Assembly (NCBI GenBank): GCA_944392965.1
Contig: CALXYM010000003.1
Coordinates: 124,001-188,000 of the forward strand
Length of the DNA: 64,000 nucleotides
From: an uncultured Spirochaetaceae bacterium
Lineage (GTDB): Bacteria > Spirochaetota > Spirochaetia > Sphaerochaetales > Sphaerochaetaceae
Direction of reading: 5' to 3'
Shown: positions 1 through 64,000 of the stretch, one piece after another
How the letters are laid out: each line of letters opens with the position of its first letter
How positions within the stretch are numbered: position 1 is the stretch's first letter
Position numbers and translations under genes: made by a program
The notes under the pieces: generated by a model
Database searches by the model: none
Told to the model about the DNA's origin: nothing
What the model saw: the letters and a program-made list of their open reading frames with translations, nothing else

Positions 1-282
1 CCTTATGGCTATGGAATCGTAAGGGATTATTGCGGACACGGTGTAGGATTCTCAATCCATGAGGATCCTCCCGTATTCAATTACATCTCTCTGCGCAATC
101 CGAATTTCAAATTGAGAGAGGGGCTTGTAATAGCCATAGAGCCCATGATCAACATGGGATCATGGAAGATCAGGGATCTTGATGATGGATGGACTGTTAA
201 AACACTTGATGGCTCTATCGCCTGTCACTGGGAACATACGGTCGCCATTACAGAAAATGGTGTTGAGATAATGACTATCTAG
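1..282 (+). CDS. map: Methionine aminopeptidase, C-terminal part (5' end outside window)
   Basis: Only the last 93 codons are present, in frame from base 1 to the TAG at 280-282. The protein would remove the initiator methionine from new proteins in the cytoplasm. The visible part has the family's metal-site landmarks: CGHGVG with the conserved His, a HEDP stretch, a Glu inside VIAIEPM, and the final Glu inside HWEHTVAIT. These match type I methionine aminopeptidase (M24 family). The next gene starts 10 bases later and its ribosome-binding site AGGAGAG overlaps the stop codon, so the two are probably co-transcribed. A proline aminopeptidase is the main alternative, but HWEHTVA and the spacing favour map. 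Confidence 0.9.
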   Translation, partial: PYGYGIVRDYCGHGVGFSIHEDPPVFNYISLRNPNFKLREGLVIAIEPMINMGSWKIRDLDDGWTVKTLDGSIACHWEHTVAITENGVEIMTI

Positions 283-292
283 GAGAGAGACG

Positions 293-910
293 ATGAGCGA
301 AAAGGAGTTTATCACATGTGACATGATCCGGGACGCGGCACTGAAGCTTGTGCATAAGATGTACAAGGAAGACCATTTTGTTCCTGATATCATCTACGAT
401 TCCCTCAGAGGTGGAGCATACATGGCAAATGTCATGAGTGAATACTATAAGCTCATCGCCATGAAGGAGAACAAGACTCCCGTATTCTATGCTGCCGTGG
501 TTGCAAGAAGTTATGGAGATGTTAGAGAGCATTCCAACCATGTCGATATTGATGGCTGGACAGTAAGTCCGAAGGTCCTTAAAAAGGGGATGAAGGTTCT
601 TATCGTCGATGACATCTTTGACACTGGTATGACGGTAAATGCCCTCGTGAACACGGTTATGGAGGCCGGTATCCCCAGAGAGGATATAAAGGTTGCTGTC
701 TATGATTATAAGGTGAAGCTCTATGTCGATGAGCATATGCCTGTACAACCGGATTACTGGTGTCGTAAACATGTCCTTCAAAAAGAATCGGATTCAAGAT
801 GGATTCATTATACCTGTCATGAATTCATAGGCCTTACCCATGATGAGATAGATGAGGTATTCCATGATGAGGAGGTTAGGGCCATTCTTCATGACGTCTT
901 AGAAAATTGA
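293..910 (+). CDS. Phosphoribosyltransferase (type I PRTase fold)
   Basis: A 205-residue cytoplasmic protein with the PRPP-binding signature VLIVDDIFDTGMT at about residues 102-114: hydrophobic strand, two acidic residues, then the phosphate loop. It also has YDSLRGGAYMANVMSE at about 35-50, typical of the pyrophosphate loop in hypoxanthine/xanthine-guanine type enzymes. It should transfer phosphoribose from PRPP to a purine base, but the base-specificity hood cannot be read from sequence. The ATG is preceded by AGGAGAGAGACG. An intrinsic terminator follows. Length is slightly above the usual 160-190 residues, with a C-terminal extension. Confidence 0.8.
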   Translation: MSEKEFITCDMIRDAALKLVHKMYKEDHFVPDIIYDSLRGGAYMANVMSEYYKLIAMKENKTPVFYAAVVARSYGDVREHSNHVDIDGWTVSPKVLKKGMKVLIVDDIFDTGMTVNALVNTVMEAGIPREDIKVAVYDYKVKLYVDEHMPVQPDYWCRKHVLQKESDSRWIHYTCHEFIGLTHDEIDEVFHDEEVRAILHDVLEN

Positions 911-921
911 AGAGAGTAGAG

Positions 922-948
922 ATATCCACCGAGAAGGTGGATATTTTT
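922..948 (+). terminator. Intrinsic terminator after the phosphoribosyltransferase gene
   Basis: A 9-bp perfect stem ATATCCACC/GGTGGATAT (922-930 with 936-944) with loop GAGAA, then TTTT. It sits 11 bases past the stop and overlaps the end of the convergent ATPase gene. Confidence 0.8.
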
Positions 949-2326
949 ACCGATAATAAAAATCTTCACCGGAAAAAAGTAGGTAATCTCCATTTTTTGC
1001 TGAGAAATCAAATCCATTAGGATTAGCAAATCCTATTTTCTTTACTTCTAGTTCTTCTATGGAATGTATCTTTTTCTCTTCTTCAATTGCCATGGATAGA
1101 GACATTTTCTCTTTTAAGAACTTACATTCAATTACAGTATAACCATCCTGAAGTTTTATCACGACATCAAATTCTCCATTCTTTTTCTGCTTAGGAAGAT
1201 CATACCAATAAGTTCCTGTCTCAATGAAACTCTTTTCCCTTCTCTCTTTTATCATTCTTGTTATATATTCTTTGACAATGCGTTCAAAACGTCGGGAAAC
1301 ATATGCGTTTAATTGAGGTGCTACTAGATTATCGAAAGTGGCATCTGCTCCGTAATGAAAGATATAATTTCTGTTTGCGATAACGAAAGTATAAAAGAAT
1401 CTAAGAAGGTTATCAGAGATTTCATAAAAAGTCTTTTTTGCGTCATCTTTTCTATTTATAGGATTATTCTTTTCAATCAGATCCATTTCAATAAGTCTTG
1501 AAAGTTCTTTTGATACGACACTTGTAGATGTATTTATTGCACTTGCTATTTCATTATTCCTCGATTTTCCGTTTTTTAGATAAGATAGAATCGCACTTGA
1601 GTATTCCAATTTACTTATTTCTGTAAGAAGAATTTCATTTATCGTAGAATATACGGCATCCCAGCGATCTAGGAAAGCCCGTTTTATATTCCACTCCAGT
1701 CCTTTTTCTGGTCTTAGTCTTTCAAGAACAAAAGGAAAACCTCCAAAAACAGAGTAATATGCAACTTTTTCATACGGTGACAGATTTTCGTAAAATGCTG
1801 AAGAATCAAGATAATCAAAAGTTTTGAGGTGGAGTTCCAGATCGAATCGTCCGTATAGAGGTTCGTCATATTCACTCATTTTTTTCATTGTGGAAAGATA
1901 GGAACCACAGAATATGAATGTTAGATTGTCTGGGAGACTATCTATGGAACGTTGAAAATATGAATCAAGATTACCACCTTGGAATCTTTTCTTTAATAGG
2001 GGATATTCATCAAGAACAATTACGATCTTTCTGCCTGTTGAAGCGATGAAAGATAAGATGGCTGTGATATCATTAACTGAATTTAGATAAGGCATATTAA
2101 GTGTCATGGCAGCCACTGCAGCAAATTGCCTAAGATTTGAATCGAAAGTATCATCGACGGCAAGATAACTTATTACCGTACCCTCATAATTGGATAAAGC
2201 TTCTTTTATCAATGTACTTTTGCCAACACGCCTTAAACCATAAATGAGTATGGCTTTACTATATGCTTTCTTTAAATCCAATACTTCTTTGATTCTTATA
2301 ATTTCTTCTTCTCTGTTTAAAAACAT
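947..2326 (-). CDS. Archaeal-type AAA ATPase with C-terminal nuclease-like (DUF234) domain
   Basis: 459 residues. The N-terminal ATPase has Walker A GLRRVGKST at about 30-38 and Walker B VIVLDE at about 102-107. A winged-helix-like stretch (about 250-285) follows. The C-terminus carries FDVVIK and TVIECK (about 385-405), the D...ExK arrangement of a PD-(D/E)XK nuclease fold, as in the ATPase_2/DUF234 family. The biological role of this family is poorly known; many members are scattered and poorly conserved between strains. The ATG at 2326 is preferred over the one at 2341 because GAGG lies 4 bases before it, while the upstream ATG has none. The gene is visibly more AT-rich than its housekeeping neighbours, consistent with acquisition. 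An AT-rich palindrome lies just upstream. Confidence 0.8.
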   Translation of the reverse strand: MFLNREEEIIRIKEVLDLKKAYSKAILIYGLRRVGKSTLIKEALSNYEGTVISYLAVDDTFDSNLRQFAAVAAMTLNMPYLNSVNDITAILSFIASTGRKIVIVLDEYPLLKKRFQGGNLDSYFQRSIDSLPDNLTFIFCGSYLSTMKKMSEYDEPLYGRFDLELHLKTFDYLDSSAFYENLSPYEKVAYYSVFGGFPFVLERLRPEKGLEWNIKRAFLDRWDAVYSTINEILLTEISKLEYSSAILSYLKNGKSRNNEIASAINTSTSVVSKELSRLIEMDLIEKNNPINRKDDAKKTFYEISDNLLRFFYTFVIANRNYIFHYGADATFDNLVAPQLNAYVSRRFERIVKEYITRMIKERREKSFIETGTYWYDLPKQKKNGEFDVVIKLQDGYTVIECKFLKEKMSLSMAIEEEKKIHSIEELEVKKIGFANPNGFDFSAKNGDYLLFSGEDFYYR

Positions 2327-2353
2327 TTTTCCTCGTAACATTCTTAAAATAAA

Positions 2354-2394
2354 TTATGTTAAAAAAAATTTCAACAAAAAATTTTTCAACATAA
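2354..2394. repeat. AT-rich inverted repeat upstream of the ATPase gene
   Basis: TTATGTT at 2354-2360 is mirrored by AACATAA at 2388-2394. Between them, read on the minus strand, are two near-direct copies of GTTGAAAATTTTTT. It sits about 30 bp before the ATPase start and could be an operator or a protein-binding site. No function is established. Confidence 0.5.
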
Positions 2395-2467
2395 ATCTCT
2401 TCTGCTGGATAAATGTTTTTATCTTACTATTATTCTCTTACTCACAAATATTAATTAATATGATGAC

Positions 2468-2881
2468 ATGAATCTTATAACTCTCATAAGAAAACATGAT
2501 TTCCTGTTATACTGTGTCTTCGGGGCTATGGCGACATGTGTCAACATGCTTAGTTATGAGCTGTTATACAGGATTCTTGGAATTGAAAATGTGATTTCTG
2601 TCGCTCTCTCCTGGTTCTTTGCTGTTACTTTCGCTTTTTTTACGAATAAGTACATAGTTTTTAAAGGAGAAAATGGGGAGGTTATGCGTCATGGATTTTT
2701 TCATGAACTAGGCTATTTCTATAGTTGCAGGGCCGCAAGTGGTTTTCTGGATGTGGCTATAATGTTCATCGCCGTAGATGTACTTTCTTATAACCACACC
2801 CTTTGGAAGTTCATTTCAAATCTTGTTGTTGGAATATGTAATTATCTTGCTGGCAAGTTCTTCATTTTCTCAAAGAAATAA
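2468..2881 (+). CDS. GtrA-like small membrane protein
   Basis: 137 residues with four hydrophobic segments (about 12-32, 40-60, 80-105, 112-133) and the GtrA-family pattern: LLYCVFGAMATCVNM near the start, the conserved FFTNKYIVFK after the second segment, and FLDVAIMF in the third. Family members are thought to help move undecaprenyl-linked sugars across the inner membrane or to assist surface polysaccharide synthesis. The start is the first ATG after an in-frame TAA at 2456-2458 and no Shine-Dalgarno sequence is visible. The gene stands alone on the plus strand between two minus-strand genes, and its stop abuts the end of the next. Confidence 0.8.
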   Translation: MNLITLIRKHDFLLYCVFGAMATCVNMLSYELLYRILGIENVISVALSWFFAVTFAFFTNKYIVFKGENGEVMRHGFFHELGYFYSCRAASGFLDVAIMFIAVDVLSYNHTLWKFISNLVVGICNYLAGKFFIFSKK

Positions 2882-3457
2882 TTAGAAAAGCGGTACATAG
2901 ATTATTGTTCCGCATTCGGGACATGTGACGTATACACCATCTTTGTTGTTTTTACTTCCTGATATTATATCAATTCCCCTGCTTGTTATACTGAGTATGG
3001 AAGATGGCTCAAACTCGACAAAATCGAAATCACCCCGTCTCAGCATGGCCCTGTCCTCCGATCTCAAACCTCCTGATATGTAAAGATCCTCTGCATCGAT
3101 TTCTTCAAGGAAAGGAAAATCAATAGGGCTGTTTATTATCAGGACATCAGGATTTTCCGTACTAAAATCAATGGAAGTTTCCGCATCAAGCATTTCATCC
3201 AGCGTCGCATTGAATAAAACCACTAAGGTCTTATCATAAGGATAGGTTATTACAGTTATATTATCTGTATAGCGTTCAACCATGATCTCTCTGTTAAAAG
3301 CTGATTTCATGAATACGGTATCATCAACGATGAATTCATCAGAATCATTCAGAAGAACATAGGAGGTATCTTCTGGAGAGGGGACAACCAGATCAAAGGC
3401 AAAAACACTAAAACATATGGAAATAGAAAGAAGTAAACTTAATAATATTTTTCTCAT
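2882..3457 (-). CDS. Exported protein of unknown function with C-terminal CxxC
   Basis: 191 residues. Residues 1-20 form a clear signal peptide (MRKILLSL start, cleavage likely after CFSVFA), so the protein is probably periplasmic or outer-surface. The rest is acidic and mixed alpha/beta, with no motif recognised. The last residues contain CPECG, half of a zinc ribbon, which could bind metal only as a dimer or with a partner. A good AGGAGG precedes the ATG. It is separated from the next upstream gene by a terminator, so it probably has its own promoter. Confidence 0.6.
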   Translation of the reverse strand: MRKILLSLLLSISICFSVFAFDLVVPSPEDTSYVLLNDSDEFIVDDTVFMKSAFNREIMVERYTDNITVITYPYDKTLVVLFNATLDEMLDAETSIDFSTENPDVLIINSPIDFPFLEEIDAEDLYISGGLRSEDRAMLRRGDFDFVEFEPSSILSITSRGIDIISGSKNNKDGVYVTCPECGTIIYVPLF

Positions 3458-3503
3458 TATATCCTCCTAAATTTAGGGTAATAATCAAATATGACTCTGT
3501 CAA

Positions 3504-3537
3504 ACAAAAACAATGGCCTCAGTCTAAAACCGAGGCC
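3504..3537 (-). terminator. Intrinsic terminator after the lipoprotein gene
   Basis: On the minus strand GGCCTCGGT and its partner ACTGAGGCC (3515-3537, one mismatch) form a stem followed by ATTGTTTTTG. It ends the two-gene unit 4702-5319/3557-4687. Confidence 0.75.
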
Positions 3538-3556
3538 AAGGACAAGGAGTATAAAA

Positions 3557-4687
3557 TTAGAAACTTGTTCTAATTACTTCTGATTCTTCTGTGACGACAT
3601 AGTAATAGCCATCATGATGTTTAATTCCAACGATTGTCTCATCGTTGATATCACTGGTATCTTTTGTATTTGTCGTACCATCATTGTTTATTGTGATAAC
3701 CTCAGGACCATATTTGAATCCTATGAAAAGCTCTTCATTGATAACCGTACTATATGCAACTCTTCTGTTATCGAGCGGGAAGGATCCAAAATCACCGTGG
3801 TTATTCCAACTGCTATCAGGGGAAGAAGAATCTTTCGTAAAAATATTACCGCTGTTATCGACTAGTACCTGAGTATTTCCCGTACTTCCAAAATATGCGA
3901 TTATCTCACTATCAGGACATGTCGCTACTCTGCGATTAGAAGAGTTCCAATTTATGATCTCACTTTCATAGTTACCACTTCTAATATCATATACATCACG
4001 ATAAGATTCATTCTCATCAAGATATGCAATGTACCCATCTCCTACAATATATGGAGCGATTTCATCAGAAGAGTCAGCAATTGCTCTACTTGCAGTTCCT
4101 ACCGAGATTTCAAACTTGTTATCAGGTGTAATAGAGGTCGATATATTATCATCTTCGAAACGATAGAATGTAATTTCCCTATCACTTGGTGTTTCATTAG
4201 GTGTTTGCCGTACCTGTACTGTGTATGTAATCGAGGTTCCAGAAGCACTCTGATCCGTATATAGGTATGCATTTGAAATGAATAGATTATTTTCACTTCC
4301 TATGGAGAAGGTTGCATCATAGATCTCTTCATTGGGAATTAATCCGTTGCCAGAAAGTTTTGCAGCTTTTAATGTTGCAGTTTCACCTCTATTCTGCTGA
4401 TAATAAATAATATAATCCCCAACAACCATCAAAGGTCTTGCGATAGGTTCAACAATAATAGAGTACCCCATAGTTGTTATGTCATAGAGCATGATACCCA
4501 AATTGGTTCCTAATACAAGGTTCATGTGTCCCTCTGAATCTGTATAATCCCCAACATAATTGTAAATTCTGTAGTCACTGCTTGGATTTGCATGCATCTT
4601 ATCAAATATGATGGATGTGCTTGAATCCGGGTTGCAAGAGATAAAGAGGGTAGAGACAGCTATGAGTATAATAAGTAATTTCTTCAT
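3557..4687 (-). CDS. Lipoprotein, probably repeat-built extracytoplasmic domain
   Basis: 376 residues. The N-terminus has the lipobox LFISC, with the lipidated Cys at about 18, so the mature protein is membrane-anchored. The remaining sequence is beta-rich with repeated short strands such as LVLGTNLGIMLYD, MVVGDYIIYY and YIVGDGYIAYLD. This suggests a beta-propeller-like fold, but that is an inference and no family is recognised. AAGGAGG precedes the ATG. The gene lies 14 bases after the outer-membrane protein gene and the pair is probably one transcript, so the two may work together at the cell surface. Confidence 0.6.
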   Translation of the reverse strand: MKKLLIILIAVSTLFISCNPDSSTSIIFDKMHANPSSDYRIYNYVGDYTDSEGHMNLVLGTNLGIMLYDITTMGYSIIVEPIARPLMVVGDYIIYYQQNRGETATLKAAKLSGNGLIPNEEIYDATFSIGSENNLFISNAYLYTDQSASGTSITYTVQVRQTPNETPSDREITFYRFEDDNISTSITPDNKFEISVGTASRAIADSSDEIAPYIVGDGYIAYLDENESYRDVYDIRSGNYESEIINWNSSNRRVATCPDSEIIAYFGSTGNTQVLVDNSGNIFTKDSSSPDSSWNNHGDFGSFPLDNRRVAYSTVINEELFIGFKYGPEVITINNDGTTNTKDTSDINDETIVGIKHHDGYYYVVTEESEVIRTSF

Positions 4688-4701
4688 TTTCTCTTTCCTC
4701 C

Positions 4702-5319
4702 TTAGTGCCTGTATGCAACGCTTACAGTTATTGGTATATAAGCATCTATTCCGCTATATACGTTTCTATTGTCAGTTAAATATATCTCGGGAATGAAGTT
4801 CACTCCTGCCATGACACCTAAGCCCCACTCATCATTGAAATAGAACATACCACCAACTTCCAGTTTAGCAGAGAACGTAAGTTTCGAGCTGTCTTTGAAA
4901 CTTATATAATTCAGGCCTACTCCAAGAGAGATCGGTAAATCGAATCTCCCTGTCTGGACAGGGTAGTAAGATGCTTTGAAAAGGATAGGAACAGATGCAT
5001 AGATATCCGTACCTGCGACATAGTTGAACTGGTATCCAAGCTCTCCACCTATTGCCCACCATGGATTTAAGAATACCTGATAAGCAATAGAACCAATACC
5101 TCCAACATATTCATTCATGTTTTCTATTTTTTCTGTTTCCTCGTTATCTAAACCTGGCCAGAAAACCGTATAATTATCTTTTCCGTTATAGGCAAAGAAG
5201 GGAACAGTAGGCCCGGCATTTATGGTAAACATCTGACTTCCCGCATCATAGTAAGGAGCTGCGAAGAGTCCTGTTACCAGCGATATGGCGAGAAGCATAA
5301 TCAAGATCAATTTCTTCAT
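4702..5319 (-). CDS. Small outer-membrane beta-barrel protein
   Basis: 205 residues. A signal peptide covers about 1-20 (MKKLILIMLLAISLVTGLFA). Alternating hydrophobic/polar strands and Gly/aromatic pairs follow (GGIGSIAYQVF, GELGYQFNYV, LPISLGVGLNYISF, GGMFYFNDEWGLGVMAGVNF), the look of an eight-strand OmpA/OmpW-like barrel. A longer reading frame exists, but the ATG at 5319 has GAAGGAG five bases before it and begins the signal peptide, so it is chosen. Likely porin or structural role; substrate unknown. Co-transcribed with the following lipoprotein gene. Confidence 0.7.
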   Translation of the reverse strand: MKKLILIMLLAISLVTGLFAAPYYDAGSQMFTINAGPTVPFFAYNGKDNYTVFWPGLDNEETEKIENMNEYVGGIGSIAYQVFLNPWWAIGGELGYQFNYVAGTDIYASVPILFKASYYPVQTGRFDLPISLGVGLNYISFKDSSKLTFSAKLEVGGMFYFNDEWGLGVMAGVNFIPEIYLTDNRNVYSGIDAYIPITVSVAYRH

Positions 5320-5335
5320 TTTAACTCCTTCTCGA

Positions 5336-5364
5336 AGTCTACTAGAAATTCGCGATATAGGCAA
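5336..5364 (-). promoter_or_regulatory. Promoter for the beta-barrel/lipoprotein unit
   Basis: On the minus strand TTGCCT (5359-5364), a 17-bp spacer and TAGACT (5336-5341) lie about 17 bases before the beta-barrel ATG. Confidence 0.4.
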
Positions 5365-5369
5365 ATGCA

Positions 5370-5398
5370 TTGAGAAAAACGGATAAATCAGGTAAAAA
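5370..5398 (+). promoter_or_regulatory. Candidate promoter of folD (possibly leaderless)
   Basis: TTGAGA (5370-5375), a 17-bp spacer and TAAAAA (5393-5398), with only 8 bases to the folD ATG and no Shine-Dalgarno sequence before it. A start point in the normal window would fall on or just before the ATG. Confidence 0.35.
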
Positions 5399-5406
5399 CT
5401 ATTTTT

Positions 5407-6279
5407 ATGAAGAGATTAGGATGTAAAATAATCCAGGGAAAACTTGAAAAAGAACTGAAGGAAAAAACTGAATCTTTTATAATGAAAGGAAATAGAGCTC
5501 CTTCTCTTGCCGTCATCCTTGTCGGCTCTGATCCTGCGAGTGAGACATATGTGAGAAACAAGCATGAAGCATGCTCCCGTCTAGGCTTTCTGCATTTTGA
5601 TTATAGATTTGATGAAGATGTCAAAGAGGATGATCTCTTGGCTCTTATTGATGAGCTGAATGGTAGAGCTGATGTGGATGGTATCCTCGTCCAGCTTCCT
5701 CTTCCTAAACATATTGATGAGAAGAAGATTACGAACTCAATATCGGTTGAGAAAGATGTTGATGGTTTTTCCCCATTCAATGTTGGACGGTTATGTCTCG
5801 GTGAGGAATGTTTCATTCCATGTACTCCTAAAGGAGTAGTGGAAATATTGAAATACTATGATATCCCGACAGCTGGAAAGAAGGTCGTCGTCATAGGAAG
5901 AAGTAACATAGTTGGAAAACCTATGGCAATGCTCCTCATGCAAAAGGGTTTTGACGCTACCGTCACCGTATGCAATACTAGAACTCCATCTTTAAAAGAT
6001 TATACTCTTGATGCTGATATCATAATAGTAGCTACCGGCAGACCGGGGACACTGGGTAGTTCGATGTGTAGAAATGACGCTGTTATCATAGATGTTGGAG
6101 TTAACCGGATAGAGGATAAGAGCAGGGAAAGGGGCTATCGCCTGGTAGGGGATGTGGATTACCATTCTTTTGAGGACACTGAGTGTCAGGTTACACCTGT
6201 CCCTGGTGGGGTAGGGCTTATGACTGTCATGATGTTGATGGAAAATACGTTTGAGTCTGCAAATAGGAGAAAGAAGTGA
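5407..6279 (+). CDS. folD: Bifunctional methylenetetrahydrofolate dehydrogenase/cyclohydrolase
   Basis: 290 residues, the normal FolD length. It interconverts 5,10-methylene-, methenyl- and 10-formyl-tetrahydrofolate in one-carbon metabolism. The active-site motif YVRNK (Tyr48, Lys52) is present, as are QLPLPKHI (about 98-105), DVDGFSPFNVG, the dinucleotide-binding GRSNIVGKPMA and PGGVGLMT (usually PGGVGPMT). There is no Shine-Dalgarno sequence before the ATG. The stop TGA overlaps the GTG start of miaB, so the two are translationally coupled. Confidence 0.95.
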   Translation: MKRLGCKIIQGKLEKELKEKTESFIMKGNRAPSLAVILVGSDPASETYVRNKHEACSRLGFLHFDYRFDEDVKEDDLLALIDELNGRADVDGILVQLPLPKHIDEKKITNSISVEKDVDGFSPFNVGRLCLGEECFIPCTPKGVVEILKYYDIPTAGKKVVVIGRSNIVGKPMAMLLMQKGFDATVTVCNTRTPSLKDYTLDADIIIVATGRPGTLGSSMCRNDAVIIDVGVNRIEDKSRERGYRLVGDVDYHSFEDTECQVTPVPGGVGLMTVMMLMENTFESANRRKK

Positions 6280-7574
6280 AATATCTTATAGAAACATATG
6301 GCTGTCAGCTTAATGTTGCAGAAAGCAGTGCCATTGAGCTTTTATTGAAAGGACAGGGGCTTGAAAAGACAGAAGACGCGGATGCTGCTGATGTTGTCAT
6401 CCTTAACACCTGTTCGGTCCGCAAGACGGCTGAGAACCGTATCTGGGGAAGGCTTGGATACTTTAATTCTGTAAAGAAAAAGAAACATGGGAAAGTCGAT
6501 ATAATTGTTACAGGATGCATGGCCGAACGACTTAAGGAGGATCTGAAAAAAGATGCTCCATTTGTCGATGCCGTAATTGGAACAAATGAGAAGGATGAGA
6601 TCCCTGCTTTCATCCTTTCCAAGGAGGTTACAAAAAAGGATCATTACAGCTTCCTTTCATCTTATTATGAGGAAGGCGCATTCTCCTCCTATGTTCCAAT
6701 AATGAACGGGTGTAATAACTTCTGCTCTTATTGTATTGTTCCCTATGTCAGAGGCAGGGAGGTAAGTCGTAGTGTTGAATCGATAATAAAGGAGATCAAG
6801 TTCCTTGAAGAGAGGGGAGTGAAGGAAATCACACTCCTTGGACAGAATGTCAACAGCTACAAGGCTGAGTATGAGGGAAAGAGTGTGGATTTCCCGACCC
6901 TTCTTGAAATCATCTATCCTTATCTTGATTCAATTGAGTTCGTCCGTTTCGAATCTCCTCACCCAAAGGATTTCTCAGATCACCTTATAAAGGTCATAAG
7001 TGAGAAGGAGAGGATATGTTCTCATATCCATCTTCCTATGCAGTCAGGCTCGACAAGGATACTCCGGCTCATGAACAGGAAGAACACCAGGGAGGATTTT
7101 CTTGCACTGCTTGATAAGATGAGATCTCAGATAAGGGATCTTACATTCTCAACCGATGTAATGGTCGGCTTTCCCACTGAGACGGAGGCAGAGTACGAGG
7201 AGACGCTCTCAATGATGGAGGAGATGGGATGCACGGAGGCGTTCATGTATTATTATAACCCTCGTGAGGGTACTCCTAGTGCGAAGATGGACGGACAGAT
7301 TGATGAGAAGGAGAAGATAAGAAGGCTTGAGAATCTTATCAACCTGCAACTTGAACGTGCGAGAAAGATTAAGGAGTCTAGACTTCCCTTCAAGACCAGG
7401 GTTCTTGTTAAAGGTGATACCCGTGATGATAAATCCCGGCTTCTAGGATATAATGAGCATAATGACATGGTATCATTCAGCCCCAGAAAAGAGCATGAAA
7501 AGGGGGATATGGTGAATGTATATGTGACAGAGCTCAATGGAAATACATACAGGGGAGAAGAAATAGATGTATGA
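6276..7574 (+). CDS. miaB: tRNA-2-methylthio-N6-isopentenyladenosine synthase
   Basis: 432 residues. A radical-SAM enzyme that adds the methylthio group to isopentenyl-A37 of tRNAs. The UPF0004 domain has its three cluster cysteines (C10 in YGCQLN, C46 in NTCSVR, C81 in GCMAE). The radical-SAM cluster cysteines are C146, C150 and C153 in CNNFCSYC, followed by VRGRE. The C-terminal 60 residues form a TRAM domain. C10, the QLN sequence and the length match MiaB better than RimO or MtaB. The GTG start overlaps the folD stop by four bases and the end overlaps the next gene by eight. A separate miaA is not in this window. Confidence 0.93.
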   Translation: MKYLIETYGCQLNVAESSAIELLLKGQGLEKTEDADAADVVILNTCSVRKTAENRIWGRLGYFNSVKKKKHGKVDIIVTGCMAERLKEDLKKDAPFVDAVIGTNEKDEIPAFILSKEVTKKDHYSFLSSYYEEGAFSSYVPIMNGCNNFCSYCIVPYVRGREVSRSVESIIKEIKFLEERGVKEITLLGQNVNSYKAEYEGKSVDFPTLLEIIYPYLDSIEFVRFESPHPKDFSDHLIKVISEKERICSHIHLPMQSGSTRILRLMNRKNTREDFLALLDKMRSQIRDLTFSTDVMVGFPTETEAEYEETLSMMEEMGCTEAFMYYYNPREGTPSAKMDGQIDEKEKIRRLENLINLQLERARKIKESRLPFKTRVLVKGDTRDDKSRLLGYNEHNDMVSFSPRKEHEKGDMVNVYVTELNGNTYRGEEIDV

Positions 7575-8328
7575 TGAGTTTTTTGCACTATGGGAAAAGT
7601 CTAAGCGTCAGGTTGTCCTGACCGGAGCAGGTGTCTCGACACTGTCAGGAATCCCTGATTTCAGAAGTTCGGATGGCCTGTATAGCAAGGACTTCGGACA
7701 TATGAGGGTCGAAGACATTCTGGAGATTGATTTCTTTAAGGCCCATCCCGATGTATTCTTCTCATGGGCGAAAGACAACTGGTACAATCTTGAATATTTC
7801 GAACCAAATATCATACATAAAACCCTCAAAAGAGCAGAGGACATGGGATATGTCACAGAAGGCATATTTACTCAGAACATAGATTTCATGCACGAGAGGG
7901 CAGGAAGCAGGAAGGTCTATCCTCTTCATGGTTCGCTTAAGAGGGGATACTGCATGAACTGTCACAGTTATCATGAATATGATGAGATATCTCATCTTGT
8001 GCATGAGAACACGGTTCCCATCTGCTCGACCTGTGGAGGGGTCATAAAACCTGATATCGTATTCTACGGAGAGCCTCTTGAAAGCAGTATATTAAGCAGA
8101 GCGGAAAGTGCCTTTTATAATGCAGATCTTGTTCTCGTGTTAGGTACGTCATTAATCGTCAATCCAGCAGCTGCACTTCCTTACATATCTGCACGGAAGG
8201 GTAGGGACATTGTTATCGTCAATCGTGATGACACATACCTCGATAGCTACGCAAAGCTAAGATACAGGGATTTAAAGAGTTTCTTTGAGTCTTTTTCATC
8301 CTTTCTTGATGAAAAGGAAAAAACTTGA
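7567..8328 (+). CDS. Sir2-family NAD-dependent protein deacylase
   Basis: 253 residues. It removes acyl groups from lysines using NAD. The NAD site GAGVSTLSGIPDFRS spans residues 20-34. TQNIDFMH (about 102-109) replaces the common TQNIDGLH. The catalytic His121 is in YPLHGSL. The four zinc cysteines are C129/C132 and C153/C156, and VFYGE and GTSLIVNPAAALP are present. It starts eight bases inside miaB, so translation is coupled. Downstream comes the tmRNA promoter, only a few bases past the stop region. The substrate, and whether it deacetylates or desuccinylates, cannot be told from sequence. Confidence 0.92.
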   Translation: MYDEFFALWEKSKRQVVLTGAGVSTLSGIPDFRSSDGLYSKDFGHMRVEDILEIDFFKAHPDVFFSWAKDNWYNLEYFEPNIIHKTLKRAEDMGYVTEGIFTQNIDFMHERAGSRKVYPLHGSLKRGYCMNCHSYHEYDEISHLVHENTVPICSTCGGVIKPDIVFYGEPLESSILSRAESAFYNADLVLVLGTSLIVNPAAALPYISARKGRDIVIVNRDDTYLDSYAKLRYRDLKSFFESFSSFLDEKEKT

Positions 8329-8353
8329 CGCTCTAAGGCTTTAAGATTATATT
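8325..8353 (+). promoter_or_regulatory. Promoter of the tmRNA gene
   Basis: TTGACG (8325-8330), exactly 17 bp, then TATATT (8348-8353). The start would be about 8360, eight bases before the mature tmRNA 5' end. The -35 box overlaps the stop of the sir2 gene. Confidence 0.75.
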
Positions 8354-8367
8354 GATAGTACCAAAAC

Positions 8368-8734
8368 GGGGGTGTTTTGGTTTCGACTTGCTTTACCAGG
8401 TCGAGGACTGCGGGCCAAGAGCTGACTTGTAAAACCGGCAACAAAAAATAACTGCAAAGAAAGAAGAAGATGACAACGTCGAAACTCTTGCATTTGCTGC
8501 TTAATTAAACGCAGCATGGCTTCTCCAGACGCCGCTCTGAGGCTGGATGAGGTCAACACAAATCAGGGCTTTCCCTTTAGGGCGCACTCACCTGAAGGGG
8601 AGATCAAGCGGGTGATACCTTTTCTCAACGCTAGTAATGCGGCCTAGAGAGAGGGGAGATTAGAAGCATTACTACGTTCCGTAGATGTTTTCGGATGGAC
8701 TGTTAGGACGGGAGTTCGAGTCTCCCCACCTCCA
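8368..8734 (+). ncRNA. ssrA: Transfer-messenger RNA (tmRNA)
   Basis: Rescues stalled ribosomes with SmpB. The 5' end GGGGGTG pairs with CACCTCC at 8727-8733 to make the acceptor stem. The 5' GTTTTGGTTTCGAC and the T-arm with loop TTCGAGT are standard. CCA is not encoded (CAA follows the discriminator A8734), so it must be added after transcription. The resume codon is probably GCA at 8454, after AAATAACT. The tag would read AKKEEDDNVETLAFAA and end at TAA 8502-8504. A strong promoter precedes it and a terminator follows. smpB lies 1.4 kb downstream on the other strand. Confidence 0.95.
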
Positions 8735-8735
8735 C

Positions 8736-8766
8736 AAGGGCCACTGCTTATGTGGCCTTTTTCTTT
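8736..8766 (+). terminator. Intrinsic terminator of tmRNA
   Basis: AAGGGCCAC/GTGGCCTTT (8736-8744 with 8752-8760, one imperfect position) followed by a T-rich tract to 8766, directly after the mature 3' end. Confidence 0.85.
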
Positions 8767-8776
8767 TACTTTATGT

Positions 8777-10081
8777 TTAAATCAATGAGATCGCTTTTAA
8801 ATACTCTTCTGCAAGGGGAAGAGGAACATTCGTTATCTGCTCCTGCTTTTTGTAGGGAGACATTGAAAATCTTATTCCTTGCCGTGTTTCATCTTGTTTC
8901 AATACTGTAGATAGACTCTTTGACCTTAGATTTGTTTCAGCTTTGACCTCAACTGGATAGATCTTTTTTAAGTCAACTACAAAATCGATTTCTAATGTAG
9001 AGTTTTCATTCGTATGGTAATAAAGCTTATTACCAAAAGTGGAAAAATACTGCTGCGCGAAATACTGTTCCGTAAAACTGCCTTTGTATGTTGAAAACAC
9101 ATTGTTTCCGATTAAGACATCCTCTGCAGGAGAATCAACCATTGCTCCTAAAAGCCCTAAATCAATTATGAATAATTTAAAACATTCGTCATCTTCATAG
9201 AATTTAACAGGTTTCTCTATTTTTTTTATCCGTGTTACCTTGTAAATTAATCCTGCGTTTTTCAACCATTCTATGGCTTTCTCATAATCCTTTGCCCGGG
9301 CTCCTTTCCTTATTGCACTATAGATGAATTTCTTATTCTCCTTTGCTAACTGACTTGGAATACTGTTCCAGACAGAAAGCATTCTGATAACATCATTTTC
9401 CGGTACGTGTTTTGAGAAGTCTCTTTCATAATCACGTATTATCGATTTTTGTAATTGTCTTACGCTATGTATGTCCTGTGTACGTATATACAAATCAACA
9501 ACTTCAGGCATTCCTCCTGTGAAATAATACTGACGCAGAAGTTCTGTAAGTTGTGGTAATAATGGGTTAAGCTCCTCAAATCTATGTTCTTTTATCGTGT
9601 CTAAGAGTACTTTTTTCCCACTTGCTAATAGGAATTCGAAAAAAGAAAGTGGATAAAGAGTCATGCTTTCGGTTTTTCCTACAGGAAAACCAGTGCCTGA
9701 ATGAATCAATATTCCTAAGAAAGAACCAGCTACGGCAATGTGATATTCAGGGGCATTTTCGGAAAAATATTTAAGAGAAGTTAATGCGATTGGAATTTCC
9801 TGTATCTCATCAAGTACTAAGAGGGTTTTTCCGGGAAGAATAGTTTCTCCTGAAATTGCTGAGAAGCCCCGGATCAGACGGGCTGTATCGAAATCAGAGA
9901 AAAGAATATTCATCTGTGGATTGTTATCGCAGTTTATATAAGCGAGATTCTCATACTCATTCTTTCCAAATTCTTTAAGTAGCCAGGTCTTTCCTACCTG
10001 TCTTGCACCTTCAAGAATAAGAGGTTTCCTGTCTTTACTGTTTTTCCAAGATAAAAGCTTTTTGTATAAAAATCTTTCCAT
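8777..10081 (-). CDS. AAA ATPase with C-terminal DUF4143 (nuclease-like) domain
   Basis: 434 residues. Walker A GARQVGKT at 25-32, Walker B LLVLDE at 87-92, a sensor strand ending AVAGSFLG, and a C-terminal DUF4143 region with the LEIDFVVD...YPVEVKAE pattern (about 367-384), a PD-(D/E)XK-like core. The family is widespread in gut bacteria, is often strain-variable and has no settled role. Some members are proposed to sit with toxin-antitoxin or mobile functions. The gene separates ssrA from smpB, and is AT-rich relative to them. No Shine-Dalgarno sequence precedes the ATG. TTGATA-16-TAATAT lies immediately upstream, overlapping the last copy of a 33-bp repeat. Its reading frame is continuous with the repeat-encoded PLEKC segments. 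Confidence 0.85.
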   Translation of the reverse strand: MERFLYKKLLSWKNSKDRKPLILEGARQVGKTWLLKEFGKNEYENLAYINCDNNPQMNILFSDFDTARLIRGFSAISGETILPGKTLLVLDEIQEIPIALTSLKYFSENAPEYHIAVAGSFLGILIHSGTGFPVGKTESMTLYPLSFFEFLLASGKKVLLDTIKEHRFEELNPLLPQLTELLRQYYFTGGMPEVVDLYIRTQDIHSVRQLQKSIIRDYERDFSKHVPENDVIRMLSVWNSIPSQLAKENKKFIYSAIRKGARAKDYEKAIEWLKNAGLIYKVTRIKKIEKPVKFYEDDECFKLFIIDLGLLGAMVDSPAEDVLIGNNVFSTYKGSFTEQYFAQQYFSTFGNKLYYHTNENSTLEIDFVVDLKKIYPVEVKAETNLRSKSLSTVLKQDETRQGIRFSMSPYKKQEQITNVPLPLAEEYLKAISLI

Positions 10082-10097
10082 ATAAAAGATATTACAT

Positions 10098-10193
10098 TTT
10101 TCTAGGGGATTATCAAGGGAGAACTCACACTTTTCTAGGGGAACTTAGGAGCTAAAGACACACTTTTCTAGGGGAATAAGAATTTTCCCCTAG
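10098..10193. repeat. Three 33-bp-spaced direct repeats plus one inverted copy
   Basis: TTTTCTAGGGGA occurs at 10098-10109, 10131-10142 and 10164-10175, exactly 33 bp apart. CACTTTTC flanks two of them. An inverted copy TTTTCCCCTAG at 10183-10193 makes a hairpin with the third and contains the smpB stop codon. On the minus strand each copy reads CCCCTAGAAAA and in the ATPase frame encodes PLEKC three times, broken by one TAA. It lies entirely between smpB and the ATPase gene. Confidence 0.8.
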
Positions 10194-10651
10194 TAATTTA
10201 GCTCTTTCAGCTGTCTTCTCGCATCAATCTTCATGTCCTTTTCTTTTATCGCTTCTTTCTTGTCTCTAACGTTCTTTCCACGAGCAAGGGCGATCTTCAT
10301 TTTCACGAGATTGTTCTTGATGTAGATTTCGAGAGGGGTGATGGTAAAACCTTTCTCATTAACCTTTCTCTGGAACTTCTTTATCTCCATCCTATGTGCA
10401 AGGAGCTTACGGTTTCTCTGGCTGTCATGATTGAAGATGTTGCCATGACTGTATGGCTGGATTAAAAAGCCAATGAGGATGAGTTCATTGTTCTTTATCT
10501 GGACATAGCTGTCAGAGAAAGAACATTTACCCTCTCTTATGCTTTTCACTTCCGTTCCTACGAGCTCAATACCGCATTCAAGCTCCTCAAGGATCTCGTA
10601 ATTGAAATATGCTTTCTTATTCTTTTGAATAAGCTTTATGTTATCACTCAT
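10190..10651 (-). CDS. smpB: SsrA-binding protein SmpB
   Basis: 153 residues, standard length. It binds the tRNA-like end of tmRNA and carries it into stalled ribosomes. Landmarks: NKKAYFNYEI, GIELVGTEVKSIREG, SYVQI, NIFNHDSQRNRKLLAHR, and the basic C-terminal tail (ARGKNVRDKKEAIKEKD) that reads the empty mRNA channel. Its ATG overlaps the stop of the upstream SUMF1-like gene (10648-10651), so it is the second gene of that transcript. The ATPase gene and its repeats intervene between smpB and ssrA. Confidence 0.95.
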   Translation of the reverse strand: MSDNIKLIQKNKKAYFNYEILEELECGIELVGTEVKSIREGKCSFSDSYVQIKNNELILIGFLIQPYSHGNIFNHDSQRNRKLLAHRMEIKKFQRKVNEKGFTITPLEIYIKNNLVKMKIALARGKNVRDKKEAIKEKDMKIDARRQLKELNY

Positions 10652-12021
10652 TTTGCTATCCTGAATCCGACGTAATCGCTGCAGGTTGATTTACCTATCA
10701 TACCGATAGTGTCGGGAGTTATTCCATCTCCGGCATTAAGATAAGAACCACCTTTGACTATCACGTCATCGTTTTCCACCGAATAGCCATCATAGCCTAA
10801 AACACGGTTTAGGGGAACATACTCGCTTGATGTGTATTCCCAAACACCACCCATCATCATCTGTGGTGTGGAGGTATCGACATCCGCCCAATTAAGGCTT
10901 GCCGCATAGCTCTTATCCTGTACAGAATATGCTGCATAGCTCCATTCGGCCTCGCTTGGCAGACGGTACTGAACTCCATCCTTCTCGCTTAACCATGTGA
11001 TATACGCCTTAGCAGCATAGTAGCTTATATTTCTTATCGGGCGGGAGCTGACATATCCTGTTGAAAGGCTTACACCGTTTAAATAGTTCTCATCAACAAG
11101 ACCCTCGCTTATCAGATTCTCCTTATTGCTTAGAGCCCACTTTGGATTTTCTCTCACGAAGAGTGCATACTCATATTCACTTACTGGACGGGAGGAGATT
11201 GCGAAATCACTTACGCTTACTTCAATTCTTTTCTCATTAATAAGAGGATACTTATCACCTTGGTAAGAGCCCATTTCGAAGGTAGCTGAAGGGTAGTGGA
11301 AGAAGCTATCATCCTTTCCATCAGGCATTGTTACCTCGTGTGTATTGTTATAAACAGGACTTTCATCGGCGGTGAATATATCTGCCTCTATCGCAGGTGA
11401 TATATTAAGGAGAGAGCATGCAGAGAGGTAATCATCATACATTTCCCTGCTTGAAATATGTGCAATAGCTTTTGTCCAGATATCCTTATCAAGAGAGACG
11501 TTCAATTCCGTTATATCCTTCGCATAATTGGAGAAAAGGGGAGGAAGTGTCGTCGGAGTTGAGAATGTTGTGACCTTCGACCAAGTGGCAACATCTCTCA
11601 GGAAATTCTCATTTACCGATTTTACAAGTTCGTCACTTGAGGTGTATTCGATTTCGATATCTTCACCTCGATGGAAGATAAGCGTGAAGAAGATCGGGTG
11701 TGAAATATCGATCTCCTCCTCTCCGATCGTTATAGAATTCTTAACATAACGGACATCATGTTTTCCTGATTCTATGAAATACCTGCTGCCCTCCGTAGAG
11801 CCGAGGTATGTACCATCAAGATAGACACCGACGTTTGTAAGCCCGGAGTCGAATGACACGTATTTTCCCCCGTTCACGATTCCTGGAAGCATGAAGAGAA
11901 GGAAGAATACAAGAAGAATTACGGCAATCATGCCGGATAATATTACAACGCCTGGACGAATACCGAAGATCGGTTTAAGCTTTACAGGCTCTACCTCAGG
12001 CAGTTCTCTCTTTTTTCTCAT
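10648..12021 (-). CDS. Membrane-anchored SUMF1/FGE-like protein with PEGA-like domain
   Basis: 457 residues. There is a short cytoplasmic tail and one membrane helix at about 25-50. A PEGA-like beta segment (VGVYLDGTYLGSTEG, about 64-80) follows, then a C-terminal formylglycine-generating-enzyme-type fold (about 220-457) with MGSYQGDKYPL, ISSRPVSEYEYALF, YRLPSEAEWSYAA, GGVWEYTSSEY and the closing GFRIAK. The paired catalytic cysteines of true FGEs are not evident, so it is more likely a binding or structural member than a sulfatase activator. No Shine-Dalgarno sequence precedes the ATG, and a divergent promoter with lepB would start transcription close to the ATG. smpB overlaps its 3' end. 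Confidence 0.75.
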   Translation of the reverse strand: MRKKRELPEVEPVKLKPIFGIRPGVVILSGMIAVILLVFFLLFMLPGIVNGGKYVSFDSGLTNVGVYLDGTYLGSTEGSRYFIESGKHDVRYVKNSITIGEEEIDISHPIFFTLIFHRGEDIEIEYTSSDELVKSVNENFLRDVATWSKVTTFSTPTTLPPLFSNYAKDITELNVSLDKDIWTKAIAHISSREMYDDYLSACSLLNISPAIEADIFTADESPVYNNTHEVTMPDGKDDSFFHYPSATFEMGSYQGDKYPLINEKRIEVSVSDFAISSRPVSEYEYALFVRENPKWALSNKENLISEGLVDENYLNGVSLSTGYVSSRPIRNISYYAAKAYITWLSEKDGVQYRLPSEAEWSYAAYSVQDKSYAASLNWADVDTSTPQMMMGGVWEYTSSEYVPLNRVLGYDGYSVENDDVIVKGGSYLNAGDGITPDTIGMIGKSTCSDYVGFRIAK

Positions 12022-12027
12022 AGGCTA

Positions 12028-12079
12028 AAAATAATAATCTAGGCCCTTACTTGTCAACTTATATTAATTGGTGTAATTT
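12028..12079. promoter_or_regulatory. Overlapping divergent promoters (SUMF1-like/smpB leftward, lepB rightward)
   Basis: Rightward: TTGTCA 12051-12056, 17 bp, TAATTT 12074-12079, then 6 bases to the lepB ATG. Leftward: TTGACA on the minus strand at 12052-12057, 18 bp, TATTTT at 12028-12033, then 6 bases to the ATG of the SUMF1-like gene. The two -35 boxes occupy the same seven bases, so binding should be mutually exclusive. Both downstream ATGs lack a Shine-Dalgarno sequence. Confidence 0.55.
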
Positions 12080-12085
12080 CAAATC

Positions 12086-13084
12086 ATGGATAAGATGCTT
12101 ACCGCTATAGAGCGGAGGACAGAGAGATACCTGACGAAGCGTAAGCAGGTCAGGCAATACAATAAGAACAAGAAAAAGACTATTTTGAGTGAGATATGGT
12201 CATGGGTGGACGCCCTGATTTTTGCTATCTTCTGGGTGATAATAATCAATCAGTATCTTTTCCAGTTCTTCCTCATCCCATCTCCGAGCATGGTGTCGAC
12301 GTTGAATGTTGGGGATAGGGTTGCAGTAGTGAAAAACGCCTACGGCACTGAGCTGTATCCCGCAGGACCGAAGGTCGGCGTGGGAAATAGAAGGGTTGAA
12401 AGGGATGATATCATCACGTTCTATAATCCTGAATATGATTCTAAAGGACCGGTATTTGATATCTTCTCACAGATCATTTTCATGGGTACGCTCTCTTTTG
12501 TGAATATAGATAAGAATCCAGATGGAACTCCTGCAGAGCGCCTTTATGTAAAAAGGGCTGTGGGCTTGCCCGGGGATACGGTGAAGTTTGAAGATGGTAA
12601 TGTGCTGATAAAGCCCGCAGGAGAGAACGATTTCATTACTGAAGAGGAGTTCAGAGCTGCCAATGGCCTTTCTCAAGGACCTCACAGAAGCGTTAATATG
12701 GATGATTACATCTGGCTCAAAGCTTACGGAAATCTGCTTGCCTATGATGAGAAGGGGATTTTGAACAGCGCCCCCAGCTATCTAGAGAGGGCATACAGTC
12801 AGATGGATCAGAGTTCAAACATCTCGGATTTCTATGAGGTTGAACATCAGAGGGCACTTTCAGAGACGAAGATTGATCCCAGCAACATGGACTACAGAAG
12901 TGCGTTGAACAGTTATGAAAATGGAATCTATGTGCCAAATGATCATGTTCTTCCTCTTGGTGATAACCGTGACAACTCCCGAGATGGTAGATATTTCGGT
13001 CCTGTAAGCGAAAGTGATATAAACGGTCGTGTTGTGCTACGCTTCTGGCCTCTTTCCGATTTCTCAATCCTTACAGATGACTGA
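12086..13084 (+). CDS. lepB: Signal peptidase I
   Basis: 332 residues. It cleaves signal peptides at the outer face of the inner membrane. A basic N-terminus is followed by one membrane helix at about 42-63. The catalytic Ser68 is in PSPSMVSTL, the general-base Lys156 in YVKRAVGLPGD, and the family box GDNRDNSRDGR lies near 294-304. An insert of about 110 residues between the Lys box and the last box makes it longer than Gram-positive enzymes and like other spirochaete or proteobacterial forms. The ATG has no Shine-Dalgarno sequence. The stop TGA shares its A with the hemW ATG. Confidence 0.93.
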   Translation: MDKMLTAIERRTERYLTKRKQVRQYNKNKKKTILSEIWSWVDALIFAIFWVIIINQYLFQFFLIPSPSMVSTLNVGDRVAVVKNAYGTELYPAGPKVGVGNRRVERDDIITFYNPEYDSKGPVFDIFSQIIFMGTLSFVNIDKNPDGTPAERLYVKRAVGLPGDTVKFEDGNVLIKPAGENDFITEEEFRAANGLSQGPHRSVNMDDYIWLKAYGNLLAYDEKGILNSAPSYLERAYSQMDQSSNISDFYEVEHQRALSETKIDPSNMDYRSALNSYENGIYVPNDHVLPLGDNRDNSRDGRYFGPVSESDINGRVVLRFWPLSDFSILTDD

Positions 13085-14196
13085 TGAAAGGTTTTGATTC
13101 ACAAAAAGGGTTGTCTCTTTACATACATATCCCTTTCTGTACGAGGAAATGCTCTTATTGTGCATTTTATTCCCTTCCTTCTTCAAAGTGGGTAATCACT
13201 CCAGATGAGTATGTATACTTCATCATCGAAGAGATACGTAAATTGTCTCTTCCTCATCTGGATAGCCTTTACATCGGAGGTGGAAACCCTGGCCTTGTTT
13301 CCACGCCTGATCTCATTAGACTGATAGATGAGGCATCAGAAAAAGGGCGTCCTGAGGAGATAACCATCGAGATGAACCCCGAGGAGGTTAGCTATGAGAA
13401 AATTGCAAAGCTCTCTGGGCATGTTGACCGGATATCAATTGGGGTACAAAGCCTGAATGAAAAGGCATTGAGGATCCTTGGAAGAAACAGTACGAGAAAG
13501 GAGAATATCAGAGCTCTTGAGATTCTTGAGAAAAGCGGTGTCAACTATAATGCCGACATAATGACCGCAATTCCTTCCATGACCGTCGCTGATACCATAA
13601 ATGATATCAGGGAGGTCAATTCCTATAAGCCATCACATATCTCGTTCTACTGTCTTACCTATGAGGAGGGAACTCCCCTTTATTCTCTTTTAGATGAAAG
13701 AGATGAGGATTACGAGTATGACTCACTTCAGGCAGGATGGAAGGAGCTGCGTGATCTTGGATATGATCACTATGAGGTATCGAATTTCGCAAAAGGGGGC
13801 AGATACAGCAGGCATAATATCAATTACTGGCGTCTCAATCAGTACCTAGGACTCGGTCCGGGAAGTGAGAGCAGCTTAGGCTACAGAGATATTTATTCGG
13901 CCCATGTGGAGGAGAATCTCTCTTTATATCTTAAAGATCCTTCTCTCCGATATGAACATCTGAAAAAGGATGAATGTAGCCTTGAGTATATTATGGTATC
14001 TCTGAGAACGAAGTGGGGCATAGACAAGAAAGAACTCCTTGAGCGCTTTTCTATCGATTTCGACAGTACTTTCAGCGGAAGTCTCAAGGAGCTTGATAAG
14101 AACTGGTATTCCAATACTATGGAAAGTTTTAGCCTGACTGAAGAAGGCTGGATGATGCTTGACTCAATAACCCTTGCCCTCTTCATGGCGTTTTAA
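13084..14196 (+). CDS. hemW: HemW-like radical SAM protein (heme chaperone family)
   Basis: 370 residues. The radical-SAM motif CTRKCSYC (C19, C23, C26) is followed by AF, and the protein starts with LYIHIPFC as in HemW. The HemN-specific extra N-terminal residues are absent. Further landmarks are YIGGGNPGL, IEMNPEEV, ISIGVQSLNE and the C-terminal HemN_C-like winged domain ending about residue 365. HemW delivers heme to respiratory enzymes; it does not oxidise coproporphyrinogen. In a fermentative spirochaete its client is unclear. It overlaps the lepB stop by one base and converges with putP, overlapping by four bases. Confidence 0.88.
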   Translation: MKGFDSQKGLSLYIHIPFCTRKCSYCAFYSLPSSKWVITPDEYVYFIIEEIRKLSLPHLDSLYIGGGNPGLVSTPDLIRLIDEASEKGRPEEITIEMNPEEVSYEKIAKLSGHVDRISIGVQSLNEKALRILGRNSTRKENIRALEILEKSGVNYNADIMTAIPSMTVADTINDIREVNSYKPSHISFYCLTYEEGTPLYSLLDERDEDYEYDSLQAGWKELRDLGYDHYEVSNFAKGGRYSRHNINYWRLNQYLGLGPGSESSLGYRDIYSAHVEENLSLYLKDPSLRYEHLKKDECSLEYIMVSLRTKWGIDKKELLERFSIDFDSTFSGSLKELDKNWYSNTMESFSLTEEGWMMLDSITLALFMAF

Positions 14197-15755
14197 CATT
14201 CAAAATTTTTCGCTTTCTCAAATTCCTCTTTTATTTCATCGCTTACATCGGGTGTCAGCAGGGATACGATGACGATGACCAGGGATGAGATTATGAAGGC
14301 GGGAAGAAGCTCATAGATAGCGAATATTCCACCAAGAGGTTTGATGAAGAGGTTCCAGATGAATACGACAGCTGCACCTGAGACCATACCTGCGATCGCT
14401 CCTTGTCTCGTTGTTCTCTTCCAGAAAAGAGAGAAGAGCATCAAAGGTCCGAATGCAGCTCCGAAGCCAGCCCATGCGAAACTTACGATCGTGAATATGA
14501 CGCTCTCCTCATCAAGTGCGATGATGGCTCCGAAAAGGGCAATAAGGATCAGTGTTACACGGCTTACCCTCATGACATCTCTGTCCTTTGCATCTTTTTT
14601 GAATATTCCCTGATAGATGTTCTTTGCAACCGCACTGGCAGCAATCAAGAGATAACTGTCGGAACTGGAGATCGTAGCAGCAAATATTCCTGCCATAACC
14701 AGGCCAGCAAAAAGCGGATGAAGCATGCTGGATGCAAGCAGTGAGAAGATGTTCTCACTCTCACTTGCCGTAGTAAGGGCAGTTGGATAAAGTGTTCTTC
14801 CGATAAGCCCGATTGTGACGGAGGTCGCAAGGGATATCAGAACCCAGATTGTTCCGATTCTTCTGCTCTTTGTGAGCTCATCGGCTTTTCTGATTGCCAT
14901 GAAGCGTAAGAGTACCTGAGGTACTCCGAAATAACCAAGTCCCCATGCGAGCATTGATAGGGCAGAGAGCGCAGAGTAGGGAGCAGCTTCGCTGAAAAGC
15001 GGCATACCGTTCTCTACGATCTGATGTCCCGTCTCGTCAAGTGCGGGATTTCCAAGGGAGAAAAATTCAAGGAAGCCCGGGATGCTGTTGAGGTTTTCAA
15101 ATACTGCCCCGAGTCCACCTGCGTTTATCGTTCCAAATACGAGTATGACTACAAGTGCGAATACCATAACAATCGCCTGCATGAAGTCAGAGGCGCTCTC
15201 AGCAAGGAAGCCACCGATGAAAGTATAGGTGAGTACAAGAATTACACCAACGATCATCATGGAATGATAGTTAAAGCCGAACATCGCGGAAAAAAGCTTG
15301 CCGCAGGTTACGAAACAGCTTGAGGCATATACGCAGAAGAAGATGAGGATGAGAAGGGAGGAGATCATCATTATGACCTTCTTCTTCTCATGGAAACGAT
15401 TAGAAAAGAAATCTGGGATGGTTATAGAGTTGTTCGCAACATGCGAATAACGTCTGAGTCTTTTTGCGACGAAAAGCCAGTTGATATACGTTCCAATAAG
15501 CAGCCCGAGAGCCGTCCAGAACGCATCTGCAAGTCCCGTCCAGTATGCAAGACCGGGCAGTCCCATCAAAAGCCAGCCTGACATATCGCTTGCCTCCGCA
15601 CTGAATGCGGCGACCCAGGGGCCTAGACTTCGTCCCCCGATATAATAATTCTCACTGTTCGCATTTGCTCTTTTGGCGAAGTAAACTCCGATGAACAGAA
15701 CGACTGCGATATACAGGATCATGGAAATAAGCATCTGTATCGAACTTGATGACAT
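14193..15755 (-). CDS. putP: Sodium/proline symporter (SSS family)
   Basis: 520 residues with about 13 membrane helices. It imports an organic solute, probably proline, with sodium. PutP signatures: GGRSLGPWVAAFSAEASDMSGW near 40-60, YTFIGGFLAESASDFMQ (about 175-192), GYFGVPQVLLRFMAI (about 275-290), and SSSDSYLLIAASAVAKNIYQ (about 365-385, a sodium-site helix). GGAGG precedes the ATG. The gene converges with hemW. A terminator-like hairpin is present in the leader. Pantothenate or another SSS substrate is a less likely alternative. Confidence 0.88.
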   Translation of the reverse strand: MSSSSIQMLISMILYIAVVLFIGVYFAKRANANSENYYIGGRSLGPWVAAFSAEASDMSGWLLMGLPGLAYWTGLADAFWTALGLLIGTYINWLFVAKRLRRYSHVANNSITIPDFFSNRFHEKKKVIMMISSLLILIFFCVYASSCFVTCGKLFSAMFGFNYHSMMIVGVILVLTYTFIGGFLAESASDFMQAIVMVFALVVILVFGTINAGGLGAVFENLNSIPGFLEFFSLGNPALDETGHQIVENGMPLFSEAAPYSALSALSMLAWGLGYFGVPQVLLRFMAIRKADELTKSRRIGTIWVLISLATSVTIGLIGRTLYPTALTTASESENIFSLLASSMLHPLFAGLVMAGIFAATISSSDSYLLIAASAVAKNIYQGIFKKDAKDRDVMRVSRVTLILIALFGAIIALDEESVIFTIVSFAWAGFGAAFGPLMLFSLFWKRTTRQGAIAGMVSGAAVVFIWNLFIKPLGGIFAIYELLPAFIISSLVIVIVSLLTPDVSDEIKEEFEKAKNFEC

Positions 15756-15812
15756 AAGTCCTCCAAAAGGAATATTTCTAACACCATAAAAAAAATTTGA
15801 TTAAATTACAAT

Positions 15813-15849
15813 AAAAAAAGACGAAAGAAGGTTTCATTGCCTTCTCTTT
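15813..15849 (-). terminator. Terminator-like hairpin in the putP leader
   Basis: On the minus strand AAAGAGAAGG and CCTTCTTT (15824-15849) form a stem with one bulge, then CGTC and TTTTTTT (complement of 15813-15819). It lies 60-90 bases before the putP start with no gene upstream that it could end, so a leader attenuator or stray site is possible. Confidence 0.35.
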
Positions 15850-15863
15850 CCTTGCTTGTAATA

Positions 15864-15892
15864 TTGACGCGTAAAAATACATTGTGTTAAAT
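15864..15892 (+). promoter_or_regulatory. Promoter of the yebC-ruvCAB unit
   Basis: TTGACG (15864-15869), 17 bp, TTAAAT (15887-15892). Start about 15899, leaving a leader of about 35 bases with an AGAGG ribosome site before yebC. Confidence 0.6.
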
Positions 15893-15934
15893 TTTCATAG
15901 GTTCAAGTAATTCTAGTTTAAATAAGAGGTTTAT

Positions 15935-16675
15935 ATGTCAGGCCATAGCAAATGGGCAACTATTAAGCACAAGAAAGGCGCGCTGGATGCGAAGCGCGGT
16001 CAGAAATTCACAAAACTTATCAAGGAAATCTCCGTAGCCGCGAAGATGGGTGGGGGAGATCCCGATTCAAACGCAAGGCTCAGGACCGCCATTCTAAAGG
16101 CAAGAGCAGAGAACATGCCTAAGGATAACATCGATAGGGCGATCAAGAAAGGAACGGGTGAGCTGGGTCAGACAAGTTTCTTTGAACTCACATATGAAGG
16201 ATATGCTCCAGGTGGGGTTGCCATCATCGTGGATACGCTTACGGATAACAAGAACAGGACAGCAGCTGATGTGCGTTCAACTCTCAGCAAGCTCGGAGGT
16301 TCTCTTGGTTCTACCGGTTGCGTAAGCTACATGTTCCAGACAAAGGGTGTTATTACTTATGATGCCACAAAATACAGTGAGGAAGAGATATTCGATGCCG
16401 CACTTGAGAACGGTGCTGAGGATGTCTCCACCGATGACGGAATTATAGAGGTTACGACAACACCTGCGGATTTTGCAACTGTTCTTGAGGCCATGCAGAA
16501 GGCTGGATTCGAGCAGGAGAGCGCGGATATAAACAAGATTGCTGACCAGACGGTCACACTTGACAATGAGAAGGCTAACAAGGTCCTCAAGATCGTTGAG
16601 CGTCTTGAAGAGCTTGATGATGTTCAGCAGGTATCCACAAACCTTGAGCTGCCGGATGACTTTGTAGAGGAGTGA
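15935..16675 (+). CDS. yebC: YebC/PmpR family protein
   Basis: 246 residues, standard length. It begins MSGHSKWATIKHKKGA, the invariant family N-terminus, and carries the three-domain YebC layout with GYAPGGVAIIVDTLTDNKNRT at about 87-107. The family is described as DNA-binding regulators in several bacteria, and recent work also links it to translation of proline-rich stretches. It is the first gene of the unit with ruvC five bases downstream, a common arrangement. Confidence 0.95.
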   Translation: MSGHSKWATIKHKKGALDAKRGQKFTKLIKEISVAAKMGGGDPDSNARLRTAILKARAENMPKDNIDRAIKKGTGELGQTSFFELTYEGYAPGGVAIIVDTLTDNKNRTAADVRSTLSKLGGSLGSTGCVSYMFQTKGVITYDATKYSEEEIFDAALENGAEDVSTDDGIIEVTTTPADFATVLEAMQKAGFEQESADINKIADQTVTLDNEKANKVLKIVERLEELDDVQQVSTNLELPDDFVEE

Positions 16676-16680
16676 TATAA

Positions 16681-17175
16681 TTGTTCATCCTTGGAATTGA
16701 TCCGGGGCTGGCTACTACGGGCTGGGGCGTTGTTGAATATACAAAACAGGGCTACCGGCCTGTTTCTTTTGGTATAATAAAGACAAGTAGCAAGGAGCGT
16801 CTTCAGGATAGGATCTATACTCTTGCAGAGGATGTCTCGACAGTCGCGCGGAAGTATAATATCGACGCCTGCTCGATGGAAGACATCTATTTTGCAAGGA
16901 ACATCACATCCGCGGTTCCAGTTGCAAAGGTGATCGGGGCCCTGACTTATAAACTGATGGAGATGGGGATACCTGTGAGTTTCTATTCTCCTCTTCAGAT
17001 AAAGATGGCGGTCACAGGAACAGGAACTGCAGATAAGCATCAGGTTCAGGAAATGGTCAGACTGCATCTTAAACTTGATAAGATACCAAAACCCGATCAT
17101 GCGGCTGATGCTCTTGCCGACTGCATATGTTATATCTCATATAATTCTGGTGATATTCACCTTAGGAGAAACTGA
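16681..17175 (+). CDS. ruvC: Crossover junction endodeoxyribonuclease RuvC
   Basis: 164 residues. It cuts Holliday junctions symmetrically. The metal-binding acids are visible: Asp7 in GIDPG, Glu67 in SMEDIYF, and Asp139/Asp143 in PDHAADALA. The start is TTG at 16681, with GGAG eight bases before it at the end of yebC. No ATG fits before the conserved FILGIDPG. It is followed two bases later by ruvA. Confidence 0.95.
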   Translation: MFILGIDPGLATTGWGVVEYTKQGYRPVSFGIIKTSSKERLQDRIYTLAEDVSTVARKYNIDACSMEDIYFARNITSAVPVAKVIGALTYKLMEMGIPVSFYSPLQIKMAVTGTGTADKHQVQEMVRLHLKLDKIPKPDHAADALADCICYISYNSGDIHLRRN

Positions 17176-17177
17176 TT

Positions 17178-17807
17178 TTGATAAACGCCGTCCACGGCTC
17201 GTTTGCCGGCTTTGAAGAGAACAATATATTCATACTCACGAAAGGTGGTGTTGAGTATTCAATCGAGATGAGTCTTCTCGATATTGAGGAGATATTATCT
17301 AAGAGTGATAATGAGAAGTCTAATCTCAGGATTCTGACGCATCTCATTCACAGGGAAGATGCCATGCTCCTGTACGGTTTTCTCCGTGATGATGAGAGAA
17401 AATGTTTTACAGAGCTTCTCACTGTAAATGGAATAGGTGCTAAACAGGCACTCAAGGTCCTTTCTGCGATGAAGGTGGAAGATTTCCTTCTTGCCCTCGA
17501 TAAGAGTGATGTCAAGAAACTTTCAAAGATCCCGGGTATGGGACCAAAGACCGCGCAGAAATTGATTCTTCAGCTGAGAAATGTTCTTATCCTTGACAGT
17601 CAGGAAGAGGATAAGGGAGGAGTTGTCAAGAAAAGTTCGAATGAGTATCAGGATCTTATTGACGCTTTTGTTGAAATGGGACATGACAGGAAGACCGTGA
17701 GAGAAAAAGTTGATCGGCTTTTAAAAGAGAATGAGTTATTATTATTCGGTAAGAGTAAGAGTGAGAAGGAGACATTTCTTTTCCAGACTCTTATAAAGGG
17801 TAACTGA
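17178..17807 (+). CDS. ruvA: Holliday junction DNA helicase subunit RuvA
   Basis: 209 residues. It binds the four-way junction and loads RuvB. An OB-like N-terminus is followed by two helix-hairpin-helix motifs: [13 protein letters not shown] (about 88-100) and [16 protein letters not shown] (about 118-133). A C-terminal RuvB-binding domain (about 155-205) follows a flexible acidic linker. The TTG start has AGGAGA upstream. Its stop TGA shares a base with the ruvB ATG. Confidence 0.95.
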
Positions 17808-18874
17808 TGGTTGTTGATTTTGAATCGGAAATAAAGGATCTTGAGGATCTCAATCCTGATAGCCTCATGCGCCGTGAGTACATGGATAAGGAGGATAGGC
17901 AAGAGAATATCTTACGTCCTCAGCATCTAGAGGATTTCCAGGGACAGCAGGAGATAAAGGATAATCTTGATATCTTCATCAAGGCTGCAAGAAAAAGGGA
18001 AGAGGCCCTTGATCATACTTTCATCGTCGGTCCTCCGGGGCTTGGAAAGACGACCCTAGCAAGCATCATCGCAAATGAGATGAACACCGACATAAGGATG
18101 ACAAGTGCCCCCGCTCTGGATAAGCCAAAGGATCTTGCTGGAATCTTGACGAACCTGAGTGAGAATTCAATCTTCTTCATTGATGAGATACATCGTCTCA
18201 AACCGATAATCGAGGAGATGCTCTACATTGCCATGGAGGATTATGAGATCGACTGGGTGATAGGGCAGGGACCGGCGGCACGAACGATGAGGATTCCGCT
18301 TCCGCATTTTACACTGATTGGAGCAACGACGAAAGCAGGTTCCGTCTCTTCCCCGCTTGCAAGCAGGTTTGGAATAAACCTGCATATCGATTTCTATAAC
18401 GATGAGGAGCTTGCAAGGATCATAAAGAGGAGTGCCCGGATCTTGAAATGCGACATAGATGACGATGCCCTCTCTCTTCTTGCTCATTGTTCAAGGGGAA
18501 CACCAAGGATTGCAAATAGGCTTTTAAGACGACTTAGGGATTTTGCGCTTGTACTCTCCGACGGACGGATTACAAAATCTACAGTCAAAGAGGGACTTGA
18601 GCGCCTTGGAATCGATGATAACGGACTAGAGAAGATGGATCGTCAGATACTCAGGACGATAATCGAATATTACAATGGTGGTCCTGTAGGTGCTGACACT
18701 CTCAGCATAAGTGTCGGTGAGGCCGTTGAGAGCCTTGAGGATTTCTATGAGCCCTATCTCATACAACAGGGATATCTAAAAAGGACACCGAGAGGACGCT
18801 GTGTCACAGACAAGGCTTATACGCTGCTTAATATGAAAGGAGGATCTCATGCTGACGAAGGATTTCTTTTTTAA
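17807..18874 (+). CDS. ruvB: Holliday junction branch migration ATPase RuvB
   Basis: 355 residues. Hexameric motor of branch migration. Walker [10 protein letters not shown] at 75-83, Walker B DEIH at 126-129, sensor GATTKAG, the arginine-finger region SPLASRFG, and a C-terminal winged helix with [11 protein letters not shown]. It carries about 20 extra N-terminal residues before the conserved [12 protein letters not shown]. The 3' end overlaps queA by 26 bases in another frame. Confidence 0.96.
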
Positions 18875-19889
18875 TCTGCCTGATGAGCTGATTGCACAGT
18901 ACCCAAGCTCTGAGAGGGGGAATGACCGTCTGATGCTCCTGGATCGGTGGACGGGAGAATACAAGGATCTCATGGTCTCAGATTTTCCTTTTCTGATAGA
19001 TTCAGGATCCGTGATCGTCGTTAATAACAGCAAGGTTCGAAAAGCCAGGGTATACGGCACGAGTGAAAGTGGTGGAAATGTTGAATTCCTTTTTCTCTCT
19101 GAAAATGGAGACGGATCATGGAATGCGATGGTAAGCAAAGCAAAGAGACAGAAAGTCGGAAAAAGGTATTCTTTCCTGCTTCCAGATGGGAGTGTATATG
19201 TTCATGCCGTCATTCTCTCAGATAATGCTGATGGGACGAAAAGGGTAGGTTTTGAGCATCCAATAGGAAATGAGTTTTTCTCTCTTCTCGGTCATGTACC
19301 CCTTCCCCCCTACATAAAGAGGGAGGATGAGTTTTCCGACGAGCAGAGATACCAGACCATCTATGCAAAGAAGGAGGGGTCTGTCGCATCTCCCACAGCA
19401 GGCCTTCATTTCACGCCAGAACTCTTAGGAGAAATCAAGGCACGCGGCGTTGAAATATATGAAGTCACCCTTCATGTTGGGGCAGGGACCTTCCTTCCTG
19501 TAAGGGCTGAGAACATTGAAGATCATCATATGCATACAGAGCATTTTGAGATTGATGAGGAGACGTTCAATTCGCTGAACAAGGCAAAAAAGGATGGAAA
19601 AAAGATAATAAGCATCGGTACGACGAGTCTGAGAACTCTCGAGAGCAGTGCAGATGAATCAGGGCTTCTCAGACTGAGGGAGGGAAGTACGGACATCTTC
19701 ATTCATCCTGGGTATGAATTCAGGTTCGTTGACAGCCTTTTTACGAATTTCCATACTCCAGAGTCGACACTTCTGATGCTCGTTTCTGCAATGGCAGGTA
19801 AGGAGAACATATTCAGAGCCTATGAGCATGCCATCGAGGAGAAGTACCATTTCTTCAGTTATGGAGATGCCATGTTCATAAGAAGCTGA
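18849..19889 (+). CDS. queA: S-adenosylmethionine:tRNA ribosyltransferase-isomerase QueA
   Basis: 346 residues. It makes epoxyqueuosine in tRNA from the preQ1-modified base, using SAM as ribosyl donor. Signature segments: [12 protein letters not shown] at the N-terminus, [52 protein letters not shown] and [16 protein letters not shown]. It pairs functionally with tgt at 42.3 kb, which inserts preQ1. It overlaps ruvB by 26 bases, with AAGGAGG upstream of the ATG, and converges on tmk with a 14-base overlap. Confidence 0.96.
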
Positions 19890-20484
19890 GATGAGATAGG
19901 ATCATGGAGGTTGTCTCCTCTATGCTCCGCTCTCCTTCTATGTGGATGAAATTCACATTCTCAGGAAGCGATTCAAACGCTTTTAGATAGTTCTCTCTTA
20001 TTCTCTCCAGCAGCGACTCCTTTTCAAATATCTCTTTTTCCTCTCCTCTTTTGTTTATTCGATCTATGCAGGTGCGTGGGTCTACATCTATGAAGATAAG
20101 ATCCCTCGGATGAGGAAAATCATTTACTTCTGCTATTTTTGCCATATCCAGCTCAAAGCTCTGATAGGCGAGGGTTGAGTAGAAATACCTGTCGGAGATT
20201 ACGAGACGACCAGCAGAGATATTCTCTAAAATGCCGTCTCTGCCGTATATATGGTTTGCCCTGTCTGCTGCAAAGAGGTGAGCGACGGAGAGCTCTGAGA
20301 GCTTTATCTCACCTCTGAGGACCCTTCGTATGAGCCTGCCGATTTCCCCATCTGTGGGTTCGAATGTGGGAAATACTTGGTAACCTCTTTTTTCAAGTTC
20401 ATCCCTGATCCTCTCTCTCTGTGTCGTCGTTCCTGCGCCGTCCAGCCCCTCAAGTACTAAAAAACCGTCTATGACATCCTTCAT
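19876..20484 (-). CDS. tmk: Thymidylate kinase with a non-canonical P-loop
   Basis: 202 residues. It phosphorylates dTMP to dTDP. The family frame is clear: LEGLDGAG at 11-18, FEPTDGEIGRLIR (about 41-53), ADRANHI, the DRY motif VISDRYFYSTLAYQS and a lid rich in Glu (KRGEEKEIFEKE). The P-loop reads GLDGAGTTTQ: the invariant lysine at position 19 is threonine (codon ACG). Substitutions here occur in some Tmk lineages, and whether it is clade-wide is not checked. AAGGA precedes the ATG. It converges with queA. Confidence 0.9.
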   Translation of the reverse strand: MKDVIDGFLVLEGLDGAGTTTQRERIRDELEKRGYQVFPTFEPTDGEIGRLIRRVLRGEIKLSELSVAHLFAADRANHIYGRDGILENISAGRLVISDRYFYSTLAYQSFELDMAKIAEVNDFPHPRDLIFIDVDPRTCIDRINKRGEEKEIFEKESLLERIRENYLKAFESLPENVNFIHIEGERSIEETTSMILSHLSFL

Positions 20485-20553
20485 GATAAATCCTTAATGC
20501 TAATTTAGTAGAAATAGTTTATTATTTTTGATTATATTGATGCAGAGGAGAAA

Positions 20554-23500
20554 ATGAAATACCACTCACCGATTAGAATAGTAATTATCGCGATACTGAC
20601 CGTTTCCGTCTTCGCAGTGGTCTCACTTTTCTCTGTTTTCCTTTTCGGTGCTTATTCCCCAAGCGAGTATCTCGTCTCCTCTGTCCTTGATAGTCTCTCG
20701 GCAGGAGATGATCTTGAGTTCTCATTTTCCTCCCTGGATAAGAATATACGTGGCAACATCACGATAAACGATGTCTCCCTGTGCCTTGATAAGAATGAAG
20801 TATTCTCATCGGAGAGCATCAGGATCTCAAGCTCCTTCTTTTCGATAATAAAAAGCATCATCTGGGGGCAAGGAGAGTTTGATATCGAGATTCATAATCC
20901 CATGATAAACATTCAGGATAGGGATATAGATTACATTACATCCCTTTTTCCCTCATCTCCTTCGGAAACAGGTAGTGGAGAAAAGAAGGGCAGTGGAGAA
21001 AGGGATTATACATTTAATCTCCATTTTTACTCCCTAGATCTCTCATACAGTACTCTATCTCTCTCTGATGCCGAGGTATACCTGACACTAAGCAATAGAA
21101 ACCTGCTTGAGCGTGTGGAGCTCAGACTTGATGAGTTTAATTTTGACTGGGATGGATTCATGCTCTCCTCAGAGGGGATAGAGGGAAGAATTATCTCTAA
21201 TGACGGAGCCTATTCGTTTGATGGTGGTTTTGACAGACTATCCCTATCGTACGGGCAATATGTGGCGAACCTCGAGGGGATTGCCATCTCCTCCTCTTTC
21301 AACGATCTGTTGAGCTTCTCTTTGCCATCTCTTTCCGCTCAGCTGTCCTTCTCCTCAGGGAATATCGCTTATTCTGATGATTTCTACTCAAGGCTCTATC
21401 CTGCCTATCTAAGTCTTGAGAAAGGCAAGGTAGATGCCTCCCTTTCTCTTATTGTCGCATCCTACAGGAATCTTGCTATAAGTCTTGCTGACCTTTCTCT
21501 CTCATATGATCTGAATTCTGCCGACGTTTCTCTTGACAGCGTCAATACCGTGATCTATGAGGAGACAAATCCGGTTCTAACACTGAAAAACACGATAGCA
21601 AATGGAAACATGGAAAGAAGAAATGCTACAGCTACCATTGGAGAGCTCAGTGCCTCTATAGGCAGATATACCGCAGAAAGGCTGTCTAATGCGGTTTTCT
21701 CTTCCGTCAATGTCTCTCTCAATGCATCTGATGGTGTGGATTTGAGTCTGAATTCCAGTTTGCACCTTGATAGTGATGAGAGCCTGCTTGATGGAATTGA
21801 AGGGGCATTAAGGTTCTCCGTGTCTTATTCAGATAAGGTTGACAGTGTTGAACTCGGCATCTCCTCGCTTCGCATTCCGAAACTGGATGACAGCCTTGAG
21901 ATAAATGCATTCTATAATCCGACCGGGCTCAATGCTGGAATAACATATTCAGACTCGGTTCATGTGCGCATCGACATGCATAGTGATCTTATCATCTCTG
22001 CACAGCTGAACGGTCTTAATCTTTATGATTTTACGCCTTTCATCAGAGAATATGCTCCGTTCCTGGAGAATTACATAGGGCAGAATACGGTTCTCAACGG
22101 CATTCTTGATGCATCTCTTACTCCCGATGATGACGCACTCCTCGGTTACAGCGGGGATGTAAGCTACGCTATTGGACTTGAGGGAATAGAGTTCATAAAC
22201 TTCTCCTTCAACGCCGCATCAAGCCTTTCTGCGTCTTTGACGGGAGATAAGGCTGAGATATCGCTATTTAATATAACGACCGATTTGATCAGGCTTGGCT
22301 TCTCTGGTTCTCTGGATCTGAACAGATATCTTCCTGACGGACGTGTGATCCTTGAGAATACGGAGAGTGGAAATGATTATGTCACACTGGATTTGAGTCT
22401 GGATAGCGACAGGGAATATACATTCGATCTGAGGATTCCTGCGTTCGAGGCAATGAGTCTTACAGGACTGTTCAATTTTGAAGATGTAAGTCATCTTTAC
22501 AGTGATGCGAGCCTTTACACGGAATCAAGAAGCTATGAGTTCTTCGTGGATATGAATTTCGACACTCAGCAGATTAGGGTAGAGAATGAAAATGCAATGC
22601 TCTATCTCTCTTATGGTGATCAGATTATAAGCTATCTGAATCTTGATGATTTCGCTCTCCCGAGAAGAGAGGCATCCCTTGATCCTGCACGGCTCATGGG
22701 GCGTGTGGATTTCTCATTTGATGTTGCAAACCAGGTCATAAGTGCATCTTCTTCTGATTTTAGGATATCCAATCTTTATCTACTTCCCGGCTCTCCGGAT
22801 GTGAATTTCAGCTTTGACCTGGATAATGATGGAGTACATCTTTATGATGTCTCATTCATAAGCTCGGCATTCACGCCCTTCAGAGGTGAGGCACTTTATA
22901 ATTTCGATGAATATTCATTTGCTCTCTCATTTGGAAATTCAAGTGAGCAGATAGATCTGAGTATAACCCCTTATGAGGATTATATGACGGGTCTCTTCGT
23001 CATACGTAACCTGAACGCTGGAAGACTTGGTCTGGAGGATAGCGTGCTCAATGCATCCCTCTCAGGACGAGGTGCAGATTTCGACTCACTCTCATTCTCA
23101 GGAGATTTCAATCTCACGGGAAATGATACCTCGATACCTCTGAGAGCATCTGCAGAGATATTCATAAGCAGCAGTGAGATAAGTATTTCCAATTTCAGTT
23201 ATGTGAATGGAACCCTTTCCATAGGAATTCCTCAGGCCAGTGTAGATAGCAGGAGTGGTAGTTCATCCTTACTCTTCGACCTGTCATATGTTCAGGAGAA
23301 CAGGGATAGGAGCTATCCTATCGATCTCTCATTCGCTCTTGACTTGACTGCCAGGGGAAATACGAATCTGTATACGTTTATCAGAGATCTGGTAGCTGAT
23401 AACTTCTCCTCCCTTAGTGGAACTCTCCGTCTTAAGAACCTTGGGATAGACAACACTCTCTTAACAGGAGAGAAATGGTCTGATATCACCTTTGACGGAG

Positions 23501-25131
23501 ATACCCTTTCTCTAAGCGGTACTCTTGCGTCAGGAACGTATGACATACATGGAAGGACAATCGATATGGATATTGATCTTGATCCTGTCGCATCCCTTTC
23601 CCTCTCTGGAAATTTCATGAATGCAATGACGCTCGATCTTGGAATAAGGAATTTCAGTCTGTATCTTGCGAATATCTTCCTTGTGATGCCAGTTGTCACA
23701 TTCACACCTGGGTCTCTTGCCAATGGAGAGCTGACGATACTAGGAAGCCTGGATGATATCCACATGTACGGCTCCCTCTGGTCCGATAATATAGAGTTCG
23801 ATGTGTTCTGGCTTCCGGGGGAAAAGGTGATAGCCCATGATATGACTTTCACTGTCTGGGATAACTCAATTGAGAGTGCGATGACTAGTCTTACAACCGT
23901 GAATGCCGATACCGGAGAGAGACAGGGACATAAGGGCAGACTCTGCTTCTATCTCACAAAAGACCTTGCTATCGACTACTATACCATTGATGTGTATGTG
24001 AAAGAGGGAAGAGAGATCAACTTCCGTCTTCCGATGCAGAGTCAGAACATAGACATCGTAGGCCGCGTCAGTGGTGAATTCCATCTTCTGCAAAGAGGAA
24101 TGCAGTCTGTGAGCCTGACTGGAAAAATGAACATCATGGATACCCAGCTTTCTCTCGGAATGCATGCAATGCCGACGTGGTACACTTCAAAGATAAAGAC
24201 GAGCTATGATTTCAATCTGAACCTTGTAAGGAACAACACATTCGTATTTCCTCTGGGTGCAAATCCGATTATAAGTGCAACCGCAGATGAGAACCAGGCT
24301 CTCCGATTCTACAGTAACGAAGAAGGGGGCTTTGGAGCAAGCGGGGCCATCGAACTGAGGGCAGGGGAGATATACTATTTCCAGCGTTCATTCTTCATAC
24401 GGGAAGGCAATATCAATTTCAGGGAAAACGGAATGAATTCCATCGATCCTGTGATAAACCTGAGAGCATCCCTCAGAGCTTTCGATTCCGAAGGTGAGAA
24501 AGTCGATATCTACCTCGTCCTGAGAGAGGCGAGTCTCACGAATTTCACACCGACATTTGAAAGTTCCCCGGCAAAGGACCTTTCTGAGATCATGAGCATA
24601 TTGGGGCAGGCGATAGTCAATACAGATGGAGGATCAGGGACGAATCTTGGTAACGTTGTTAGCCTTCTAACCACTGGTGTGGATGTTCTTCAGAGGATAG
24701 GTTTCATCCAGCAGAATGACAACGGTTTACAAATGTCCATAAGAAATTCACTAAATCTTGATACTTTCAGCTTACATACAAATATAATTGGTAATCTGGT
24801 ATATGATGCGGTTTTGGCGAGTCAGAACGCCTCAAGGTGGAATGTCTCACCCCTTGCACGATATCTTGACGGTACTGCGTTGTACATAGGCAAGTATGTC
24901 ACGCCTGAGCTCTATTTTGAAGCGCTTGCTCATCTTAGTGCTCAGCGGAGTACTGGAGAGGAGAACATTTCAACGTTCCTCTCAAGTGATCTCTCACTTG
25001 ATATCGAGGTGTCGTTGGAATGGGAAAACCCATTATGCACCGTCACATTATTCACACAGCCGAGGAGTTTGACAATTGATGATGCATTCAGATATGTTGG
25101 ACTTACATTTAGTAAGAGATTTGTTTTTTAG
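20554..25131 (+). CDS. tamB: TamB-like translocation and assembly module protein
   Basis: 1525 residues. An N-terminal membrane anchor at about 8-30 is followed by a very long beta-rich repetitive domain of short amphipathic strands (LSLSYDL and LSISSS-like patterns), the beta-taco/bridge-type fold of the AsmA/TamB family. The C-terminal DUF490 (TamB_C) region is at about 1180-1525, with GASGAIELRAGEIYYFQRSFFI-like strands. It probably spans the periplasm and helps outer-membrane protein assembly or lipid transport. AGAGGAG precedes the ATG. bamA follows 34 bases later, as in other spirochaetes. Confidence 0.88.
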   Translation: MKYHSPIRIVIIAILTVSVFAVVSLFSVFLFGAYSPSEYLVSSVLDSLSAGDDLEFSFSSLDKNIRGNITINDVSLCLDKNEVFSSESIRISSSFFSIIKSIIWGQGEFDIEIHNPMINIQDRDIDYITSLFPSSPSETGSGEKKGSGERDYTFNLHFYSLDLSYSTLSLSDAEVYLTLSNRNLLERVELRLDEFNFDWDGFMLSSEGIEGRIISNDGAYSFDGGFDRLSLSYGQYVANLEGIAISSSFNDLLSFSLPSLSAQLSFSSGNIAYSDDFYSRLYPAYLSLEKGKVDASLSLIVASYRNLAISLADLSLSYDLNSADVSLDSVNTVIYEETNPVLTLKNTIANGNMERRNATATIGELSASIGRYTAERLSNAVFSSVNVSLNASDGVDLSLNSSLHLDSDESLLDGIEGALRFSVSYSDKVDSVELGISSLRIPKLDDSLEINAFYNPTGLNAGITYSDSVHVRIDMHSDLIISAQLNGLNLYDFTPFIREYAPFLENYIGQNTVLNGILDASLTPDDDALLGYSGDVSYAIGLEGIEFINFSFNAASSLSASLTGDKAEISLFNITTDLIRLGFSGSLDLNRYLPDGRVILENTESGNDYVTLDLSLDSDREYTFDLRIPAFEAMSLTGLFNFEDVSHLYSDASLYTESRSYEFFVDMNFDTQQIRVENENAMLYLSYGDQIISYLNLDDFALPRREASLDPARLMGRVDFSFDVANQVISASSSDFRISNLYLLPGSPDVNFSFDLDNDGVHLYDVSFISSAFTPFRGEALYNFDEYSFALSFGNSSEQIDLSITPYEDYMTGLFVIRNLNAGRLGLEDSVLNASLSGRGADFDSLSFSGDFNLTGNDTSIPLRASAEIFISSSEISISNFSYVNGTLSIGIPQASVDSRSGSSSLLFDLSYVQENRDRSYPIDLSFALDLTARGNTNLYTFIRDLVADNFSSLSGTLRLKNLGIDNTLLTGEKWSDITFDGDTLSLSGTLASGTYDIHGRTIDMDIDLDPVASLSLSGNFMNAMTLDLGIRNFSLYLANIFLVMPVVTFTPGSLANGELTILGSLDDIHMYGSLWSDNIEFDVFWLPGEKVIAHDMTFTVWDNSIESAMTSLTTVNADTGERQGHKGRLCFYLTKDLAIDYYTIDVYVKEGREINFRLPMQSQNIDIVGRVSGEFHLLQRGMQSVSLTGKMNIMDTQLSLGMHAMPTWYTSKIKTSYDFNLNLVRNNTFVFPLGANPIISATADENQALRFYSNEEGGFGASGAIELRAGEIYYFQRSFFIREGNINFRENGMNSIDPVINLRASLRAFDSEGEKVDIYLVLREASLTNFTPTFESSPAKDLSEIMSILGQAIVNTDGGSGTNLGNVVSLLTTGVDVLQRIGFIQQNDNGLQMSIRNSLNLDTFSLHTNIIGNLVYDAVLASQNASRWNVSPLARYLDGTALYIGKYVTPELYFEALAHLSAQRSTGEENISTFLSSDLSLDIEVSLEWENPLCTVTLFTQPRSLTIDDAFRYVGLTFSKRFVF

Positions 25132-25165
25132 GCCCGATTCTGCTATCCTCTTGTAAGGAGTTACG

Positions 25166-27724
25166 ATGATTAAGATTAAAAAAGCGCTTTTATTCCTGCT
25201 TATTATTATATTGGCAGTATTCCCTTCTTTCGCCGATGATGCGACGGCAGAAGGATCTAGTGCTGCTAGAGTGGAGAATACTCAGTGGTGGGTAGGAATG
25301 CCCATCTCCGATTTCGAATATACCGGACTGGTCAACGTGGAGGAGAGAACCGTCGACGGGGTTCTTTCCCAGTACATCGGGGAGACGTTCACGGATGAGC
25401 TCTTTGCACGTATCTACAACACACTCTATGCCCAGAACTGGGTAGAATATATTTCTGCAGAGGCAATACGTGGAGGTAGCACGGGTGCAAGCCTTGTAAT
25501 AAGGTTCAACATCGTTGAGAATCCCATGGTCTCAAGCGTGAGTGTAAACGGCAATGATAACGCCAGTGATCGAAGCCTTCTTGATGTTCAGAACTACAGC
25601 GTAGGATCTTTCATCAGCAGTAACGACTATAACGCCAACGCATCTCTTGTGAGGGATTATTATCTCTCCCGTGGCTACAGGGATGCAACGGTCACCTGTA
25701 CGAGTACTTTCGATGCGGCAACGAATACTGAAGCTATTGTATATGAGGTCACGGAGGGAGAGCAGTATAAGATAAGGAGCATCACGTTCGATGGTGCGAC
25801 GGTCTTTACCCAGAAAGAGCTTGCAAATCAGATAGAGAGCCATCAGAGGAGTTTCTTCAACAGTGGAAACTTTGTTCAGTCAACACTTGATACGGACAGG
25901 ACAACCCTTCTCAATTACTATTATCAAAATGGCTATACTGATGCTCAGATTACCGATGTAGAGATAGTAGACAGTACGGAGGAAGGGGATAAGACACGTT
26001 TTGTGAATGTCATCTTCCATATCACGGAGGGTGCGCAGTATTTCTTCGGAACGATCACATTCAATGGAAACACCGTTTACGATAATGACTATATCAGCTC
26101 AATTATAAATATACAGCCCGGGGCTGTTCATGATACGGTCACGTTGCAGAACATGTATATGGATCTTTATACCATCTATCAGAACAACGGATATTCAGCT
26201 TGCCAGATAATTCCCGTTCCGACAGTGAATGAGGAGACACATACGGTGGATTATGTAATCTACATCACTGAGGGCAGTCAGTCATATATCGAGGAGATAA
26301 GGATTGAAGGGCTGACGAAGACGAGGCCAAGGGTTTTCGAACGTGAGCTCACTATCCATGTTGGAGATATCTACAACCGTGATGCGATCATCAGAAGCCA
26401 GCAGAACATCTATAATACAGGGCTTGTCAGGAATATCAGGGTCGGCATGCAGCCGGGAGAGACAGAAAACGGCCTCATCCTGATTTTCGAGATCGAGGAG
26501 GGAAACCAGATGGAACTGCAGTTTGGTGCAACTTTCGGAGGAACTCTTGATGAATTCCCGATCTCGGGATTCCTCTCTTGGTCGGACAGGAACCTCTTCG
26601 GTACAGGACGGGATCTTTCTATAAGTACCACGCTCAGCCCAAGTACGCAGTCTCTTTCCATTGCTTTGAATGATGACTGGGTTGGAAATCACAGATGGTC
26701 CAATGGCGTCTCTCTTTCTCTTGAGAGATCTCACAGGACGAATGTTCTTCAAAGAGGTACCGGCTCAGACTATTACAATGGATGGGACCGCTATCATCAG
26801 ACATATCCTCTTGGTTTTGGATCTGCTGATGAATGGTATGCATCCGATCAGGACTATCCGAGTACGGGTAACCTGATGGAATACGATTACTATCGCATCG
26901 CTGTCGGTTATAACACAGGATACACCTTTGCATTCGATGCAGGTAACCTCACTATCGGAGGAGGGCTCTCTATCGGCGTGAACCATGCGGCATATGATGA
27001 TTCCCAGTATGATCCGTATGAAGAGCTGATTGTAAAGTACCATGACGGATGGAGGTTCTCAAATCGCCTGTCACTCTCCCTCACTTGGGATGGAAGGGAT
27101 CTTATCCAGAATACGACAAGAGGTTATGTGATCTCTGGCTCGTTCACCTATGCCGGAGGCTTCCTTTTTGGGCTTTCGAACTATAACAGACTATCTGTCA
27201 GTGCTAGTGCTTATCACTCGCTCTTCCATACGACTAATGATGAGGGAAGGGAGAGCCATCTCGTTCTTTCAGGAACAAGTTCCGTAAGCTTCATGCTTCC
27301 TCAGTACTGGAATGATGGAGACGGATGGCGCTGGCATGAGGCTTCAGAGGGTGCGACTACATATGAGATGCTTTATATTGATGGCATGAACATTGGTAGA
27401 GGCTTTGATCCTGTCACGCATCTCTCTTTCCTCTGGAATAACCAGATTGAACTCAGCTATCCACTTGTCCTTGATATCCTTAACGTAGAGGGGTTTGTAA
27501 GTGCGAGTGCCGTTACAGAGACACTTGAGGAGTTAAGTGCATTTGGAAACATTGACTGGTACTTTGCAGGAGGCGTTGGAATCAGGCTGAGCATCCCGGG
27601 ATTCCCCCTTGGACTTTATCTGGTAAAAAATGCTACTCTGATTAATAACTCGTTTCAGTGGGATAACAATGGATTTATTGGAGGACTTAAGCTGGTTCTT
27701 GCTATTTCCACCAGCATTTACTGA
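25166..27724 (+). CDS. bamA: Outer membrane protein assembly factor BamA
   Basis: 852 residues. It inserts beta-barrel proteins into the outer membrane. Signal peptide at about 1-23. Several POTRA repeats (about 30-440) are recognisable from paired GY..A and G..Y elements such as YYLSRGYRDATV, YYYQNGYTDAQIT and YQNNGYSACQI. The barrel spans about 440-852, with WSDRNLFGTGRDLS and the final strand LVLAISTSIY. It lies between tamB and mutS, with two bases to mutS. No Skp/OmpH gene follows it. Confidence 0.93.
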   Translation: MIKIKKALLFLLIIILAVFPSFADDATAEGSSAARVENTQWWVGMPISDFEYTGLVNVEERTVDGVLSQYIGETFTDELFARIYNTLYAQNWVEYISAEAIRGGSTGASLVIRFNIVENPMVSSVSVNGNDNASDRSLLDVQNYSVGSFISSNDYNANASLVRDYYLSRGYRDATVTCTSTFDAATNTEAIVYEVTEGEQYKIRSITFDGATVFTQKELANQIESHQRSFFNSGNFVQSTLDTDRTTLLNYYYQNGYTDAQITDVEIVDSTEEGDKTRFVNVIFHITEGAQYFFGTITFNGNTVYDNDYISSIINIQPGAVHDTVTLQNMYMDLYTIYQNNGYSACQIIPVPTVNEETHTVDYVIYITEGSQSYIEEIRIEGLTKTRPRVFERELTIHVGDIYNRDAIIRSQQNIYNTGLVRNIRVGMQPGETENGLILIFEIEEGNQMELQFGATFGGTLDEFPISGFLSWSDRNLFGTGRDLSISTTLSPSTQSLSIALNDDWVGNHRWSNGVSLSLERSHRTNVLQRGTGSDYYNGWDRYHQTYPLGFGSADEWYASDQDYPSTGNLMEYDYYRIAVGYNTGYTFAFDAGNLTIGGGLSIGVNHAAYDDSQYDPYEELIVKYHDGWRFSNRLSLSLTWDGRDLIQNTTRGYVISGSFTYAGGFLFGLSNYNRLSVSASAYHSLFHTTNDEGRESHLVLSGTSSVSFMLPQYWNDGDGWRWHEASEGATTYEMLYIDGMNIGRGFDPVTHLSFLWNNQIELSYPLVLDILNVEGFVSASAVTETLEELSAFGNIDWYFAGGVGIRLSIPGFPLGLYLVKNATLINNSFQWDNNGFIGGLKLVLAISTSIY

Positions 27725-27726
27725 TT

Positions 27727-30291
27727 ATGGCGAAAGAGAATGATGAACTGACCCCGATGATGAGGCAGTATAATGAGATAAAGAAAGAGCACCAGGATAA
27801 GGTGCTCTTCTTCCGTCTAGGAGACTTCTATGAGATGTTCCAAGATGATGCTCTGGAGGTTTCAAAACTGCTGAATCTCACGCTTACGCACCGTGGCGCA
27901 GTGCCGATGTGCGGCATTCCTTATCATGCGGCGAAGAACTACATAGCACGACTTCTGGAAGAAGGGAAAAAGATTGCAATCTGTGAGCAGATAACGCTTC
28001 CTGATAATCCCCGTCAACTTGCAGAACGACGTGTCGTGCAGATATATACACCTGCCACAGTCGTGGAGGATGAGTATCTTGATTCTCTCTCTTCATCGTT
28101 CATTCTCTCAATCTCCCAGGACAAGAGGTTGCTAAATCTTTCTTATGCAGACATCACGAGCGGGGAATTCTTCATCCGCAAGGTCCCTCTCGAGCCATCT
28201 CTTGCATCACTTCATGATGTGATTTATACGATAATGCCCAAAGAGGTGCTCATCTCTGACGATCTATATTTCACATCAAAGAATCTCCGTTCAGCCCTTG
28301 ATGAGAGTGGGGCGATAATAACTAAGCTACCTTCATGGTATTTTACAATAAAAGGAGGTAAAAAGGAGGTTGAGAGGCAGTTTGGAAAAACGAGCCTGGA
28401 AGATTTTAGGATAGGAGAGAGAGATTCAATCCTTCAAAGCATTTCAGCGCTTCTCTTATATCTTGATGAGATGGTGAAATCCTCACTTCCCCAGCTGAGA
28501 AGTATCGAATGGATAAGTGAGAAGCGGTTCCTTTATATGAATGCTGCCACGATAAAGAGTCTTGAGCTCGTGGAGAATATGCGGGATAAGAAGGGTGAGT
28601 ATACCCTTTTCAAGGCTATAAACAGGTCTGCAACCAGCAGTGGTGCGCGGCTTTTGAAGTCTGAGATCCTGAATCCGCTCTCTGACATTGACGAGATAAA
28701 CAGACGGCTTGACTGGGTTGAGCATTTTTATAACTCGAGGAAGGAACTTGATGAGGTGAGAAGCAGCCTGAAAAAGGTAAGTGATCTTGAGCGTCTTTCC
28801 TCGAAAATGAGCCTTTTCAAGACTCTGCCCAAGGATTTCATTTCACTTTCAGAGAGTCTGGATATCATGTTCTCTCTCTTCGTAAATCATCAGGAATATC
28901 TCTCTATTGCTCAAAGTGAGGAGGATCTTGATTTTTCCTCAGTCATCGATTTCTCAGAGAAGATAAAGAGGGCGATGAATCCTGAATGCACGAATATAAA
29001 CAATGAGGGAACAATCATCCTTGACGGGTATGATGATACCCTTGATGGTTACAGGAGGATAATAACCGATAGCTCTCATATCCTTTCCGAGTACATAGAA
29101 CGGGAAAAGGAGAAGAGTGGGCTTACGATCTTAAAAGCGGGTGAGAATCGGATAATAGGGCACTATCTTGAGGTTCCAAAGGGACAGCTTGACAAGGTTC
29201 CATCCTATTTTATAAGAAAGCAGACCCTTGTCGGAGGTGAACGCTATACTACCGATGAACTGCTGAGCATTGAAGAGAAGATCACCAGTGCAAGCGAGGA
29301 TGCTGCAGATAGGGAGAAGGAAATCTACAAGGATTTTCTGAAGGAAGGAAGGGATTTTGCCCCGGTAATAGAGAAGGTGGGGCGTATATTAAGTCGTCTT
29401 GATTTCTATTCTTCTCTGGCATTTCTGGCTCATGAGATGAACTATACCCGCCCCAGGCTGAATACAGAGAGGATCATGGATATAAAGGATGGACGACATC
29501 CCGTAGTCGAGTGCTACATGGGCAGAAATGAGTTCATAGCAAATGACTTCTCTTCCCGCAACGGACACTTTGCTCTTGTTACGGGACCTAACATGGCGGG
29601 AAAGAGCACATATCTCAGGCAGATAGCACTTATAAACATACTGGCACATATGGGCTCATTTGTTCCTGCGAAGGAAGCTGACATCCCGCTTCTCGACAAG
29701 CTCTTCTGCCGTGTTGGCGCACAGGATAATCTGGCTAAAGGTGAATCTACGTTCCTTGTTGAGATGAGCGAGGCAAGCCAGATCCTCCGCTCAAGTACGA
29801 TAAACAGCCTGATAATCATGGATGAGATAGGACGTGGTACGAGTACCGAGGATGGTATGAGCATAGCCTATGCCATAATCGAGTATCTCAAGAAACTTGA
29901 TGCTATCACGCTTTTTTCAACGCACTACCATGAACTGACGCATTTCGACACCTATAAGATGCAGCTTATCACACTCGCTGTAGAGGAGAGCAAGGATGAT
30001 ATAATATTCCTCAAGAAGGCTATCAGCGGCGTTGCTAACAGCAGCTATGGAATACATGTTGCGAAGCTCGCAGGGCTTCCTAAGGAGGTACTTAGGAACG
30101 CCATCACCTTCCAGAAGACCCACTTCGCCGATTATGAGATGCAGAACAGACAGGGGGATCTCTTCGTTGCCAATGAGATAGAATTCAGCGATGATGGCGG
30201 TATACTTGATGAGATAAGGGATTTCGATATCGAAAACTCAAGTCCCATGGATGCGTTCAATTTCCTTATAGAGTTAAAAAATAAGCTCTGA
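27727..30291 (+). CDS. mutS: DNA mismatch repair protein MutS
   Basis: 854 residues, full length. It recognises mismatches. The mismatch-reading Phe-X-Glu is F34-E36 in GDFYEMF. Walker A GPNMAGKST is at about 620-628, Walker B in IMDEIGRGTS near 700, and the ABC-type signature ...STFLVEMSEAS between them. The C-terminal tail is short (about 35 residues), and the beta-clamp-binding QxxLF-like stretch QGDLFV is present near 815. It starts two bases after bamA and ends just before the rimP promoter. mutL is not in the window. Confidence 0.96.
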   Translation: MAKENDELTPMMRQYNEIKKEHQDKVLFFRLGDFYEMFQDDALEVSKLLNLTLTHRGAVPMCGIPYHAAKNYIARLLEEGKKIAICEQITLPDNPRQLAERRVVQIYTPATVVEDEYLDSLSSSFILSISQDKRLLNLSYADITSGEFFIRKVPLEPSLASLHDVIYTIMPKEVLISDDLYFTSKNLRSALDESGAIITKLPSWYFTIKGGKKEVERQFGKTSLEDFRIGERDSILQSISALLLYLDEMVKSSLPQLRSIEWISEKRFLYMNAATIKSLELVENMRDKKGEYTLFKAINRSATSSGARLLKSEILNPLSDIDEINRRLDWVEHFYNSRKELDEVRSSLKKVSDLERLSSKMSLFKTLPKDFISLSESLDIMFSLFVNHQEYLSIAQSEEDLDFSSVIDFSEKIKRAMNPECTNINNEGTIILDGYDDTLDGYRRIITDSSHILSEYIEREKEKSGLTILKAGENRIIGHYLEVPKGQLDKVPSYFIRKQTLVGGERYTTDELLSIEEKITSASEDAADREKEIYKDFLKEGRDFAPVIEKVGRILSRLDFYSSLAFLAHEMNYTRPRLNTERIMDIKDGRHPVVECYMGRNEFIANDFSSRNGHFALVTGPNMAGKSTYLRQIALINILAHMGSFVPAKEADIPLLDKLFCRVGAQDNLAKGESTFLVEMSEASQILRSSTINSLIIMDEIGRGTSTEDGMSIAYAIIEYLKKLDAITLFSTHYHELTHFDTYKMQLITLAVEESKDDIIFLKKAISGVANSSYGIHVAKLAGLPKEVLRNAITFQKTHFADYEMQNRQGDLFVANEIEFSDDGGILDEIRDFDIENSSPMDAFNFLIELKNKL

Positions 30292-30295
30292 CAGC

Positions 30296-30336
30296 TTGAC
30301 ACACAAGTGGATGAGAAACTAAACTACATGTAGTTT
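30296..30336 (+). promoter_or_regulatory. Promoter with palindrome over the -10 box, upstream of rimP-nusA-infB
   Basis: TTGACA (30296-30301), 18 bp, TAAACT (30320-30325). A perfect 16-bp palindrome AAACTACATGTAGTTT (30321-30336) covers most of the -10 box and the predicted start (about 30332), a classic place for a repressor operator. Confidence 0.5.
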
Positions 30337-30350
30337 CATTAAAGTGATTT

Positions 30351-30380
30351 AAGGGACCAACAATGGGTCCCTTTATTTAT
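30351..30380 (+). terminator. Terminator-like hairpin between mutS and rimP (possible attenuator)
   Basis: An 8-bp perfect stem AAGGGACC/GGTCCCTT (30351-30358 with 30366-30373) with a 7-base loop, then TATTTAT. It may end mutS transcripts, but it also lies inside the leader produced by the promoter at 30296, so it could act as an attenuator of the nusA operon. Confidence 0.6.
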
Positions 30381-30390
30381 GCGGAGGAAT

Positions 30391-30882
30391 ATGCTAACAA
30401 GTGACGCGTTTGCCAGCGTATTGTTTTTAGACATCGCATCCCTTATAGAACCCATGGGGTATAAACTCGTAGAGGCCACACGGAGTGAGCATAAGGGAAA
30501 CGTAAGTCTCAGGATACTTTGTTACAAGGACGGGGATAGAATCGATACAGGAGATCTTGAGGCTATTTACAACGTGATCTATCCACGTTACAGCGTACTA
30601 TGGTCCAGGGATCTTGAACTTGAAGTCTCAAGCCCGGGAATAAACAGGAACATAAAGGATGTGGGGGAGTTCAAGGTCTTTCTGGGAAAGACTGTAAGAA
30701 TCTACTCTACATCGCTCTCATCCTATGTCATTGGAACGATAAAAAATGCAGATGATGATGCTATCACGCTCTCTTCGTATCTTATCGAGGATAAGAAGGA
30801 GGAAGGGGATGAGATCAGGATTGAATATGATGATATTTCAAAGGCAAAATTGGATTATATGACGGAGGCCAAGAAGAGATGA
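30391..30882 (+). CDS. rimP: Ribosome maturation factor RimP
   Basis: 163 residues. It assists 30S subunit assembly. The N-terminal alpha/beta domain begins LFLDIASLIEPMGYKLVEA; the conserved LELEVSSPGINRNIK (about 87-101) links to the SH3-like C-terminal domain (EFKVFLGKTVRIYS). The ATG at 30391 is chosen because GCGGAGGA lies just before it. An earlier in-frame ATG at 30379 overlaps that site. It overlaps nusA by four bases (ATGA), as in many bacteria. Confidence 0.92.
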   Translation: MLTSDAFASVLFLDIASLIEPMGYKLVEATRSEHKGNVSLRILCYKDGDRIDTGDLEAIYNVIYPRYSVLWSRDLELEVSSPGINRNIKDVGEFKVFLGKTVRIYSTSLSSYVIGTIKNADDDAITLSSYLIEDKKEEGDEIRIEYDDISKAKLDYMTEAKKR

Positions 30883-32363
30883 GCTTAGATCTGACTAGCG
30901 AGATTAATGCGATGATATCAGACAGGAACATGAGTGAGGAGCAGGTTATCTCCCTCATTCAGGACATGATAAAGAGCGCATACAAGAAGAAGTACGGAAC
31001 AGATGAGAACTGTCTCATTGAATTTGACGACACCATGAGGAAGATGAGCGTCTACCAGATACGGAAGGTCGTCAAGGAGGAGAACTGGTACTCGGAGTTC
31101 ACGGAGATCCCTGTCGAGGATGCGATGGAACTCACAGGAAGTGAGGATATCGCGGAAGGGGATGAGGTCAAGATCCTTCTTGATCCGAAAAACTTTGAAT
31201 CCGCGTCCGTGCAGTCAGCAAAGCAGAGGGGACAGCAGATCGTTAAGGAGTACTTCAACGATAAACTCTATGCCGATAATAAAAGAAAGGAAGGCAAGCT
31301 CATCTATGGAGAGATCAAGAGAAGGAAGGATAATGGTGATTACGCGGTCAACATCGGCCTTGAGATAGAGGCTAATTTCCCACTTCGCTCTCAAAGTCCG
31401 AGAGAGACGTATTCCATTCAGCAGAAATATAAGTTCCTCGTTGAGCGTGTTGAGAAGGCCGATTCCGTATCTGATCAGAAGAAGGGAAAGCAGAAAGACA
31501 GGGAAAGAGGTGTAAGGATCTATCTGACAAGGGCAAGTAAGGATTTTGTCAGGGCACTTGTTGAAAATGAAGTTCCTGAAATTGCCTCAGGTGATGTTGA
31601 GATCAAGAGCATTGCACGCCAGGCGGGTGTCAGGACAAAGATCGCTGTCGATACGAGAAAGAGTGATGTTGATCCCGTCGGTGCCGTCGTAGGTGCAAAG
31701 GGACTCAGAATACAGGCTGTTATGACCGAGTGTGATGGAGAGAAGATAGATATCATACGCTATTCCGATGATCCTCTCGTATTCGTTGCCAACGCTCTAA
31801 TTCCTTCACAGGTACAGCGTGTGGTCGTTATGGATCCTCAGAGCAAGCATATTGTTGCAATCGTCGATGACAATCAACTTGGTATCGCGATCGGACAGGG
31901 AGGCGTAAACGTAAAGCTCGCAAAGATGCTCTGTGACTGGAATATAGAGGTCAAGACTCCTGCCCAGTTTGCGGAGATGGAACAGACCCAGAAAATCTAT
32001 GAGAACGTTGAGGGGCTCTTCAAGAGTGATGAGGAAATCAAGGCGGAAGAAGAGCATAAATATACGAACGAGGATATCGGGATTGCTCCTGATGATACGC
32101 CCATCAGTGAGATCGGTCTGGATAAGAGCCTTGTTGAGAAACTTCAGAAGAGGGATATCTGGTCTGTTGAGGAGTTCTTCGATTACAGTGATGATGAGCT
32201 CAAGGAACTTGGCTTCACCGATGATGAGATTCAGGAAGTTAGAAGTGTTGTCGTCATCGAGGAAGATGATGAATATTCCTTTGAGTGTCCAAACTGCCAC
32301 AGTATCCTTCCTGCGGGAACGAGCGTATGTCCAAACTGTGGTGTTGAGTTCGAGTTTGAGTGA
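30879..32363 (+). CDS. nusA: Transcription termination/antitermination factor NusA with C-terminal zinc ribbon
   Basis: 494 residues. The N-terminal domain (about 1-130) binds RNA polymerase, then come S1 (135-215) and two KH domains (about 230-370, including DPVGAVVGAKGLRI and IAIGQGGVNVKLA). A helix-hairpin-helix-like acidic repeat lies at about 415-460. Unusually, the last 28 residues are a four-cysteine zinc ribbon (C470, C473, C484, C487 in CPNC...CPNC). The usual NusA ends before this. It overlaps rimP by four bases. Confidence 0.94.
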   Translation: MSLDLTSEINAMISDRNMSEEQVISLIQDMIKSAYKKKYGTDENCLIEFDDTMRKMSVYQIRKVVKEENWYSEFTEIPVEDAMELTGSEDIAEGDEVKILLDPKNFESASVQSAKQRGQQIVKEYFNDKLYADNKRKEGKLIYGEIKRRKDNGDYAVNIGLEIEANFPLRSQSPRETYSIQQKYKFLVERVEKADSVSDQKKGKQKDRERGVRIYLTRASKDFVRALVENEVPEIASGDVEIKSIARQAGVRTKIAVDTRKSDVDPVGAVVGAKGLRIQAVMTECDGEKIDIIRYSDDPLVFVANALIPSQVQRVVVMDPQSKHIVAIVDDNQLGIAIGQGGVNVKLAKMLCDWNIEVKTPAQFAEMEQTQKIYENVEGLFKSDEEIKAEEEHKYTNEDIGIAPDDTPISEIGLDKSLVEKLQKRDIWSVEEFFDYSDDELKELGFTDDEIQEVRSVVVIEEDDEYSFECPNCHSILPAGTSVCPNCGVEFEFE

Positions 32364-32384
32364 TATTTGTTTATAAGGGTAAAG

Positions 32385-35021
32385 ATGTCTGATAATAAAA
32401 TTGAAGAAATGAAAGCGACCGTGATAAAGAAAGCTCCGGTCGTACAGGAAAAACAAGAGATTAAAGATGCACCTGTTAAAAGAAAGGTTGTCATCAAGAA
32501 GAAGCCTGTCGTCAAGATCAAGATGAAGGAGGAGGTGATCGCAGAGAAACCGGTTGAGAAGAGTGAGGAACCGGCTGTAGCTACACCTGCTCCTACATCT
32601 GCTCCTGCTCCGAAGCCTCCTGTTCAGCGTGAGACTCCGGTTGCAGAGAAGAAAACAGAGGAGAAAAAGAACTATGGTACGATAATCGGACAGAACAGGT
32701 TCGCCCAGCATAAGGGTGAACAGAGAAGTCCTTCTACCAGGATTTCTTCACCTCTTCATAATGGTCCTGTAATCATAAAGAGCTCTAATCTTCCTCCAGT
32801 TCCGGGCCAGAAGGTAGACACCCCGACAAGTGATCCTGCACGCCCTCGTGTCGCTGGAATCGTAGGAGGCCGTCCTGTAAACCAGAAAGGTGGTTACCAG
32901 AACAAGAAAGATGGACATCAGGGACAGGGAGGATACAGGAAGAAAGAGGGCTTCAATTCATCCCTGAAGCCAGGTCAGACATACACACCTGGACGTGAGG
33001 GGCAGAACAAGACATTCAATCGTGACGGAAATAAAGGACCTGCGTTCAGGGGTCAGGGGTTCAATAGACCGGGGTTCGCAGGAAAGGGGCCGGCACAGGC
33101 TCCTGCGATGGATTTGAACCAGAAAGGACCAGGAAAGCGCACTGGAGTACAGAATCGTAAGAAGGATTACGACAAGAATACCAGAGAACAGGCTGAGATC
33201 GATTTCCAGCTTCAGAAAAAGAAGAAGGAAGAGGATAAGCTTGCAGCAGTTCCTTCAAAGATCGATATCATGGAGAATATCACTGTAAGTGATCTTGCAA
33301 AGAAGATGAACCTCAAGGCGAGTGACATCATCAGCAAGCTCTTCATGATGGGACAGATGGTCACGATAAACCAGATGATCGATTATGAAACGGCTGCCAT
33401 TATTGCAAGTGAATACAACTGCGAGGTACATCTCGTATCGCTTTATGATGAGACGATAATCGAGAGTGAGGAAGACAAGGAAGAGGATATGGAGCCAAGG
33501 GCCCCGATCGTCACTATCATGGGGCACGTTGACCATGGTAAGACGAAGCTTTTGGATGCAATCAGAAGCAGTGATGTCGCATCCGGAGAATTCGGAGGAA
33601 TCACACAGCACATCGGAGCTTATAAGGTGTCGGTACCGGGTAAGGGAAATATCGTATTCCTTGATACTCCTGGTCATGCGGCATTCTCCATGATGAGAGC
33701 CCGTGGTGCACAGGTGACGGACATCGTAGTACTCGTTGTCGCTGCTAACGATGGAGTGATGCCTCAGACGAGGGAAGCAATCGACCATGCGAAGGCTGCA
33801 AACGTCCCAATTATTGTTGCCATAAATAAATGTGATCTTCCAGAGGCAAATCCCGAACGTGTCATGCAGCAACTCTCAGATCTCGGACTCATGCCAGAGG
33901 AATGGGGAGGTCAGACACTTTACTGCAAGATCTCTGCATTGAAGAAGGAAGGAATTGATGAACTGCTTGATACCATCCTCCTGGAGGCGGAGATGCTTGA
34001 GCTGAGGGCCAATGCCCACTGCCGTGCAGTAGGAAAAATCCTTGAGTCAAGAATCGATCAGGGCAGGGGAACGGTCGCAACCGTCATCATTGAGAAGGGA
34101 ACGCTTCATCAGGGAGACTACTACGTAGCTGGAATTTATCCCGGACGTGTAAGGGCAATGTTTGATGACAAGGGAAAGAAGATCCAAAGCGCAGGCCCAT
34201 CCGATCCGGTAGAGATCATAGGTTTGAGCAACATCCCATCTGCAGGAGATCCGTTCCAGGTTACAGAGGATGAGAAGCAGGCGAGGATGGTCGGTGCAAA
34301 GCGTCAGGAACTTGAGAGACTTGGAGAGGGAAGTGGAAGGAATAAGATCACTCTTGAGAACCTCAATGAGAAGATCAAGGAAGGCGAGGTTACAGATTTC
34401 AACGTTATCATCAAAGGAGACGTTCAAGGATCTGTTGAGGCTCTGCAGGGAACCCTTGAAAAACTCAGCACGGATGAGATCAAGCTCCATGTACTCAGGG
34501 CAAGTGCAGGTGCCATCATTGAGAGTGATATAACCCTTGCAAGCGCGAGTAACGCCATCGTCATCGGTTTCAACGTCCGTCCGACTCCGAAAGCTCAGGC
34601 TCTTGCTGAGAAGGAGAAGGTCGAGATTAAGAAGTACAACATCATCTATGATGTCGTTGATGATATTAAGAGTGCTATGGAGGGTATGCTCTCTCCCGAG
34701 ATCAAAGAAGTCGATATCGGAAAGGTCGAAGTCCGTGAACTCTTCAAAGTACCTAAGATCGGAACGATCGCCGGTGCTTACGTCACGGAGGGAAAAGTCA
34801 AGAGAAACAGCCTTGTCCGCGTGATAAGGGACTCAATACAGCTTAACAAGGATCTTATCAAGATCAGCAGCCTCAAGAGGTTCAAGGATGATGCCAGAGA
34901 GGTCGCAGAAGGCTACGAATGCGGTATCGGACTTGAGAACTGGCAGGATCTGCAGGTCGGAGACATCCTTGAGATCGTAGAGACTGAGGAAGTGAGAAGG
35001 ACACTGGAAAGCAATGAGTGA
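32385..35021 (+). CDS. infB: Translation initiation factor IF-2
   Basis: 878 residues. GTPase that places initiator tRNA on the 30S subunit. A low-complexity N-terminus rich in Lys, Pro, Gly and Gln (about 1-290) precedes the IF2_N-like helix bundle (about 300-360). The G domain has GHVDHGKT (380-387), DTPGHAAF and NKCD. Domains II-IV follow to the C-terminus. The ATG at 32385 is chosen because AAGGG sits five bases upstream. An in-frame TTG at 32367 has none. It overlaps rbfA by eight bases. Confidence 0.95.
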
Positions 35022-35373
35022 GTTCAGCCAGCAGAGATTAGAGTCGAGGATTGCTGAGATCATCTCGACCCTGATCGTCACAGGCCAGATCAAGAACCAT
35101 AATCTCAGCACGTTCACAAGTGTCACTGAAGTCCGTCTTGCGGAGGATAATGCGAATGCCACGGTGTTCGTCTCATCCCTTCTTTCTGATGGAAGCCTTG
35201 ATAAGTCCGTTAATGCGCTTAACTCGGCTGCCCCCTTCATCCAGTCAAGGATTGCAAAGAATCTCAGGACGAAGAACACCCCTCATCTTGTATTCAAGGC
35301 AGATAAGAGCTATCGGGAAGCAGAGAGGATAAACGGAATCATTGATACTCTCATGAAGGACATAGATGAGTAA
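35014..35373 (+). CDS. rbfA: Ribosome-binding factor A
   Basis: 119 residues, the normal size for this 30S maturation factor. It has the KH-like fold markers: RLESRIAEIISTLIVTGQIKN near the N-terminus, the central SVTEVRLAEDNANATVFVS-like strand and RIAKNLRTKNTPHLVFKAD. It overlaps both infB (8 bases) and truB (8 bases), so the three are translationally coupled. Confidence 0.93.
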   Translation: MSEFSQQRLESRIAEIISTLIVTGQIKNHNLSTFTSVTEVRLAEDNANATVFVSSLLSDGSLDKSVNALNSAAPFIQSRIAKNLRTKNTPHLVFKADKSYREAERINGIIDTLMKDIDE

Positions 35374-36205
35374 CTGTGATATCATCCTATTGAACAAGGA
35401 GGAGGGCATTACAAGCTTCTCCTCCTTATATCCTGTGAAGAAGAGCTATCCTAAAGGGACGAAGATAGGGCATGCGGGAACTCTTGATAAGTTCGCATCC
35501 GGCCTCATGATTGTTCTCATCGGAAACGCAACAAAATTAAATCCTGTTTTTTCTTCTTTCGACAAGAGTTATATCGCAACGATAAAGTTCGGAGAGGAGA
35601 CGGATACCCTTGACCCGGAGGGTACGGTAATAAAAAGATCATCCATTCCCAGTGAGGAAGAGGTTGATCATGCTCTTTCTGGTATCATAGGAGAGAGCAT
35701 GCAGATTCCTCCTGTATATTCAGCAATCCATGTTGATGGGAAAAGGGCATACAGGGAGGCGAGAAAGAACAGGGAAGTTGAGATGCCTCTACGCCCGATA
35801 AAAGTATACGAGGTTGAGAAGATCTCATATTCGGAAGGAATACTCAGAGCACGTTTTTCAGTATCGAAAGGAACCTATATCCGTGCTCTTGCACGCGATA
35901 TAGCATACTCAGTAGGTAAGGTTGCACATTTAATCGCTTTAAATCGTATAACAATAGGGCCTTATTCTCTTGCTGATGTTGGAAAACACGATATGAAGGC
36001 TCTTCTTGATAAGACAGATCTTTTTTCTACTGTGGAGCTCGATTCCTCCTACAGGAAGGAAATTGAGAATGGATTTATTCCTAAAAAAGCCATTTTGAGT
36101 GATACGGGAAGGGATAAAATCTTTAAATTCCTCAATTTCGACGGTATCCTTTACTCCATTGCGGAACTACGTGATGGTAAGATTAAGATCATAGCAAGGA
36201 TTTAA
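35366..36205 (+). CDS. truB: tRNA pseudouridine-55 synthase TruB
   Basis: 279 residues. It makes pseudouridine at U55 in the tRNA T-loop. The catalytic Asp41 is in GHAGTLDKFASG. Tyr-containing SYIATIKFGEETDT, the conserved QIPPVYSAIHVDGKRAYR and the KGTYIRALARDIA helix are all present. Starts inside the end of rbfA. The C-terminal region after about residue 215 is short compared with E. coli and lacks a clear PUA domain. Confidence 0.93.
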   Translation: MSNCDIILLNKEEGITSFSSLYPVKKSYPKGTKIGHAGTLDKFASGLMIVLIGNATKLNPVFSSFDKSYIATIKFGEETDTLDPEGTVIKRSSIPSEEEVDHALSGIIGESMQIPPVYSAIHVDGKRAYREARKNREVEMPLRPIKVYEVEKISYSEGILRARFSVSKGTYIRALARDIAYSVGKVAHLIALNRITIGPYSLADVGKHDMKALLDKTDLFSTVELDSSYRKEIENGFIPKKAILSDTGRDKIFKFLNFDGILYSIAELRDGKIKIIARI

Positions 36206-36206
36206 G

Positions 36207-37013
36207 ATGAAGGTATATGGCTTTGACAGTCTCATTGATAGCGGAGAGAAAAGAGAGCAAGACATGGTGCTCACGATTGGTGTGTTCGATGGTGTGCATC
36301 GTGGGCATCAGAAGATATTCGAAACTGTCAGGGCAGAGGTTGAGAAACACCCCGGTTCTGAGTCGATGTGTATCACGTTCAGTACGAATCCAAAGAACAG
36401 GAACACGGGAAATCTCGATACCATGAGGCTGAGAGAGGCATATGTCGCTTCTTTTTCAATTAATTCCTTTACTATTATTGACTTTTCAGAGAATTTCAGT
36501 AAAATTTCAGCTAGTGGTTTCGCCTCACAGATATTGAGGCTCTGTAAGCCATGCGTCCTCGTCGTTGGAAGTGATTTCAAATGCGGCAATCCTAAGCATT
36601 GTGCAGATGGGGATGAGATGAGAGGGATATTCGCATCCTTGGGTGTGGATGTCGAGCTTAGAAAAGTAGATTTTGTCCTGTCTGACGGAGGAGAGAAGAT
36701 ATCTTCAACCCTTCTTAGACAGCTCATTATAAAAGGAGATCTTGAGTCTTACTCGAGATTTTCCGGCCAGGATTACCAACTCGATCTTCTGACAGAACCT
36801 TCGAGATCCGTAGATGGTGTCATGGCATTCAGCCGAGAGCAGATTTATCAGCTCCTGCCGCCACCGGGGGCTTATGAAGGCACTTTCGTCGATGTGAATG
36901 GGAAAAAGAATCTGGTTGAAGTATCTATCGATCAGGATTTTCTCACACTGGAAGGTGTAGATGTGTCACGGCAAGCAGATTCAGTGTTTATTACCAGGAG
37001 AAAGGTAAGATGA
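36207..37013 (+). CDS. ribF: RibF-like FAD synthetase with a degenerate riboflavin-kinase region
   Basis: 268 residues, versus about 310 in typical bifunctional RibF. The FAD-synthetase nucleotidyltransferase half is good: [11 protein letters not shown] (25-35), [11 protein letters not shown] and [16 protein letters not shown]. The C-terminal half lacks the usual GKGRGRKLGFPTAN-type kinase motif. Only [15 protein letters not shown] remains, resembling the YxG strand. It may therefore only adenylylate FMN, or be kinase-dead. Starts two bases after truB and overlaps rpsO by four bases, a common RibF-S15 pairing. Confidence 0.85.
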
Positions 37014-37276
37014 TTACTAGTGAACAGAAGAAGGAAATCGTAGAAAAATTCGGTTCTAACAGTGCTAACACAGGAGACAGCAAGGTTCAGATCGCACTCC
37101 TTACAGCAAGGATCAATGATCTTCAGACTCATTTCAAGGCTAATCCTAAAGATCATGCCTCTAGACGTGGACTTTTGAAGCTCGTTGGTCAGAGAAGAAG
37201 ACTTCTCAAGTACGTTAAGAACCGCGATATCAACGAGTATAGAGCTCTTATCGCTGAACTCGGATTAAGAAAATAA
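37010..37276 (+). CDS. rpsO: 30S ribosomal protein S15
   Basis: 88 residues, the exact family size. Binds 16S rRNA in the platform. Signature: [21 protein letters not shown] and [19 protein letters not shown]. The start codon ATGA overlaps the ribF stop; AAAGG precedes it. A terminator follows and pnp lies 82 bases downstream, the well-known rpsO-pnp order. Confidence 0.97.
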
Positions 37277-37287
37277 CATGATAGCAT

Positions 37288-37319
37288 ATGCGGAAGGCCT
37301 CAGGTCTTTCGCATTTTTA
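37288..37319 (+). terminator. Intrinsic terminator between rpsO and pnp
   Basis: A long stem, ATGCGGAAGGCC with GGTCTTTCGCAT (37288-37299 with 37303-37314, two G-T pairs), ends in a short loop and is followed by TTTTT. Similar rpsO-pnp terminators in other bacteria are partly read through. Confidence 0.85.
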
Positions 37320-37358
37320 TGTAAAGAACAAAAAAAGAACTGAAAGAAGGAATTAGTG

Positions 37359-39494
37359 ATGTTTGATGTTAAGAAAGTATCCGTTCCGCTTGGAGACGGA
37401 GAACTGGTTTTCGAGACCGGTAAAATTGCCAAGCAGGCTAATGGCGCTGTCTATGCGCACTATAAGGGTTCCGCGGTCATTGCAACCGTATGTTGTGGGG
37501 AAGCCCCGTCAGAACCCATCGATTATGTACCTGTCAGTGTCGAGTACAATGAGAAATATTATGCTGCAGGTAAGATTCCTGGAGGATTTTTAAAGAGGGA
37601 GGGCAAGCCAAAGGACAAGGAGATTCTTGTCAGTCGCCTTATCGATCGCCCAATGAGACCTCTGTTCGATAAAGCATTCGGAAGGGAGATACAGATTGTT
37701 CCGACCGTCGTCTCTTCTGATATGGTAAATACCCCAGATATCATAGCAATCAACGCCGCAAGCTGTGCGGTAACGATTTCAGATATTCCTTTCTATGGCC
37801 CTATTGCTGCTGTGCGTGTTGCACTTATAAACGGAGAATATGTCATCAATCCGACATTCCAGCAGATTCCTACTGCAAGTCTTGATATCGTCGTTGCTGG
37901 AACGCACGATGGAATCACGATGGTCGAGGGTGGAGCAAAAGAAGTTAGCGAAGATGAGATGCTTGGAGCAATTGCTGCCGCTCAGCCAGTAATCACGAGG
38001 ATCTGTGAGGCTCAGATGGAGATGAGGGAGCTTGCAGGAAAGGAAAAACTTCCTCTTATGGAGATCGAGGAGGCTGATACCACATGGATGAAAGAACTCG
38101 AGGAGTATGCATATCCTCTCATTAAGGAAGCATCCTTCGTCAAAGGTAAGGCAAACAGATATGCAGCACTTGATGAGGCTCACAAGAATGTAAGAGAGAA
38201 ATTCAAGGATCTTATTGCAGAGGACGAGAAAAGAGATGGAGAAGTATCCAAGCTCTTTGAGGATCTTGAGTACAATATTCTCCGCCATTCCATTTTATAT
38301 GATGGAGTAAGAACGGATGGAAGAAAGGTCACTGAAATCAGACCGATTACATGTGAGGTCGGTCTTCTTCCTTCCACACATGGCTCTGCACTCTTTACTC
38401 GTGGTGAGACACAGTCTCTTGCCGTTACGACACTAGGAACAGTACAGGATGAACAGCTTTTCGACAACATTGACGGAGAAAAGACTTATTCCAACTTCAT
38501 GCTCCACTACAACTTCCCTCCGTACAGCGTAGGCGAGTGCGGAAGACTTACCACAGGTAGAAGGGAGATCGGACATGGACACCTTGCCCAGAGAGCTCTT
38601 GAGGCGGTTGTTCCAAAGAAGGACAAGTTCCCATATACGATCCGTGTCGTATCAGAGATCATGGAGTCCAACGGCTCATCATCCATGGCAAGTGTCTGTG
38701 GTGGATGTCTTTCTCTCATGGATGCAGGCGTTCCAATCTCAAAGCCTGTAGCAGGTATCGCCATGGGACTTATTACCGAAGGTGCCGATTACTCGAAGTA
38801 TGTCGTCCTTTCTGATATCCTCGGGGAAGAGGATCACCTTGGAGACATGGACTTCAAGGTCGCTGGAACCCGTGACGGTATCACGGCATTCCAGATGGAC
38901 ATAAAGATTGCTGGTGTCACACCTGAGATCATGAGCAAGGCCCTTAACCAGGCTAAAGAAGGTAGGATGCACATCCTCTCAATCATGGAGAACACACTTG
39001 CTGCACCTAGGGCGGATGTAAGTGAGCTTGCACCAAAGATCCTCTCTTTCAAGGTTGAGGAGGATAAGATCGGAGCTGTCATCGGAACTGGTGGAAAGAC
39101 CATAAAGGCTATTATTGCCCAAAGTGGTGCAGAGGTAAACATCAATGATGATGGTGAAGTCATGATCTATGGAAGGAATAATGCATCTGCTCAAGAGGCG
39201 AAGAAACTTATAATGGCGATCATTGAGGAGCCTGAGGTGGGAAAGATCTACCATGGAACCGTTAAGAGGATTGTCGATTTCGGAGCCTTTGTTGAGATCC
39301 TTCCAGGAAAAGAGGGACTTTGTCATATCTCTAAACTCTCCAAGAAGAGGGTAAAGAATGTTACAGACGTTCTTTCCCAGGGACAGGAGATCGATGTAAA
39401 GCTCATCGATATCGATAGGATGGGAAGACTTAATCTCTCCTATATTGATGCGATTGAGGATCAGAAAAAAGAAGAAACAGCAGAGGATAAGTAA
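37359..39494 (+). CDS. pnp: Polyribonucleotide nucleotidyltransferase (PNPase)
   Basis: 711 residues, standard length. 3'-5' phosphorolytic RNase. Two RNase PH-like cores are seen (FFETGKIAKQANGA-type start and the second with TRGETQSLAVTTLGT). The active-site stretch DMDFKVAGTRDGITAFQMDI is near 490-510, with KH at about 565-620 (GTGGKTIKAI) and S1 at about 625-695 (GTVKRIVDFGAFVEI). The ATG at 37359 is chosen: GAAGGA lies seven bases upstream, better than the GTG just before. Ends against the dut start. Confidence 0.96.
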   Translation: MFDVKKVSVPLGDGELVFETGKIAKQANGAVYAHYKGSAVIATVCCGEAPSEPIDYVPVSVEYNEKYYAAGKIPGGFLKREGKPKDKEILVSRLIDRPMRPLFDKAFGREIQIVPTVVSSDMVNTPDIIAINAASCAVTISDIPFYGPIAAVRVALINGEYVINPTFQQIPTASLDIVVAGTHDGITMVEGGAKEVSEDEMLGAIAAAQPVITRICEAQMEMRELAGKEKLPLMEIEEADTTWMKELEEYAYPLIKEASFVKGKANRYAALDEAHKNVREKFKDLIAEDEKRDGEVSKLFEDLEYNILRHSILYDGVRTDGRKVTEIRPITCEVGLLPSTHGSALFTRGETQSLAVTTLGTVQDEQLFDNIDGEKTYSNFMLHYNFPPYSVGECGRLTTGRREIGHGHLAQRALEAVVPKKDKFPYTIRVVSEIMESNGSSSMASVCGGCLSLMDAGVPISKPVAGIAMGLITEGADYSKYVVLSDILGEEDHLGDMDFKVAGTRDGITAFQMDIKIAGVTPEIMSKALNQAKEGRMHILSIMENTLAAPRADVSELAPKILSFKVEEDKIGAVIGTGGKTIKAIIAQSGAEVNINDDGEVMIYGRNNASAQEAKKLIMAIIEEPEVGKIYHGTVKRIVDFGAFVEILPGKEGLCHISKLSKKRVKNVTDVLSQGQEIDVKLIDIDRMGRLNLSYIDAIEDQKKEETAEDK

Positions 39495-39929
39495 TTGGCC
39501 CTGTTGAAATATCTCTCCGATGATGGCGTCCTGCCTCCAAGCTACCAGAGTGAGGGTAGTGCAGGAATGGATGTAAGGGCGCACATCACGGAAAGCATCA
39601 TACTCAAGCCTGGAAGGATTCACGCTGTTCCAACCGGGCTTTATCTTGAAATCCCCTCTGGCTATGAGATCCAGGTGAGAAGCCGTTCTGGACTTGCCCT
39701 TAAGAACGGGATAATCGTACTCAACAGCCCCGGCACCATCGATGCCGATTACAGAGGGGAGATTAAGATTATTCTTATGAATCTCTCTGATGAGGATTTC
39801 GTGATCAATAACGATGACAGGATAGCACAGTTAGTCCTTTCAAGATATGAACGTGCAGAACTGCAGAAGGTCGATGTATTGACAGAGACTGAGCGAGGCA
39901 GTGGAGGATTCGGATCAACCGGGGTGTGA
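39495..39929 (+). CDS. dut: dUTP diphosphatase (dUTPase)
   Basis: 144 residues. Hydrolyses dUTP to dUMP and keeps uracil out of DNA. All five trimeric dUTPase motifs are visible: [42 protein letters not shown], and the C-terminal Gly-rich [10 protein letters not shown]. The start is TTG, immediately after the pnp stop, with AGAGGA eight bases upstream. Overlaps the next gene by four bases. Confidence 0.95.
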
Positions 39930-41206
39930 AATTGACCTATAAGCGCGGGAACCTGCTCCTTTATAAATACATTTCAAAGGAGTTCCTACTTAATTTCCTT
40001 GTATCTTTCACGTTCTTCTTCATGATCTTCTTCGTCAATTCAATTCTTTTACTTGTACAAAGGATTCTTCTGAGGAACATCGATTTGGGAACCATGCTTA
40101 CAATGGTTCTCCTTTCAATGCCCCAGTTCCTGATTTATACCTTTCCTTTCGCAACGTTATCAGGGGCATCGATGGTACTTGGGGACCTGAGCTCAAACAA
40201 TGAGCTTCTGGCTCTTAAAAGCAGTGGAATTGAACAGAAAAAGGTATTCTTTCCGATAATAATATGTTCTCTCATATTCTCCCTCCTGACTTTTCTTGTA
40301 TCCGACTATCTTCTTCCTTGGTCAAATATAATCTACCGTGAACGCCTTACGCTTTTGATGAGGGATATGCCTACATTCGAGATAGAGCCGAATGGGACGA
40401 ATACCATAGGAAACATAGTAATTGCAAATGGAAGTGTGGAAGAAAGTACGATCCATGACATAATAATGACGAACAGTGACAGGAGTTCGGAGAATAAGAG
40501 CGTTGCAAGTAGGAGAGGGGAGGTTGAGATGATCGATCCTTCTCGGTTCTTATACCGTCTTGATCTTGAAGAGCCGAGCATCCTTATAACAGACAGTACG
40601 GATATAGGTACGAATCTCATTGCAAATGCAGAGAATGCCACGTTCTATCTTGATTTCTCAAATCAGGTTCCGAGTCTTACGAATACCAATCCGGTTAATC
40701 TCTCTTCACGTGTTCTCAGGGCAAACATAAAAGAGAGACAGGTGAGAGAGGATGAGGACAGGGCGATTTACCACTCGGAAAGGGAGAATCTCCGACTAGA
40801 TAACGCAGATGCCCTGAAAGAGAGTTTTTCTGGAAAAAGGGGAACAGATGTCTACAACAGGGTAGAGGATGTAAATGCCAAACTCAGTGGAATGACGGCC
40901 CTCCCAATCGACTTCTATGCACAGTATTACAAGGCGGAACTTACTAAGAAATACTCTCTTTCTCTGGCCTGCTTCTTCCTCACCCTCGTAGCACTTCCCC
41001 TGGGAACTGTGAAGTTGAAATATGGGAAACTCACAGGCTTCGCAATATCTTTGATAATAGCTGTAGCCTACTGGTACATGATGTTTTTCTCTCAGCTTGA
41101 GATCTTCAGCATATCGACTGGGCCATATCTCCTTATCTTTGCCCCGGATATCGCAGTCGCGATACTTGCTGTAATTCTGATGCTTATCATGGGAAGGACA
41201 AGATGA
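39926..41206 (+). CDS. lptF: LptF/LptG (YjgP/YjgQ) family permease, first copy
   Basis: 426 residues. Six membrane helices in two groups (about 18-125 and 335-425) flank a periplasmic beta domain, the layout of LptF/LptG, which with LptB drive lipopolysaccharide out of the inner membrane. GTG start right after the dut stop. The order lptF then lptG is inferred from the usual neighbours, so the letters could be swapped. A hydrophilic loop of about 70 residues before the second membrane group is longer than in E. coli. The four-base ATGA overlap couples it to the second copy. Confidence 0.85.
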
Positions 41207-42279
41207 AGATACTGACACGTTACAGCCTCAAAAGCATTCTATCCGTATTCTTGATTGCTCTCTTGATATTCTCCTTTCTCGTGATGGCTATCGAGACTTT
41301 CATGCGTCTTGACTCCTTCATGACAGGATCTCTCGGATTCAGGGAGATGGCAAACTACGCCTTTTCAAGCCTCTCATCCTATTTCATGATGCTTATCTCC
41401 ATATCCGTGCTGTTTTCAATCACGTACTTCCTCTCTAACCTGAGTGCGAATAATGAGCTCATAAGCCTCTATACTGCAGGGTTATCAAAACTGAAGATAC
41501 TGAGGCCTCTCATACTTCTTTCGATCGTGCTTACACTGTTTTTCTTCATCTTCAATGAAAGCATAGGACTTGAATGGAAGAACTATGATTTAGTGATCAC
41601 ACAGGAATATTTCGGCATGTCAGGAACGCAGGATGCAAGCAACATAGTTCTTTATGACGAAGAAAGCGGTCATATGATATACGCGGATCGATACAGTGAC
41701 AGTTATGGCAGGCTCTACTCTCCTGTATTGATAAAAAGCTCCGAAGGAACAATTGAGGAGAGAATAGAGGCAGACTATGCAGATTATGAGAATGGAAGGT
41801 GGATCTTCCACAATGCAAGGGTTGTTCAGAATGAGAGAGGCATTCTTGAAAGTTTTGTCTCCGATGAGTATGTTGATGAGTCGTTCATGATTCCTCAGGA
41901 GCTTTTCAGAAGTCAGAACCTTGCAATAGAGACGATGGAGCTCAGATATGCGTATGATTATCTGGCAAGGCTGAAAAGTGTCAACCGTATCTCATGGCAG
42001 GAAGGTATGACGGATTTTCTGCGACGTCTTGCAGAACCATTTGGAATCCTTGTACTGGCATTCATCGCAATGAGCATGAATTATTCCTATAAGAAAAACG
42101 TACTCCTCTTTTCAATCGTTCAATCACTTTTAATCGCCGTTGTATATTACGTGGCTGATATGGTATTCTCTATTGCCTCTCGGCAGGGGGCTATGAATGT
42201 ATACGCACTCTTATATGCACCCTCTTTGATAACCATAGCCTTGAGCTATATAATTTCATTCTTAGGAAGACGAATATGA
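41203..42279 (+). CDS. lptG: LptF/LptG (YjgP/YjgQ) family permease, second copy
   Basis: 358 residues, the size usual for the family. Same layout as its neighbour: two or three N-terminal helices (about 8-120) with SANNELISLYTAG, the family motif that both copies share ([13 protein letters not shown] in the first), a periplasmic beta domain, and three C-terminal helices. Overlaps both the first copy and tgt by four bases. LptF/G act as a heterodimer with LptB, which is not in this window; some treponemes lack LPS, so the cargo is uncertain. Confidence 0.85.
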   Translation: MKILTRYSLKSILSVFLIALLIFSFLVMAIETFMRLDSFMTGSLGFREMANYAFSSLSSYFMMLISISVLFSITYFLSNLSANNELISLYTAGLSKLKILRPLILLSIVLTLFFFIFNESIGLEWKNYDLVITQEYFGMSGTQDASNIVLYDEESGHMIYADRYSDSYGRLYSPVLIKSSEGTIEERIEADYADYENGRWIFHNARVVQNERGILESFVSDEYVDESFMIPQELFRSQNLAIETMELRYAYDYLARLKSVNRISWQEGMTDFLRRLAEPFGILVLAFIAMSMNYSYKKNVLLFSIVQSLLIAVVYYVADMVFSIASRQGAMNVYALLYAPSLITIALSYIISFLGRRI

Positions 42280-43400
42280 GTAATTTGAAATTCACTGTAT
42301 TGAGAACAGATCCCTCCTGTAAGGCTAGGACAGGAATACTTGAACTTCCTCATGGTCCGGTCGAGACTCCGATCTTCATGCCCGTTGGAACGAATGCCAC
42401 GGTAAAAGCGATCTACCATGAGAAGCTGAAAGAGATAGGTTACAACCTCATCCTTGCAAACACCTATCATCTTTATCTGAGGCCGGGAATGGAGGTTATG
42501 AAGGATTTCGGAGGAATTCACAACTTCTCCTCGTGGAATGGCAATGTTCTCACTGACAGTGGTGGTTTTCAGGTATTCTCACTCTCTGGACTGAGGAAGA
42601 TAGACGAGAAGGGTGTGACTTTCCAGAGTCATATCGATGGTTCAAGACATATTTTCACCCCTGAGAAGGTCGTAGATGTCGAGCATATCATAGGAAGTGA
42701 CATCGCTATGTGTCTTGATGTATGCACCCCTCCTGATATCGACTACAGAGCTGCAAAAGAGGCGTGGAGGATAACGAAGAACTGGGCAGAGCGCTCTATA
42801 AAGGAGAGAAACTCAATCGAGGATTTCAGAGGTAATCTCTTTGGCATCGTCCAGGGAAATTTCTATGAGGATTTAAGAAGGGAGAGCGCAGAAACGATCT
42901 CTTCAATGGATTTCCCTGGAATTGCAATTGGGGGACTCTCTGTAGGGGAAGAAAAGAGCAAGTTCAATGATTTCCTAGCTTTTACCGCATCTTATATCAC
43001 CATGGAGAAACCAAGGTACGTGATGGGAATTGGTAGTCCGGATTACATCTTTGAGGCGGTTGAAAACGGCATAGATCTCTTTGACTGCGTACTTGCCACG
43101 AGAATGGCGAGAAATGGTACGGTCTTTACCGATGACGGTCCGCTCGTACTGAAGAAGGCAATACATAAGATGGATCATCGCCCTCTTGATGAGAACTGCA
43201 CATGTACAGCCTGTCGCCGCTATTCAAGGGCTTATCTCCATCATCTTGTAAAGTGCAATGAGATGTATGGTGGAATGCTTTTGACAGAGCATAACCTGAC
43301 ATATCTATACAACCTGTTAAAGAGGATAAGAAAGAGCATAGAAGAGGGAACTTTCCTGAGTTTCAAGAGGGAATATATCGCACGCTATTATGGAAAGTAA
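42276..43400 (+). CDS. tgt: Queuine/preQ1 tRNA-ribosyltransferase
   Basis: 374 residues. Swaps guanine 34 for preQ1 in Asp, Asn, His and Tyr tRNAs, the step before QueA at 18.8 kb. GVETPIFMPVGT-like start, Asp94 in LTDSGGFQVFSL, the nucleophile region FDCVLATRMARNGTVF, and the zinc site (CTC, CRRY and a His about 22 residues on). It overlaps lptG by four bases and murJ by 11 bases. ATG coupled to the lptG stop. Confidence 0.96.
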   Translation: MSNLKFTVLRTDPSCKARTGILELPHGPVETPIFMPVGTNATVKAIYHEKLKEIGYNLILANTYHLYLRPGMEVMKDFGGIHNFSSWNGNVLTDSGGFQVFSLSGLRKIDEKGVTFQSHIDGSRHIFTPEKVVDVEHIIGSDIAMCLDVCTPPDIDYRAAKEAWRITKNWAERSIKERNSIEDFRGNLFGIVQGNFYEDLRRESAETISSMDFPGIAIGGLSVGEEKSKFNDFLAFTASYITMEKPRYVMGIGSPDYIFEAVENGIDLFDCVLATRMARNGTVFTDDGPLVLKKAIHKMDHRPLDENCTCTACRRYSRAYLHHLVKCNEMYGGMLLTEHNLTYLYNLLKRIRKSIEEGTFLSFKREYIARYYGK

Positions 43401-44847
43401 GAAAAAAGGGCTCATCGTCACACTTCTTCTGGCCCTTTGTCATATCGCGGGGCTGATAAGAGTGCTCCTGATATCCTATGTGTTCGGATCTGGAAGGATC
43501 GCAGATCTCATTTCCTATTCTTTTTCCTATCCCAATCAGGCGAGGAAGAAGATAGAGGAGGGTACAGGCAATCTGGCCTTGATAAGAATGCTTGGAGAGA
43601 ATAAGGGGGAGGGAATTCCCCTTTTCCTTCTCCTCCTTCATCTTGGACTTCTTCTCATCATCTTGATATTATCACCTCTTCTTTCATCTCTCGCATTCCA
43701 TTTTACTGCGTTCACACCCGATGAGATAAGACTTGGAACAGTTCTTTTCTCATCGTTCCTCATTTTCCTCGTCATTTATAACTATGCTGCAAATCTCGGT
43801 TCCTATCTGCAGATAAGAGGAAAAAAGGAGCTTTCTGCACTCCTTGCTTCCATTCCGTCGATAATCGCCATAGCAGCTCTTCTTCTCCTCACGGATGAGA
43901 CTGGAGCATATGCATTCTCCATCGGATTGCTTGCAGGGGCACTGATTTATCTGATCCTTTCCTTCTTCCTTGCAAGATGTAATGGGATGAGGTTCTCTCA
44001 TACTGCAGATCTGGAGAGGGGATTCATCAGGCTTTACTCCTCGTCATTTCTCTTGATATTACTATCTGTCTTGGAATCGGTTCCCCTGTTCCTTTCCTCG
44101 GCAATGATAGAGAAGGGGAGCATATATTTTTCAAATGCGTATACTCTCATCCTGCTTCCATATGGATTCTTGATAGAACTCTTTACAATACTTGTCTATC
44201 CCGAGATGGCAAAGTGCGACAGGAACACATTGAAAGCTAAAGCACTTGATGGGCTTTATCTTGTATCCTTTCTATCTCTTTCCATCTCTCTGCTTCTGTC
44301 ATCATTCTCCTCAGAGATATGCGTATTCCTTTTTGAAGGAGGAGATTATCTTAAAGCTGACGCGCTTCAGACCGCATCGATTCTCGTCTTTCTCTCTCCA
44401 TCTGTATGCCTGATGTGTCTATTCTCGTACTATCAGAGGATGATGTTCCTCACTTTTGACAATAAGACGATTCTCATTACGATTCTAGGCAAAATCGTAC
44501 TCTCCTATATTCTCTTATTCACACTTCCTTCAACTCTTTATAAGAGTTCTCTGATACTCCTCTTAAGTTCTGCATTCGCCATTACACTTTCCTTTATTTT
44601 CTCAACCGCTCTTAAGAGAAAGGATGCCCTTAAATCGATAATCTACTCCCTGATAGCAGCCCTGCCTCTTATCGCACTTGCAGTTGTTAAGGATACAATT
44701 AAGCTTAATAATTTTTTCCATTCTAAAACTGTACTTCTTCTTACATCTCTTACTCTCGGTATCATCGTATTCCTCTCATCCTGTGTTCTTTTCATAGCAA
44801 TAAAAAAGGGCTCCAGATTTCTCCAGAGCCCGGACAGCAAAAAATAA
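43390..44847 (+). CDS. murJ: MurJ/MviN-family lipid II flippase
   Basis: 485 residues with about 13-14 hydrophobic helices throughout. Flips lipid II across the inner membrane for peptidoglycan synthesis. The family signature lies at the N-terminus: LIRVLLISYVFGSGRIADLI and FSYPNQARKKIEEGT (the usual N..R....EG..). Starts within the last 11 bases of tgt. The 3' end overlaps the terminator of the convergent greA. Shorter and less conserved than typical MurJ (about 510), so a related MOP-superfamily flippase is possible. Confidence 0.8.
   Translation: MESKKKGLIVTLLLALCHIAGLIRVLLISYVFGSGRIADLISYSFSYPNQARKKIEEGTGNLALIRMLGENKGEGIPLFLLLLHLGLLLIILILSPLLSSLAFHFTAFTPDEIRLGTVLFSSFLIFLVIYNYAANLGSYLQIRGKKELSALLASIPSIIAIAALLLLTDETGAYAFSIGLLAGALIYLILSFFLARCNGMRFSHTADLERGFIRLYSSSFLLILLSVLESVPLFLSSAMIEKGSIYFSNAYTLILLPYGFLIELFTILVYPEMAKCDRNTLKAKALDGLYLVSFLSLSISLLLSSFSSEICVFLFEGGDYLKADALQTASILVFLSPSVCLMCLFSYYQRMMFLTFDNKTILITILGKIVLSYILLFTLPSTLYKSSLILLLSSAFAITLSFIFSTALKRKDALKSIIYSLIAALPLIALAVVKDTIKLNNFFHSKTVLLLTSLTLGIIVFLSSCVLFIAIKKGSRFLQSPDSKK
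44802..44831 (-). terminator. greA terminator lying inside the murJ 3' end
   Basis: Minus-strand GGGCTC/GAGCCC (44826-44831 with 44808-44813) followed by TTTTTT (44807-44802). It is 20 bases past the greA stop and within the last codons of murJ. Confidence 0.8.
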
Positions 44848-44850
44848 ATA

Positions 44851-47595
44851 TCAGATTATTACGTCAATTTCAAGGATCGTATAATCGTAGGACTTACCGT
44901 TTATCGCAAACTCGACCCGATCCCCTTTCTGATGGTTCACCAGGTTCTTTCCTAATGGAGCGTTTATGTCAATGATCCTCTCCTCGGGCTTACTCTCCCA
45001 TCTGCCAAGAAACGTGTAATACAGTTCTTCTCCGGATGAGTTATCCTTCAATGTGACCTTTGTACCGAAACCAACGAGGTCAGAAAGGACATCTTCCTTC
45101 TTCATGATCCTTACCGTAGTGAGATCGTGACTTAACTCGCTTATCCGTCTCTCAAGCTCCCTCTTATGCTCCTTTGCATACTGATATTCACTGTTCTCCC
45201 TCAGATCCCCAAGTTCTCTGGCTGTGTTTATCTCCTTAAGTATCTGAGGCATGTCAACGGTATTGATCTCTTTCAGCTCAGCCTGCTTCCTGTCATAGCT
45301 TGACTCAAGGCAGAGGAATCCTGAGGCAACCTTTCTCACCGGTTTTTCATTTACACTCTCTTCCTTCATGAAAGTGATCTCAGGCCATTTATTGACTAAA
45401 GCCTTCTCCAGGGCATTCTTCTCTTCGCTCTCAAGTCCGAGATTCTGAGTGACATATACCTTGATGTCCTCCTTATCCTCGTCTTTTGCAAGACTGATGA
45501 GGTTATAGACGCCTTTCTCTTCGACGAGAACCTTACGCAGAGCACTCTTGTACTTCTTCTGGTCCTGAATGCTGAACTGCGAGGAACTGGAGACATAGGA
45601 AAGTGCTCTGAGAGCGGTCATGAGAAGATCCTTTCTCGTAAGTCCAATCTTCTTGAGTTCCTCATCTCCAACTTCCTGAAGGAAGAAAGTAAAGGAGGTC
45701 ATATTGTCTTTATAGAGCTCAATCACCTTTGCAAGGTATTCATAATAATGCTTTCCCTTCGCATAGCGGCGGAATTTATCAACGATATATGTAGGATAGA
45801 GTGGGAATATCTCCTGAATCAGATCCTCTGGATATCTGTCGACCTGGAATACCCTGTTCACGAAGAGCTTACGGATCGTGGTATTCTTCATCTCTTCGAA
45901 TGCTCTCTTTCTCTCCTTAAGATCGGCCTTCTTATAAAGCTCCTCGAACGGTTTTTCAATCTGAACGCTGATCGTACCATCCTCTGTGACGGCTTCCAGA
46001 GCAAGAATAGAAGAAAGCCGCCTCGAAAGGCTCTCCTCGTCTTTCTTTATTATTTGTGTAAAATACGAGACCATCTCAAGCATCGCATCCCCGTCCTTCG
46101 CGATATCCTTGTCCTTGCTTACCTCAAGGAATTTGTCAAGCTTGTCATCGAAGTCAAAAAGACCTTTAAAAATGCTTAAAGCCTTCTCATCTGTGGTCTG
46201 AGGGAAAGGCATCAAAAGATAAGTATCCGTCGGTCCGGGATTAGTCTTGACATACTCATTGCTCTTAAGTTCTGCCTTTATCTCCTTATTTATCTTCTGC
46301 CAGTCATCCTCGCTCAAGATCTGAGGAACGACTTCAGCCTTCATATCCTTGAGACTCATACCTTTAGGATTATCAGAAGAGTAGAGCAGGGTTCTTACAA
46401 GCCATGTGATCCCCCCTTCCTGAAGGATCTTTGCCCGTATCTTTGCAGTGGGAACGCCTTTCTTTATTGCCTTGATATTCTGGTTTGTAAGAGGAGTAAG
46501 GGCATTGAATGCACTCTCAAGCATGATCTTCTGAGGCTCCTCATTTCCTGAGTATCTCACAGTCACCGTATTGTTGTTGATATCCTCTATCTTACCGACT
46601 CTTCGTGTCGATTTCTGATAGACAAAGCTTCCCTTTGAATAGGCAATCTCCTTCTCGAATCCCTCGATTGCGGATGCAATGTCGTTGCTCCTTCTAAAAT
46701 CATATTTCTTAAGACATTCACTAAGACGACTTGAGGTGCTGTAACGCTCTTTGAGAACCCGTACAAGTTCCTCCCTCATACCTTCCTCACTGCCATTTAT
46801 GATGAGGATCTCCTTAAGGACCTCAACGGTATCCTCGCTGTTTTTCCTTATCTCACTGGCCTTGTTCTCCTGACGCACAAGCTCTGCCTTCGTCTCCTTC
46901 AGATATGCAAGCAGTTTCTTTAAGAGGGAGAGGGCAAGTTCCTTGTCCTTTTCCTCAACACTCAGAGCAAACTTATAGTAGAAGGCATAGTTACTCCTCC
47001 CGATCTTTAGAAGGCTAGTAAATGTCCTGTCAATCTTGACACTGTCCTCAGGAACGCGGAGTCGCAGAAGTCCCCTCTGATAAAAGGCATTAGCATCCTT
47101 CTTCTCCCCAAGTTCATTATAGTGTTCAGCAAGCCGGAGAATGATGTCCTTGTCATTGTTGTCGCTCTTGACATACTTCTCATAGTAGCTCCACATGAGA
47201 TCATCATTTCCATCCTCATGTGCCACATCTCCGAGGATCCTGTATGCGATGCTGTTCGCACCTTTTGAGACTATAAGGGATCCAAGATGCTTTGCAACTT
47301 CCCAGTTCCTTGCATCATAGAAATTTAAGAGCGTGTTATTAAGATCCATGTTGAATTCATGGGGTCTTGCTTCAAGTTTTATTCTGCCAGCGATGTAATG
47401 CAGGCAGATTGAATATGTGTTCTGCTCCTGGGAGTAGAGCTCGACAGCTTCATTTCTCAGCTCGTCAAGAGTCTCGGGGGTGCTTTTCTTGGTAAAGATC
47501 TCCGCATCCATGGCAAGGAAATCCTCTTTCTTGTATTGCTGCAAAGGGTTTTTACCCAGGTTCTTCTCATTCTGCATCAAAACTTTTAAATCCAT
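44851..47595 (-). CDS. greA: Giant GreA: GreA domain fused to about 750 N-terminal residues
   Basis: 914 residues versus about 158 for E. coli GreA. The C-terminal 155 residues are a full GreA: coiled coil with the acidic tip DLRENSEYQYAKEHKRELERRI, then an FKBP-like domain with GFGTKVTLKD and PLGKNLVNHQKGD. It rescues backtracked RNA polymerase. The N-terminal 750 residues are helical and TPR-like (for example GSLIVSKGANSIAYRILGDVAHEDG, about 75-200), role unknown. Spirochaete GreA is known for such length. The ATG at 47595 is chosen for GGAG seven bases upstream. A longer frame runs on but begins within the leader. Confidence 0.93.
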   Translation of the reverse strand: MDLKVLMQNEKNLGKNPLQQYKKEDFLAMDAEIFTKKSTPETLDELRNEAVELYSQEQNTYSICLHYIAGRIKLEARPHEFNMDLNNTLLNFYDARNWEVAKHLGSLIVSKGANSIAYRILGDVAHEDGNDDLMWSYYEKYVKSDNNDKDIILRLAEHYNELGEKKDANAFYQRGLLRLRVPEDSVKIDRTFTSLLKIGRSNYAFYYKFALSVEEKDKELALSLLKKLLAYLKETKAELVRQENKASEIRKNSEDTVEVLKEILIINGSEEGMREELVRVLKERYSTSSRLSECLKKYDFRRSNDIASAIEGFEKEIAYSKGSFVYQKSTRRVGKIEDINNNTVTVRYSGNEEPQKIMLESAFNALTPLTNQNIKAIKKGVPTAKIRAKILQEGGITWLVRTLLYSSDNPKGMSLKDMKAEVVPQILSEDDWQKINKEIKAELKSNEYVKTNPGPTDTYLLMPFPQTTDEKALSIFKGLFDFDDKLDKFLEVSKDKDIAKDGDAMLEMVSYFTQIIKKDEESLSRRLSSILALEAVTEDGTISVQIEKPFEELYKKADLKERKRAFEEMKNTTIRKLFVNRVFQVDRYPEDLIQEIFPLYPTYIVDKFRRYAKGKHYYEYLAKVIELYKDNMTSFTFFLQEVGDEELKKIGLTRKDLLMTALRALSYVSSSSQFSIQDQKKYKSALRKVLVEEKGVYNLISLAKDEDKEDIKVYVTQNLGLESEEKNALEKALVNKWPEITFMKEESVNEKPVRKVASGFLCLESSYDRKQAELKEINTVDMPQILKEINTARELGDLRENSEYQYAKEHKRELERRISELSHDLTTVRIMKKEDVLSDLVGFGTKVTLKDNSSGEELYYTFLGRWESKPEERIIDINAPLGKNLVNHQKGDRVEFAINGKSYDYTILEIDVII

Positions 47596-47629
47596 TTCAA
47601 GACTCCTTAAAAAAGGGAATATAGAGAGA

Positions 47630-47664
47630 AAAAGAAAACCGGGCAGAAATCGGATTCTGCTCGG
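47630..47664 (-). terminator. Terminator hairpin inside the greA leader
   Basis: Minus-strand CCGAGCAGAA and TTCTGCCCGG (47664-47655 with 47648-47639; one G-T pair), loop of six, then TTTTCTTTTTC. It sits 40-70 bases before the greA ATG and about 20 bases after the predicted start point, so it can only act on greA's own transcripts. Confidence 0.75.
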
Positions 47665-47689
47665 AATTATCAAATTATCTCTAGAAATG

Positions 47690-47718
47690 AATATAACACA
47701 AAACAGGTGTAAAAGCAA
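47690..47718 (-). promoter_or_regulatory. greA promoter (extended -10)
   Basis: Minus strand: TTGCTT (47713-47718), 17 bp, TG-T-TATATT (47690-47695). Start about 47683, giving a leader of about 88 bases that contains the hairpin. Confidence 0.6.
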
Positions 47719-47807
47719 AGGAATAATTTCCAGATGAAACAAAAGGAAAACGGAAAGCCGTACTATCTTTTTATCGTAAAAAGGTAAAAGTAATTTTCTC
47801 TTTGTGC

Positions 47808-47813
47808 TATAGT
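47808..47813 (+). promoter_or_regulatory. Extended -10 promoter of rpe
   Basis: TG-C-TATAGT (-10 at 47808-47813) with six bases to the ATG at 47820 and no Shine-Dalgarno sequence; predicted start on the ATG. No good -35 box. Confidence 0.45.
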
Positions 47814-47819
47814 ATTGGT

Positions 47820-48476
47820 ATGAGAGAAAGAAGCGTACTTATTAACCCTTCAATACTGGCCTCCGATTTCTCTGACATCCTGGGGGCTCTTGATCTGATA
47901 AGCTCCTTGGAGCTTGATTACGTACATCTTGATGTGATGGATGGCATGTTCGTTCCAAATATCACGTTCGGACCAAAGTTCATAAAGGATATCAGGAAAC
48001 ATAGTGATCTGGTATTTGATGCTCATCTCATGATTGAGAATCCTGAGAGATATGTGAAGATATTCTCAGATGCCGGTTGTGATATAATCACGGTGCACAA
48101 GGAGGCGACAAGGCATTTGAATAGGACTCTTGCCATGATTAGAGAAGAAGGAAAAGAGGTCGGTGTCGCAATAAATCCGAGCACATCGGTTCATGAGATT
48201 GAATGTGATCTTGTAAATGTCGATTATGTTACTCTGATGAGCGTCAATCCTGGATTTGGAGGACAAAGATTCATTCCAGAGAGCTTGAGAAAGATAAGAG
48301 CGTTGGATGAGATCAGGAAAAGAGAAGGATATGAGTTCAGAATAATGGTAGATGGAGGAGTGAACCTTAAAAACCATATAGCGATCAAGGAAGCCGGCGC
48401 AGACATACTGATTACAGGAGAGGCTTTCTTCAAGGCCTCAGATCCTGCGGCATTTGTCGAGGAGATGGAAAGTTGA
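47820..48476 (+). CDS. rpe: Ribulose-phosphate 3-epimerase
   Basis: 218 residues. Interconverts ribulose-5-P and xylulose-5-P in the pentose phosphate pathway. (beta/alpha)8 barrel with SILASDFSDI, the metal and catalytic stretch HLDVMDGMFVPNITFGP, HLMIENPERY, MSVNPGFGGQ and VDGGVN. The ATG at 47820 is used; an upstream in-frame TTG at 47802 lies within the promoter. The stop overlaps the dtd TTG start. Confidence 0.95.
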   Translation: MRERSVLINPSILASDFSDILGALDLISSLELDYVHLDVMDGMFVPNITFGPKFIKDIRKHSDLVFDAHLMIENPERYVKIFSDAGCDIITVHKEATRHLNRTLAMIREEGKEVGVAINPSTSVHEIECDLVNVDYVTLMSVNPGFGGQRFIPESLRKIRALDEIRKREGYEFRIMVDGGVNLKNHIAIKEAGADILITGEAFFKASDPAAFVEEMES

Positions 48477-48940
48477 AAGCGGTAATACAGAGGGTAAGGA
48501 ACGCCTCAGTGAAAGTAGATGGAACTATCAAGGGGGAAATAAATCACGGAATGCTGGTATATTTTTCCGTCGAAGCTGATGATACTTTTGATATGATAGA
48601 ACCATTTCTTGATAAGCTTGTTCATCTCAGGATATTTGAGGATGAGAATGAGAAAATGAACCTCAGCCTAGATAAGATCGGTGGAGAAATCCTCTTTATA
48701 TCCCAGTTCACACTTGCCGCGAATCTTGATAGAGGTAACCGTCCGGACTTTGCAAATGCAAAGGCTCCAGGGGAAGCAGAACGCTTTTATGAGGAAGGAA
48801 TAAGAATCCTGAAAGGATGGGGTTATCCCGTCTCCTCCGGTGTTTTTGGAGCCCACATGCAGGTTGAGTATATGAATGATGGCCCGGTGACATTCATCCT
48901 TGATTCGAAGAATCTTGCAAGATTTCGTAAAAAACGATAA
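48473..48940 (+). CDS. dtd: D-aminoacyl-tRNA deacylase
   Basis: 155 residues, normal for Dtd. Frees tRNAs wrongly charged with D-amino acids (and glycine on tRNA-Ala). Signatures: MKAVIQRVRNASVKVDG at the start, the SQFTLAA (about 80) and NDGPVTF (about 138) active-site motifs. TTG start, with GGAG eight bases upstream and the rpe stop overlapping it. recA starts 45 bases later. Confidence 0.95.
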   Translation: MKAVIQRVRNASVKVDGTIKGEINHGMLVYFSVEADDTFDMIEPFLDKLVHLRIFEDENEKMNLSLDKIGGEILFISQFTLAANLDRGNRPDFANAKAPGEAERFYEEGIRILKGWGYPVSSGVFGAHMQVEYMNDGPVTFILDSKNLARFRKKR

Positions 48941-48985
48941 ACAGATCGAAGACTTTTTGCATTAATATTACAAAAGGAACCTAAA

Positions 48986-50026
48986 ATGGCTAAAACAACG
49001 ACAGACAACACTGAAAACAAGGCAAAACTGGATGCTCTGGAGGCAGCAAGGCTCCAGATAGATAAGCAGTTTGGAAAAGGCTCTCTGATTAAACTCGGAG
49101 ATAGCCGTGAGAAATTAGATATTGACGTCATTCCATCAGGAAGCCTTCTTCTGGATGAGGCTCTCGGAGTTGGCGGTTATCCAAGGGGAAGAATCATAGA
49201 GATATACGGCCCTGAAAGTTCAGGAAAGACGACGCTTGCGCTCCATGCAATCGCAGAGGCCCAGAAGATGGGGGGAATTGCGGCTTTCATAGATGCGGAG
49301 CATGCCCTTGATCCTACATATGCGAAGAATCTCGGGGTGAATATTGATGAACTCTGGATAAGCCAGCCGGATAACGGAGAGCAGGCCCTTGAAATTACCG
49401 AAAGCCTTGTTAGAAGCGGAGCTGTGGATATCATCGTTGTCGACTCCGTCGCAGCCCTCACACCACAGGCTGAAATCGAGGGAGACATGGGAGACAGTCA
49501 CATGGGACTCCAGGCAAGGCTCATGAGTCAGGCGCTGAGGAAACTGACTGGAATCCTTGCTAAATCCAATACGACCATAATCTTCATCAACCAGATAAGA
49601 ATGAAGATCGGAGTCATGTTCGGTAACCCTGAGACGACGACGGGGGGAAATGCACTTAAATTCTACGCATCAGTAAGAATGGATGTTAGAAAGGCTGACT
49701 CAATCGGCAAGAACAGTGATGAGATAAGTGGAAACAGGGTCAAGGTGAAGATCGTCAAGAACAAGGTCGCACCTCCGTTCAAGAAATGTGAGCTTGACCT
49801 GATGTTCGGTACCGGTATCAGCTATGTAGGTTCCATACTTGATGCTGCTCTAAAGTATAATCTTATAGAGAAATCGGGAGCCTGGTACAGCTTGAACGGA
49901 GAGAAGATCGGACAGGGCAGGGACAAGACGGTCGAATACCTTGAAAATAATCCCGAGATACAGAAGGAGCTGGATGCGAAGCTGAGATCAATCATGTTCC
50001 AAAAGGGTGAAGAGAATAGCAATTAA
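48986..50026 (+). CDS. recA: Recombinase A
   Basis: 346 residues. Strand-exchange ATPase and SOS co-protease. Walker [10 protein letters not shown] (75-83), the Walker B strand [10 protein letters not shown], the L1/L2 loops (including [15 protein letters not shown]), and an acidic short C-terminus. AAAGGAA lies upstream of the ATG. No LexA-like box was recognised in the 45-base gap. No terminator before scpA. Confidence 0.97.
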
Positions 50027-50040
50027 TCCCGCTTTTCTGT

Positions 50041-50046
50041 TATAAT
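50041..50046 (+). promoter_or_regulatory. Extended -10 promoter of scpA
   Basis: TG-T-TATAAT at 50041-50046, a perfect -10, followed by eight bases to the scpA ATG; no Shine-Dalgarno sequence and no good -35 box. Confidence 0.5.
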
Positions 50047-50054
50047 ACCTCATT

Positions 50055-50990
50055 ATGCAGGAGAGTGCGGTAAAGAATCAGAAAGAGAAGTGTGAGTTCA
50101 CCACCGAGAAGTTCTCGGGACCTATTGAACTGCTTCTCTTTCTTATTCAGGAAAACAAGGTAGACATTTATGACATTCCGATTGCAGAGATAACGGAGCA
50201 GTTTCTCTCTTATATCACGGTGCATAAGGCTGAGATTGATGAGATTTCAGATTTCTATCATTTCGCTGCAGATCTCCTCCTGATAAAGAGTAAGATGCTT
50301 CTTCCCTATGAAGTCGAGTTCGACGAGGAGTATGAGGATCCCAGACAAGAACTTGTAGAGCGTCTTCTTGAGTATCAGAAATATAAGAAATATACAGATC
50401 TACTGACAGGGAAAGCGGCTCCCGACAGGTTCTTCATTCCGAGAAAGGATAATCCTTTCATGTTGCCTTATGAGGACGCGGATCTTTTCAAAGACGTGAC
50501 ACTTGAGAATCTTCTCATCACATACAGATCTCTTCTTGAGAAGGTTGTTCCCGCGAAGGTATTCAATATTTACGAGGAAGTCACGGTCAATGAGAAGATC
50601 GCATATATGAACGAACTTCTTGAGGATCAGGACATGATAACAATCACGGATATCATAATCCATCCGGAAAGGGCAGATCACATAATCTGTTCATTCATGG
50701 CAATCCTGGAAGCTACAAAATGGAAGATGATTCTTTTAAGACAAGAAGAGCCATACGGAGAAATATACATAATAAAACGTCCTCAGGATTGGGATCCTGA
50801 TAAAGTCGACCAGTACGACAGGGAGCATGACAGGCTCATTGAGGGTGAGGCAACAATGGAAGAGGAGGAGATAATTCCTGACGATTCTGGATTCATCGAT
50901 GATAGTTATGAAGAAGATGATGAAGAGGAGGATGAGGATGAATTCATCGGTGATGAGGAAGAGATAGATTTGGAGGATGAAGATGAGTAA
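50055..50990 (+). CDS. scpA: Segregation and condensation protein A
   Basis: 311 residues. Kleisin that links the SMC heads with ScpB. Typical start FSGPIELLLFLIQENKVDIYDIPIAEITEQF and the helices HFAADLLLIKSKMLLP. Winged-helix C-terminus (about 190-245). A long acidic tail (about 260-311, rich in Glu and Asp) is extra. Overlaps scpB by 14 bases. No SMC gene is in the window. Confidence 0.93.
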   Translation: MQESAVKNQKEKCEFTTEKFSGPIELLLFLIQENKVDIYDIPIAEITEQFLSYITVHKAEIDEISDFYHFAADLLLIKSKMLLPYEVEFDEEYEDPRQELVERLLEYQKYKKYTDLLTGKAAPDRFFIPRKDNPFMLPYEDADLFKDVTLENLLITYRSLLEKVVPAKVFNIYEEVTVNEKIAYMNELLEDQDMITITDIIIHPERADHIICSFMAILEATKWKMILLRQEEPYGEIYIIKRPQDWDPDKVDQYDREHDRLIEGEATMEEEEIIPDDSGFIDDSYEEDDEEEDEDEFIGDEEEIDLEDEDE

Positions 50991-51573
50991 GGCAATGACA
51001 ATGAGCGACAATGCGAGGATTGTTGAGGTCATCCTCTATGTTGAAAACGAGGCGGTAAGTATGACCCGTATAGCAGAACTCACGGGGCTCTCCTCAACGG
51101 AAGTAAAGGCGGCACTGAAGGAGCTGAAAGAACTCTCTGCTGATCTGAATAGGGGACTGATGCTCATCGAGGAGGATGAACAGTACCTTTTTGCTCCCTG
51201 TCCAGATCTCTATGACAGACTCAGGAAGAGCTATGGTAGGAAAGTTGATAAGAGACTCAGCAGGGCAGCCCTTGAAACTCTTTCCATCGTAGCTTATGCA
51301 CAGCCGATAACAAGGAAGAAAATCGACAAGATCAGAGGTGTCAGTTCAGATACCATCGTCAGAATATTAAGGGAAAGAGAATATATAAAGGTTTCAGGTC
51401 GTGATGATTCCCCTGGACATCCCTGCCTTTATTCAACGACGAAGAAATTTTTATATGAATTCAATTTAAAACATATTACCGATCTACCTAAACTCAGCGA
51501 GATCGATAGGATCAGGTTCGAGGAGGAACCTGAGAAACAGGAAACAGACAGAGAGGAAGAAGAGGATGAATGA
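50977..51573 (+). CDS. scpB: Segregation and condensation protein B
   Basis: 198 residues. Two winged-helix domains that dimerise and grip ScpA. Markers: VEVILYVENEAVSMTRIAELTG, LSRAALETLSIVAYAQPITRKKID and IRGVSSDTIVRILREREYIKVSGR. Starts within the scpA tail and overlaps rluB by eight bases. Confidence 0.94.
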   Translation: MKMSKAMTMSDNARIVEVILYVENEAVSMTRIAELTGLSSTEVKAALKELKELSADLNRGLMLIEEDEQYLFAPCPDLYDRLRKSYGRKVDKRLSRAALETLSIVAYAQPITRKKIDKIRGVSSDTIVRILREREYIKVSGRDDSPGHPCLYSTTKKFLYEFNLKHITDLPKLSEIDRIRFEEEPEKQETDREEEEDE

Positions 51574-52348
51574 TTTCCCAATGCGCCTTCAGGCATATCT
51601 TGCAAAATGCGGAGTAGCATCAAGACGAGCAAGTGAGGATCTTATAAGGGCTGGCCGAGTGATGGTCAACAATAAAAGGATCACGGAGATGGGATTCAAG
51701 GTGAACGAGGATGACATCGTTCAGGTAGATGGAGAGACCGTCGAGATCAGTGAGAAACTTTACTATATTGCACTGAATAAACCCAAAGGGTATATCTGCT
51801 CCAACTATGATCCCAATGAAGAGAGGTTCGCACGGGATCTGATTGCGATGAGAGACAGGGATCTCCTTTTCAATGTTGGCCGTCTGGACAAAGAGTCATC
51901 AGGCCTTCTCCTGTTTACAAATGACGGTAAGTTCGCAAATGCGATGATGCACCCGAGATATCAGGTCGAGAAAGAGTATATAGTCAAACTTGATAGAAGC
52001 GTTGAGATCGAAGACTTGAACAGGGCCCTTGACGGGATCTACATCGACATGCCGACTCCGTATAGGATTAAGCGTTATGACTTCATGCCCCGGACGAAGC
52101 AGTATATCAGAATCACTCTGACAGAGGGAAAAAACAGGGAGATCAGGAAGATATTCTCCTTCCTCGGCTATGATGTCAAAAGCCTTGTCAGGATAAGGAT
52201 CGGCTGCGTGGAACTCGGGGATTTAGAAGTAGGGGATTGGCGTAACCTGAAAAGCGAGGAGATCGATGGTCTTCTGAAGGGTAAAACCAGCTTGAGAAAG
52301 CAGGTGCGTCCATTGAAAACGAGGAGGAAGGATGGTAATCGCAATTGA
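51566..52348 (+). CDS. rluB: RluB/RsuA-family 23S rRNA pseudouridine synthase
   Basis: 260 residues. An N-terminal S4 RNA-binding domain (about 5-60) and a RsuA-type catalytic domain with the Asp108 box GRLDKESSGLLLFTNDG. YIALNKPKGYICSN and REIRKIFSFLGYDV follow. RluB (U2605 of 23S rRNA) is favoured by the long S4-containing form, but RsuA or RluE is possible. Overlaps scpB by eight bases and cmk by 17. Confidence 0.85.
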   Translation: MNDFPMRLQAYLAKCGVASRRASEDLIRAGRVMVNNKRITEMGFKVNEDDIVQVDGETVEISEKLYYIALNKPKGYICSNYDPNEERFARDLIAMRDRDLLFNVGRLDKESSGLLLFTNDGKFANAMMHPRYQVEKEYIVKLDRSVEIEDLNRALDGIYIDMPTPYRIKRYDFMPRTKQYIRITLTEGKNREIRKIFSFLGYDVKSLVRIRIGCVELGDLEVGDWRNLKSEEIDGLLKGKTSLRKQVRPLKTRRKDGNRN

Positions 52349-52964
52349 TGGACCTGCAGGAAGCGGGAAAAGCACTATCGCGAGGGAAATAGCTTCTGAA
52401 CTTGGGTATTATTTCCTGAACACTGGTTCCTTTTACCGGGCATATACGCTCGCACAGCTTAAAAAGGGGCTTGATCCTCTTAATCCAGACAGCGTCTTAA
52501 AGACGGCCAAGGGAATCACGATAAGCGTGGAGGATGGGGACATACATATCGATGGAGTCGACGTCGAGTCAATGCTTCATACTCCTGAGGTGGACAGGTT
52601 CTGTTCTCAGGTATCGGTCGATCCTCGTCTGAGGGAATACGTGAACTGCCAGGTCAGAGAGCTCGCAAAAGGGATGGATATCGTCACGGAAGGCAGGGAT
52701 ACTACGACGGTCATCTTCCCAGATGCTGATTATAAATTCTACTTTGATGCCTCCGCAGAGGTCCGTGCTGAAAGGCGCAGAGCAGAGCATCCGGATGGTC
52801 CAGATTATCAGACGGTCCTAGAAGAAATCAAGAAAAGGGATGAAAGAGACAAAAATAAAGCGTTCGGAGCTCTTAAAATTGCGGACGGAGCTATATATAT
52901 TGATACAACTTACTTGACGATAAAACAAGTTTGTGAGAAAGTGTTAAAGGCTATGAATTCATAG
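52332..52964 (+). CDS. cmk: Cytidylate kinase
   Basis: 210 residues. Phosphorylates CMP and dCMP. P-loop GPAGSGKST at about 6-14, the NTGSFYRAYTLA segment (NMP site), and GRDTTTVIFPDADYKFYFDAS near 130. Its ATG lies within the rluB end. The last codons lie in an 18-bp palindrome, and rpsA starts 26 bases later; the cmk-rpsA pair is common in bacteria. Confidence 0.95.
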   Translation: MVIAIDGPAGSGKSTIAREIASELGYYFLNTGSFYRAYTLAQLKKGLDPLNPDSVLKTAKGITISVEDGDIHIDGVDVESMLHTPEVDRFCSQVSVDPRLREYVNCQVRELAKGMDIVTEGRDTTTVIFPDADYKFYFDASAEVRAERRRAEHPDGPDYQTVLEEIKKRDERDKNKAFGALKIADGAIYIDTTYLTIKQVCEKVLKAMNS

Positions 52965-52966
52965 CC
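52949..52966. repeat. Perfect 18-bp palindrome between cmk and rpsA
   Basis: GGCTATGAATTCATAGCC at 52949-52966, spanning the cmk stop and 25 bases before the rpsA ATG. In RNA it would form a seven-bp hairpin with an AATT loop just before the AGGAG ribosome site. Confidence 0.6.
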
Positions 52967-52990
52967 AATTATTTGTAGTAGGAGCAATCG

Positions 52991-54664
52991 ATGGAAAATG
53001 AGACTCAGATGACGCAGTACCTCAAGTCATTTGCTGGAATTGAAGACGGTCAGATCGTAACCGGAACTGTTGTACAGTTAAATAACGACTATGTACTTGT
53101 TGATGTTGGCTATAAGAGCGAAGGAAGAATTCCTGTAAATGAATTCATTGAACTTCCTCAGATTGGGGACAAGGTCAACGTGACAATCATCAAGAAAGAA
53201 GGAGCAGGCGGCCAGGTCGTCGTTTCTAAGAAGAGAGCTGAGGCAAAGGAGAAGGCCGAGACTCTGAAGAAGGCGGCAGAGGATAAGACACCTGTTCTTG
53301 GAAAATTCGTAAAAGTCATCAAAGGTGGCTATGAGGTTGACCTTGGTGCAGACTATAAAGGTTTCTGTCCTTTGAGTAAGGCAGATGTTTTCCGTGTCGA
53401 AGATCCAGAGTCTTTGATCGGTAAGACAGATTATTTCATCATTGATAAGTTCCATGGCAGCTCGAAGATGAAGAGCGTAGTTTCAAGAAAGGAATATCTT
53501 GAGAAGAAGATTCAGGAGAACAAGGAAAAGTTTTTCCAGACTGTTCAGATTGGTGATGTTGTGGAAGGTGAGGTTAAGAGCTTCACAAGTTTCGGTGCAT
53601 TCATTGATCTCGGAGGCTTTGACGGACTCCTTCATATCAATGACATGAGCTGGGGGCATGTAACAAGGCCGAAAGATTATGTCAAGAAAGGGCAGGTGAT
53701 CCAGCTCAGACTCATAAACATTGATCCTGAGAACCAGAAGATCAACCTCTCTTTAAAGCACATGGAAGCTGATCCTTGGACTACGTTCGAGCAGCGCTAT
53801 CAGGTTGGTGATGTTATTACAAAGCCAATCACGAAGATTACTGCATTTGGTGTGTTCATTGAAATCGAACCTGGTATTGAAGGCCTTGCTCATGTATCAG
53901 AGCTTTCATGGACAAAGAAGGTTACAAACCCAAGAGAGCTTTATAATATCGGTGACGTTGTCAATGCTCAGATTCTTGGATATGACCTTGATAAGAAGAG
54001 AGTAAGTCTTGGTATCAAGCAGCTTCTTCCAAATCCATGGGATACAATTGCTGAGGAGTTCCCTGTAGGTAAGGTATTCCAGGGCAAGGTTGCTAAACTC
54101 ACAAACGCTGGAGCTTATGTTGAGCTTGGAAACGGTATTGATGGATTCCTCCATATTGAGGATGTTGCATGGAACAGAAAATTCAATCACATGAACCAGT
54201 TCTGTAAAGCTGGTGATATGATTGATGTGATGGTCAAGAGTGTTGATCCTGAAAACAGAAGGGTTAGACTCACAATCAAGGACATCTCAGGCAATCCTTG
54301 GGACAATTTCAGAAAGAGCTATCCTAGAAACTCAAGTGTTTCCGGTACGATCTCTTCTGTTACGGATTTCGGAGTATTTGTAAAGCTTCCTGGAGATATC
54401 GAGGGACTTGTAAGCAAATACAATCTCGGCAGTCCTGATGAGGATTACTCTGACAGCCTTCTTGAGTCATATAAGGCTAAGATCGGTGAGCCTATTACGG
54501 TAACGGTTCTTGATGTAAATCCTCAGACTCAGAAGATCAATCTCTCAGAGAAGGAAAGCATCAGAAAGAAGCAGGCTTCTGACTATGCACAGTACATGGA
54601 AGGTAAGGAAGAGGATATTGATACTTACAATCCGTTTGCTGAAATCCTCAAGGAAAAGAACTAA
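52991..54664 (+). CDS. rpsA: 30S ribosomal protein S1
   Basis: 557 residues with six S1 repeats: starting about 15 (GQIVTGTVVQLNNDYVLVD), 102, 184 (GDVVEGEVKSFTSFGAFID), 271, 358 and 446. Repeats 3-6 are the most typical mRNA-binding ones (GAFIDL, GVFIEI, GAYVEL, GVFVKL). AGGAG lies seven bases before the ATG. A long hairpin lies beyond the stop. Six repeats is the usual number for proteobacterial-type S1. Confidence 0.96.
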   Translation: MENETQMTQYLKSFAGIEDGQIVTGTVVQLNNDYVLVDVGYKSEGRIPVNEFIELPQIGDKVNVTIIKKEGAGGQVVVSKKRAEAKEKAETLKKAAEDKTPVLGKFVKVIKGGYEVDLGADYKGFCPLSKADVFRVEDPESLIGKTDYFIIDKFHGSSKMKSVVSRKEYLEKKIQENKEKFFQTVQIGDVVEGEVKSFTSFGAFIDLGGFDGLLHINDMSWGHVTRPKDYVKKGQVIQLRLINIDPENQKINLSLKHMEADPWTTFEQRYQVGDVITKPITKITAFGVFIEIEPGIEGLAHVSELSWTKKVTNPRELYNIGDVVNAQILGYDLDKKRVSLGIKQLLPNPWDTIAEEFPVGKVFQGKVAKLTNAGAYVELGNGIDGFLHIEDVAWNRKFNHMNQFCKAGDMIDVMVKSVDPENRRVRLTIKDISGNPWDNFRKSYPRNSSVSGTISSVTDFGVFVKLPGDIEGLVSKYNLGSPDEDYSDSLLESYKAKIGEPITVTVLDVNPQTQKINLSEKESIRKKQASDYAQYMEGKEEDIDTYNPFAEILKEKN

Positions 54665-54681
54665 TAATCATACGATTCATG

Positions 54682-54711
54682 ATATGGGGAAGGGGGAACT
54701 CTTCCCCATAT
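54682..54711 (+). other. Long hairpin between rpsA and the TPR gene (no U-tract)
   Basis: ATATGGGGAAG/CTTCCCCATAT (54682-54692 with 54701-54711), an 11-bp perfect stem without a following T-run. An ATG of a longer frame lies inside the right arm. It could stabilise the rpsA mRNA or be a weak terminator. Confidence 0.6.
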
Positions 54712-54730
54712 GTCAGATAAAGGAATTCAG

Positions 54731-55414
54731 ATGAAAAAGGACAAAGAAATTTCCAGAGCTGAGAAACTTGCGCAGAAGACGGATGATTTTCTCGGTTCAA
54801 ACAGAAAACTGATCATCATCATTCTTGTTGTAATCCTTCTTATTCTTGCGGGAATAGGTGTTGGCGTAACTGTCCACAACAGAAGCGTAAGCAACAGGTA
54901 TGAGGAGTTATATAACATCGAGGAAAACTATTATAATCTCATGTCCCTTGATGAGGCTTCGGAAGAATACGCTGCAGCTCTTACCGATTTTGAAAGCGAC
55001 ATTGACGTATTCGTTCAGGACAACAGCGTTGATACTTATCTTGGTGCCAGTGCTACGATCCTCTTGGCGGAAGTTAGATTCATGCAGGAGAACTGGAGCG
55101 AGGCCTACGAGCTTTCACTAGCAGTTGCAGAGGCTCATGATAATGATTATCTTGGCCCTCTGAACTACATCAATGCTGCGGTTGCCGCAGAGAACAACGG
55201 AAATGCAGATGAAGCACTCAGGCTTTACACACTCGTATGGGATAATTATGGGGTAACATGTCCAGAAGCACCACAGGCTCTGTTCAATCAGGCTAGACTT
55301 GAATATACGAACGGAAATACTGATATTGCACGCTCAATCTTTGAACAGCTTACCAGTGAGTTCCCCAATTCCTACTATTCAGCCATTGCTCAGTCCTGGC
55401 TTCTTTCATATTAA
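54731..55414 (+). CDS. Membrane-anchored TPR protein (YfgM/Tol-type unknown)
   Basis: 227 residues. Short cytoplasmic tail, one membrane helix at about 26-46, then an extracytoplasmic TPR-like domain with repeated helices (ALRLYTLVWDNYG, ALFNQARLEYTNGNTDIARSIFEQL, about 140-205). Resembles the YfgM/YbgF class that helps periplasmic complexes, but the family is uncertain. The ATG at 54731 is chosen since AAAGGA is six bases upstream; the earlier in-frame ATG at 54710 lies in a hairpin. The following lipoprotein gene is 32 bases on. Confidence 0.65.
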   Translation: MKKDKEISRAEKLAQKTDDFLGSNRKLIIIILVVILLILAGIGVGVTVHNRSVSNRYEELYNIEENYYNLMSLDEASEEYAAALTDFESDIDVFVQDNSVDTYLGASATILLAEVRFMQENWSEAYELSLAVAEAHDNDYLGPLNYINAAVAAENNGNADEALRLYTLVWDNYGVTCPEAPQALFNQARLEYTNGNTDIARSIFEQLTSEFPNSYYSAIAQSWLLSY

Positions 55415-55446
55415 TTGATTTTCATTCCACATACAGGAGGGAAAGA

Positions 55447-56211
55447 ATGAAGAATAGGGTTATACTATCATCTTTAGTTCTTTCCCTTTTTTTATTGCTA
55501 TCTTCATGTGGAATTCCGAACTGGTTTTATATATCATCCAGTGATGCGAGAATCTTAAATTCGACCGTAGGGACAGATCGGACAACGACTATCACTGTTG
55601 AAAGTGGCTATGACCTTGATATCGAGGTTTTTCTGCTTTATACAATTCACAATGCGACGGGCAGTACAACACCTACGGGAAGTACTATCAGATCTGGTTT
55701 AACATCTGATTTCAGATCAAGATATAGAATAAATGATGCGAATTCAAATCGATTCTCATCTGGAACAAATCCTGTTGCCTCATATACGACAAATGATCTT
55801 ACCTTTAATTTATATCCACTAGACGCTGTAGATTCCTCTGCGCCAAATAACAGCGGAGCTGATCCTCTATTTTTAGAGAACAAACCATCAACTCAGAACA
55901 GGATAACTTTGACGCTAGATTATGAGATTAGAGATGGATATCTATATGTGACAATGACAGATGATGACTCAAATACTCAAGAATATCAATTACAGCGGTA
56001 TAATGGAAATGGGATATTCTCATCTAGTGGCCTTGATCAAGATAGTAGAAATGATCACACGGAAGTTGACTTAGGAGGAAGTTACAACCTCTACGTTTAT
56101 CCTGTTGTCTATATCAGTTCAAATAGTACCTCTCCTGACACAGGACATGGCTTTAACAATCTCATGATGATAACTCCAACAAGTACCCAGTTCATCGACC
56201 TGAGCATCTAA
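55447..56211 (+). CDS. Lipoprotein of unknown function
   Basis: 254 residues. Signal peptide with lipobox LLSSC (Cys about 21), so it is lipid-anchored. The rest is beta-rich, Ser/Thr/Asn-rich and of low complexity, with no recognised domain. AGGAGG lies before the ATG. It lies 32 bases after the TPR gene and may share its transcript. Beyond it starts the 1.17-kb gene-free region. Confidence 0.6.
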   Translation: MKNRVILSSLVLSLFLLLSSCGIPNWFYISSSDARILNSTVGTDRTTTITVESGYDLDIEVFLLYTIHNATGSTTPTGSTIRSGLTSDFRSRYRINDANSNRFSSGTNPVASYTTNDLTFNLYPLDAVDSSAPNNSGADPLFLENKPSTQNRITLTLDYEIRDGYLYVTMTDDDSNTQEYQLQRYNGNGIFSSSGLDQDSRNDHTEVDLGGSYNLYVYPVVYISSNSTSPDTGHGFNNLMMITPTSTQFIDLSI

Positions 56212-56269
56212 GGATTTTTTTCTTTTGTTAATATTTTAAGCGTATTTCAAAGCATAATAAAATGTCGTA

Positions 56270-56401
56270 CTCAGCATATGCAAGAAAAGCTAATGCCTGG
56301 TACAGAACAGTCATGTGCATATCCTGAGCTGTAGTAGGAAAAACTCCGCGTCAAGGAGGAGAGGATTACCTACATCTCGGGCCGTTAGAGGAAGTTTTTT
56401 T
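56270..56401 (+). ncRNA. Candidate structured RNA with two mutually exclusive stems
   Basis: Stem 1: CTCAG-C-ATATGCA (56270-56282) with TGCATAT-C-CTGAG (56316-56328), one C-C mismatch. Stem 2 reuses the same CCTGAG (56323-56328) with CTCGGG (56376-56381), plus TGTA/TACA and an inner CTCC/GGAG (56344-56347 with 56355-56358). Seven T's end the segment at 56395-56401. No known RNA family was recognised and no clear promoter was found. Confidence 0.4.
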
Positions 56402-56734
56402 ATGGACTGAACTACTATATTTCCAAGAAGTCTGTCAGAGTTGATGAAATTGTTTTCTCTGTTAAGAAAAGAAACAATTATGTTTTAAGCATCTGGCAAC
56501 GAAATACATGAGGATGTCAATGCTTTGATCAATCTACAATATGGATAACATACCGTACGCAGGTAAACCTGAAATGGAGCATGTAGAAAAATACTCCTAT
56601 TAATTCGGTTTTTCTTATAGATTTCCGACCTTTTACCATTTTTCAATTTCTATGTCTCATCGCAAAAAAAGATTTAATATCCCATTCTTTTCTCTTTTTA
56701 AGCACAAAATATGAAAATAAATATAAGTTTTTTC

Positions 56735-56763
56735 TTGACATCCCCCTGAAACTGGACTAAGAA
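56735..56763 (+). promoter_or_regulatory. Promoter of the candidate ncRNA
   Basis: TTGACA (56735-56740, perfect), 17 bp, TAAGAA (56758-56763). The region around it is AT-rich and the start would be near 56770. Confidence 0.45.
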
Positions 56764-56769
56764 TATTAT

Positions 56770-56919
56770 CAAGGAATTAAAGAGGCGTTTATACATTCCT
56801 CTTTAGGAAGGCGCTTCAATTCCGTGCTCTCAAATGCGAAGATTAACTTCGCTCATATCTTACCCTTAAAGGGTACATTGCCTTAAGTGAGAGGAGCAAA
56901 GCCAGCTCCTCTCTTTTTT
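56770..56919 (+). ncRNA. Candidate small RNA with strong terminator
   Basis: About 150 bases. Two competing 5' folds: AAAGAGG (56779-56785) with CCTCTTT (56798-56804), or GGAATT with AATTCC (56773-56778 with 56818-56823) plus GAGGCG with CGCTTC (56782-56787 with 56812-56817). These are followed by hairpins GCGAAG/CTTCGC (56836-56852) and ACCCT/AGGGT (56862-56874). The 3' end is a nine-bp terminator GAGAGGAGC/GCTCCTCTC (56889-56913) and six T's. No ORF of note. Not recognised as 6S, SRP or any known family. Confidence 0.5.
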
Positions 56920-57378
56920 ATGCACATGGTGTTTCTTTTCATAATGACAGAATCAGGTTAACTTAACATGTTTTCATCCGTTAATGTTATTAAAAATAGG
57001 GTAGGTTGGGCTTTTATCGATTTATTATATATCACGTAAATTAATTATATTTGAAATATATTTTACTTTATACTATTTATTTTCTCAAATTAATAAAATA
57101 GATATATTGTAAACTATTACAATTAATAAATTATACTAATCTAATAAAATAATTAATACATTAAATATTACATATATTTTAATAATTCACTATTTTAATT
57201 AATATAAGATTATAAAGAGTTCAAAACTATAATTATCCTAATATTATATTTAATATGAGCTATTAATATTATCAGTATATTAATAGCTATGGTTTAAAAT
57301 TTACTCCGTAATTCTCAATCTAGAAGAATTGTATATAATAGATATTCTGTCAACTCCAGTATTATTTTCCCTGAAGAG
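56920..57378. other. Gene-free stretch with an extreme AT-rich island
   Basis: The part from about 57030 to 57300 is close to 90% A+T, against roughly 57% around it, with no open frame over 60 codons. It contains a perfect 12-bp inverted repeat AGCTATTAATAT/ATATTAATAGCT (57258-57269 with 57277-57288) next to the phosphatase gene end. No DnaA-box cluster was seen, so an origin is not supported. Confidence 0.6.
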
Positions 57379-57810
57379 TTAATCGATGGATAAGATAATA
57401 GTGAGTGCTTCAAGAATATCAACATAGGTAGCATCGAAATTATCAGTGAACCATGGGTCTGCAATATCCCTGGTAAGCATTGGATGTATATTGCTAAAAT
57501 CCTCTCCTTGGAACATTCTCTCTATATTATACCTGTTATTCCTATCCATATAGTAGATTTCATCGAAATTGAGAAGATCATCTCTCGTAATCTGCCTTGA
57601 ACGATGTCTGATGACAGGAATTCCTTCTCGAGAGAGCTTATTCACAGCAGGTGGATACATCGTAGAGCCTATCTCTTCACGGCTTGTAGCAGCACTGTCT
57701 ATATAGAAATCATCAGTCCTTCCGGCCTTGTTTATCATGTACTGTGCCATGGATTGAGCCATCTGAGAGCGGCATATATTCCCATGACATACGAAAAGAA
57801 TTCTTCTCAT
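57379..57810 (-). CDS. Low-molecular-weight protein-tyrosine-phosphatase family protein
   Basis: 143 residues. The phosphate loop CHGNICRS places the nucleophile at Cys8 and Arg14, and the general acid is Asp118 in DIADPWF, which fits the LMW-PTP fold (arsenate-reductase relatives lack this DP). Substrate unknown. An ATG further upstream gives 14 extra residues, but the one at 57810 begins the canonical MRRILFVCHGN and has a promoter exactly placed for a leaderless start. Alone on the minus strand. Confidence 0.85.
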   Translation of the reverse strand: MRRILFVCHGNICRSQMAQSMAQYMINKAGRTDDFYIDSAATSREEIGSTMYPPAVNKLSREGIPVIRHRSRQITRDDLLNFDEIYYMDRNNRYNIERMFQGEDFSNIHPMLTRDIADPWFTDNFDATYVDILEALTIILSID

Positions 57811-57816
57811 ATTGAT

Positions 57817-57845
57817 ATTATCGAAAGATTTTTTCTTCTTTTCAA
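57817..57845 (-). promoter_or_regulatory. Promoter of the phosphatase gene (leaderless)
   Basis: Minus strand: TTGAAA (57840-57845), 17 bp, GATAAT (57817-57822), then six bases to the ATG at 57810. No Shine-Dalgarno sequence. Confidence 0.5.
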
Positions 57846-58003
57846 TAGCCAAGAAGATACTTATCCCCTCCCCTATCAGGATTTATTTCTGTATGTTTCA
57901 GCTTTAAGTACACGATTCTGTCCTTATATACAGAAACATTATTTTATGTGTTTTATTTATGTTTAAACTTTAATCTTAAATAAATACAGGTTAGGATTAT
58001 CCT

Positions 58004-58414
58004 ATGCAACCAGTCAAAGTATCTCTGAAATTAATTCTATCCTTATTCTTACTTATTATCTTGTCCTCCTGTTATTTTACATGGGGAGAGGTAGACGAGA
58101 TTGAAATTCCGGTCTGGCTTCAGGGGGATTGGAGTGTAAAAGAACCTACTGGAGAGGAAGCAGGTTATTTTATTTGTATGATTACAGAGAAATCCATCGT
58201 ATTTATATCTCGTAATGGAGATCAATTTGATTTAATTGATGATGTCATTAATACATCTGGATATGATGAGGCTATGGAGGATAAATATTTATTAAATTAT
58301 TACATTGATAATATCTTCACAACATCTGAATTTGAGAAAAGGAATGGAAATCATGTCTTTTTCTACTTAGATAATTCAAATCGAAATTCCTATTATATCC
58401 TAGAGAGAACCTGA
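58004..58414 (+). CDS. Small lipoprotein of unknown function
   Basis: 136 residues. N-terminal signal with lipobox ILSSC (Cys about 23), then an acidic domain with no recognised motif (WLQGDWSVKEPTGEEAGY resembles the start of lipocalin-like lipoproteins, but this is only resemblance). A weak AGGA lies seven bases before the ATG. Single gene, upstream of mazG. Confidence 0.6.
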   Translation: MQPVKVSLKLILSLFLLIILSSCYFTWGEVDEIEIPVWLQGDWSVKEPTGEEAGYFICMITEKSIVFISRNGDQFDLIDDVINTSGYDEAMEDKYLLNYYIDNIFTTSEFEKRNGNHVFFYLDNSNRNSYYILERT

Positions 58415-58422
58415 CAAGTTTA

Positions 58423-58451
58423 TTGTTCAATATAATTTAAAGTGCTATCTT
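58423..58451 (+). promoter_or_regulatory. Promoter of mazG
   Basis: TTGTTC (58423-58428), 17 bp, TG-C-TATCTT (58446-58451), six bases to the ATG. A perfect TATAAT at 58431-58436 is an alternative that would leave a leader of about 15 bases; either way no Shine-Dalgarno sequence. Confidence 0.45.
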
Positions 58452-58457
58452 TTTCAC

Positions 58458-59282
58458 ATGATTAAATATGAACTTAAAAAAGCTGACAACCTTGAAGATG
58501 GCTGTAGAAACCTATATGAAATAGTAAGTCTTTTACGAAGCCCCGAGGGCTGCCCCTGGGACAGGGTACAGACGAATAAGAGTGCAACAGAGAGTCTTAT
58601 AGATGAGGCATATGAATATCTTGACGGAGCGATAAAGAACGATGTCCCTTCCATGAGAGAAGAGATCGGTGACGTGCTTATAAACGTATTCATGAATCTT
58701 TACATCAATGAGGAAAACGGAGATTTCAAACCGGAGGATGCCCTTAATGAGGTCTGTGAAAAACTTCTGAGACGACATCCACACGTATTTGGAGATCTTC
58801 ATACAAAGAATGATAAGGAAGCACTCTCACTTTGGAACAGCGTAAAAGAGAATATAGAGGGAAAAAAGACAAGGGAGGATGATTTCTTTGAGCATATTCC
58901 ATCCTCTATTCCCCCTCTTGAAGAGGCGTATGAGATACAGAAGAAACTAAAGAAGGTCGGCTTTGACTGGGAGGATGTAGAAGGAGTACTGGGTAAGGTC
59001 AAAGAGGAACTTGAAGAGGTTGAAGAAGCTATTGAGGAAAAGGACGATGATCACATAGAGGAAGAGATCGGAGATCTCTTATTCGCAGTCGTCAACCTTG
59101 CACGCTTTCTAAAGATAAGACCTAATACTGCGATGATGAGAGCAAATAAGAAGGTAAGAAGTAGATTCCAACAGCTTTTTGATATCTGCAAGGAAAAGAA
59201 AATCCCTCTCGATAAAGAACACGTGAAAGAAATGAACGACGTATGGGAGGCTGTCAAGGAGAGAGAGCATTCAGCGATCTGA
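58458..59282 (+). CDS. mazG: Nucleoside triphosphate pyrophosphohydrolase MazG
   Basis: 274 residues, the size of E. coli MazG, with two tandem domains. Each has the metal-binding pattern of paired Glu and Asp: SLIDEAYEYLDG...REEIGDVLINV (about 37-70) and VKEELEEVEEA...EEEIGDLLFAV (about 180-213). It begins with LLRSPEGCPWDRVQT, the hallmark of the first domain. It clears abnormal or excess NTPs. Converges on the TPR lipoprotein gene with a 29-base overlap. Confidence 0.93.
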   Translation: MIKYELKKADNLEDGCRNLYEIVSLLRSPEGCPWDRVQTNKSATESLIDEAYEYLDGAIKNDVPSMREEIGDVLINVFMNLYINEENGDFKPEDALNEVCEKLLRRHPHVFGDLHTKNDKEALSLWNSVKENIEGKKTREDDFFEHIPSSIPPLEEAYEIQKKLKKVGFDWEDVEGVLGKVKEELEEVEEAIEEKDDDHIEEEIGDLLFAVVNLARFLKIRPNTAMMRANKKVRSRFQQLFDICKEKKIPLDKEHVKEMNDVWEAVKEREHSAI

Positions 59283-60057
59283 AACGGATATCCGCCTGTA
59301 CAGGATATTCTTTTGACGCGAATCTCCAGTATTCAGAAGCCTCATCCCTCCGTCCAAGGGAGAGCATCAGATCACCGATGAGAAGGGCATATGCAGGATC
59401 ATCTGCATAACCATAGCTGACCAGATTCAAGAGCATCTGACCTTCTCTCCTGCTGATAAGAAGAGGAATAGCCTCCCTCATCAGTCTTGTGAAATTACCA
59501 GTAAGGCCAGAGTCTTCATACAGCGTTTCAAGAGAAGATACTATCCTGTCAGAAGAGGCTTCTGCACGAATGTTCATGAGAGCAAGATCAAATGCGGATA
59601 ATCCCGGGGTGATAGCATAATAGAATCTGTCAGCCCTATCCTCATTCCCTGTTTTAAGAAGTGCATGGTAGTAAGGAAGATAGTCCACCCTGTTGAGTCT
59701 GCCGGCATTCGAAAGGATGTCTCCTGCATAAAGAGCCTTTTCTGGGTCTCCTGTCGTACGGAGAAGAATCTCAGCTGCACTGTAGTAATGCACATCATCC
59801 TCGTCAAAAATAAGAAGATGGAAATAAGATCCCTGCTCAGCATTCCTCGTTTTACCAAGACGATAATAGGAAAGCGTCCTGTAAAAAAGAGCATCGCTAT
59901 CAAGAGATGAGGAGAGGATATCATCAGCATCTCTTATCACACTGTTATAGTCACCGGAATCAAAGCTTTCCTGTACCGTATTATTATTTTCGTCATTGGC
60001 ACAGGATAAAAGAAAAACAAAAAGGAGAACGGTTAAAAAAGATAATCTAACCCTCAT
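59254..60057 (-). CDS. TPR-repeat lipoprotein
   Basis: 267 residues. Lipobox LLSC (Cys about 19), then a helical, TPR-like chain (SGDYNSVIRDADDILSSS, ALFYRTLSYYRLGKTRNAE, ALYAGDILSNAGRL, LIGDLMLSLGRRDEASEYW). Probably a periplasmic or outer-membrane scaffold. The ATG at 60057 is chosen; the one six bases before it lies too close to AGGAGG. Starts just after rnpB on the same strand. Confidence 0.7.
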   Translation of the reverse strand: MRVRLSFLTVLLFVFLLSCANDENNNTVQESFDSGDYNSVIRDADDILSSSLDSDALFYRTLSYYRLGKTRNAEQGSYFHLLIFDEDDVHYYSAAEILLRTTGDPEKALYAGDILSNAGRLNRVDYLPYYHALLKTGNEDRADRFYYAITPGLSAFDLALMNIRAEASSDRIVSSLETLYEDSGLTGNFTRLMREAIPLLISRREGQMLLNLVSYGYADDPAYALLIGDLMLSLGRRDEASEYWRFASKEYPVQADIRFRSLNALSP

Positions 60058-60079
60058 AACCATTCTCCTCCTATGATAA

Positions 60080-60404
60080 AATCAGGGGCCCGATAAGCCG
60101 AGTTCTGTTTATGTAATCATCTATCTCGGACCATGGTTGCCCATGGCCTCTAGCGGTCTACCCGCAACTATAGGCGGACAACCCAGTTGCTGCTTGACCT
60201 TGCACCTGACGAGGTTTACCATGCCACGCCTGTCACCAGTCGTGCGGTGGTCTCTTACACCACCCTTTCACCCTTACCTTTTACGGCGGTCTACTCTCTG
60301 TTGCACTATCTGTAGCATTACTGCTCCTGGCCGTTAGCCAGCGTCATGTCCTGTGGTGCCCGGACTTTCCTCTAACCTGTAGCGATTACTTCGGATCCCT
60401 GATA
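60080..60404 (-). ncRNA. rnpB: RNase P RNA (class A)
   Basis: On the minus strand the conserved core is readable: GAGGAAAGTCCGGGC (P4 5' half), the AGAGACCACC and CTAACGGCC region, GGTGCAAGGTCAAG, the CAGAACTCGGCTTATC 3' signature (P4 3' half), and P1 formed by ATCAGGG (60403-60397) with CCCTGAT (60087-60081). About 325 nt. Ends are estimated from P1. It begins five bases after the zinc-ribbon gene stop. Confidence 0.9.
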
Positions 60405-60408
60405 GTTT

Positions 60409-61281
60409 TTAGAAGTCCTCAAACTCCTCATCCATACCCATGGATTCATCGTAGTTGTCACTTTCAGAAGATACGCTCTCTTCCTGGCTGACACTCTTGC
60501 CTTCACCTTTCTGGCTTTCGAGCTGTTCGAAAGTATAGGATCTTTCGACATCCTCATCAAGTGTCTCCTTATAAATGATTCTTGAACAATATGGGCAGTA
60601 CTCAATTTCGCCCTTCTCACTTTTAAGTTCAAGGTCGATAACGAACTGCACAGGAAGAATCAGATCGCATCCTGTACATACTTGTCCATATACAGGAACG
60701 ATGCCGAATCCATCCTTCTTCTTCACGATATTGGAGAATTTCTCGTATAAATCATCAGATATCTTATCACCTTTGATCGCCTCACATTCAGCATCGAGTG
60801 TGGAAATCTCATCAGTGATGCCTGCTATCTCGCTGTCAACCTTGCTCTTTTCCTCTCTCACCTTCTCTTCGAGGGTATCTAGCTCACTCTTCTGGGCCTC
60901 CAGCTCAGTCCTGACTCTTTCAAGCTCATTTGTTTTACTGTCCCTCAACTTAAGGAATGACTGCTCACTGATCCTTGCCTCTTCAAGCTGTTTTGTAAGA
61001 GCCTCAAACTCCCTCTGGGTATTGATGAACTCCATCTGCTTCTCATACTCGCTCCTTTTATTAAAGGCATCATCGTATCTGATTGCTAGGCTCTTCTGTT
61101 CATTCTGAAGGCTTTCGTAGAAATCGGAAAGATTCTGGTATTTCTCTCTGGCGGAAGCAAGAAGAGTCTCCTCTGCCTTCAAGTTGGCAGGAATAGACTT
61201 GATCTTATCCTCTAAGATGAACTTCTTCTGCAAAATCACCTGCAGTTTCTTTAAACAATCAAGCTTTTCGTTTCTTGACAT
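60409..61281 (-). CDS. Coiled-coil protein with C-terminal zinc ribbon (CdsZ-like)
   Basis: 290 residues. A long coiled coil (about 5-180) followed by a C4 zinc ribbon: VCTGCDLILP (about 203-212) and YCPYCSRIIY (about 233-242). The family (zf-RING_7, YbiR/CT398-like) is poorly known; members in Chlamydia are linked to sigma-54 and secretion. An acidic tail ends it. In spirochaetes it commonly follows rpoD. AAGGAG lies 12 bases before the ATG, a long spacing. rnpB follows. Confidence 0.8.
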   Translation of the reverse strand: MSRNEKLDCLKKLQVILQKKFILEDKIKSIPANLKAEETLLASAREKYQNLSDFYESLQNEQKSLAIRYDDAFNKRSEYEKQMEFINTQREFEALTKQLEEARISEQSFLKLRDSKTNELERVRTELEAQKSELDTLEEKVREEKSKVDSEIAGITDEISTLDAECEAIKGDKISDDLYEKFSNIVKKKDGFGIVPVYGQVCTGCDLILPVQFVIDLELKSEKGEIEYCPYCSRIIYKETLDEDVERSYTFEQLESQKGEGKSVSQEESVSSESDNYDESMGMDEEFEDF

Positions 61282-61335
61282 AAAACAACACTTCTCCTTG
61301 GACTATCTGATAATAACTACTTTCTCTACTTTTTT

Positions 61336-63771
61336 CTACTCGTTCCAATCTTTAAGTTTCTTGCTTCTGGTTGGGAACCGTAATCGTCTCAGGGCTTTTG
61401 CCTCAATCTGCCTGATTCTCTCTCTTGTAACGTCGAAATAAAGTCCGACCTCCTCAAGGGTGAGAGCATAACCATCATCAAGGCCGAACCTCATCCTGAG
61501 AACCTCCTGCTCCCTCTCTGGAAGCTCACTTAAGAGTTCCTTGATCTTATCCTGCAGGAGTACAAATGCAGTCTGGTTAGCAGGATTCTCAGCATCCTTA
61601 TCCTCGATGAAATCAGAAAGAACGCTGTCCTCCTCCTCTCCGACAGGAGTCTCAAGACTTATAGGCTCACGTGCAACACTCTTGACATTCTTGACCTTGC
61701 TCTCCGGCCAGTTAAGATGCTCCGCAATCTCCTTATCGGTAGGCTCTCTTCCATAAAGCTGCATGAGAACCCTGGATTCTCTCACAACCTTATTGATCTG
61801 CTCAATCATATGCACAGGAACCCTGATAGTCCTGGCCTGATCACTTATGCTCCTGGTTATCGCCTGACGGATCCACCATGTGGCATAGGTACTGAACTTA
61901 TAACCCTTTTTATATTCAAACTTCTCCACGGCTTTTATAAGTCCGATGTTTCCTTCCTGAACAAGATCAAAGAACTGCAAACCTCTGTTCGTATATTTCT
62001 TTGCGATGGAGACAACAAGTCTGAGGTTAGCCTTTATGAGACGGTCCTTCGCACTCTTGAGAATCCTCTGTCCATATTCAATGTTCTTAACAGATTCCAG
62101 GATGTCCTCTATGCGGCATTCGAAATCATTTTCGATGTTTCTCAGCTCTTTCTCCGTAAGCTGCAGATCCTTAATCTCTTCCTTGATCTGGTCGGAGGTA
62201 AGCCCAAGCTCAGCCTCGATGGCACTCGCCTTGCTCCTTGTAGCAAGATCCCTTCCCAGCTGTCTTAGCTCCTTCATATTGGATATCATGAGCCTTCTTG
62301 AGCTCTCAGCCCTTTTCATAATACAGGAATTGATCTTGTTTTTAGCCTCGATGAAAATATTTGTAAGTTCATCAATCTCCTCCTGCTGGAGGGTTATATT
62401 CGTCACCCAGTTTTCAACAGGAATATAGATTCCACTCTTAAGAGCCTCAAGATCCTTATTTGCATCATGAAATCTCTTTGCAAGACTTTGCTCTTTCGTG
62501 CTGTATTCTTCCTTGATTTTCTTATGAAGCTTCGCCCTCTCCTTATCAAGATCGGCTTTCTTGAGGTCCGGATGCTCACTTTCAAACTGGCTCTCAAGCT
62601 CTTCTACTTCCTTGTTTATCTGGATATTGAGCTCATCCTCTTCTTTTCTGAGCTTCTTTATCTGAGCCTCTAAATTAGTTTTTAAACTGCTCTTGGTCTT
62701 TTCTCTGCAGTAGCTGATCCATGCCTCACGGGAAGGGAAGTTCTCCCTCTTCTTTCCTTTAAAGATCTTCGCACTCTCATCAGGATAACCACCAAGCTTG
62801 TTAAGAAGGGTTTCTCTGAGAGAAATAAGCTCCTCATTCTGCTCGTTATCCTCCCCTGCAAGAATACTCTTCGCTTTCAGTTCATTATATTCCTTTATCT
62901 GCTTTGCAGTATCTTTGCCAAGTGCTTCCTTGTAATTTGCATTATATCTCTTCTGCACAGAGAGAAACTCTTTCAAATCCTCTGTTGAGAGTGGATCCTC
63001 ACCATCTTCCTCGATCTTGGTCTGCATGTGCTTTATGACCTTGGTGAAGAATGATATTAGGATACCGCTCTCCCTTATCACGGAATTAACGATATTGGCA
63101 CCCCTTTCCATCTGCATAGCAAGCTCTACCTCCTGCTCTCCGGAAAGGAGACTCTCATTACCAATTTCCTTCAGATAGAGTCTTATAGGATCATCAATCG
63201 TTGTCTCGATTTTTGATGAGGAATGGCTCTTATGCTCTACACCCTGCTCGCTGAAATTAGAGATATCGATGAACCTCTCTCCTACGCTGTCAGAGTCGTC
63301 ATCCGTACCCTTCCATTCGTTTATACCAGGCTCCTCGCTCTCCTCATCAGAGAGATCTTCCTCCTCATCATCCTCATCTTTTCTCTCTTCTTCTGTACCT
63401 TCCTCTTCGTCCTCATCCTCATCGATATCATCTTCATCTTCTGAGGATACGAGAAGAACATCATCCCCGTCGTCAGAGGAAATGAAATCATCACCCTCCG
63501 CATCGAGATCCTCATCCGCGGCAAGATCATCGTTGAAATCCCCCTCTTCCATGTCCTCTGGGCTGGGCATATCAAAACTTTCATCCCCGTCCTCACTGTA
63601 TGTGACACCATCGGCCTGCAGGGCATTGATAACCTCATCTATATCCGCAATAGGAGCCTTATAGCTCTTAATCGCAGAGACAATGTCCTCGAATGTGACA
63701 ATCCCGTTATCCGTATTAAGCTGGATTAATGATTGATAAAATGGTTGATTCTTGAAATCTTCCTGTCCCAT
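61336..63771 (-). CDS. rpoD: Primary sigma factor RpoD with long acidic and coiled-coil inserts
   Basis: 811 residues (E. coli 613). Region 1.1 at about 1-55, an acidic stretch of about 100 residues (60-165), region 1.2 from about 193 ([12 protein letters not shown]), a non-conserved region with a long charged helix (about 330-450), and regions 2 ([36 protein letters not shown]), 3 and 4 (the C-terminal [18 protein letters not shown] helix-turn-helix). Recognises TTGACA/TATAAT promoters like those seen across this window. Sits directly after dnaG with a five-base gap. Confidence 0.95.
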
Positions 63772-63776
63772 TAAAA

Positions 63777-64000
63777 CTACTTTTCCTCGCTACTGTACAA
63801 CCGGTTTTTCAATAAGGAAATATCCTTATCGTAATCTTTCTTCTTCTCAAGAAGGGCCATCATGTCAGATGGATCAATCTGGGAAGAGAGTAACTTAATC
63901 TGTGAATTGAGTGCCGTTCTTTTCTCTTCAAGCCCTCTCAGCTCGATTCTATCTACGATTTCATCCAGTACGTCTATGCAGTCCTTGCTGAACTCATCAA
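63777..64000 (-). CDS. dnaG: DNA primase, C-terminal part (5' end outside window)
   Basis: The minus-strand frame ends at TAG 63779-63777, and the visible 74 codons read as the helical C-terminal domain that binds DnaB ([35 protein letters not shown]). The dnaG-rpoD order supports this; the primase catalytic core lies beyond the window. Confidence 0.75.

Follow-up and report, generated by a model that had tools for sequence, protein, structure and literature searches.

Bacterial trans-acting intergenic small RNAs (sRNAs) have their own promoter, stable hairpins and an intrinsic terminator, contain no conserved open reading frame (ORF) and show a narrow phylogenetic range. Other described RNAs share part of this layout: 6S RNA is a stand-alone structured RNA of similar length, the tracrRNA of type II CRISPR-Cas systems combines hairpins with a terminator, and terminating riboswitches have a helix which overlaps the terminator stem and encloses conserved linkers. 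None of the literature titles consulted concerned an RNA of the genus studied here.

We analysed a locus within a 64,000-nucleotide stretch of spirochaetal DNA (the window, whose positions are used throughout), for which a first-pass annotation had proposed a free-standing sRNA with a promoter, a switchable fold and a strong terminator. Judging from its conservation, this is very probably a genuine stand-alone small RNA gene of about 150 nt.

Conservation and genomic location of the RNA

When 60 related genomes were searched at the DNA level, two strong homologues emerged besides the window, in G017 (92%) and in G010 (84%). A covariance model was built from these three sequences, and its use on 48 genomes of the genus added G063. 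The RNA is found in four of the 48 (E 6e-35 to 9e-43), three of which built the model, so that only G063 is an independent match, while the other 44 of the 48 have no strong match to the model. A covariance search had been suggested as the check on the candidate, and two compensatory pair changes were found, as described below.

Five further weak matches in the genus (E 0.026–0.72) were judged to be due to chance. In the family, the matches at E of 0.01 or better come from four of 139 genomes, and in a sample of the class nine of 394 genomes reach E 0.1 or better. Four of these nine are the known carriers, and the other five matches (E 0.0026–0.056) are no more than chance gives, since the E-values are per genome. 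For the weak matches in G041, G129 and G002 the places themselves were read, the rest being judged from model alignments or scores only. Specifically, the matches in G041 (L059) and G002 (L041) appear to fall on the terminator together with the 3' end of, respectively, an ORF and a gene, and that in G129 (L058) adjoins a Cas9-like ORF; a partial match at L047 corresponds to the start of a lipoprotein ORF.

All four genomes carry the RNA on the same strand, downstream of rpsA and upstream of a convergent lmwPTP gene; in three of the four, TPR and lipoprotein genes are listed in the interval that separates it from rpsA. Identity amounts to 75–85% over the RNA and 60–73% over the promoter, and falls to 37–50% in the 3' flank and 22–42% in the 5' flank, the latter comparison being a weak control, as the genes are spaced differently there and part of the alignment is coding sequence. 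Thus, a promoter, an RNA and a terminator are conserved at the same locus in four genomes amid poorly conserved flanks, which, together with the compensatory changes, bears out the proposal of a free-standing sRNA. The conserved promoter and terminator signals of its own are those expected of a stand-alone sRNA gene.

Outside the four carriers, the genus loci L050 and L056 share this gene order; by eye they show only A/T-rich sequence at the site, and neither matches the model. An lmwPTP match was found in 41 genomes of the genus, four of which carry the RNA. In 26 further genomes of the genus, one lmwPTP neighbourhood from each (75,543 bases in total, some cut by contig ends) gave no model match above 13 bits with the filters off, and the remaining 11 of the 41 were covered by the whole-genome model search only. 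The clade of gut spirochaetes bearing the RNA presumably comprises Candidatus Ornithospirochaeta and allies. As a side observation, locus L053 (2334–4200) carries two similar lipoprotein-like ORFs in tandem, with one in the other listed loci.

About 410 bp downstream of the RNA, at window positions 57332–57353, lies a 22-base putative dif-like element, TATATAATAGATATTCTGTCAA. It was met in 25 out of 139 fetched loci, many of them overlapping, and is conserved beside lmwPTP in many loci of the genus. GC skew becomes negative from about 58 kb on, with a further dip at 42–48 kb. The RNA locus, near this change in skew, is probably situated at the replication terminus. In a relative, Microvirus-like genes (major head protein and pilot protein; L051, 13903–17190) adjoin a dif-like element with two mismatches. 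Both the conserved element near the RNA and this arrangement in a relative would fit the idea that the RNA is a non-functional leftover from an insertion at the dif-like terminus site. We consider such an origin very improbable, in view of the conservation of the RNA but not of its flanks, of the compensatory changes, and of the lack of any match in phage or plasmid collections; in the viral scan, 14 contigs share a 16-base word, and two gave only 13-bit model matches. Upstream of the RNA, the segment 56270–56410 is G/C-richer and shows inverted repeats by eye, and is not conserved in the alignment of the three relatives.

Promoter, terminator and coding content

The promoter TTGACA-17-TAAGAA (56735–56763, plus strand) is present as first described, with the -35 box TTGACA at 56735–56740, a 17-base spacer and the -10-like TAAGAA at 56758–56763, and its -35 box and spacing are kept in the three other genomes. 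By eye, TTGACA/T lies 17 bases 5' of TAAGAA, TATCAA or TAACAA in all four, and the same spacing precedes the tmRNA and the 6S candidate of the window genome; the signal scan lists the promoter alternatively with an 18-base spacer and AAGAAT. At the other end, the nine-bp intrinsic terminator with six T's (56889–56919, plus strand) was also found, with its stem at 56889–56897/56905–56913, conserved in all four genomes, and T6 at 56914–56919.

By count alone these signals show no excess over chance: on both strands of 56000–57800, six promoter-like sites were found against 10.2 expected, and one terminator, that of the sRNA, against 0.7 expected. The case for the sRNA draws its weight from conservation.

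The modelled part of the RNA, supported by the covariance-model matches and by fold z-scores of -3.7 to -5.6, spans 56773–56919 on the plus strand, and its true 5' end would be at about 56768–56773. These roughly 150 nt, first described as free of any ORF, hold no conserved one, according to the ORF list over 56740–56930 and the alignment of the four genomes. With 20 aa as the minimum length, the plus strand of that interval yields only GTG ORFs, of 20 and 24 aa. An 11-codon reading from ATG 56834 lacks the ATG in two of the four genomes and meets an early stop in G017.

Secondary structure and covariation

The window RNA folds with a z-score of -4.66, and the values across the four RNAs are -4.66, -3.70, -5.56 and -5.18, none of 200 shuffles being as good in any of the four. 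The window's reverse strand likewise does better than its shuffles (z -3.76), so that the strand cannot be told from the fold by itself.

The four or five hairpins initially described are present in the window RNA. Specifically, a long 5' hairpin (56773–56823, plus strand), the minimum free energy (MFE) structure of the isolated 5' domain in all four RNAs, is made of an outer helix P1, GGAATT (56773–56778)/AATTCC (56818–56823), a helix P2, GAGGCGTT (56782–56789)/GGCGCTTC (56810–56817), and an inner helix P3, TTCCT (56796–56800)/AGGAA (56805–56809). It is followed by the P4 hairpin GCGAAG/CTTCGC (56836–56852), the unpaired linker TCATATCTT (56853–56861), whose first eight bases are invariant in all four, the P5 hairpin ACCC/GGGT (56862–56874), aligned across the four genomes, and a second unpaired linker, ACATTGCCTTAAG (56875–56887), with the same 13 bases in all four and, in G010, one extra T ahead of the final G. 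In the four-genome alignment the hairpin loops, those of P4 and P5 included, vary, and the unpaired segments are invariant or nearly so.

Two pairs show double-sided compensatory changes, against none in six slid controls. P2 shows a C-G to U-A change and, besides, a position that reads U-G, C-G or U-A, and in P4 the closing G-C is U-A in G010. In G063 the pairing of P2 is broken at one place by an A-A mismatch, and RNAalifold favours another 5' arrangement than the long hairpin. The secondary structure is conserved, within the limits of four sequences, and since 35 of 500 shuffles also attain two double changes and the sequences are only four, the covariation support is thin.

Competing helices at the 5' end

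The first reading of the sequence had placed a switch in the 5' part, with AAAGAGG/CCTCTTT and GGAATT/AATTCC as mutually exclusive pairings. Both pairings exist, and AAAGAGG (56779–56785)/CCTCTTT (56798–56804), an alternative hairpin over 56779–56804 on the plus strand, excludes the inner helices of the long 5' hairpin. In a true two-state switch, the choice between the two folds would hide or expose a pairing site. The competing strands are present in all four genomes, and in G017 the alternative helix belongs to the best fold at most lengths between 73 and 117 nt and at full length. On the other hand, in the isolated 5' domain of all four RNAs the long hairpin is the MFE structure (-14.2 to -18.5 kcal/mol), the alternative helix being less stable by 3.0–7.3 kcal/mol, and the AAAGAGG/CCTCTTT strands are nearly invariant, with one A-U to G-U change and no double-sided one. 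While the alternative hairpin is the best fold of prefixes of about 30–43 nt in all four species, three of them keep it in the best fold only at these lengths, up to 40–43 nt, which fits a folding intermediate. The folding predictions thus suggest that the pairing is most likely short-lived. We regard a two-state switch as quite unlikely, and the switch first put forward as only partly supported.

A helix competing with the terminator

Prefix folding points to a possible antiterminator, CTCTCA (56827–56832)/TGAGAG (56888–56893), which spans 56827–56893 on the plus strand and encloses P4 and P5. The overlap of CTCTC/GAGAG with the 5' arm of the terminator exists in all four genomes. When transcription has proceeded 5–9 nt into this arm, CTCTCA/TGAGAG is in the MFE structure of all four RNAs; once the whole arm is transcribed, the competing helix shifts register to TGCTCT/GGAGCA in three of the four.

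These features would suit a riboswitch-like RNA in which a bound protein or ligand, by favouring CTCTC/GAGAG over the terminator, leads to read-through, as would the enclosed linkers, nearly invariant next to variable hairpin loops. Such a device appears unlikely: no compensatory change is seen in the competing helix, the predicted fold of complete transcripts leans towards the terminator, and in all four genomes the RNA is followed by the convergent lmwPTP gene, the ORF lists of the RNA–lmwPTP interval covering three of them. No same-strand gene that a cis-riboswitch might control directly downstream was seen ahead of lmwPTP. In a related and more speculative form, to which we give little credence, the RNA would be a self-terminating sensor: a ligand or protein bound to the 3' domain inside this helix, where the invariant linkers lie, would decide between a 150-nt regulator, ended at the terminator, and a longer transcript antisense to lmwPTP.

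Comparison with known RNA families

No Rfam family matches positions 56700–56960, either at the gathering thresholds or at E up to 10, in agreement with the original remark that neither 6S, SRP RNA nor tmRNA was recognised, and these RNAs, 6S as a candidate, were placed elsewhere in the window genome. Specifically, tmRNA and RNase P RNA both lie elsewhere in the window; the SRP model does not match the sRNA, and SRP RNA is located elsewhere in all four genomes. The 6S model RF00013 does not match it either, and a separate 6S candidate occurs at G000:C4:28881–29069.

This divergent 6S candidate (L133, 1882–2070) is below the Rfam cut-off in the genus genomes and sits at a conserved locus. The match in the window genome is weak (18.5 bits, E 0.146), and the gene downstream of it recurs at five other matches in the genus and at the above-cut-off 6S RNA of G037. 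Among the three other carriers of the sRNA, this search covered G017 and G010 and gave no 6S match in either.

A further possibility is that the RNA is a distant or detached tracrRNA for Cas9, as cas9 is present in three of the four genomes and the weak model match in G129, a member of another family, adjoins an ORF which we take to be Cas9, recognised by its N-terminus and not by profile search. We regard this as virtually negligible. The best complementarity of the RNA to the CRISPR repeats of its own genome is at the level of shuffled sequences: in three genomes, with either orientation considered, 94–200 of 200 shuffles score as high. The absence of an anti-repeat led us to reject a tracrRNA for the three genomes tested. 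In addition, an anti-repeat of 21 bases (95%) adjoins the window genome's own array, and the repeats differ among genomes while the RNA is conserved. The CRISPR loci themselves (L117, L118 and L119) have Cas9 and differing repeats, the Cas9 ORF of the window genome measuring 1170 aa and that of G017 1369 aa.

Discussion

Starting from the observed conservation, locus, fold and promoter and terminator signals, we infer how the RNA is transcribed, pairs and finds its targets. It would be transcribed from a housekeeping-type promoter and end at the intrinsic terminator; the hairpins and the terminator would then protect it and present its invariant single-stranded segments. The segments CCGTGCTCTCA, TCATATCT and ACATTGCCTTAAG could pair with mRNAs in trans, in the absence of Hfq or CsrA. 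Our best reading, to which we would give an even chance, is that of an Hfq-independent, stand-alone sRNA acting in trans via these segments, probably by antisense pairing.

As to partners, neither Hfq nor CsrA was found in any of six draft genomes, in searches with positive controls. Judged by these drafts, the RNA fits neither an Hfq-dependent sRNA nor a CsrA sponge of the CsrB/RsmY type. As to targets, G-U-tolerant patterns for two of the invariant segments, run on the four genomes, revealed no conserved target at a ribosome-binding site and, with the RNA's own copy excluded, no clear excess over a reversed control pattern.

The locus adds a well-supported, undescribed RNA gene to gut spirochaetes. 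With no Hfq and no CsrA found in the six genomes searched, it could show how such bacteria employ RNA regulators that do without these common partner proteins; in other respects it is an sRNA of an ordinary kind, confined to one lineage.

Set against the systems introduced above, the RNA has the hairpins and terminator of a tracrRNA, and the weak match in G129, but no anti-repeat, that of the window genome lying beside the array. It shares with terminating riboswitches the helix overlapping the terminator and enclosing conserved linkers, whereas no same-strand gene is seen ahead of the convergent lmwPTP. From 6S RNA, which it approaches in length and in standing alone, it differs in being multi-hairpin and not a rod, and in not matching the 6S model. 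In conclusion, the likeness to bacterial trans-acting intergenic sRNAs extends to promoter, hairpins, terminator, lack of a conserved ORF and narrow range, the differences being that searches of the host genomes gave no Hfq and no CsrA, and that the RNA matches no Rfam family.
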